This document shows, in pieces, positions 1 through 32,971 of a stretch of DNA of 32,971 nucleotides. Origin of the DNA: Deltaproteobacteria bacterium (GTDB lineage: Bacteria; Bdellovibrionota; FAC87; UBA2466); contig OMIX01000037.1 in assembly GCA_900299195.1 (NCBI GenBank), positions 1 through 32,971 of the forward strand. Direction: 5' to 3'. The notes under the pieces were generated by a model. The model was given only the letters and a program-made list of their open reading frames with translations. It did not search any database and was not told the DNA's origin. Within the stretch, counting starts at the first letter, position 1. Each line of letters begins with the position of its first letter. Both the position numbers and the translations under genes were made by a program.

Positions 1-80
1 AAGTCGCTGTGGCTCTTCTGGAAAAACTGAGCGAACTCAACCAAAATCAAAAAACAGAGCCGGGTCGAGAAGAAGAATAG
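1..80 (+). CDS. 3' end of an unidentified gene, cut by the window start
   Basis: The frame beginning at base 3 reads VAVALLEKLSELNQNQK and ends in EEE followed by TAG at 78-80. Only about 25 codons are visible, so the family cannot be named. The same codons, with more of the gene in front of them, occur at 4340-4525. There the text before them (PVESLEKLGMKRKV) resembles a helix-hairpin-helix tail, as in UvrC-like C-termini, but this is only an impression. This copy is probably attached to the intact gene upstream of the window, because the copy at 4.4 kb runs into a stop. Confidence 0.5.
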   Translation, partial: VAVALLEKLSELNQNQKTEPGREEE

Positions 81-81
81 A
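1..81. repeat. Outer direct repeat, left copy (identical to 4446-4526)
   Basis: Bases 1-81 match 4446-4526 exactly. The match stops at base 82 (a versus c). Because it already covers base 1, the repeat probably extends to the left of the window. It carries the last 25 codons and stop of a gene. The pair brackets about 4.36 kb of accessory DNA. Confidence 0.95.
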
Positions 82-123
82 ATATAACCACCCATTTCTG
101 GCCGAGCAGATAATAACGATATT

Positions 124-183
124 TAGAATTCATTGGTGATCGGTTAAGCGACAGTAAATCACGCGAAAGCCCTTTCTGGTAGG
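124..183 (+). repeat. Left arm of a 60-bp imperfect inverted repeat
   Basis: This stretch is the reverse complement of 2170-2228. Over the 55 aligned bases 130-183 I count 4 mismatches, with a 2-base indel outside them. The core includes ggtgatcggttaagcga and aaatcacgcgaaagcccttt. The arms enclose about 2.0 kb containing the ATPase gene, as terminal inverted repeats of a mobile element would, but no transposase is present between them. Confidence 0.85.
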
Positions 184-316
184 ACATTTACCTGGCCGCT
201 TTTGAACGAATTGGATACGTTCCTATAAAAACACTGTGAAAATTAGATGCTTCTCCATAAGTGGGGGCGAAGTAGCAGCGGTTTTAGGTTCGCAATTTTG
301 TACCAGGTAAATACCT
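182..316 (+). repeat. Dispersed repeat, copy A (short, internally deleted form)
   Basis: It begins with ggacatttacctgg (182-195) and ends with ccaggtaaatacc (303-315), which form short inverted ends. The interior from gccgctttt to gtgggggcgaagtag aligns by eye with the right third of copy B (from about 1932 to 2012) with scattered substitutions. The left two thirds of copy B are missing here. No open reading frame of note is present. I do not recognise the family. Confidence 0.6.
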
Positions 317-353
317 TTGGGGCAATCGTTGTAAGCCGGCTCTTAATTTTAAA

Positions 354-390
354 CACGGTTATACCGTGGATTATCATGATAATCCGTGGT
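354..390. promoter_or_regulatory. Double palindrome at the ATPase start, probable operator
   Basis: Two dyads lie side by side. The first is cacggt-tat-accgtg (354-368). The second is the perfect 18-bp palindrome ggattatcatgataatcc (368-385), with a further matching acc/ggt pair outside it (363-365 and 388-390). The second dyad ends 16 bases before the ATG at 402. This position suits an autoregulatory or toxin-antitoxin-like operator; that role is inferred. Confidence 0.6.
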
Positions 391-401
391 AGTATTGAGG
401 A

Positions 402-1553
402 ATGGTTGTTAAGAGAAAATTAGATCTCCGTTTAAAAACAAAAGAACGAACGTGCTTTCTATTTGGCCCGCGTGGGGTCGGGAAAACGACATTAATTCGG
501 GAAACCTTCACCCAACAATGTCTTGTGATTGATCTCTTAAGATCCCGAGAGTTCACCGATCTGTCCGCGGATCCGGGAATTCTCGAAGAGCTTTGCCGAG
601 GGCATAAATTTGTTATCATTGATGAGGTTCAACGAATTCCTGAACTGCTGAATGAAGTTCATCGCCTTATAGAAGAAAAGGGAATCCGATTCTTACTGAC
701 AGGCAGTAGTGCGCGAAAATTAAAACAGCAACATGCGAATATGTTGGGCGGAAGAGCTAGTTCTTTGAAACTTTTTCCCTTTCTGTTTACGGAAATCGGA
801 CAGGGATTCGATCTCTCAAGGGCTCTCCTCGTTGGAACTCTTCCTACTGTTTGGCTAAACCAAGATCCCATTGAAATTCTAGACGCGTACCTGACAACTT
901 ACCTGAAAGAGGAGATTACAGCAGAGGGACTGATTAGGAATCTACCTGCTTTTTCTAGATTTCTAAAAGTGAGTGCTTTGGCATCTGGAGAGCTGATCAA
1001 TTATGCTGCCATTGCCAGCGATGCCACAGTTAAGGAGACTACAGTCCGTTCTCACTTTCAAGTTCTAGAAGACACCTTGATTGGCTCTAGACTTGAACCC
1101 TTTGTAGAAAGTAAAAAGCGAAAAGCCATTGCCACGGAGAAATTTTTTTACTTTGATAATGGGGTACGGAATTTTATTCTGGGCATTGAGAGCTTGGATA
1201 GAAATAGTGATATCTACGGAAAATGCTTTGAAACTTTTATCTTTAATGAATTGAAGGCTTATCTTTCGTACAACCGAATCCATAAACCCCTCACCTTTTG
1301 GAGATCACGAAGTCAATTTGAAGTTGATTTTTTAATTGGCAACTCAATAGCTATCGAAGTAAAAGCCACCAAAAAAGTGACCGACAAGCACTTGAAGGGT
1401 CTTCGAGCTTTAGCTGAAGAGAATATCTTTAAAAGCTACTATCTCGTTTCTGAAGACCCCGTGACGAGAATAGTTAAAGAAGGTCACAACGAGTACTCTC
1501 TCATGCCATGGAATGTCTTTCTAACAAATTTATGGAATAAAAAAATTGGCTAA
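402..1553 (+). CDS. P-loop ATPase with C-terminal DUF4143-type domain
   Basis: The 383-residue protein starts with a short basic strand (MVVKRKLDLRL) and a Walker A motif GPRGVGKTT at residues 22-30. Walker B is FVIIDEVQRIP near 70-80, and a sensor-like LLTGSSARKL follows near 99. The C-terminal part has FEVDFLIG and AIEVKAT near 309-326, spaced like the E/D-xK core of a PD-(D/E)XK nuclease fold, as in the DUF4143 partner domain of this ATPase family. Length is normal for the family. The ATG at 402 has GAGG only one base upstream, which is tight, but the N-terminal text fits the family start. The gene lies alone inside the repeat-rich island and behind a large palindrome. Biological function of this family is poorly defined; some members look like defence or antitoxin-like cargo. 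The ATPase call is firm, the role unknown. Confidence 0.85.
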   Translation: MVVKRKLDLRLKTKERTCFLFGPRGVGKTTLIRETFTQQCLVIDLLRSREFTDLSADPGILEELCRGHKFVIIDEVQRIPELLNEVHRLIEEKGIRFLLTGSSARKLKQQHANMLGGRASSLKLFPFLFTEIGQGFDLSRALLVGTLPTVWLNQDPIEILDAYLTTYLKEEITAEGLIRNLPAFSRFLKVSALASGELINYAAIASDATVKETTVRSHFQVLEDTLIGSRLEPFVESKKRKAIATEKFFYFDNGVRNFILGIESLDRNSDIYGKCFETFIFNELKAYLSYNRIHKPLTFWRSRSQFEVDFLIGNSIAIEVKATKKVTDKHLKGLRALAEENIFKSYYLVSEDPVTRIVKEGHNEYSLMPWNVFLTNLWNKKIG

Positions 1554-1665
1554 TCACGAAGTTAAAGGTGTCGGACTCAAGAAACTACCTGGAACCCGTT
1601 AAATCAAGGATTCTTTCTAAATAGCGGCCGGCGGTCGATATCGGGTACAGACGAGTTCCCTTTCA

Positions 1666-2074
1666 AAGGACATTTACCAGGATTGATGAGAACTCAATGG
1701 CGTAGCCGCCTGACAGTGAAGTAAGTAGGAGCCTAATATTCTTGGATTGGGAATTAGATACTTAGAACTAATCGAAGAAATACGCTAGAAAAAGATGCAA
1801 AAGCGGAGCATGAAATATACCAGCAATAGCCTAAAGGCCGAAGTGGACAGGAGCCGGGGCCATGCCCATAGGAGCTATACCAACGGCTACTTTGGTGGGT
1901 AACGAAGGCTAGAAGCACCAGAGTGCAACGCCGTTTTTCAAACGAGATGGGCACGTTTTCATAGGGATACCATGAAAGTTTTAAAAGTCTTTCCAAAAAG
2001 TGGGAGCGAAGTAGTGGGAATCTCAATGGCAGATATTTTTTTTGGGGATTTAGAAGAATAGGTCCAGGTAAATA
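1666..2074 (+). repeat. Dispersed repeat, copy B (longest copy)
   Basis: It starts with aaggacatttaccagg and ends at ccaggtaaatac (2063-2074), about 409 bases with short inverted ends. Its left 111 bases (1666-1776) are identical to copy C at 4097-4207, and the match continues to 1785 with two substitutions. Its right part aligns with copy A. Local dyads occur inside, for example tttcat/atgaaa around 1955-1978. It has no clear coding content, so it could be a MITE-like or structured-RNA repeat, or a decayed insertion sequence. Confidence 0.75.
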
Positions 2075-2169
2075 CATTGTACTAAGACCATATCGGGATC
2101 GTACCACAGAAAAATATCTGACCGTGATGATACGAAGAGAAGCCTTCGACCCGAATAGACCCCATAAAC

Positions 2170-2228
2170 TCCTGCCAGAAAGGGCTTTCGCGTGATTTGC
2201 TTTCGCTTAACCGATCACCTATGAACTA
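2170..2228 (-). repeat. Right arm of the 60-bp imperfect inverted repeat
   Basis: This is the reverse complement partner of 124-183, with 4 mismatches in the 55-base core. It lies about 95 bases beyond the end of repeat copy B, whereas the left arm abuts copy A directly. Confidence 0.85.
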
Positions 2229-2311
2229 AAATTATAGCGAATAAAACTGTCTAACAAGCTGAGTTGTGCGGTTCCAAACCATAAGGTCGAGGCGGAGGTG
2301 TTCATTATAAG

Positions 2312-2350
2312 ATGAAATTTAACTATCTAGCCTTTATAATAATCAAATGA
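2312..2350 (+). CDS. 12-codon leader ORF overlapping the glycosyltransferase start
   Basis: ATG at 2312 encodes MKFNYLAFIIIK and stops at TGA 2348-2350. It overlaps the next ATG as ATGA (2347-2350). It has a good Shine-Dalgarno, GGAGGTG at 2294-2300, 11 bases upstream. The downstream gene has none of its own. This suggests translational coupling. It could equally be a chance arrangement or the relic of a longer N-terminus. Confidence 0.35.
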   Translation: MKFNYLAFIIIK

Positions 2351-4071
2351 ATTCATTTAAAGACACCCAATCGGGGAAACCATCAATTTGGGTCATGACA
2401 GTTTTAATGGCAACTTGCCTTCTACTGGTTGGTTTTTGGTTTATTGGAAAGGGATCTACTTTCATTGACGGACAAAGAGTATTTACCCTCTTCGATGATG
2501 CCATGATTTCCATGACCTATGCCAGAAACTTAGCTCACGGTCACGGCTTAGTATGGAACGCAGGAGAGTCTCCCGTTGAGGGCTACACGAACCCCCTTTG
2601 GACTATATGGTTGGCATTTTTGCATTTGTCCGGACTACCAGATGCACAGATGGGGTTTTTAGTCTCATTAAGTGGATTAATTATTTTAATAGCCAATATT
2701 TTTATTGTTGGCCTTCTTACCTACAATCTTAGCTTCAAATCGCGTCTCGCAACTCTGACTAGCATTTCACTAACTACATTTTGCTTTCCTATTATTTTTT
2801 GGACACTTAGAGGAATGGAGGTTGGCCTCCTCTCACTTTTAGTAAATTTAATCTTTTTAATAATCTTCAATTCGATTGAATCGTCCCGGAAATTACCCAC
2901 CGGATGGTTAACTCTTTTGATTGGGGCACTAGTCTTAACACGAATGGACGGCATCATTCTGATTTTGCCACTGATCTACTACGAATTCCGTCAACCCCAA
3001 AAAAATTTAAAAAACCCTATTTGGATTAGTTGTGTGACGGGGGGCATCGGTACACTCGTGATTCTTTGCATCTCGAGAAAAATTTATTATGGCGAATGGC
3101 TTCCCAACACATATTACTTAAAATTAACTGGTGTAAGCGGAATAATTAGATGGGGTCGAGGATTCGAATCACTGTATTCGACCTTCCAAACCTATCTAAG
3201 TATACCGGTTTTCCTAGTTTTAATTGCTGTTATATTCTCCAGAAAAATCTCCAGTAGCATACTTTGTTTGATTTCTTTTTTTATTTTTCAATGTATTTAC
3301 TCCGTTCATGTTGGTGGAGATGCTTGGGAGTGGTCAGGCATTACTAACCGTTACATCTCAGTTGCCCTACCCATTTTGTTTGTGCTTTGCGGATGGAGTA
3401 TCGGGACTTTTAGTAATTGGTTATCAATAAACAAAGGTTCATACAGCCTCACAGCTTATGCCCTAATCGTTGGGGTCTTTGGCCTAAACTTGTATTTACA
3501 TGGCAAAGATATGCGCCGTGTTTTTTGGGAGAGAGCTTTTGAAGTTGAACGTGATTTCGACCAATCTGCGATTGGTTTACATTTTAAAAAGCATGTTCGA
3601 ATCAGAGCCAGTGCTGGCGTATTTTCAGCTGGTAGCTTTTGTTACTTCTCGCATCTTAAATGTATAGATTTTCTTGGCAAAAGTGATAAGTACATTGCTC
3701 GTTTAACACCCGTCGGAACTGACTCTTTTACACCGGGCCACAACAAATCAGACTTTAATTTTACGATTAAAGTTCTAAAACCTGACATTATCATAGGATT
3801 ATATTCTGAACAGGCGCTATCAGATTTTTTAAAACAGAGTTCAGAGCCTCCTAGGTACCTAGCAATGAATCAATCTATTTGGTTAAAAGAAGGGCTAGCT
3901 TGGCCCAAAGATCTTTTTAATAGTTCAGGAATTAACAATGAAAAGTTTTCGGATGATGTTTTAGAAATAGTGGTTCAACTCAAGAAGCAAATGGAAAGAA
4001 ATGAAGCAATATTATCCCTAAAAAAACAAATCAAACAGTTTATCAATCCGTATATAGCTTACAGCGGCTGA
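2347..4071 (+). CDS. Polytopic GT-C-like glycosyltransferase
   Basis: This 574-residue inner-membrane protein has one membrane segment near residues 15-35 and then a long outer loop. The loop carries an acidic pair and an aromatic signature: FTLFDDAMISMTYARNLAHG, then EGYTNPLW. About ten more hydrophobic segments and a soluble C-terminal part from roughly residue 390 follow. The loop resembles polyprenyl-phosphate-sugar-dependent GT-C enzymes of the AftB-like/ArnT-like group, in which the Asp pair is catalytic. The donor and acceptor cannot be told. No Shine-Dalgarno precedes the ATG, but a leader ORF ends on it in an ATGA overlap. The gene sits inside the accessory island between repeat copies B and C, and its lower GC composition suits acquired surface-glycan cargo. 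Confidence 0.7.
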   Translation: MNSFKDTQSGKPSIWVMTVLMATCLLLVGFWFIGKGSTFIDGQRVFTLFDDAMISMTYARNLAHGHGLVWNAGESPVEGYTNPLWTIWLAFLHLSGLPDAQMGFLVSLSGLIILIANIFIVGLLTYNLSFKSRLATLTSISLTTFCFPIIFWTLRGMEVGLLSLLVNLIFLIIFNSIESSRKLPTGWLTLLIGALVLTRMDGIILILPLIYYEFRQPQKNLKNPIWISCVTGGIGTLVILCISRKIYYGEWLPNTYYLKLTGVSGIIRWGRGFESLYSTFQTYLSIPVFLVLIAVIFSRKISSSILCLISFFIFQCIYSVHVGGDAWEWSGITNRYISVALPILFVLCGWSIGTFSNWLSINKGSYSLTAYALIVGVFGLNLYLHGKDMRRVFWERAFEVERDFDQSAIGLHFKKHVRIRASAGVFSAGSFCYFSHLKCIDFLGKSDKYIARLTPVGTDSFTPGHNKSDFNFTIKVLKPDIIIGLYSEQALSDFLKQSSEPPRYLAMNQSIWLKEGLAWPKDLFNSSGINNEKFSDDVLEIVVQLKKQMERNEAILSLKKQIKQFINPYIAYSG

Positions 4072-4096
4072 GCTAGCCCCTCCTGGGACCATCAAT

Positions 4097-4216
4097 AAGG
4101 ACATTTACCAGGATTGATGAGAACTCAATGGCGTAGCCGCCTGACAGTGAAGTAAGTAGGAGCCTAATATTCTTGGATTGGGAATTAGATACTTAGAACT
4201 AATCGAAAAAATATGC
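4097..4216 (+). repeat. Dispersed repeat, copy C (left part only)
   Basis: Bases 4097-4207 are identical to 1666-1776, and 4208-4216 match 1777-1785 with two substitutions. The right half of the element, including the ccaggtaaatac end, is missing. The complete identity over 111 bases, while copy A has diverged, implies a recent duplication or gene conversion between copies B and C. Confidence 0.9.
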
Positions 4217-4294
4217 CTTGATACCCACCTTCAGAATTTGTGCTTCCTGCCCAGGACTTCTTTTAGTCTCTGCACCAAGCGTTGATTCAGGTAA

Positions 4295-4525
4295 GAACTT
4301 ACGTTTTTCTTCAGAAAACAGACATCGATCAATAATTTTTTTGGCCGCTTTCCGACTGAATGGGCGTTTCTCTTTTATACGGGGAACTTAGAATCTCTGA
4401 GCCAAGCCCCAGTGGAATCCCTAGAAAAATTGGGAATGAAAAGAAAAGTCGCTGTGGCTCTTCTGGAAAAACTGAGCGAACTCAACCAAAATCAAAAAAC
4501 AGAGCCGGGTCGAGAAGAAGAATAG
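4295..4525 (+). pseudogene. Truncated duplicate of the gene ending at base 80
   Basis: The frame is open from after a TAA at 4292-4294 to TAG at 4523-4525. From about 4340 it reads like real protein (FPTEWAFLFYTGNLESLSQ, then PVESLEKLGMKRK), and its last 25 codons equal those at 3-80. It has no credible start or Shine-Dalgarno. It is most simply the 3' remnant of the gene whose intact copy lies left of the window, separated from it by the island. Its stop falls 3 bases from the stop of the convergent gene at 4529, which probably preserves the ancestral junction. Confidence 0.6.
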
Positions 4526-4526
4526 A
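4446..4526. repeat. Outer direct repeat, right copy
   Basis: These 81 bases are identical to 1-81. They contain the duplicated gene end and its TAG, and lie just before the stop of the minus-strand gene at 4529. Confidence 0.95.
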
Positions 4527-4528
4527 CT

Positions 4529-5428
4529 CTATGAACGACCGATTCTGCGGACTCCCTCTCTTTTCTTCCTATCCAGATCGAGCCCTTTCCAAAAGGCATT
4601 CACACCGTCCAACATCTCTTTACCCGCTTGAATGAATTTCTCTTGGTCCAAATCCATCGAGAAAAAGGTCTCTTCTAACTCGTCCCAAGTGTGAGCCGCA
4701 TGTTGGTCTTCCACTTTATCGTGCCAAGTAAAAAAGGCGAGAGGCATCGAGGGACACTCCCGCTCTTTGAAAGCATGAAGGCCTGAGATTAGCTCTTTCC
4801 AAAAACCAGCCGCTGCCCAATTTTCAACAGCAAAACTCGCTCCTAGACCCACATGAGTATCATCCGATCCGTAAATTCGGGCTAACTCATCACAGAAAAA
4901 TAGGGTGGATTGAGTTCCATGTCGTCGTTTACCTACATCATTGAAAGTTAAACCCACATGAGAAATCATCCTTAACATCCATTCAAAATGCGCAGCTTTG
5001 AAAAAGAACGTTCCACCATCCACAGTCCCTTCTTCTTGAACGATATCTTTTTCTACGTCGGAGGCGCTATCCTCAGCCGTTTTCTTTTTAGTGGGTTTAA
5101 AAACGACTCCTAATTCATTCATTAAAATCTGTTTTGAAGCATGCATAGCTTCTAAAGTGGGGGCATTGATCGTTTTCTTGAGTTGAGCTTCAATGAAAAG
5201 GTTTGAAAACACCGAAAACTGTACCAAAAAATGTCTGACATCGTCTCGGTCGATTTGACCATTTTTAAACCAAGCACAAAACTGATTGTGAGTGATCACT
5301 TCGTGAGGAAGGATTTCCTTTTTTATTCTTTGTAGTAGTTCATGATATTCCTCGACTCTTTTTTGAGAAATTTCACCCTTTTTAACTTTGTCTAAGATTT
5401 CATGAGATACCGTTTCAGGAGCTTTCAT
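4529..5428 (-). CDS. Haem-oxygenase-fold (TenA/PqqC-like) putative iron-containing redox protein
   Basis: This 299-residue, mainly helical soluble protein has spaced acidic and His residues typical of the HDO/iron-containing redox enzyme group. They include MNELG near 103, HFEWMLRMISHVG near 145-160, FAVENWAAAGFW near 205-216 and FFTWHDKVEDQHAAHTWDEL near 235-255. In that group such residues hold a di-iron or bind a cofactor. The substrate is unknown. A Lys/Asp-rich insert (about 112-135) interrupts the domain. The gene follows hmgA after 4 bases, and its Shine-Dalgarno GAGGTGATGAT overlaps the hmgA stop, so the two are probably co-translated. A link to tyrosine/homogentisate breakdown is only contextual. 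Confidence 0.7.
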   Translation of the reverse strand: MKAPETVSHEILDKVKKGEISQKRVEEYHELLQRIKKEILPHEVITHNQFCAWFKNGQIDRDDVRHFLVQFSVFSNLFIEAQLKKTINAPTLEAMHASKQILMNELGVVFKPTKKKTAEDSASDVEKDIVQEEGTVDGGTFFFKAAHFEWMLRMISHVGLTFNDVGKRRHGTQSTLFFCDELARIYGSDDTHVGLGASFAVENWAAAGFWKELISGLHAFKERECPSMPLAFFTWHDKVEDQHAAHTWDELEETFFSMDLDQEKFIQAGKEMLDGVNAFWKGLDLDRKKREGVRRIGRS

Positions 5429-5432
5429 ATCA

Positions 5433-6734
5433 TCACCTCTTTTTGGGATCGAAATGGCTTTTCAGTCCGCGCCAAGAGCCCAAGTAGTCTTTTTGTCGAC
5501 TTGGAGTCGACAGAGCAAATGACGTCGGCACAAAGACCTGGTTACTTTCAAACATAAAAGCTAAAGTTTTATCAAGATATTGAGGATGGAGTTCGGCTTC
5601 CGTCGCTTTTTGAAATGCATCGGAATCAGGTCCATGAGCAGACATAGCGTTATGTAAACTTATTCCACCAGGAACAAACCCTTCCGGTTTAGCATCATAT
5701 TGACCGTAAATGAGCCCCATAAACTCACTCATGTAATTTCTATGATAATAAGGGGGTCTAAAAGTATCTTTAGCCACCATCCATCGGGCAGGAAAAATAA
5801 CAAAATCTACATTGGCCACCCCAGCAGTTTGGGTGGGAGAGGTTAAAACGGTAAAAATAGAGGGATCTGGGTGATCAAAACTGACCGTGTTAATCGTATT
5901 AAATAAAGTCAGATCGTATTTATAAGGAACATAATTACCCGCCCAAGCCACAACATCCAGGGGGGAATAGTTGATTTCTGATTCCCAAAGTCCGCCCTGA
6001 AATTTGGTGATCAATTTAAACTTACCTGCTTTGTCTTCGTAAGCGGCCACTGGCGAAAGAAAATGTCTGGGATTAGCTAAACCATTAGCTCCAATGGGGC
6101 CCAAACCGGGTAAACGAAAATGAGCTCCATAGTTCTCACAAAGGTAGCCATCGGCCGTTTTACCTAAAGGCGAAGCCTGAAATTTCATTCCCCTTGGAAT
6201 GACCGCAATTTCGCTAGGTTTCACCGTTAAATCGCCACATTCTGTTTTCAGTAAAACGTCTCCAGAACGAGGGACAAAAAGTAACTCACCGTCTGAATTG
6301 TAAAAATACCGATGGGTCATCGGTTGATTCATAAAATAAACATGAGCTGCACAACCGGAATGATGCGAAACATGGCCATTACCCACCATCGTAATGAGCC
6401 CATCGATAAAATCGGTGGGTTGGGTAGGGGATGGAATGGGATCCCATCTCATCTGGTTAGGCGATGCCCTTTCGTCCAAAAACGGCGACGTTTTTAAAAG
6501 CTGTGAATGAATGGGTTGAAAAGCCTCATGCAAAACCGAGGGACGGATACGATAAAACCAAGTCTTTTGGTTCTCATTTCGCGGTGCTGTAAAAGCAGTC
6601 CCGCTTAACTGTTCAGCGTACAGCCCATAAGGAGGACGTTGGGGAGAATTTTGCCCGTGGGGTAAAGCGGATGGCAAAGCTTCAGACTCAAAATGGTTGC
6701 CAAATCCAGAAAAATATTTAAGTTCAGAGGCCAT
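5433..6734 (-). CDS. hmgA: Homogentisate 1,2-dioxygenase
   Basis: The 433-residue protein opens homogentisate to maleylacetoacetate in tyrosine and phenylalanine degradation. It begins with the family text SGFGNHFESEALPSALP and is full length for the family. The non-haem iron ligands are visible as HRNYMSE (His331, Glu337) and SAHGPD (His367), with the same spacing as human His335, Glu341 and His371. The ATG at 6734 has only a weak purine-rich stretch upstream. The gene is first in a two-gene minus-strand operon with the haem-oxygenase-fold protein. The next enzymes of the pathway (maiA, fahA) are not in the window. A pterin carbinolamine dehydratase at 24.1-24.4 kb would serve the start of the same pathway, which is a functional but not a physical link. 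Confidence 0.97.
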   Translation of the reverse strand: MASELKYFSGFGNHFESEALPSALPHGQNSPQRPPYGLYAEQLSGTAFTAPRNENQKTWFYRIRPSVLHEAFQPIHSQLLKTSPFLDERASPNQMRWDPIPSPTQPTDFIDGLITMVGNGHVSHHSGCAAHVYFMNQPMTHRYFYNSDGELLFVPRSGDVLLKTECGDLTVKPSEIAVIPRGMKFQASPLGKTADGYLCENYGAHFRLPGLGPIGANGLANPRHFLSPVAAYEDKAGKFKLITKFQGGLWESEINYSPLDVVAWAGNYVPYKYDLTLFNTINTVSFDHPDPSIFTVLTSPTQTAGVANVDFVIFPARWMVAKDTFRPPYYHRNYMSEFMGLIYGQYDAKPEGFVPGGISLHNAMSAHGPDSDAFQKATEAELHPQYLDKTLAFMFESNQVFVPTSFALSTPSRQKDYLGSWRGLKSHFDPKKR

Positions 6735-6810
6735 TATTTTTCTTACTTTAAACCTCTTCTAAATTTTGTCATCAACTTTGAAAGTTTTTGGAACCTCGTT
6801 CAATGTTCGA

Positions 6811-6852
6811 TTGACAGCCTCCGTCGAGATGTTTAGCTTTTAACGGTTAAAA
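6811..6852 (+). promoter_or_regulatory. Probable promoter of the cytochrome oxidase operon, with a palindrome
   Basis: TTGACA at 6811-6816 is followed 16 bases later by TTAGCT (6833-6838), a weak -10. Next to it is the perfect dyad TTTTAAC-G-GTTAAAA (6838-6852), a possible operator overlapping the start point. The icd promoter candidate has the same kind of pair (TTGACT, 17 bases, TAAGCT), which supports the call slightly. Confidence 0.4.
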
Positions 6853-6950
6853 ATAGCTGAAAAATTGGGCTGTTTTAAACAATTAGAATTTTCTTCTGAA
6901 AATGTTTTGTTTAAAATCCTAATCATTCATTTAACGAGGATGGCAACATA

Positions 6951-7739
6951 ATGGAACAACCACACTACGGGTTTTGGTTACCCCCTAATATTTCAACCCA
7001 CGGCGCTGATATTGATAACCTGATCTCAACTTTACATTGGTTCATGGCAGTTCTTTTTATAGGTTGGGGAATTTACCTAGTTTATTGTTTGGTTAAATTT
7101 AGAGAGCGTCCTGGCCACGAAGCCGATGTGGAGGGTAAAACGCATTTTGTGCTGCCTAAATACATCGAAATCGGGATCATTATTGTTGAGGCATGCCTTC
7201 TTATCTTTTTCTCTGCCCCCATTTGGGCCAAAGTTAAAAAAGACTTCCCTAAAGAATCCGAAGCGGTGGTCGTTAAAGTGACCGCCGAACAATTTGCATG
7301 GACCATTCACTATCCTGGCAAAGATGGCAAATTTGGCCAATTAAAGACTGAATTGATCGATGGAACCAACCCAACAGGCTTGGACAGAGAAGATCCCAAC
7401 GGTAAAGACGACATTATCAGTCCTAATATTCTTAACATCCCAGTGAATAAACCCATCATCGTTCAGCTTAACGCCAAAGATGTGATTCATAACTTCTTTT
7501 TGCCGGTCATGCGTGTAAAACAAGATGCTATTCCTGGAATGACCATTCCATTGTGGTTTCAAGCCACACAAACTGGAAAGTTTGAAATCGCCTGTGCCCA
7601 ACTTTGCGGCGTAGGACACACTCAAATGAGGGGCTTTTTCAATGTCATGAGCCAAGAGGAATATGATGCTTGGTACAACGAAGAAGAAAAAAGCTTATTG
7701 GGCGATACTGCAACAAGCCCAGCTGGGGAGACCAAATAA
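6951..7739 (+). CDS. coxB: Cytochrome c oxidase subunit II
   Basis: The 262-residue protein receives electrons from cytochrome c through the CuA centre. It has two membrane helices (about 25-50 and 70-92) and a periplasmic cupredoxin domain. The CuA loop is C215-A-Q-L-C219-GVG-H223-TQ-M226. The residue between the two cysteines is Gln rather than the commoner Glu, as in the Thermus ba3 enzyme. The domain has no attached haem c motif, so this is not a caa3 fusion. A GAGGATGG stretch about 10 bases before the ATG can serve as ribosome site. The stop abuts the coxA ATG with no gap. Confidence 0.96.
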   Translation: MEQPHYGFWLPPNISTHGADIDNLISTLHWFMAVLFIGWGIYLVYCLVKFRERPGHEADVEGKTHFVLPKYIEIGIIIVEACLLIFFSAPIWAKVKKDFPKESEAVVVKVTAEQFAWTIHYPGKDGKFGQLKTELIDGTNPTGLDREDPNGKDDIISPNILNIPVNKPIIVQLNAKDVIHNFFLPVMRVKQDAIPGMTIPLWFQATQTGKFEIACAQLCGVGHTQMRGFFNVMSQEEYDAWYNEEEKSLLGDTATSPAGETK

Positions 7740-9482
7740 ATGTCACACGATACACACAATCACGCTCACGGACATAATCATAGCCACGGAGGACACGATC
7801 TTCCTTTCTGGCGTAAGTATATTTTCTCAACTGACCATAAGGTGATTGGTCTTCAATATGGAATCACTGCCGTTTTCTTTCTACTCTTTGGGTTCGGCTT
7901 GATGCTGTTAATGAGATGGCAATTGGCTTTCCCAAAACAGGCCATTCCGCTCATTGGAAAACTGTTCACCGAGGATGGAATTTTAAGCCCGGAATTATAC
8001 AACCAATTTGGGGCTATGCATGGAACTATCATGGTGTTCTTAGGCGTAGTTCCCTTGGCTGTAGGGGCTTTCGGAAACTATTTGGTTCCTCTTCAAGTGG
8101 GAGCTCACGATATGGCTTTCCCCAAACTCAACATGATGAGTTATTGGGTTTATTTTTGTGGCGGCGTAGTCATGTTAGCCAGTTTTTTCTCCCCCAATGG
8201 AGCTGCCGCATCAGGTTGGACCTCGTATCCGCCTTTGTCAGTCGTAGCCGATAATGGTCAAAGCATGTGGCTCATCGGAATGGTATTCCTAATCACTTCA
8301 TCGTTGTTAGGTTCAGTGAATACCATCGTCACTGCGATTCAATTGAGAGTTAAAGGTTTGTCCTTCATGCGGTGGCCAGTTCTAGTATGGGCTCAAGTCA
8401 CGACTGCTTTTTTGCTTCTACTAGCTTTTCCTCCTCTCGAAGCTGCAGGGATTATGCAATTGATGGATCGATTAGCGGGAACCAGTTTCTTTTTACCCTC
8501 AGGTTTGGTGGTGAGTGGTGAAGCTTTAAAAGTGAGTGGCGGTGGAAACCCCATTTTATGGCAGCATCTATTTTGGTTCTTAGCTCACCCAGAAGTTTAC
8601 GTTCTAATACTCCCCGCTGTAGGCATTGTGGGAGAAATCATAGCGGTGAACACTAAGAAGCCTCTCTATGGTTACAAAACTTTGGTCTACTCCATGTTGT
8701 TTTTAGGATTCATGTCTTTCATCGTGTGGGCTCATCATATGTTCATGACGGGAATGGGAGTGACCATGAGCACTTTCTTCCAAGCTACAACGATGATTAT
8801 TTCAGTGCCTTCGGTGATCATCCTAACTACCTATTTGCTCACTTTATGGGGAGCTTCGATTAGGTATACAGTGCCAATGCTCTTTGCGACCGCCTTTTTG
8901 CCGATGTTTGCTATCGGAGGTTTAACAGGACTTCCTTTAGGATTAACGGCCTCCGATATCCACCTTCATGATACTTACTATGTGATTGGGCATTTCCATT
9001 ATGTAGTAGCACCTGGAACTTTGTTTGCCCTGATGGCAGGAGTTTACTTTTGGTATCCCAAAATTACCGGTCGATTCATGAGCGAAACTTTGGGTAAAAT
9101 TCATTTTTGGCTTTCAGTAACGGCCATTAATGGAGTTTTTATGCCCATGTTCTTTATGGGAATGGCGGGAGTTTCTCGACGACTTTATGATCAAACGGTT
9201 TACGCCCATGGAGCGGCTGCACAACCCTTAAATGTCATTATGTCGGTCTCTGCGTGGATTTTAGCGGTCGCTCAGCTACCGTTTCTTTACAACATGGCCG
9301 TCAGCTGGAAATGGGGTAAAAAAGCAGATTCTAACAACCCTTGGGGCGGTACAACTTTAGAGTGGGCCGCAAGCTCACCTCCCCCCCATGAAAACTTTAC
9401 TACGCCAGTTGAAGTTTTCAGAGCACCTTATGAGTATTCTTCAACCAAAAAACTTTTACCGCAGTTTGTACAGGAGGCTTAA
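7740..9482 (+). CDS. coxA: Cytochrome c oxidase subunit I with a His-rich N-terminus
   Basis: This 580-residue, 12-helix subunit binds haem a, haem a3 and CuB. The haem His is in HGTIMVF. The CuB/Tyr motif is H283-P-E-V-Y287, whose Glu marks the A-type proton path. HHMFMTG and HDTYYVIGHFHYV supply the remaining ligands. The first 20 residues contain eight His in the run DTHNHAHGHNHSHGGHD, not usual for this subunit, and could hold copper. The ATG directly follows the coxB stop, with GGGGAG just inside coxB as ribosome site. The stop overlaps the coxC ATG as TAATG. Confidence 0.97.
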   Translation: MSHDTHNHAHGHNHSHGGHDLPFWRKYIFSTDHKVIGLQYGITAVFFLLFGFGLMLLMRWQLAFPKQAIPLIGKLFTEDGILSPELYNQFGAMHGTIMVFLGVVPLAVGAFGNYLVPLQVGAHDMAFPKLNMMSYWVYFCGGVVMLASFFSPNGAAASGWTSYPPLSVVADNGQSMWLIGMVFLITSSLLGSVNTIVTAIQLRVKGLSFMRWPVLVWAQVTTAFLLLLAFPPLEAAGIMQLMDRLAGTSFFLPSGLVVSGEALKVSGGGNPILWQHLFWFLAHPEVYVLILPAVGIVGEIIAVNTKKPLYGYKTLVYSMLFLGFMSFIVWAHHMFMTGMGVTMSTFFQATTMIISVPSVIILTTYLLTLWGASIRYTVPMLFATAFLPMFAIGGLTGLPLGLTASDIHLHDTYYVIGHFHYVVAPGTLFALMAGVYFWYPKITGRFMSETLGKIHFWLSVTAINGVFMPMFFMGMAGVSRRLYDQTVYAHGAAAQPLNVIMSVSAWILAVAQLPFLYNMAVSWKWGKKADSNNPWGGTTLEWAASSPPPHENFTTPVEVFRAPYEYSSTKKLLPQFVQEA

Positions 9483-10081
9483 TGTCAGCGCTAATTCCTT
9501 ATATTGATGAACCACATCCAGTTACCGGTGTTACCAACGCTAAGTTAGGAATATGGCTGTTCTTAGCTTCAGAAGTCATGCTGTTTGGTGCTTTGTTCTC
9601 AACTCTCATCATCATGAGAAGTTCTGCTACTGATTGGCCTGCTCATGGATCTGATGTGCTTAATGTTCCTTTGGCCACATTAAACACGGTGTTTCTAATC
9701 ACTTCGAGCGTGACCATCGTTCTCTCATGGGCGGCTCTTAAAATGAAGGATTTGAAGAAATTCAAACTCAACATGGGTTTCACCGTTCTTCTTTCCTTCG
9801 GATTCTTAGTGATTAAATACATCGAATACACGAGTAAATTTCATCATGGGCACTTTCCATCGACCAGTACCTTCTATGCCACTTACTTCACGTTAACAGG
9901 GCTACACGGACTTCATGTGATTGGTGGGATTGTGACCAATTTGTATTTGTTGGGACCAGGAAGCAAAATGTGGAACACTGAACCCGAAAGATTCACTGGG
10001 AGAATTGAATGTGCCGGACTTTATTGGCACTTTGTTGACCTTGTTTGGATCTTTTTGTTTCCAGCTTTGTACTTGTTATAA
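9482..10081 (+). CDS. coxC: Cytochrome c oxidase subunit III
   Basis: The 199-residue membrane protein is the short five-helix form of subunit III. The family text GLHGLHVIGG and CAGLYWHFVDLVWIFLFP near the C-terminus is clear. It stabilises subunit I during turnover. AGGAGG at 9472-9477 lies 4 bases before the ATG, which overlaps the coxA stop. It is the third gene of the oxidase operon. Confidence 0.95.
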   Translation: MSALIPYIDEPHPVTGVTNAKLGIWLFLASEVMLFGALFSTLIIMRSSATDWPAHGSDVLNVPLATLNTVFLITSSVTIVLSWAALKMKDLKKFKLNMGFTVLLSFGFLVIKYIEYTSKFHHGHFPSTSTFYATYFTLTGLHGLHVIGGIVTNLYLLGPGSKMWNTEPERFTGRIECAGLYWHFVDLVWIFLFPALYLL

Positions 10082-10111
10082 TTTATTTACATCTTTGAAG
10101 GAGAAACCAAT

Positions 10112-10423
10112 ATGGGTCACGGCGAAATGACAGTAGAAGAAGTTAAAAAGCATGTGAAAAAGTACTATGTGGTATTTGGAGCTCTTCTTTGTCTCACTAT
10201 AGTTACCGTGGGAATTTCTTATTTGCACCTACCGATTTTTCAGGCGATCGTGCTGGCTATGATTGTCGCTAGCATGAAAGGCGGGTTGGTAGCTGCTTAC
10301 TTCATGCATCTCATCGATGAGAAGAAGATTATTTACAGCATGCTTTGGTTAACTCTGGTTCTGTTTGCTTTTTGCATGCTAATTCCGCTGTTTACTCTGC
10401 GCGGAATTCAAACCTATTCTTAA
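10112..10423 (+). CDS. Cytochrome c oxidase subunit IV (prokaryotic, CtaF/CyoD-like)
   Basis: The 103-residue protein has three predicted helices (about 20-40, 45-68 and 77-97). Its conserved ASMKGGLVAAYFMHL is the hallmark of bacterial small oxidase subunit IV. It helps to assemble the catalytic subunits. GAAGGAG precedes the ATG by about 8 bases. It lies 30 bases after coxC in the same operon. Confidence 0.9.
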   Translation: MGHGEMTVEEVKKHVKKYYVVFGALLCLTIVTVGISYLHLPIFQAIVLAMIVASMKGGLVAAYFMHLIDEKKIIYSMLWLTLVLFAFCMLIPLFTLRGIQTYS

Positions 10424-10450
10424 ATAACAACGGGAGATGGTAGTACTTAT

Positions 10451-10852
10451 ATGTCTCTAAAAGCATTTCACGCATTCTTTATTGTTATTAGCTTTATTTT
10501 TGCCACCTATTTTGGGGGATGGTGTTTTTCTAACTACAGTCAGACCGAAAGCGGCTGGATGCTATTAGGTTCGTTTGGATCTTTTGCCATTGCAACTGCT
10601 CTGGGAATTTACTTGGTGTGGTTTTTAAAGAAATATAAACAAATAGGTTTCTTGGGAGTTGCTTTTCTTCTTGCCTTAACTCCAGGCAACCTTTTCGCTT
10701 GTTCAGTTTGCTTGGGAGATCCCAATTCTCCTTTAGTACGCAGTGTCAATACGGGTGTTTGGTTTCTGCTGGCAGTCGTGAGTTCAGTGCTCTTTGGTTT
10801 TGCTTCTCTTTTTCTTTTCTGGCGAAAAAGATCTATCGAAACCCAATTCTAA
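10451..10852 (+). CDS. Small membrane protein of the oxidase operon with a CSVC motif
   Basis: The 133-residue protein has four hydrophobic segments (about 7-25, 37-58, 65-82 and 103-122). Between segments three and four it has FACSVCLGDPNSPLV, a Cys-x-x-Cys that would face the periplasm. I do not recognise a named family. Its place as last gene of the oxidase operon suggests a copper or haem role in assembly, which is inference. A GGGAG sequence precedes the ATG by about 12 bases. Its stop lies 5 bases from the stop of the convergent gene at 10858, with no visible terminator between them. Confidence 0.75.
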   Translation: MSLKAFHAFFIVISFIFATYFGGWCFSNYSQTESGWMLLGSFGSFAIATALGIYLVWFLKKYKQIGFLGVAFLLALTPGNLFACSVCLGDPNSPLVRSVNTGVWFLLAVVSSVLFGFASLFLFWRKRSIETQF

Positions 10853-10857
10853 ATTTT

Positions 10858-11967
10858 TTAGTCTTTGATCTTGGTAGATACGATCAATCTTCCTTCCCCA
10901 TTACCGTTCGGTGTTATTAGGGCACTGTAGATTGTTTTTCCGTTGTCACTTAACCAAATACTTTCGGAACCGACCGATGGCTGCTTAAGTTGTTTAAAAA
11001 GGGTCATTTCAGTTTTGTCCCCTAAGTTGTGGATGCCCAAGCCCTCTCCATTTTTCCAAGTAGCAAACACCGGATGATTGGGTGAGATAAAAATAGGGGT
11101 TTTACCTTTAAAATTATAATAGGCGCACTCTCCAGGCTTATCCCAGAAAAGATTTCGTTTAGGGTCAGTCAAATGAAAAGCAAAAGCATCTACACCATCC
11201 ACATTGAAATGATAAAAACTTTTAACTTCTCCAACCTTTGAGTAAGGATAATAAGTCACTTCTTCAATAGGACAAGGCCTGCCCCCACCAATCTTATCAA
11301 CCGCCATGCGGTAGACCATTACCCTATCTTCGACAACTAAACCTGGTTTAACCGCTGTGAAATACACATAAGGATAAAGATTTCCCTTCGCCCACTTGAG
11401 ATTAACACCGATGTTTCCAGGAGCCACACAATATCTTCGGTAAGAATTTTCGGACTCTAATGTCAGAAAGCTAAAATGGTGTTTACCATTGGTAAGAAGA
11501 TTACCTGCCTCCTGCCAATAATGTTCTAATGAATAAATATTTTCTTTTTGAGTAAATAAATGTTCTTTAACTGCATGAGGTCCCGCAAAAAACCGCCAGA
11601 AAGAATCTTTTGCAGTATCCAAGTAGTAAGTAGATTCGGAAGTTAAAACTCTGCCCAGTTTCTTTTCAGTGATTTTTGAGAGTTTCGCATTGGAATAGTT
11701 AATAAATCTGTCACTTGAATCTGAGAGGTTCAAAATATGTACCTGATTTACTTGATTTCGATAAACAATTTGGTTGAGATCTTCATGTAAAATAAATTCC
11801 TTAACTTGACCTCTAGTATGTAGGACTTGTTGCTTCGTAGATACAGATTCGGAAACATTAATAAAAGGTGTGCCTCCATCGCTTCCCAAACAGCGAAGCT
11901 CTTCAGCTTGAGAGGTTCTAATTACAATACACAAGGACACTAACGCCGCATACAATAGAAATCTCAT
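10858..11967 (-). CDS. Secreted protein of unknown function
   Basis: The 369-residue protein starts with a signal peptide (MRFLLYAALVSLCIVIRTSQA, cleavage after about residue 21). The rest is soluble, rich in beta-strand-like, aromatic and charged text, with short recurring units such as IWLSDNGKTIYSALI that suggest a propeller-like fold. No catalytic motif is evident. Four cysteines remain in the mature part. The ATG overlaps the stop of the TPR/winged-helix regulator by ATGA, so the two are translationally coupled, and the regulator may control its own partner. The family is unknown to me. Confidence 0.75.
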   Translation of the reverse strand: MRFLLYAALVSLCIVIRTSQAEELRCLGSDGGTPFINVSESVSTKQQVLHTRGQVKEFILHEDLNQIVYRNQVNQVHILNLSDSSDRFINYSNAKLSKITEKKLGRVLTSESTYYLDTAKDSFWRFFAGPHAVKEHLFTQKENIYSLEHYWQEAGNLLTNGKHHFSFLTLESENSYRRYCVAPGNIGVNLKWAKGNLYPYVYFTAVKPGLVVEDRVMVYRMAVDKIGGGRPCPIEEVTYYPYSKVGEVKSFYHFNVDGVDAFAFHLTDPKRNLFWDKPGECAYYNFKGKTPIFISPNHPVFATWKNGEGLGIHNLGDKTEMTLFKQLKQPSVGSESIWLSDNGKTIYSALITPNGNGEGRLIVSTKIKD

Positions 11968-13037
11968 ACCCCCTCCTTGAGAATTTGAACATTCTCCTCA
12001 AATTCGTAATAGATACCTTTTTTGCCAAAACTAGGCTGATTAAGCCCAATTTTCTTCAAAACTTTCTTTACCCCATGAATGTGATAATAAATAACAGAGT
12101 CATCAGACTCCGCAGAATAATCTCTGCTAAAAAGAGCCTGAATAATTTCTTCTTTCGTCATTCTCTTATGGATCATAAATAGCTTTGTTAACTTATCAAA
12201 AGCCTTGGAGTTATCAAAACAAAACTCATGGTTTTGATAACAAACCACTTCTTTATCGTTGCCGATTTTCAATATCATAGGTTCATCTGACTTGGGTTCC
12301 ACAAAAGATTCTCGGATGGCGGTCAGTTGTCGAACCACTGTTCTTAGAGGCTTCTCTTTTGAAAGTTGGGTCGTTTCCACCAGTAACTGTCGAGCCAAAT
12401 TCATTTTTCCCCAATCTCGGTAGAGCCCAATCGATATAATTTTTGCCGTAAAATAAGAATACCAATCCATCTCAGGCTTCAAATAAGACAGAAGTTGATT
12501 GAGTGTTTTTTCGGATTCAACGTAGTTGCCTTCATCTCTAAGAACCTTAGCCTTCCACGTTTCCAGTAAGTAGGAGAGAGACTTCTCCTCAATCTGTTCG
12601 ATTGAAAAAATAAGTTTTCGGACAGCTGCCGTATCTTTGGAGATCGAATCATAGCAGTAGGCTAAGGTCATTTTGGCCTTAGCTATAAAATCACCTTGAA
12701 TTTGAGTTTTTAAAAACTTTTCTAGCAAAGAAACTGCTAGTCTCAACTGAGGGGGATCCGCATTAACATAAGCCACAGCAAGTTGATAAGAGATCATAGG
12801 AGATTGGATTTTAGGCTCCAACTTCTCCAATTCAGTGACATAGAAACTTAATTCATTTTTCTTACCAAGTTCACTCAGCACCCTGATGAACATTCCAATG
12901 TATTCTCCGTGCTGGGGCTCAGGTTTGAAAGGAAGACGATCAAAAAATCGGCGCAAAATATTGTAAGACTCAATCAGCTTGAGTTGGTAAAAATACTCCT
13001 TAGCCTTCTCAAGTTCTATTTGCGTTTTAGTTTCCAT
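11964..13037 (-). CDS. TPR-type helical protein with a C-terminal winged-helix domain
   Basis: The 357-residue protein has no signal peptide. Residues 1-255 are helical repeats of the TPR kind, for example SPMISYQLAVAYVNADPPQL and DFIAKAKMTLAYCYDSISKD. The last hundred residues resemble an OmpR/PhoB-type DNA-binding domain: a strand pair (EVVCYQNHEFCFDN), helices (AFDKLTKLFMIHKRM, TKEEIIQALF), a recognition-helix-like VIYYHIHGVKKVLKKIG, and a C-terminal hairpin (GKKGIYYEF). This is the SARP/BTAD parts list in reversed order. A transcription regulator is likely. It has its own promoter region at 13038-13316, shared divergently with the carboxypeptidase gene. Confidence 0.7.
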   Translation of the reverse strand: METKTQIELEKAKEYFYQLKLIESYNILRRFFDRLPFKPEPQHGEYIGMFIRVLSELGKKNELSFYVTELEKLEPKIQSPMISYQLAVAYVNADPPQLRLAVSLLEKFLKTQIQGDFIAKAKMTLAYCYDSISKDTAAVRKLIFSIEQIEEKSLSYLLETWKAKVLRDEGNYVESEKTLNQLLSYLKPEMDWYSYFTAKIISIGLYRDWGKMNLARQLLVETTQLSKEKPLRTVVRQLTAIRESFVEPKSDEPMILKIGNDKEVVCYQNHEFCFDNSKAFDKLTKLFMIHKRMTKEEIIQALFSRDYSAESDDSVIYYHIHGVKKVLKKIGLNQPSFGKKGIYYEFEENVQILKEGV

Positions 13038-13316
13038 TAATGAATTTTGGTTAGCTTTGATTTCTTGGAAATAGTATTAGCCTAACACAACCCCACCTTG
13101 AGACAGAGAACTTTTTTACCAGTTTGGCTGGAATGCCTTATAAACTCAGGGTTTCAACAACTGTTAACACAAAAACTTTATGACCTGGAAATGGAGCTCA
13201 TCTTTTTTGTAAACTAGTGAGTGGCTAACGGGTTTCACTCTCAATTCTAAAAAATTCAGTAACTGCATTATTTAATCAACGGCTCCTTACAGAGCCAGTT
13301 CTAAGGAGATCTTTTA

Positions 13317-14549
13317 ATGCTTATTCAAAGAACCTTACTCGCAATAGGATGTTGTGGGTTTTTATTTACCGCGTCGTTATTTGGTCGAATGCAGAGTGAC
13401 AAATTATTTTCAGTAAAGGTCATGACTCAGGACCGCAATGAAAGAAATCAAATCGTAAATGCCGGCATTGCGATTGATAAAGTTTTTTCTGATGCAGTCG
13501 GCTTTATCGGAACAAACCGAGACATAGAAAAATTAAAAGCTCTCGGTTTTAAATTAAAAGTCTCTGATCTTTCACAAAGGAAATTCGATTTTCCTTCCTC
13601 CGATCAGTCTTTTCATAATTACAGCGAAGTGAACTCTGCCTTAGAGCAAATCGTAACCAAGCATCCCAATATCGCTTCTCGATTCAGCATTGGAAAAAGT
13701 TTAGAGGGAAGAGAGCTTCAAGGGATCCGTCTTTCAGGGAGCAAAAAAGAGGATACGTTACCTACTGCTATTTTTATGGGTTGCCATCATGCAAGAGAGC
13801 ATTTGAGCGTTGAGGTTCCACTTAAATTGGCGGAATATCTTTCTGACAAATATGATTCCGACTCACGAATTAAGGATCTTCTCGACAGCCGGGAAGTTCT
13901 TATCGTGCCCATGATTAACCCTGATGGCGCAGAATATGACATTTCATCTGGAGATTACAAATATTGGCGAAAAAATCGGCGTAAAAATTCCGATGGATCG
14001 TATGGCGTTGATTTGAATAGAAACTATGCAAAAGGTTTCGGTGGCGAAGGATCTAGCAGTTCGACCTCCAGTGATATCTACCATGGACCCTCGGCGTTTT
14101 CTGAACCAGAGACACAAGCAGTTCGAGACTGGGTAAAAAGCCGCAAGAAAACTACGGTTCTACTTTCCTTTCATACCTTCAGCGAATTAGTGCTTTGGCC
14201 CTTTGGTCACACCAACGATGAGGTTCCCAGTCATACTGATCAACTTGTCTTTGAAGCCATGGGAAAGAAAATGGCTTCTTGGAATAAGTACACTCCTCAA
14301 AAATCCAGCGATCTTTATTTGGCCTCAGGAGATACCACTGATTGGGCCTATGATGAACTGAAGATATTTGCATTTACTTTCGAGTTATCTCCAGACTCCA
14401 TGTTTTCCGGTGGTTTTTATCCTGGAGCCAGCGCGATTGAACCCACCTTTCAAGCTAATATTGAGCCAGCGCTCTATCTCATCGAAAAAGCTGAAAACCC
14501 CTATTCCGTCTTGAAAGAACAAAACGATCCGTTGAAACTTATCCCCTAA
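13317..14549 (+). CDS. Secreted M14 zinc carboxypeptidase
   Basis: The 410-residue protein has a signal peptide (about 1-24) and a propeptide-like segment to about 100. The M14 domain follows. The zinc ligands are H158-A-R-E161 and H286 in SFHTF. The substrate residues are in MINPDG and DLNRNY, and the catalytic Glu is E356 in TFELS. It should cut C-terminal residues from peptides outside the cytoplasm. AAGGAG lies 9 bases before the ATG. Upstream is a small hairpin, ggctc-cttaca-gagcc. The gene is closed by a strong terminator at 14553, so it is its own transcription unit. Confidence 0.94.
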   Translation: MLIQRTLLAIGCCGFLFTASLFGRMQSDKLFSVKVMTQDRNERNQIVNAGIAIDKVFSDAVGFIGTNRDIEKLKALGFKLKVSDLSQRKFDFPSSDQSFHNYSEVNSALEQIVTKHPNIASRFSIGKSLEGRELQGIRLSGSKKEDTLPTAIFMGCHHAREHLSVEVPLKLAEYLSDKYDSDSRIKDLLDSREVLIVPMINPDGAEYDISSGDYKYWRKNRRKNSDGSYGVDLNRNYAKGFGGEGSSSSTSSDIYHGPSAFSEPETQAVRDWVKSRKKTTVLLSFHTFSELVLWPFGHTNDEVPSHTDQLVFEAMGKKMASWNKYTPQKSSDLYLASGDTTDWAYDELKIFAFTFELSPDSMFSGGFYPGASAIEPTFQANIEPALYLIEKAENPYSVLKEQNDPLKLIP

Positions 14550-14552
14550 CTC

Positions 14553-14595
14553 AAAATACCCCAATCTAAATAAATCTAGATTGGGGTATTTTTTT
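14553..14595 (+). terminator. Rho-independent terminator after the carboxypeptidase gene
   Basis: A perfect 16-bp stem pairs 14553-14568 with 14577-14592 around an 8-base loop. The stem includes the GC block taccccaatc/gattggggta. A run of seven T ends at 14595. The stem has A on its left flank, so it may work in both directions. Confidence 0.95.
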
Positions 14596-14682
14596 GCCTT
14601 ATAATTTTGAAATTACAGTTCTTTAACTCATTTAAAATTTTAATTATTTGAAAAAACAGAATTGGTTTTGAAAGGAAGGCAT

Positions 14683-15456
14683 ATGCCTCACTACTTTTTC
14701 CTCCTAACCTTATTTTCTCTGATTTCTTTTTCGACTGAAGGAAAAGTGAGACAACCTTATTGGGTTGATGCCTCTGGCCATCCAAAATTCTCTGATAATA
14801 GAAGTCTCTGCGGTATCGACGACATGGTTCCTATGATCACGGAAAGCGAAGATCTTAAAAAGATGGGAACACCCATAGGTATTTACGAAGCAACTGTCGA
14901 CGGATCCACCGGCTATTGCACCGGCACTTTAATCACCAAGGATCTTTTTCTAACAGCTGAACATTGCGCAGCTAAATGCGAAGAGATCAAAGTGACCTTC
15001 GGATTTCTTGAAGAAGAGCGCCAAGAACAATTCTTTTGTAAGGAAGTGGTCGAGCAAGGGGATGGAAAATATGAAAATGATTACTTTCTCATCCGGCTAG
15101 AAGGGAATCCAGGAATTCAGTGGGGTTGGTACGATGTTTCGGCCAAACCTGTTCCGGCTGGAAGCGAACTACTCATGATCCATCATCCCCAAGCGACTCC
15201 GATGAAAGTGTCGCAAAAAAATTGCACTCTTAAAGTTGAAGAAGATAATTTTCTAAACCATCGTTGCGATACTCAACCCGGATCTTCTGGTTCTGCTATC
15301 TTGTTGCCCAATTATGAACATCCCGAAGAAAGTCGAGTCGTTGGGGTTCACACTTTGGGAGGATGTGATGACGAAGAAGATTCGACCAATAGCGGGCCGT
15401 CAATGCGGCACCTGGTTGAGATAAGCCCCACATTGAAATCTCTTGCCAAGAAATAG
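14683..15456 (+). CDS. Secreted trypsin-like serine protease (S1)
   Basis: The start is set at ATG 14683 because AAGGAAGG lies 4-5 bases upstream. A TTG at 14662 is in frame but has no ribosome site. The 257-residue product has a signal peptide (about 1-20). The catalytic triad is His94 (TAEHC), Asp133 (ENDYFLI) and Ser202 (PGSSGSA). The usual GDSGGP is replaced by GSSGS, as in glutamyl-endopeptidase-like V8-type relatives. Eight cysteines could form disulfides. The role is probably extracellular proteolysis. Confidence 0.92.
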   Translation: MPHYFFLLTLFSLISFSTEGKVRQPYWVDASGHPKFSDNRSLCGIDDMVPMITESEDLKKMGTPIGIYEATVDGSTGYCTGTLITKDLFLTAEHCAAKCEEIKVTFGFLEEERQEQFFCKEVVEQGDGKYENDYFLIRLEGNPGIQWGWYDVSAKPVPAGSELLMIHHPQATPMKVSQKNCTLKVEEDNFLNHRCDTQPGSSGSAILLPNYEHPEESRVVGVHTLGGCDDEEDSTNSGPSMRHLVEISPTLKSLAKK

Positions 15457-15568
15457 TACTCAAAATGAGAAAATGAATCTTCATGAATCGAGACAATACT
15501 ATTGAAACTATTATAAGCCCGGGGGATGACTTGTAATCAAGTCTCTTAATCAATAGGCTATATCTCAT

Positions 15569-17170
15569 ATGAAAATTAAAATACGGATATTAAGTCCCTT
15601 GTTTCTATTGATAACTCTTCTCATAGGCGTCGGGTTGAGAGGGGCCGGATTGTTCAACCATGTAACCTACATTGATGAAATTCTTTTACTTACTAAAGGA
15701 CAACTTATTGTTAGCGAGCAAGATTTAACAGCAGAGTCTCTGCTAGGATATGTGTACAAGATATTCATTTCAAAAACTACTAGTTACGGCCCATTTCAAG
15801 TGTTGATCGGTAGATTAATCATCGGGGATGATATGTTCAGCTTGCGGGCCTTGAATATACTAAGGTCGATCTCATTTGTATTATCCACTGCAGCACTGTT
15901 CTTATTTTCCCATTTGAGTTTTGTTTTCTCATCAAGAAAAACTTCGGGCCCAATGTTATTGGTTTGTGGTGTCTTTGCATGTCAAATGCTCCAATGGTTA
16001 AATGCAAAGCAAGCCCACAGTTATGCAGCTGGACCCTTTGCTATGTTATTGAGTTTAGAAATTTGGATTTTGTTTTTAAAAAACCCAACCTACAAGAAAA
16101 CAATTCTTTTTGTTGTAGCCTCTAGTATTTTGTGTCTTTTTCAATACCAAGTTGTGCTTTTTGTTGTGGCAATGGCAATCACCGGTATTTTTTTATGTTC
16201 AAAAAATTACTGCCGTTTACCCAAAAAAAATCTCATTCTACTTTCAGGCTTTTTATTATTACTTTTTTCAGCGGTCTTAGTTTCGGTTCTTTCAAAATTG
16301 AAGGGAGAACTGATGTATCCTTATTGGATAGTATCAGGACCATCAGCGAGCGGATTACATATTCAGGCCCTTAAGGCACTTCTCAAGAATTTGTTTCATG
16401 TTTTTGTGGTTTGCCATTTGTTTTTTTTCAATGGTGAAAATATTGTTGTGGCTATTTTAGGTATTGGGTTATTTTTTTGGGGAGTTTATTATTTAATCAA
16501 GGAATACAAAAATAATATTTGCCCTGAAACCTTTGCATTTGGAAGTCTCTTTTGTTTTTTGCTTTTGTGGATTTTTTCTTTTCTGGTCGGAAAAACCCCT
16601 GTTTCTCAAACTCGGCACTGTATGATTTTTTTAGCACCCATTTTATTGCTTGAACTGAGAGGGCTTTTGGCTCTAACCGAAAAAATAAAAAAATCGAGTT
16701 TTGAGTATGCTCTCATCGGCGGATTGATAGCCATTTTGAGTGTTACTGTTTTCAGATTACCTAACTATTTAGAGGCGAGCAAAGAAGTGTTCGATGTGGA
16801 TCTACTCAAAAGCTTACTTAAAGAACATCAGGTTAAAAAAATAGTTGCTTGGGATTATGACTATTCCAAACTACGTCTTTTTGGAAAAGGGCATTTTAAT
16901 CCTGAGAATATGCTCTGGAGATGGAATGGACAGATTAATCCTATGCCTGAGTCTCGAGTGGCTTTGGTTTCTTTAGGTAGCTCCTATCCTGCTTTTGAAA
17001 AAAATGATAATCGAATTGACCATAAAGAAGTATGGGTTGAAAGAATCTATCAAACTCAGAAAGATTTTGATTATGAGCCAGCAAAGGAATATTCGTATGG
17101 TGCTAATGTCTTTAAAATATGGCTTATTAATTCAGCCCAAATTCGCTTTGAGCACGAGAAGCCTAGTTAG
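15569..17170 (+). CDS. Polytopic membrane protein, GT-C glycosyltransferase-like
   Basis: The 533-residue protein has about 11 membrane segments and a soluble C-terminal part from about residue 400. The first outer loop has NHVTYIDEILL, an acidic pair in the position of the catalytic Asp/Glu of PMT/ArnT-type GT-C enzymes. The long loop before helix 2 and the QWLNAKQAHSYAAGPFAM text are also typical. The donor is presumably a polyprenyl-phosphate sugar. The acceptor is unknown. No Shine-Dalgarno is evident before the ATG. It stands alone, with only a weak 6-bp hairpin over its stop codon. Confidence 0.6.
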   Translation: MKIKIRILSPLFLLITLLIGVGLRGAGLFNHVTYIDEILLLTKGQLIVSEQDLTAESLLGYVYKIFISKTTSYGPFQVLIGRLIIGDDMFSLRALNILRSISFVLSTAALFLFSHLSFVFSSRKTSGPMLLVCGVFACQMLQWLNAKQAHSYAAGPFAMLLSLEIWILFLKNPTYKKTILFVVASSILCLFQYQVVLFVVAMAITGIFLCSKNYCRLPKKNLILLSGFLLLLFSAVLVSVLSKLKGELMYPYWIVSGPSASGLHIQALKALLKNLFHVFVVCHLFFFNGENIVVAILGIGLFFWGVYYLIKEYKNNICPETFAFGSLFCFLLLWIFSFLVGKTPVSQTRHCMIFLAPILLLELRGLLALTEKIKKSSFEYALIGGLIAILSVTVFRLPNYLEASKEVFDVDLLKSLLKEHQVKKIVAWDYDYSKLRLFGKGHFNPENMLWRWNGQINPMPESRVALVSLGSSYPAFEKNDNRIDHKEVWVERIYQTQKDFDYEPAKEYSYGANVFKIWLINSAQIRFEHEKPS

Positions 17171-17475
17171 GCTTGGGTTTTTAAGACGCAAGAGTGAAGG
17201 CTGGAATGCAAGAGAAATCCCCATTCTCATTGGCTAAAGATAGAATGCCAATTGTAATTTCTCATACAAAACTAAGTATTTTAATTTAAATGAAGAGTTT
17301 AATTTAAGGTTTTACCGCCTCGCTTCCTGGAACTTAGGCAGAAATTTAGGATCAATAAACGACATATTGGTAGATTACCAACCGCGTTACCCTGTAAAAT
17401 AAGGTTGGTTAGTTGTCAGCCAACTCTTTTATTTCATCTTTACCATCAAAACTTTTTAACCCGATTCGGTGAAAC
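17171..17475 (+). promoter_or_regulatory. Leader of the HAD fusion gene with alternative hairpins, attenuator-like
   Basis: This 305-base gap has no gene. Its last part holds three hairpins. Stem 1 is TTGGTA/TACCAA (17367-17372 with 17376-17381). Stem 2 is ACCAACC/GGTTGGT (17377-17383 with 17403-17409). Stem 3 is GTTGGTT/AGCCAAC (17404-17410 with 17418-17424, one G-U pair) followed by TCTTTTATTT. Stem 2 excludes both others. That is the layout of an antiterminator/terminator switch. The U tract is imperfect, and I recognise no known riboswitch. Confidence 0.35.
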
Positions 17476-18918
17476 ATGATCAAAGGTATCATTTTCGATT
17501 TGGATGGCGTTTTAGTAGATGCAGTGGATTGGCACTTTAGATCTTTAAATAAAGCTCTCAATCACTTTGGATATGCTCTTGATGAGAACGAACACCGAGA
17601 CAAATTTGATGGGTTACCCACTGCCAAAAAACTAGAAATGTTATCTGAAGCTAAGGGGTTACCTAGAAACCTACACTCTTTCATCACCGATCAAAAACAA
17701 ATTTACACCCTCGAAACTATCAAACGAAATTGTCAGCCCTCATCAACGATTACCGAACTTCTCAGTTCACTCAAGGAGAGAGGTTACACTCTGGCAGTGG
17801 CTTCCAACAGTGTGAAACAAACCATCCACATGGTTTTAGATCAAATGAGAATTTCGTCCTTTTTTGATGTGATTTTATCTAGACAAGATGTCGCCCGAGG
17901 TAAACCCCATCCCGATATTTTCTACCGAGCTATTGAGTTAATGAATCTTGGCTCTAATGAAACTCTCATCGTAGAAGACTCCAAACCTGGAATTACGGCT
18001 GCTAATCAAGTTACTCCGCACGTCTTAGTCGTAAAATCTCCCAACGAAGTGAATCTCCAAAATATCAATCCCGTGCTACACAAATTGGATCAGAAAGTAT
18101 CCCCAGAGTCCTTAATCTCCAAGCGTCACAATCCCTTAATTCAAGTAGTCATTCCCATGGCAGGCTTGGGGACGCGCTTTCAAGCGGCCGGCTACCGAGA
18201 ACCCAAACCTTTCATTCCAGTTTTAAATAAACCCATGATCCAATGGGTTACTGAAAATGTGGCCCCTGAAAGGTGGTTGCATAACTTTACTTTTCTCTGT
18301 CATGGCGACCACCTGAAATCGCCGAAATTTAGAGAGACCTTAAGTCACATGGCACCCAAGTCTCAAATGGTTCCAGTTCCTAAAACCACTGAGGGCGCGG
18401 CCTGTACCGTTTTACTGGGAGTCGATAAATTAAATCCGAGCCAACCCCTAGTTTTAGCCAATTCAGATCAATGGATTGATATCGCTATAGATGACTTTAT
18501 TGAAGATGCCGTCAATTCAGGGTGTGACGGTTCCATCATGACTTTTAAATCCCAAGAGGAAAAGTGGAGTTATGCCAGACTCAATAAAATGGGACGTGTC
18601 GTAGAGGTGGCCGAAAAAGTCCCCATCAGTGACCACGCAACCGTCGGAATTTATTACTTCAAACATGCCCAAGATTTTATTGATGGCGCTTATTCGATGA
18701 TCCGAAAAAACATTCGAACCAAAGGGGAGTTTTATGTTTGCCCTGTTTATAATGAACTCATAGCCGCTAATAAACGGATCAAGATTTTTGAAATCGAAAA
18801 AAGCCAAATGCACGGGTTAGGCACCCCCGAAGACTTAACCCAATTCCTAAAATGGCAGGAAAACAGGTACCACCCCCCAGTTCAGATTTCCATTGATCCG
18901 CTCAACAAAAACCTGTAA
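17476..18918 (+). CDS. HAD phosphatase fused to a sugar nucleotidyltransferase
   Basis: The 480-residue protein joins two enzymes. Residues 1-205 are a beta-phosphoglucomutase-like HAD domain: nucleophile D8-L-D10-GVLVD, Ser in ASNS, Lys in GKPHPD and the acidic pair in VEDSKPG. Residues 220-465 are a GT-A-type nucleotidyltransferase with MAGLGTRF and EPKPFIP (NTP binding) and NSDQW (metal). The fusion suggests that one polypeptide processes a sugar phosphate and activates it as a nucleotide sugar. The exact sugar is unknown. The start ATG has a weak GGTGA upstream. The sigma-54 activator follows 53 bases downstream. Confidence 0.88.
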   Translation: MIKGIIFDLDGVLVDAVDWHFRSLNKALNHFGYALDENEHRDKFDGLPTAKKLEMLSEAKGLPRNLHSFITDQKQIYTLETIKRNCQPSSTITELLSSLKERGYTLAVASNSVKQTIHMVLDQMRISSFFDVILSRQDVARGKPHPDIFYRAIELMNLGSNETLIVEDSKPGITAANQVTPHVLVVKSPNEVNLQNINPVLHKLDQKVSPESLISKRHNPLIQVVIPMAGLGTRFQAAGYREPKPFIPVLNKPMIQWVTENVAPERWLHNFTFLCHGDHLKSPKFRETLSHMAPKSQMVPVPKTTEGAACTVLLGVDKLNPSQPLVLANSDQWIDIAIDDFIEDAVNSGCDGSIMTFKSQEEKWSYARLNKMGRVVEVAEKVPISDHATVGIYYFKHAQDFIDGAYSMIRKNIRTKGEFYVCPVYNELIAANKRIKIFEIEKSQMHGLGTPEDLTQFLKWQENRYHPPVQISIDPLNKNL

Positions 18919-18971
18919 ATATTCTGCGGGCTCGAGTAAAAATTACATACTCGGCCTAAGGAATAGAAAAA

Positions 18972-19985
18972 ATGCAACCATCCCCAACAGCAACTCAAAC
19001 CACTGGAATCACTAGGTTTTTAACTCAGGACCCCAATATCCTCTCCATGCTCCAAATGGTAGCGAAGATTGCCCCATCGGAGGCTACAGTTCTCATCCAG
19101 GGCGAAAGCGGCACAGGTAAAGAACTGGTCGCAAAGCGCATTCATGAGTTGTCCAAACGAGCTTCAAAAAACTTGGTCAGCCTAAATTGTGGCGCCATCC
19201 AAGAAACTTTGCTTCTCTCTGAGCTTTTTGGACATGAAAAGGGGGCTTTCACTGGAGCCATCAACCAAAAAAAGGGGCTCGTAGAAATGGCTAATGGTGG
19301 GACATTATTTTTAGATGAGATTGGAGAAATGGGACTTGAGGCTCAAGCTAAACTTCTGCGTTTTTTACAAGAAGGAGAAATTTACCGGGTGGGTGGAAAA
19401 TCACCCATCAAGGTCAACGTAAGAATAGTCTCTGCGACCAATCGAGATCTTGAGACTCAAGTGAAACAAGGAAAATTTAGAGAGGATCTTTTCTATCGTT
19501 TAAATACCGTGACTTTAAGAATTGCCCCATTGAGAAAACGACCAGGAGATGTCGCTCTTCTCATTGAGCATTTTCTAAAAGATGACAAATTGGGAATCAG
19601 TATTGTGAAGTCGGTATCACCGAAAGCCATGGAGATCCTGCAAGGGTACCATTGGCCTGGGAATGTTCGAGAATTACAAAACACGGTCGAGAGATTTAAA
19701 ATTCTAGGTGAGTCTGAGATGATCACCGAGAACGATATCCCTTTCAACATTAAAAACCAGACCCAAGAATCTGAAGCTGATAATTTTGATGATTCTGGAA
19801 CTTTATTATTATCCCAAGTGGAGAAGCGTCACATTCTACGCGTACTGAATCATTTTAAAGGAAACAAAACCAAAGCTGCAGATGCGTTAGGAATTACCGT
19901 GAAAACTCTTTACAATAAACTAGCCAGTTACGATAACACTAAATCTTTGGTTGGCTCCGGCGTCCCGAGTGAACTGACCCATTAG
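18972..19985 (+). CDS. Sigma-54-dependent transcription activator without a sensory domain
   Basis: The 337-residue protein is an AAA+ enhancer-binding protein. It has Walker A GESGTGKE (44-51), the sigma-54 loop GAFTGA (91-96), Walker B GGTLFLDEIGEM (109-120) and HWPGNVRELQN near 220-230. A Fis-type helix-turn-helix follows near 297-317 (KTKAADALGITVKTLYNKL). Only about 12 residues precede the AAA+ domain, so a receiver, GAF or PAS sensor is absent; control must be by level or partner. AAGGA precedes the ATG. The 3' end overlaps the convergent coaB gene by 47 bases. Confidence 0.93.
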   Translation: MQPSPTATQTTGITRFLTQDPNILSMLQMVAKIAPSEATVLIQGESGTGKELVAKRIHELSKRASKNLVSLNCGAIQETLLLSELFGHEKGAFTGAINQKKGLVEMANGGTLFLDEIGEMGLEAQAKLLRFLQEGEIYRVGGKSPIKVNVRIVSATNRDLETQVKQGKFREDLFYRLNTVTLRIAPLRKRPGDVALLIEHFLKDDKLGISIVKSVSPKAMEILQGYHWPGNVRELQNTVERFKILGESEMITENDIPFNIKNQTQESEADNFDDSGTLLLSQVEKRHILRVLNHFKGNKTKAADALGITVKTLYNKLASYDNTKSLVGSGVPSELTH

Positions 19986-20631
19986 CAAGCACCCAACGAG
20001 TAATTTCTTTGGCAATTTCTATCTTGGAAAAAAGTTTTTTTACCTTTCCGTCTTCGGTAAAGAAAAAAGCAGGATGTTTCAAGGCGTCTATTTCGGACAA
20101 GTAGTTCAAACACAAAGCTTGAGATTTTTTATCGTTCATTGTCTTTTGACCGAAAGATTTTGTCTGTTTTAGATTTTTAGCTTTCCACTCCAATTTAAAA
20201 GCAACCTTTTTAACCTCTGGAAAGTCACGGGTTATTTCATCGATGATTTTGGGGGTCGGAACTAATTCGATTTTCCAGCTTTCTTTCGATGACACTTTAC
20301 CTTTCAATGTCTTTTTGGGTTCAAAATCTAAAACTGCAGCTGAAAGAACGACAACTTGTGGGGAGTGCTGCTGACAAATTTTTTTCACTTCCCGAGACAT
20401 CTCCTTCACCGTTTGCACAGTAACCACTTGGGTTTTTTTGAGTTGATCAAAGGGGGCATCACAGGGCCCGACAACGGCAATCACTCTAAGCCCCTTTTTT
20501 TCTAAAGCTCTACAAATTTCAAAACCTAGCTGACCCGAGGAATAATTGGAAAGATATCGGACATTATCCAAGTAGGCTCGAGTCGGCCCCGCAGTCACTA
20601 AAACAGTTATGGGTTGTGCTTTATTTTTCAA
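19939..20631 (-). CDS. coaB: Stand-alone phosphopantothenate-cysteine ligase
   Basis: The 230-residue protein matches the C-terminal half of CoaBC. It has VTAGPTRAYLDNVRYLSN and YSSGQLGFEI at the nucleotide/substrate site, VVLSAAVLDF as counterpart of SAAVADF, and KLVPTPKI-like text (ELVPTPKIID). It would condense 4'-phosphopantothenate with cysteine in coenzyme A synthesis. The phosphopantothenoylcysteine decarboxylase half (CoaC), usually fused in front, is missing and must lie elsewhere. The only in-frame start is TTG at 20631, because a TGA lies four codons upstream. No Shine-Dalgarno is clear. Confidence 0.8.
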   Translation of the reverse strand: MKNKAQPITVLVTAGPTRAYLDNVRYLSNYSSGQLGFEICRALEKKGLRVIAVVGPCDAPFDQLKKTQVVTVQTVKEMSREVKKICQQHSPQVVVLSAAVLDFEPKKTLKGKVSSKESWKIELVPTPKIIDEITRDFPEVKKVAFKLEWKAKNLKQTKSFGQKTMNDKKSQALCLNYLSEIDALKHPAFFFTEDGKVKKLFSKIEIAKEITRWVLANGSVHSGRRSQPKI

Positions 20632-20956
20632 GCTAACTCAGTCCGATTGTGGAAAAACTATCATTTTTCCTTAATGTTGTTTTCAAAATCTCCGATGAGT
20701 AAGTGAAGGTCGAAATTCCTATCTTAAACTCAAGGAAGAGGAACTAGACTAACGCAACTCATCAAATCGCTATACTCAAGAAGAAAACCCTCATTTGCAA
20801 TTAATTTTTTGCAAAATGGGCAGTGCATTAATCTGGCCCTCTTATACCTCTTGCCGTTGGTGTATCTCACTATAAATCCTAAGATTTTCATTTGTCCAAT
20901 AAGTTTTTTAATGCACAAAATCAAAATATCTAACGCAAATCGTCGATATTTTTCTC

Positions 20957-20983
20957 TAAACTAATCTATTTAGCAGTCGAAGG
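20957..20983 (+). promoter_or_regulatory. Sigma-28-like flagellin promoter
   Basis: TAAA at 20957-20960 and GTCGAAGG at 20976-20983 are 15 bases apart, close to the flagellar sigma-28 pattern TAAA-N15-GCCGATAA. The gene is flagellin, which is usually under this sigma factor. It would give a leader of about 145 bases. Confidence 0.45.
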
Positions 20984-21093
20984 GTTCAGTGACTGAAGAA
21001 GTTCACCTGCACTCATTGGCAGTCAGGGAAACTCAATCAGAAAAAGGCCAAAAGGATAGGCCGACTGTTTTTCAGAGTTAGGAAAACAAACTT

Positions 21094-21134
21094 CAAGGAA
21101 GGAGGTGTTGATGTAGTAATAGGAGGATAGTCCA
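21094..21134 (+). promoter_or_regulatory. Start-stop mini-ORF and double ribosome sites before flagellin
   Basis: AAGGAAGGAGG ends at 21104 and is followed after 6 bases by ATG-TAG (21111-21116), a start codon directly next to a stop. Then AGGAGG (21121-21126), 8 bases before the flagellin ATG, is the true ribosome site. The leader also has several GGA words (near 21027, 21054, 21081, 21098, 21102, 21122 and 21125), the core of CsrA sites. Confidence 0.5.
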
Positions 21135-21974
21135 ATGGGCTTACAAATTAATACTAACGAAGTATCACTCGCAGCTCAAAGAAACTTAGAGGTCACCGAC
21201 CGTCGATTCAAGGGAACGGTTCAAAGATTGTCGAGTGGCTCAAGAATCGTTCAAGCTTCAGATGATCCCGCGGGATTGGCTATTTCTGATAGCTTGGAAG
21301 CCACTATACGAAGTATGGGAGCAGCCACACGAAACGCCCAAGATGGAATCTCACTCATCCAAGTTTATGAAGGTGGGACCAACGAAATTAATAACATGTT
21401 GGTCCGAATGAGAGAGCTGGCAATCCAGTCCTCTTCAGATTCAGTAGGAGACCGAGAAAGAACGATGTTGGACAACGAAGTTCAACAACTCAAACAAGAA
21501 ATTGATCGTTTAGCTAGCTCCACCAAATTTAATGGACAAGAACTTCTCTCTGGTGAAGCGGTTAATTTAGAATTTCAAGTAGGTCCCAATAACAAACCAG
21601 AGGTTGACCGTATTAGATTCAATCCTGGAGACACTAATTTAAAAACTGGAGCTTTAGGGGTGGATAGCTTCAACGTCTCAAATCGAGATGATGCTCGTGA
21701 CGGTCTAGATTCCATCGATGAAGCTTTAATCAAAGTGAATGATATCCGAGCCCGAGTGGGAGCTTCTCAAAGCCGTTTGCAAACCACCATCTCAGCTCAA
21801 GGAATTTTCACCGAAAACTTGATGGCCGCCAAATCAAGAATTCGAGATGCTGACATCACTCGTGAAACCTCAAACTTAACTAGAGATTCTATTTTAAGAC
21901 AAGCTGGTGTCGCTGTTTTAACTCAAGCGAATCAAACTCCAGCCCTGGCCCTTTCACTACTACGCGGTCAGTAA
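21135..21974 (+). CDS. fliC: Flagellin
   Basis: The 279-residue protein is a minimal flagellin made only of D0/D1 helices. The N-terminal part starts MGLQINTNEVSLAAQRNL and includes RLSSGSRIVQASDDPAGLAIS. The C-terminal part has SRIRDADITRETSNLTRDSILRQAG-type text and ends LSLLRGQ. The TLR5-type segment is present as VRMRELAIQSSSD. The hypervariable D2/D3 domains are absent, so only a short linker (about 140-195) remains. There is no signal peptide, consistent with type III export. A strong AGGAGG precedes the ATG. Confidence 0.97.
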   Translation: MGLQINTNEVSLAAQRNLEVTDRRFKGTVQRLSSGSRIVQASDDPAGLAISDSLEATIRSMGAATRNAQDGISLIQVYEGGTNEINNMLVRMRELAIQSSSDSVGDRERTMLDNEVQQLKQEIDRLASSTKFNGQELLSGEAVNLEFQVGPNNKPEVDRIRFNPGDTNLKTGALGVDSFNVSNRDDARDGLDSIDEALIKVNDIRARVGASQSRLQTTISAQGIFTENLMAAKSRIRDADITRETSNLTRDSILRQAGVAVLTQANQTPALALSLLRGQ

Positions 21975-22026
21975 ATAAAAAATTGAAATCTCTTGTGAGA
22001 GTTTAGTTTTATGATGTGTGTCAACC

Positions 22027-22062
22027 TTAGGGGAGTGCTATAATTTTAACATTCTCCCCTAA
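22027..22062 (+). promoter_or_regulatory. Extended -10 promoter inside an inverted repeat
   Basis: TGCTATAAT (22036-22044) is a perfect extended -10. It lies between TTAGGGGAG (22027-22035) and CTCCCCTAA (22054-22062), a perfect 9-bp inverted repeat. Transcription would start about 22051, leaving a leader of about 17 bases to the ATG at 22068. The arms could be an operator; the hairpin has no T run, so it is not a usual terminator. Confidence 0.5.
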
Positions 22063-22067
22063 AATCT

Positions 22068-22991
22068 ATGACATCATCAAACAATCCTAATCTAGAGCCC
22101 ATTTCTATTCCCATCAGCCATTCCGGAGCCTATCTGTATCAAGCTCCGCATGTACTCCAATTAACTGTGGATAAAGAATTAGCCATAGTCTTCTGCTTAA
22201 AAAACTTTTCTTCAACGGGTTTAGTTTTATACCAACCTGAACTTTCTCTAAAAGATCTTCTAGGTGAGCTCGAACTTCTCCATCTTAAACTAAAATCTAA
22301 ATTGAAAATACATACCAGCGACATCTCTCTAAAGCTGTTTGGTTTATCTACGGGTGCGCTCCATGTGGTGGAGGCGATCCAAGATTGGGCCAACCAGTTA
22401 GGAATTAAAATTGTAGTCACTGAAATAGGCAAAAGGATTAACCGTAATCTTTCCATTGATTGCCGTTCAGGAGTGGTGGGGGTGACCTATGGAGACCTCA
22501 ACACACCCAAATCCAATTTAATTTTTATTTCGCAAGGCACTCCCAGAAACAGAATTCCCCTAGCTCAAGTTCATAACCGTATTCTCATTCTGACTGAAAA
22601 TGCAGTGCAAAGACAGCTCACAAAAGCTGCTGTGGAAGAACATCCTGCTTGGGCAGCCCAAACTGTAGAAAATGTTCCGGACTTCTTTCGTTCTACCTTG
22701 GCAAAAAAGGGACAATGGTCTGTTGTTTTACTCTTCGAAGATATTATCAATCAAAAAGGATTAGAGAGTTTTATCTCTGAAGTTAAAAAATTGCACCCCT
22801 CTACCGAAATACGCTGGGTGGGATCTCAAATTCCATCTTTTCTCTCTAATTTCAATGTAAAGTTATTGCCTCCCATGGACTATGACCTTCTTCCCGACTT
22901 TAAAAAAATGCTGAAACGGGCTGTTTTTGATGCCAACCTGGCGATGAATTTTGAATCAGCCAAAATCCCCAAAAAGATCCGGCGAAAATAA
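22068..22991 (+). CDS. CheD-like domain fused to a degenerate receiver-like domain
   Basis: The 307-residue protein lies just after flagellin. Residues 15-145 resemble CheD, a chemoreceptor glutamine deamidase. SGAYLYQAPHVLQL would match the first strand, LKLFGLSTGALHV the KIFGGA region, and VVTEIGKRINRNLSIDCRSG the DxGGxxGRxxxFxxxTG region. Aligned by hand, the catalytic Cys of CheD falls on Glu37 and the His on Leu54/Tyr55, so activity is probably lost. Residues 171-295 look like a receiver domain: ILILTENAVQRQ and VVLLFED. The phospho-Asp position is Phe223, so it is not phosphorylatable in the usual way. The match is distant; the fold assignment is inference. No Shine-Dalgarno is seen before the ATG. 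Confidence 0.5.
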   Translation: MTSSNNPNLEPISIPISHSGAYLYQAPHVLQLTVDKELAIVFCLKNFSSTGLVLYQPELSLKDLLGELELLHLKLKSKLKIHTSDISLKLFGLSTGALHVVEAIQDWANQLGIKIVVTEIGKRINRNLSIDCRSGVVGVTYGDLNTPKSNLIFISQGTPRNRIPLAQVHNRILILTENAVQRQLTKAAVEEHPAWAAQTVENVPDFFRSTLAKKGQWSVVLLFEDIINQKGLESFISEVKKLHPSTEIRWVGSQIPSFLSNFNVKLLPPMDYDLLPDFKKMLKRAVFDANLAMNFESAKIPKKIRRK

Positions 22992-23030
22992 GACTAGTAT
23001 TCCGTTGTCAGATCGAGCTGATATATTATT

Positions 23031-24131
23031 TTACAATTCAGCGTCGGAACGACTCTCGCTAGTTTGAGTCCGAAGTTTTACGGTGGCGGTTTGTTTGGAT
23101 TTTCCTCTCACAAAGTGAACAACCACAGTGTCGTTCACCTTCTTTTCCACAAGGTAATCATAGATATCTCTCATAGAAGAAATAGGAGTTTCGTCTATTT
23201 GATAGATCACATCTCCTCCAATAGGAATTCTTCTAAATCCATACACCAGCTCTTTATTGGCGGGTCTTAACCCAGCGACTTTAGCTGCGCTTTGAGAGAA
23301 AATTTCAGTGATCATCACTCCACGAGGGGTAGGAATCCCCAAACTACTAAAAAGAGCCGGACTCAATCCCACGCCTTCGACTCCTAACTCAGGTCTTAGA
23401 ACTCGGCCAAACTGAATTAACTGTTCAGTGATCATTTTCACCGTTTTTACATTGATAGCAAACCCGATTCCTTCACTTCCCCCACTTCTTGAAACAATTT
23501 GAGCATTAATGCCGATGAGTTTTCCAGTACTGTCCATTAGCGGTCCCCCAGAATTTCCAGGGTTGATCGCAGCATCCGTTTGAATAATATCTTTGATCAA
23601 TCGATCAGTTTGTGTCCTGATATCTCTTCCTAAAGATGAAATGACCCCTACAGTTAAGGAGCCCCCCAATCCGAAAGGGTTGCCGATCGCTAAAACTTTC
23701 TGACCCACTGCTAAAGTGTCTGATACCGCATAGTCCAATGCAGTCAGTTTCTTTCCCTTAGGATCGATTTTTAACACTGCTAAATCGGAGTCAGGATCGG
23801 TGCCCACAACTCGCGCTGGAAATTGAGATTTATCCGATAAAATCACTTCTACATTTTGAGCGTTTCCTACCACATGATCATTGGTCACGATATAACCATC
23901 AGGCCGAATGATCGCGCCACTTCCTACCCCTTTTTGAGGAACAATTTCAAAAAAGAAATCTCGAGTTAAAGTCACTGCCGTAATATTAACGACGGCAGGA
24001 TTGCAACGCTGATAAATGTCCACATTGTTCTGTTCATCGGGCAACCTGGCTAAAACCAACGAAGAGCCCCATCCCAGAACTAAAAAAACCTTACTGAATT
24101 GCATCGATTTTAGCCGCCAAAATGAAATCAT
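23031..24131 (-). CDS. HtrA/DegP-type serine protease with one PDZ domain
   Basis: The 366-residue protein is exported or membrane anchored (hydrophobic segment 11-28). The trypsin-like domain has His86 (TNDHVV), Asp116 (PDSDLAVL) and Ser194 (NPGNSGGPL). A single PDZ domain spans about 250-355 (RPELGVEGVG to VVHFVRGK), as in DegS-like members. It would degrade misfolded envelope proteins. Two starts are possible: ATG 24131 (basic n-region before the signal) and ATG 24104 (MQFSKVF). The first overlaps the upstream gene by 41 bases, the second by 14. I keep the longer one for its Arg/Lys n-region. Confidence 0.93.
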   Translation of the reverse strand: MISFWRLKSMQFSKVFLVLGWGSSLVLARLPDEQNNVDIYQRCNPAVVNITAVTLTRDFFFEIVPQKGVGSGAIIRPDGYIVTNDHVVGNAQNVEVILSDKSQFPARVVGTDPDSDLAVLKIDPKGKKLTALDYAVSDTLAVGQKVLAIGNPFGLGGSLTVGVISSLGRDIRTQTDRLIKDIIQTDAAINPGNSGGPLMDSTGKLIGINAQIVSRSGGSEGIGFAINVKTVKMITEQLIQFGRVLRPELGVEGVGLSPALFSSLGIPTPRGVMITEIFSQSAAKVAGLRPANKELVYGFRRIPIGGDVIYQIDETPISSMRDIYDYLVEKKVNDTVVVHFVRGKSKQTATVKLRTQTSESRSDAEL

Positions 24132-24420
24132 TTTCAGTTAACCCCTTAACGACATGTGTCCACAAAATTAAAATAACTTTGTTATAATAAATCGCTATAT
24201 CAGGATGGTGGTCCTCTTTTTCTGCGACCACGGCGACTTGATTCACAAAAGACACCGCATGTTTGAAGTCCTTAAAAACATAAGTTTTCTCAAGGGTTAG
24301 GTCTTTCCGACGCCATCCTGTTAACTCATTTAAATTACGGGTAATTTCGTTATCCGAGAGAGCCGCTGAACCTTCGACACAAGGAACGCAGTGCTTTTCT
24401 AAGAAACGAGATTTGAACAT
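24091..24420 (-). CDS. phhB: Pterin-4a-carbinolamine dehydratase
   Basis: The 109-residue protein matches the family along its length. The active-site text is EDHHPDI (near 69-75), then WTHVVKGLTENDF near 87-99 and AAKID at the end. It regenerates tetrahydrobiopterin for phenylalanine hydroxylase, and so feeds the tyrosine path that ends at hmgA. No phhA is in the window. It overlaps the htrA gene downstream, so the two are probably co-transcribed. Confidence 0.95.
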   Translation of the reverse strand: MFKSRFLEKHCVPCVEGSAALSDNEITRNLNELTGWRRKDLTLEKTYVFKDFKHAVSFVNQVAVVAEKEDHHPDIAIYYNKVILILWTHVVKGLTENDFILAAKIDAIQ

Positions 24421-24485
24421 GACCCTAGTTTGCCAAGAGAGTGGGAAAATTCAACCGTTTTTCAATGTTTTTAAAAGGGGTTTCG

Positions 24486-24514
24486 TTGACTTAACTGCTT
24501 AGGATCACTAAGCT
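24486..24514 (+). promoter_or_regulatory. Probable promoter of the icd-mdh-sucCD-ndk operon
   Basis: TTGACT (24486-24491) and TAAGCT (24509-24514) are 17 bases apart. The -35 is good, the -10 weak. The start point would be about 40 bases upstream of the icd ATG. Confidence 0.4.
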
Positions 24515-24558
24515 CTGCCCGTAATTAAACGACTTTTTTTAGGGAGGTTTCCTTAGTT

Positions 24559-25779
24559 ATGTCTGCCGGAGAAAAGATTACTTTTTCAAGTAACAACCAA
24601 ATTCAAGTTCCCCATTTTCCTATTATTCCCTTCATCGAAGGTGATGGAACAGGCCCAGACATTTGGGCAGCTTCTCAGAAGGTTTTTGATGCTGCGGTCA
24701 AAAAAGTTTACGGAGGGAAAAAAGGGATTGTTTGGAAAGAAGTTCTCGCTGGCGAGAAATCTTTCAAACTCACTAACAACTGGTTGCCTGAGGAAACACT
24801 TACCACCATCAAAGAACACCATGTAGCTATTAAAGGGCCGCTCACCACACCTGTGGGAGGTGGTATTCGATCCTTAAATGTTTCTTTGCGACAGATGTTG
24901 GACCTCTATTCGTGTGTTCGACCTGTCAGGTATTTCACGGGAGTGCCAAGCCCAGTCAAAGAACCGCAAAAAGTCGACATGGTTATTTTTAGAGAAAACA
25001 TTGAAGATGTCTATGCGGGTATCGAATGGAAAAGCGGTTCTCCTGAAGCCAAAAAAGTGATCGATTTTTTAACGGGTGAAATGAAAGCAAAAATCCGCCC
25101 AAGTTCAGGAATTGGTATTAAACCGATTAGTCCTGAGGGGTCTCAACGCTTGGTAAGAATGGCGATTCAATATGCGATTCGACATAAAAAGCCCAGCGTC
25201 ACTTTGGTGCACAAAGGAAACATCATGAAGTTCACCGAAGGGGCTTTTAAAGATTGGGGATATGCCGTAGCTAAAGAAGAATTCAGCCAGGAAACGATCA
25301 CTGAAGCAGAAGTTTGGGAGCAACATAATGGCAAAGCCCCCGCTGGAAAAATCATCATTAAAGACCGAATCGCCGACAGTATGTTCCAACAGGTTTTATT
25401 GCGTCCCGAAGAGTATTCGGTCATTGCCACCACTAACTTAAATGGGGATTACCTCAGTGATGCGCTGGCTGCTCAAGTGGGAGGTTTGGGAATTGGACCC
25501 GGAGCTAACATCGGTGACAAACATGCGGTTTTCGAAGCCACTCATGGAACTGCCCCAAAATACGCGGGTCTCGACAAAGTGAATCCGGGATCGGTCATTT
25601 TAAGCGGCGTGATGATGCTTGAGTACATGCAATGGCAAGAAGCTGCCGATGCGATTATTCGAGCCATGGAAAAAACCATCCAGAGCCGAGTAGTCACTTA
25701 CGATTTTGCCCGTCTCATCAAAGACGCAAAAGAAGTGAAGTGCTCAGAATTTGCTAACGCAATTATTTCTAATCTTTAA
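24559..25779 (+). CDS. icd: NADP-dependent isocitrate dehydrogenase
   Basis: The 406-residue protein converts isocitrate to 2-oxoglutarate. It has [11 protein letters not shown] (28-38) and [21 protein letters not shown], which includes the substrate-binding SLNVSLR (the phosphorylatable Ser in E. coli). [14 protein letters not shown] and HGTAPKYAG near the coenzyme site complete the pattern. Length is normal. GGGAGG lies 11 bases before the ATG. It is first in a five-gene TCA operon. Confidence 0.97.
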
Positions 25780-25794
25780 AAGAAAGAGGCAACC

Positions 25795-26727
25795 ATGAAA
25801 CGACCTAAAATTACTATAGTAGGTGCAGGAAATGTCGGAGCCACAGCTGCTCACTGGATAGCCAGCAAGGAGCTTGGAGATGTAGTTCTCGTCGACATAA
25901 TGGAAGGTATCCCTCAAGGAAAAGCTTTGGATCTTCTTCAATCAGGTCCGGTAGAGGGGTTCGATTGTCGAATTGTGGGTTCCAATGATTATGCAGTTAC
26001 CGAGAACTCAGACGTGGTTGTCATCACTGCAGGTCTTCCTCGAAAGCCAGGAATGAGTCGCGATGATCTTCTTAAAACCAACGCTAAGATCGTAGGAGAA
26101 GTGACAGAGAAAGTCGCTAAGTACTCCCCTAAGTCGACACTTTTGGTGGTTTCTAACCCGCTCGATGCGATGGCTTATGTAGCTAAAAAAGTAAGTGGAT
26201 TCCCTAGAAACCGAGTTATCGGAATGGCCGGAGTTTTAGATTCCGCTCGATTTAAAACCTTCGTTGCGGAAGCTGCTAATGTCAGCGTAGAGGACGTTCA
26301 CGGTTTCGTCTACGGAGGCCACGGAGATACGATGGTTCCCATGACTAGATTCTGTTCCATCAGTGGGGTTCCGCTTGAAACCTTTCTATCCAAAGAAAAA
26401 ATTGACCAAATCGTCGACAGAACCAAAAATGGTGGAATCGAAATTGTAAACTACTTAAAAGCGGGTTCAGCCTACTACGCTCCCTCTGCGTCTGTCGTTC
26501 AAATGGTGGAAGCCATTATCAAAGATAAAAAACGAGTTCTTCCTTGTGCTGTAGAGCTTGAAGGTGAGTACGGCATTAAAGGACTGTTCGTTGGAGTTCT
26601 CGCGAAACTGGGAACTAACGGAATCGAACAGGTTGTTGAGCTTCAACTCAATGAAACTGAGAAAACGCTTCTTAACAAATCGGCCGATGCGGTTCGTGGT
26701 CTTATCCAAGTATTGGAAGGAAAATAA
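25795..26727 (+). CDS. mdh: Malate dehydrogenase (LDH-like type)
   Basis: The 310-residue protein interconverts malate and oxaloacetate. The NAD fold begins with VGAGNVGAT (9-17) and has VLVDI as second strand with acidic Asp. The mobile loop is [14 protein letters not shown] with two substrate Arg, and the active-site His is in [10 protein letters not shown]. Arg rather than Gln in the loop marks it as malate rather than lactate dehydrogenase. The gene follows icd after 15 bases, with AGAGG as ribosome site. Confidence 0.97.
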
Positions 26728-26729
26728 GA

Positions 26730-27902
26730 ATGAAAATTCACGAGTATCAAGCGAAGGAACTCTTTCGCAAATATCAAATTCCGGTGCCCAATGGAAAACC
26801 TGCATTCAGTGTTGATGAAGCGCTAACAGTCGCGAAATCTTTATCTAGCCAGGGTCCCTGGGTTGTGAAAGCTCAAATTCATGCTGGAGGTCGAGGCAAA
26901 GGGGGCGGAGTTAAAGTGGCCAAAACCCTCGACGAGGTGAAGAATTACGCGCAAACCATTTTGGGAATGACTTTGGTCACTCACCAAACCGGCCCTGAAG
27001 GCAAAGTCGTTAAACGACTTCTGATTGAAGATGGCTGTAACATCGCCTCTGAATTCTACTTAGCGGTCACTTTGGACCGTTCTACTTCTCAGTGGGTGAT
27101 CATGGCGAGTCCTGCGGGTGGAATGGACATCGAGCATGTGGCTGCCACCACTCCCGAGAAAATCTTTAAGGAGTGGGTCAATCCGATTGTTGGACTCAGA
27201 GATTTTCAGTGCCGAAGTTTAAGCGCTAAAATGGGATTTGCGGGACCTCAATCGAAAGCATTTACTGATATTCTAAAAAAACTGATTCGCTTATTCGTGG
27301 AATCTGATTGCAGCTTAGCCGAAATCAATCCCCTCACAGTCACCAAAGAGGGGAATGTCTTGGCATTAGATGCCAAAATTGACTTTGATGAAAACGCACT
27401 GTTTCGGCATCCCAGTTTCACTGAACTGAGAGATCAAAACGAAGAAGATCCAAGTGAAACGCAAGCTAAGAAATTTGATCTGAGCTACATCAGCTTAGAT
27501 GGAAACATTGGTTGCATGGTAAACGGTGCAGGGTTGGCGATGGCTACTATGGATATCATCAAGTATGAAGGTGGAAGCCCAGCTAACTTCTTGGACGTCG
27601 GAGGGGGAGCCACACAAGAAAAAGTCACTGAAGCCTTCAAAATTATTCTATCCGACCCCAAAGTGAAGGCCGTGTTGGTGAATATCTTTGGTGGAATCAT
27701 GAAGTGTGATGTGATTGCTAACGGTATTATTGCAGCGGTCAAGCAGTTGAACCTCACAGTTCCGCTCGTCGTAAGACTTGAAGGTACCAATGTGGACTTA
27801 GGGAAAAAACTTCTCAACGAATCGGGCTTAAAACTAGAGACTGCCACTGGAATGAAAGAAGCAGCTCAGAAGGTCGTCGCTGCTGCAGGGGGAAGAAAAT
27901 GA
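26730..27902 (+). CDS. sucC: Succinyl-CoA synthetase beta subunit
   Basis: The 390-residue ATP-grasp protein starts [12 protein letters not shown], as the family does. It has [14 protein letters not shown], the nucleotide/metal site AEINPL, and [11 protein letters not shown] plus RLEGTN near the end. With SucD it makes succinate and ATP or GTP from succinyl-CoA. Its ATG lies 3 bases after the mdh stop, and its stop overlaps the sucD ATG (ATGA). Confidence 0.98.
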
Positions 27903-28771
27903 GTATTCTCGTCGATAAAAACACTCGGTTAATTGTTCAGGGAATCACCGGTCAAGCTGGGGCTTTTCACACCAAGCAGTGCAAAGAATATGGCACTCAA
28001 GTCGTGGGTGGGGTCACCCCTGGAAAAGCGGGTGAGAATTTAGATGGCATTCCTATTTTTAATAGTGTTCGGGATGCCGTAGATAAAACTCGAGCCAATG
28101 CCACCATGATTTATGTTCCGGCTCCCTTTGCTGCCGACGCTATCATTGAAGCCGCCGATGCGGGTATTAAACTTATCATTTGCATCACTGAAGGTATCCC
28201 AGTGATGGACATGGTCGGAGTAAAACACTATTTAAAAACAACTCAGTCCTTGTTAATTGGACCCAACTGCCCTGGAGTCATCACTCCAGGAGAATGCAAA
28301 ATCGGGATCATGCCTGGTTACATTCACAAGCCTGGGAAAATTGGTGTGGTTTCTCGAAGCGGCACTTTAACTTACGAAGCGGTTCATCAATTGTCTCAAC
28401 GAGGAATTGGGCAATCGACTTGTGTGGGAATTGGGGGAGATCCTGTTCAAGGATTGAGCTTCTTAGATGTTTTAAAACTGTTCAATTCGGATCCTAATAC
28501 CGAAGGTGTCATCATGTTGGGTGAAATCGGAGGCTCTGCTGAAGAAACCGCTGCCGAGTACATCAAATCAGAAATGAAAAAACCGGTCGTAGGATTCATT
28601 GGAGGACAAACCGCTCCCGAAGGAAAGAGAATGGGACACGCCGGAGCTATCATCAGTGGCGGAAGTGGAAAAGCTGCCGATAAAATAAAAGCCCTAGAAA
28701 AAGCAGGGGTCTCTGTTAGTATGAGCCCCGCAACTTTGGGAGAAACCATGGCCAAAGCTTTAGGCCGTTAA
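27899..28771 (+). CDS. sucD: Succinyl-CoA synthetase alpha subunit
   Basis: The 290-residue protein binds CoA ([15 protein letters not shown], about 13-27) and carries the phosphorylated His in [10 protein letters not shown] near 245. [10 protein letters not shown] and [12 protein letters not shown] are also diagnostic. It is full length and coupled to sucC by a 4-base overlap. Confidence 0.98.
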
Positions 28772-28791
28772 TTTTGTAGGAGGAAATCACA

Positions 28792-29193
28792 GTGGAAAGA
28801 ACATTCGCAATCATTAAACCCAATGCAGTCAAAAAGAATTGCGTCGGAAAAATTCTCGCAATGGCAGAGGATAACGGCTTAAGTGTGGTATCCGCTCGAA
28901 TGCAGAACCTAAGCACCAAGGAAGCTGAAGGATTCTACGCGGAACACAATCAACGTCCCTTCTTCGCAAGCTTAGTGAAGTTCATGACCAGCGGTCCGGT
29001 TCTCTTGTTGGCCTTCGAAGGAGACAATGCCGTAGAAAAGTGGAGAAAACTCATGGGAGCTACCGATCCTGCTAAAGCTGCTCCCGGAACCATTCGCAAA
29101 CTTTTTGGAGACAGCATTGAAGCCAATGGAACTCACGGTTCCGAGAGCTTAACAGCGGCTCAAAGAGAGTTAGCTTTCTTTTTTGATAAGTAG
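28792..29193 (+). CDS. ndk: Nucleoside diphosphate kinase
   Basis: The 133-residue protein starts at GTG with TAGGAGGAA 6 bases upstream, giving MERTFAIIKPNAVKKN. The active His is in NGTHGSES; the usual Asp before the last Ser is Glu. It balances nucleoside triphosphates and can pass on the GTP/ATP made by SucCD, which explains the operon position. A terminator follows after 22 bases. Confidence 0.97.
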   Translation: MERTFAIIKPNAVKKNCVGKILAMAEDNGLSVVSARMQNLSTKEAEGFYAEHNQRPFFASLVKFMTSGPVLLLAFEGDNAVEKWRKLMGATDPAKAAPGTIRKLFGDSIEANGTHGSESLTAAQRELAFFFDK

Positions 29194-29215
29194 AACTTAG
29201 CCTAGTTTAAACACT

Positions 29216-29249
29216 AAAAAGCCCGACCTTAACTGGTGGGGCTTTTTTT
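29216..29249. terminator. Terminator after ndk, probably bidirectional
   Basis: Left arm aaaaagcccgacc (29216-29228) pairs with ggtggggcttttt (29235-29247) with one mismatch around a 6-base loop, followed by T. Runs of A and T on both flanks let it also serve the convergent kinase gene, whose stop is at 29252. Confidence 0.9.
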
Positions 29250-29251
29250 AT

Positions 29252-30859
29252 TCAAGCCACTTTTTTTCTGTCGTCGGTAGGAGAGAATTCAAGATCTCTT
29301 AATAAATTTTCAAATATTTCCTGAGTGAACGGTAACTTTAAAAACCCGTCAAAAGGAAAATCATAATCATCGACATCAAATTTTTTGGAGTTATCTCCCG
29401 CTAGGACTACTTTGATAGCTGCGGTTAAAGGGTCACTTTTCAGAGTGTCAACCACTTGAGCTTCTCCCATTTTAGATAGCCCTTCGTTTAAAATCACCAG
29501 TTGTGGGAGATGATGAAAAGTCAATGTGACTGCATCAACCCCATCATTGCCGAAAAGAACCTCATAACCCCATCGCTTTAAGATCTCAAAAGTGTTCTCC
29601 CTCCTCTTTTCAGAGGACTCAATCACCAGAATTTTTCTTAGTTCATGAGGTCTTCCTCCAAAATCGGAGGACATGGTTCTGCTGATCACATGAGGAAACA
29701 AAACAAAAAAGGTGGATCCTTGACCCTCTTCACTTTCTACCCAAATATTACCATCGTGAAGAGTGGAAATTTGTTTAGCCACCGTCAAACCTAAACCCCT
29801 GCCCTCACTTCTGGAATGCTCTTTAATTTGAGTGAATCTATCAAAAATTTTTTGAAGTTCTTTCTGAGGAATTCCCCGACCTTCGTCTTTTATGCTCACC
29901 ACTAACATAGGATAAGGCGGATCTGATTTTCGACGTCCCTGAAACTGACTGACATTAAGAAAAATATTCTTCCCTTTTTCAGTAAACTTCATGGCGTTGA
30001 CGACCAAATTTTGCATCAACTGCTTAATCCGATCGGAATCGGCGAGAACCCGCCAATCGATTAAAGAATTACTGTAATGAAAGTGAATGCCTTTTTGTAG
30101 GGCTTGGAATTGATAGTCTTGATGAAACGGCCTTAATAAACTGTCTAAAGAAAAGAGTTGGTACTGAGGTTTTAAGCCTTGTTCAAATGACATCACATCA
30201 AGAAGGTCATTCACCAAGTTGATGGCATCTCCAGATTGCCTCTTAGCTCGGTGAATAAGCTCTTTTTGAATTTCGGTTAAGTTACCTTCTGAACTGTTCA
30301 ACACCAACGACAAACTAGATTGAATTAAACCTAAGGGGGATCTTAAGTCATGAGCGCAAACACTAAGAAACTCTTCTCTTTGGCCTAAAATAGTTTCAGT
30401 TTTTGCATTTTTCGCGTTCTGCTCCTGAATGAGCTTTTCCATTTTTAAAAGATTTTGAATGTGGTGCTGGTGCAGCTTGATTCTTTCAAGAACCGGCACA
30501 ACCGATTCGCTCGTGATCACCAAATCATCAAAACCTAAAGCAATCACCGTTTCTAAATTTTCCGCCTGGGGTCCCTCTGAGACTAGACACATGGGAAGCG
30601 GAAATCTTTGGCTACCCGCCCACTGTTTTAAGGCTTTTATGATTTCTGAATAGTTGGAATGAGAAAATCCGCTTAGAAATACCGCATGAGAGTGTTTAAG
30701 TTCCGAAGGATTAAAAAAAGGATGGGAAGAGTTTTCTTCTGAAGATGAAATTTCAGAGAAATCGACACGAACGTTCTCTTTTTTCAAATGATCCAACCAT
30801 CGTTTCGTTTGGCTGGTTAGGGCTTTACCCTTAGGTTTAATCCAATAAATATGAAGCAT
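29252..30859 (-). CDS. Histidine kinase flanked by two degenerate receiver-like domains
   Basis: The 535-residue soluble protein has no membrane segment. Residues 1-125 resemble a receiver (ALGFDDLVITSE near 107-118) without a clear phospho-Asp. A coiled linker (125-160) leads to the HisKA domain with H170 in CAHDLRSPL. The ATPase domain (about 270-390) has QNLVVNAMKFT, DEGRGIP, FDRFTQ and GRGLGLTVA. The C-terminal receiver (about 410-525) has Asn458 (VILNEG) in place of the phospho-Asp and an altered acidic pocket (VIESSEK), but keeps Lys in FLKLPF. The kinase should be active, with phosphate going to another protein. It is convergent with ndk. Confidence 0.85.
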   Translation of the reverse strand: MLHIYWIKPKGKALTSQTKRWLDHLKKENVRVDFSEISSSEENSSHPFFNPSELKHSHAVFLSGFSHSNYSEIIKALKQWAGSQRFPLPMCLVSEGPQAENLETVIALGFDDLVITSESVVPVLERIKLHQHHIQNLLKMEKLIQEQNAKNAKTETILGQREEFLSVCAHDLRSPLGLIQSSLSLVLNSSEGNLTEIQKELIHRAKRQSGDAINLVNDLLDVMSFEQGLKPQYQLFSLDSLLRPFHQDYQFQALQKGIHFHYSNSLIDWRVLADSDRIKQLMQNLVVNAMKFTEKGKNIFLNVSQFQGRRKSDPPYPMLVVSIKDEGRGIPQKELQKIFDRFTQIKEHSRSEGRGLGLTVAKQISTLHDGNIWVESEEGQGSTFFVLFPHVISRTMSSDFGGRPHELRKILVIESSEKRRENTFEILKRWGYEVLFGNDGVDAVTLTFHHLPQLVILNEGLSKMGEAQVVDTLKSDPLTAAIKVVLAGDNSKKFDVDDYDFPFDGFLKLPFTQEIFENLLRDLEFSPTDDRKKVA

Positions 30860-30920
30860 AAAATTAAACAGTGTGTCTTACGCTATCTACTTATCGGCAC
30901 ATTTGGGAACTTAATAAAAT

Positions 30921-32213
30921 CTACAGGCTGGCCCAAGCCTCTTGAAGTTTTTTTAGATATCGGTGTGTCCGAATTTGAAGCTTCGCATCGGGTTTTATTT
31001 GAGCGGTGATTTCATCTACAATTTTTTTCGCACTCGCTTTATCTGGCACCGAGCCATAAAGTCTGACCAACAGAGTCGCCATCCGAATTTTGTTGTCTCC
31101 ATAAGAAACTTCAAAACCTTTTTTGGCGGCAGCGATCGCATCCGGATACTTTTTCATTCGTTCCAAAATCTGTGAACTCAAATAATAAAACGTAAATTCA
31201 TTCGGGTAAAAATCGCGATATTGATTAGCTAGTCTTAAAGCAGGTTCAAGTTCTCCGGCAGCCTCTAAACAGGTGATTCGATCTAAAGTAAAAGCCCGAG
31301 GTTTCGAACCCGGAGGTAACAGAGTGGCTTCTTTCTCCAATAAAGCTGAAGCCTCTTTCCAAACCGCGATGGCCTCTTCTCTTCGTCCGACTTTATCCAA
31401 AATTTCAGCTTTAATTTGAATCAAGCTTCGAGGGGAAAGCCCCAAAGCGTCCAGTCTCGGATCGGTCAACATTTGAGGAAATTGGGACAGAACCTCGTCA
31501 ATCAACTCTTTTTTAGGTTTTAATTTTTTTTCATCATCAAAGGCCGCAAGGTAAGCCACCGTCCACACCAATGCCTGGGGAGTCTGGTGGTAAGTTTTGA
31601 GTAAGCTCGCATATCCCTCACGTTGAAGATCAGAAGTTTCAACACTCTCCATCGCATAGGTGCGGATCCAGTCAAATCGAGCAGTTCCAGGCTTTAAGAG
31701 TTTCGCCAATTTGGCGTAGGCTTCAGAGGCGCAAACCAAATTTTTACTCTCTGAACAAATAACGGCACATCTCCACAAATCATCTTCGTCTTCACTCGCG
31801 CAAGCCTTAGCCAACTTTTTATTTTTTGAGGATAAAACGAGGTCCATGATTTGTAAGAACTCTTTTAAATTTCGGTAGCCCACCACTCGATAGAGTTCAC
31901 TGCCTTTAGGATCGGTAAAAATCACAGTCGGGTATCCGCCTACTTTATATTTGTCTTTGATTTTCCATGAACTGTCTTGGTCCGCATCCACTTTGAGAAG
32001 TTTAAAGTTTTTTGCTTTTTCAATGAACGCGCTCGTTTCAAAGACGGTTTCATCCAGCTCGTTACAAGGCGGGCACCAAATACCAAAAAAATCGATAATA
32101 ATGGGTTTCTTTTCCTTTTGAGCGGAAGTAAGAGTGGCTTGAATATCTGAGCTAAAAACTGAACTCCAAGCCAAAACGGGCATCAATAAAAAGACAAAAA
32201 CGATTCGAATCAT
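30921..32213 (-). CDS. Periplasmic thioredoxin-domain protein with TPR-like repeats
   Basis: The 430-residue protein has a signal peptide (about 1-17). Residues 20-130 are a thioredoxin fold with the redox motif WCPPC (about 47-51) and cis-Pro in GGYPTVIF. The rest is helical repeats of TPR kind (for example ALRLANQYRDFYPNEFTFYY). It also has several extra Cys (CASEDEDDLWRCAVICSE). A disulfide-exchange or cytochrome-maturation helper is likely. It ends 3 bases before the plsY stop codon region, so it follows plsY in one minus-strand unit. Confidence 0.85.
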   Translation of the reverse strand: MIRIVFVFLLMPVLAWSSVFSSDIQATLTSAQKEKKPIIIDFFGIWCPPCNELDETVFETSAFIEKAKNFKLLKVDADQDSSWKIKDKYKVGGYPTVIFTDPKGSELYRVVGYRNLKEFLQIMDLVLSSKNKKLAKACASEDEDDLWRCAVICSESKNLVCASEAYAKLAKLLKPGTARFDWIRTYAMESVETSDLQREGYASLLKTYHQTPQALVWTVAYLAAFDDEKKLKPKKELIDEVLSQFPQMLTDPRLDALGLSPRSLIQIKAEILDKVGRREEAIAVWKEASALLEKEATLLPPGSKPRAFTLDRITCLEAAGELEPALRLANQYRDFYPNEFTFYYLSSQILERMKKYPDAIAAAKKGFEVSYGDNKIRMATLLVRLYGSVPDKASAKKIVDEITAQIKPDAKLQIRTHRYLKKLQEAWASL

Positions 32214-32215
32214 AA

Positions 32216-32794
32216 CTAGGCTCCCCGAATCAATCGACGAATATTTTGGTGATGACGGATAATCACTATCAATGAAACTAGAATCACAAAAACGGTCACA
32301 TAAGACTCCGCCTTAATAAGAAATACGTAGAGCCACATGGCCGCCATTCCACTCAAAGAACCCACTGCACTGATCCGAGTGATTGCTAGAGCCAGTCCGT
32401 AGACAACCAATCCCACAAAAGCCCCTTGAGGGATGAGAAAAGCAAGACACCCAAGACTGGTCGCGACTCCTTTTCCCCCTCGAAATTTCAAGTAAGGGCT
32501 AAAACAGTGCCCCACTACCAATGCCATTCCTGCCCCTGTTAACAACCAAGGGGTTTCTTGAGGGTAAAATTGAGTTAAAGCCCAAAGAGGCAAGTAACCT
32601 TTGACAAAATCGATCACAAAAACAAGTAGACCCGCATACCAACCAAAGACTCGAGTTACGTTGGTGGCTCCGATATTACCACTGCCCAGCTCCCTCACAT
32701 CCAAACCAAATTTGCGTTTAGTAAGAACAACCCCAGTCGGAAAACCGCCTAAAAGATAACATCCTAAACAGATAAGAAAGTGGAATAGATTCAC
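32216..32794 (-). CDS. plsY: Glycerol-3-phosphate acyltransferase PlsY
   Basis: The membrane protein moves an acyl group from acyl-phosphate to glycerol-3-phosphate, the first step of phospholipid synthesis. It has the three PlsY motifs: GSGNIGATNVTR, GHCFSPYLKFRGGKGVAT and RHHQNIRRLIRG. The start is ambiguous. GTG at 32794 gives MNLFHFLICLGCYLLGG, the usual length before the first motif. TTG at 32809 would add five residues. Neither has a clear ribosome site. The thioredoxin/TPR gene follows after 2 bases. Confidence 0.92.
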   Translation of the reverse strand: MNLFHFLICLGCYLLGGFPTGVVLTKRKFGLDVRELGSGNIGATNVTRVFGWYAGLLVFVIDFVKGYLPLWALTQFYPQETPWLLTGAGMALVVGHCFSPYLKFRGGKGVATSLGCLAFLIPQGAFVGLVVYGLALAITRISAVGSLSGMAAMWLYVFLIKAESYVTVFVILVSLIVIIRHHQNIRRLIRGA

Positions 32795-32902
32795 AGATTT
32801 GTTATACAACCTAACTTTAAGTTTGGCACTGAAAAGAAACCCTCTCAGAAGGTTTTGCTTTTCAATTAAGGCAACTTGTGGAAGGTTAGCGGTTTCTCAT
32901 GT

Positions 32903-32971
32903 GGGCGGTTAGCTCAGCTGGATAGAGCACATGGCTTCGAACCATGGGGTCAGGGGTTCGACTCCCTTACC
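32903..32971 (+). tRNA. tRNA-Arg (anticodon UCG), 3' end cut by the window
   Basis: Acceptor strand GGGCGGT (32903-32909), D-arm GCTC...GAGC, anticodon stem CATGG/CCATG with loop CTTCGAA, hence anticodon UCG reading CGA, then T-arm AGGGG-TTCGACT-CCCTT. A at position 20 and C at 35 are the known Arg identity bases. The last few acceptor bases and CCA lie beyond the window. Confidence 0.93.

Follow-up and report, generated by a model that had tools for sequence, protein, structure and literature searches.

A duplicated uvrC end brackets a possible fragment of an Xer/dif-type cassette array in a Bdellovibrionales genome

The stretch of DNA analysed here (the window) is the complete contig C37, 32,971 nt long, of assembly G000, a fragmented metagenome-assembled genome; the named genomes closest to it are Bdellovibrionales MAGs, including UBA2466 and Baikal-deep-G133. 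Close to its left end, the same gene end occurs twice, on either side of an ATPase gene, a membrane-protein gene and repeats. What kind of DNA is enclosed by this duplication, and how did it come to lie behind that gene?

The duplicated uvrC end and the empty site in related genomes

The identity of the two gene ends, claimed in the earlier note for 1-81 and 4446-4526, was confirmed at 100%, with zero mismatches, and proved to be longer. The right copy reaches left to 4385, making a repeat of 142 bp (4385-4526) rather than 81; the start of the contig falls within the left copy, which left only 81 bp visible at first. The repeat comprises about 46 codons of the 3' end of the gene, the stop codon and 1 nt, and its identity is far beyond chance. 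The gene is uvrC, a DNA-repair gene, as recognised from the reading frame on contig C13 (Pfam UvrC_RNaseH_dom and HHH_5). C13 carries uvrC without its last codons and stop; its last 91 nt equal window positions 4385-4475, and its last 30 nt equal the first 30 nt of C37. This 30-mer occurs in three places only in the whole of G000 (the end of C13, C37:1 and C37:4446). These data are consistent with the left copy being attached to the intact uvrC on C13, as the earlier note required, through a join that rests on 30 nt. A foreign origin of the uvrC copy was rejected, since the two copies are identical, whereas congeners differ from them by about 25-30% (about 70-77% identity across the same stretch).

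The earlier note had also proposed looking for an empty site, and such a version is present in related genomes. In G004 and G001, uvrC runs directly into a convergent PqqC/TenA-like gene, with the two stop codons 8 nt apart in G004, and the two genes are likewise adjacent in G002. The right uvrC copy of the window occupies the ancestral place, because the same PqqC-like gene lies 3 nt away. In G003, a different insertion of ~3 kb lies exactly at the uvrC/PqqC-like junction (L058:7255-10257, contig C78 of G003). It encodes, on the other strand, a 489-aa membrane protein and a family-2 glycosyltransferase, and it is accompanied by no duplication of uvrC or of the target. The junction of these two conserved, convergent genes has thus received two independent insertions within one genus.

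At the opposite end of the window, positions 32907-32971 resemble a tRNA gene truncated where the contig stops (GGTTAGCTCAGCTGGATAGAGCA ... GGTTCGACTCCC). ARAGORN detected no tRNA serving as an integration site in the window.

Genes, repeats and halves of dif-like sites within the island

The features of the island, about 4.3 kb of acquired DNA, are collected in the table below. Its contents had been described in the earlier note as an ATPase, a GT-C glycosyltransferase and repeats, and most of this description stands. The ATPase is 35% identical to one on contig C71, which likewise lies near a half-site of type D; its phage relatives are only distant (21-29% identity, in unannotated records). 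The membrane protein is possibly a GT-C glycosyltransferase, an assignment left unconfirmed by searches that returned no Pfam, NCBIfam or PDB match and no relative of solved structure; it is unrelated to the 533-aa membrane protein encoded at 15569-17170. No recombinase ORF was found in 82-4384, in agreement with the earlier note. A genome-wide search, which covered tyrosine recombinases (PF00589), found three in G000, all encoded elsewhere: XerD on C91, an XerC-like protein on C81 and a 397-aa Xer-like protein on C31. Searches for plasmid DNA matching the island, and for known RNA families in window positions 1-6000, gave no match.

Features of the island and of the uvrC repeats that flank it
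Feature	Position	Strand	Basis or copies elsewhere
uvrC 3' end, left repeat copy, cut by contig end	1..81	+	identity to 4446-4526; 30-nt overlap with C13
Left half (type F) of dif-like cassette site	82..130	+	copies G004:C114:1-40, G000:C62:331-373
ATPase module inside core of F-D site	131..2233	.	removal restores unoccupied site
AAA_14-DUF4143 ATPase	402..1553	+	Pfam PF13173 and PF13635; PADLOC PDC-S01 models
MITE-like repeat, ~400 nt, apparently full copy	1666..2078	+	
dif-like core AACTAAAATTATAGCGAATAAA	2224..2245	+	
Right half (type D) of cassette site	2234..2312	+	copies C71, C43, G004:C142, G004:C183
574-aa multi-pass membrane protein	2347..4071	+	ORF
Right half (type E), reversed	4045..4096	-	model match E 2.3e-5
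DNA without match elsewhere in the genome, ending TATACGGGG at uvrC repeat	4217..4384	.	
uvrC 3' end, right copy, 142 bp, ancestral position, 3 nt from PqqC-like gene	4385..4526	+	

Similarity searches of G000 against itself showed that much of the non-coding island DNA recurs elsewhere in the genome, and that two kinds of repeats are mixed in it. One is a MITE-like repeat with the ends GGACATTTACCTGG/CCAGGTAAATACC, present as the copy listed in the table, a shortened copy (184-318) and a partial copy (4097-4216); it has relatives on contigs C22 and C47 and in G001 and G002, and no Rfam match. The other consists of halves of recombination sites. The repeats, treated in the earlier note as incidental, are thus not so, and point to the origin of this DNA.

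The half-sites are read outward from a common 22-nt core, AACTAAAATTATAGC(G/T)AATAAA, with two types on the left (F and G) and two on the right (D and E). These types, like the "truncated" left end discussed below, were judged by eye and are less certain than the 142-bp repeat. The core at 2224-2245 equals, save for one base, the core found upstream of the Xer-like gene on C31. The ATPase module has inverted ends of 66 nt (119-184 and 2170-2235), and joining position 130 to 2234 yields an F-core-D site that matches the start of contig C142 of G004, an unoccupied version; the module is thus lodged within the core of a site of this kind. Between the D and E halves lies the membrane-protein gene. 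Copies of the E half occur four times on C43 and once on C114 of G004, and two full-length members in G000, both on C43, align along their whole length. The dif-like core is interrupted by IS1182-type insertions on C62 and C71 (L035:271-433 and L033:2689-3487), with TTAT or ATTAT at their junctions; that on C62 was recognised by the same end sequence as on C71. No viral contigs carrying D or E sequences were found.

A family of exchanging sites and a third Xer-like recombinase

The sites are most numerous in G001, where the core pattern gave 29 matches compared with 2 for the control. Extraction from this genome yielded 26 sites, most of them near-identical repeats of ~127 nt that start with ACGGATA and end with TATACG. 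Between neighbouring sites there are mostly one or two accessory genes, and many contigs terminate in such a site; both orientations occur within one contig (C98 of G001). A covariance model built from the sites finds the E site of the window (E 2.3e-5 over 198 kb), a site on C109 of G000 and three sites of G002. The same model recovers the recombinase-adjacent sites of G002 and G004 at E 0.002-0.003, and that of G000 at only E 0.24. Contig C109 starts with an Illumina P5 adapter (L144:1-40), and its left end is not genomic.

All four combinations of halves (F-D, F-E, G-D and G-E) exist in G000 and G004. In G001, one kind of left half is combined with four kinds of right half, which differ in sequence, and the switch falls exactly behind the core. 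The mean r2 between polymorphic positions was 0.20 within left halves and 0.27 within right halves, compared with 0.05 across the core. With matched distances (5-45 nt), the values were 0.20 within halves and 0.10 across. This drop in linkage supports recombination at the core, though not decisively, because the difference is small at 14-30 nt (0.18 within and 0.155 across).

The Xer-like gene of the C31 type is present in 14 of the 15 genomes of the order, with 58-84% identity outside G000. In G000, it is preceded by a dif-like palindrome, TTATTAGTGATAA-CTAAAA-TTATAGCTAATAA, and the upstream core was found in 13 of the 14 genomes with the gene, over two families; the palindrome lies 77-134 nt from the start codon in the genomes measured. 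Within the order, the gene is missing from G003 alone, and no cassette site could be recognised there either. In G005 and others, the gene and its site are present but cassettes were not seen; the gene therefore probably serves some other, housekeeping-like function, of which the cassettes make use. The dif site of Bdellovibrio bacteriovorus was not found in these genomes at 3 mismatches or fewer.

Origin of the island and its relation to known systems

On balance, we lean towards reading the island as a fragment of an Xer/dif-type cassette array, served by a recombinase acting in trans and inserted with a duplication of 142 bp. This reading draws on four observations: the core is shared, half-sites are exchanged, the site of the ATPase module exists in an unoccupied version, and the uvrC locus is empty in congeners. 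The array would have been built by site-specific recombination at the ~127-nt sites with their dif-like core, catalysed most likely by the 397-aa protein encoded on C31. The entry of the fragment behind uvrC would not have been site-specific; it may have proceeded through a staggered break, or through a circle with the uvrC end that integrated by a single crossover, copying 142 bp of the target and leaving uvrC intact. At the left junction, the uvrC end is followed by an F half that apparently lacks its outer 12 or so nt, and at the right junction unmatched DNA is followed by TATACGG, GG and the 142-bp uvrC piece. Three observations favour an insertion without site specificity: the ragged look of the left end, the lack of a core in the 142 bp, and the G003 insertion, which came without duplication. 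The mixed orientation of sites within one contig, unlike that of integrons, counts against the array reading.

On C43 of G000 (42531-42739; L030:12532-12740), an intact cassette site with its TATACGG end is followed directly by 62 nt of the 3' part of a tRNA-Gly(CCC) gene, identical to the intact gene at C31:33032-33107. Given this piece and the TATACGG before the right uvrC copy, the right end of the island may not be random.

Among the readings offered in the earlier note was a decayed or non-autonomous integrative element. In the form weighed here, such an element would have used the 3' end of uvrC as its att site, with the recombinase encoded elsewhere and the 142-bp repeats as attL and attR. 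As in elements integrated into gene 3' ends, the insertion lies between two copies of a gene end, and the gene itself is intact (by the 30-nt join to C13); together with the displaced 3' end at the far side and the empty site in congeners, this is the classic layout of such elements. The tRNA-Gly piece beside the C43 cassette site is a second gene-end copy near array DNA, and 2 nt before the right uvrC copy stands TATACGG, the sequence with which known sites end on their outer side. Nevertheless, we consider this origin unlikely: the island holds no recombinase, the tyrosine recombinases of G000 being on C31, C81 and C91; the 142 bp, which are longer than usual att cores, contain neither a dif-like core nor a recognisable att core; the left end apparently lies inside a truncated site half; and the neighbouring G003 insertion at the same junction has no duplication. 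Of that reading, the insertion behind uvrC is supported, as is the empty site in related genomes; the role of the uvrC end as att site is not supported.

Just as improbable, in our view, is that the ~127-nt repeats are MITE-type elements spread between genes and the island ordinary repeat-rich accessory DNA. A weak terminal inversion (CGGATA/CGTATA), the occurrence in both orientations and the dispersed single copies in G000 would fit such elements, and the core shared with the Xer-like gene would mean that the element merely contains or targets that site. However, MITE-type spread does not agree with half-sites exchanged exactly behind the core, with the conservation of the core upstream of the Xer-like gene in genomes that lack the repeats, or with the array spacing of sites by one or two genes. 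Least likely of all is an assembly artefact, in which repeats would have led to a chimeric join, or strains that carry the island would have been mixed with strains that lack it. The window does begin inside a repeat, contigs of G000 overlap by varying lengths and one, C109, starts with an adapter. However, an artefact needs two independent false junctions with uvrC, congeners place the right copy exactly at the ancestral site, and the assembly has only one other uvrC end.

Bacteria are known to keep and shuffle banks of single genes mainly by means of integrons and dif modules. The cassettes described here share with chromosomal integrons (IntI/attI/attC) a recombinase gene with an adjacent site, mostly one-gene cassettes and conserved sites. 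They differ in that the core lies in the middle of the site, orientation is mixed and the recombinase gene was not seen next to an array. We rejected the integron reading on the type of integrase and the ends of the sites: the third Xer-like protein scores 25 bits against TIGR02249, with a cut-off of 265, and the sites have ACGGATA/TATACG ends and occur in both orientations, whereas attC sites have RYYYAAC/GTTRRRY ends and one orientation.

In dif (pdif) modules of Acinetobacter plasmids and chromosomes, accessory genes lie between dif-like sites (PMC6449649, PMC12907356). Both systems have sites of the ATAA-N6-TTAT type (here ATAA-CTAAAA-TTAT beside the Xer-like gene, and GTAA-N6-TTAT or related in cassette cores), linear arrays of several modules and shuffling of modules, for which the half-site combinations and the lower linkage across the core are indirect, sequence-level evidence here. 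Insertion sequences sit at the sites in both, of the IS1202 family at pdif sites (PMC10132070) and of the IS1182 type here. In contrast to the 28-bp sites of dif modules, those described here are ~127 nt long with conserved arms, and they occur in a different phylum. Dif modules recombine through XerC and XerD, whereas in G000, which also has XerC and XerD homologues, the cassette core matches the site beside the third recombinase instead of an XerCD dif. The single-recombinase systems XerS/difSL and XerH/difH (PMC2731167) are alike in having an Xer-like gene linked to its own dif-like palindrome; they differ from the present case, in which XerC and XerD homologues are present too and the genus has cassettes that share the core.

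We regard the chances as evenly balanced that freshwater Bdellovibrionales possess an integron-like cassette system with an evolutionary origin separate from that of IntI integrons, and that the island in the window is one array fragment of this system. It would combine a third Xer-like recombinase, dedicated to it and equipped with a dif-like attachment site of its own, with cassette sites of ~127 nt, which exchange their halves and carry single accessory genes. Searches of the literature for uvrC as a hotspot of integration, or for arrays of this kind in Bdellovibrionota, gave nothing fitting, and our analysis suggests a system not yet described in these bacteria. If true, gene banks would have arisen more than once, here in a different phylum and with an Xer-type recombinase that is nearly universal in its order, and one could test directly how a housekeeping-like Xer/dif pair becomes a cassette machine.
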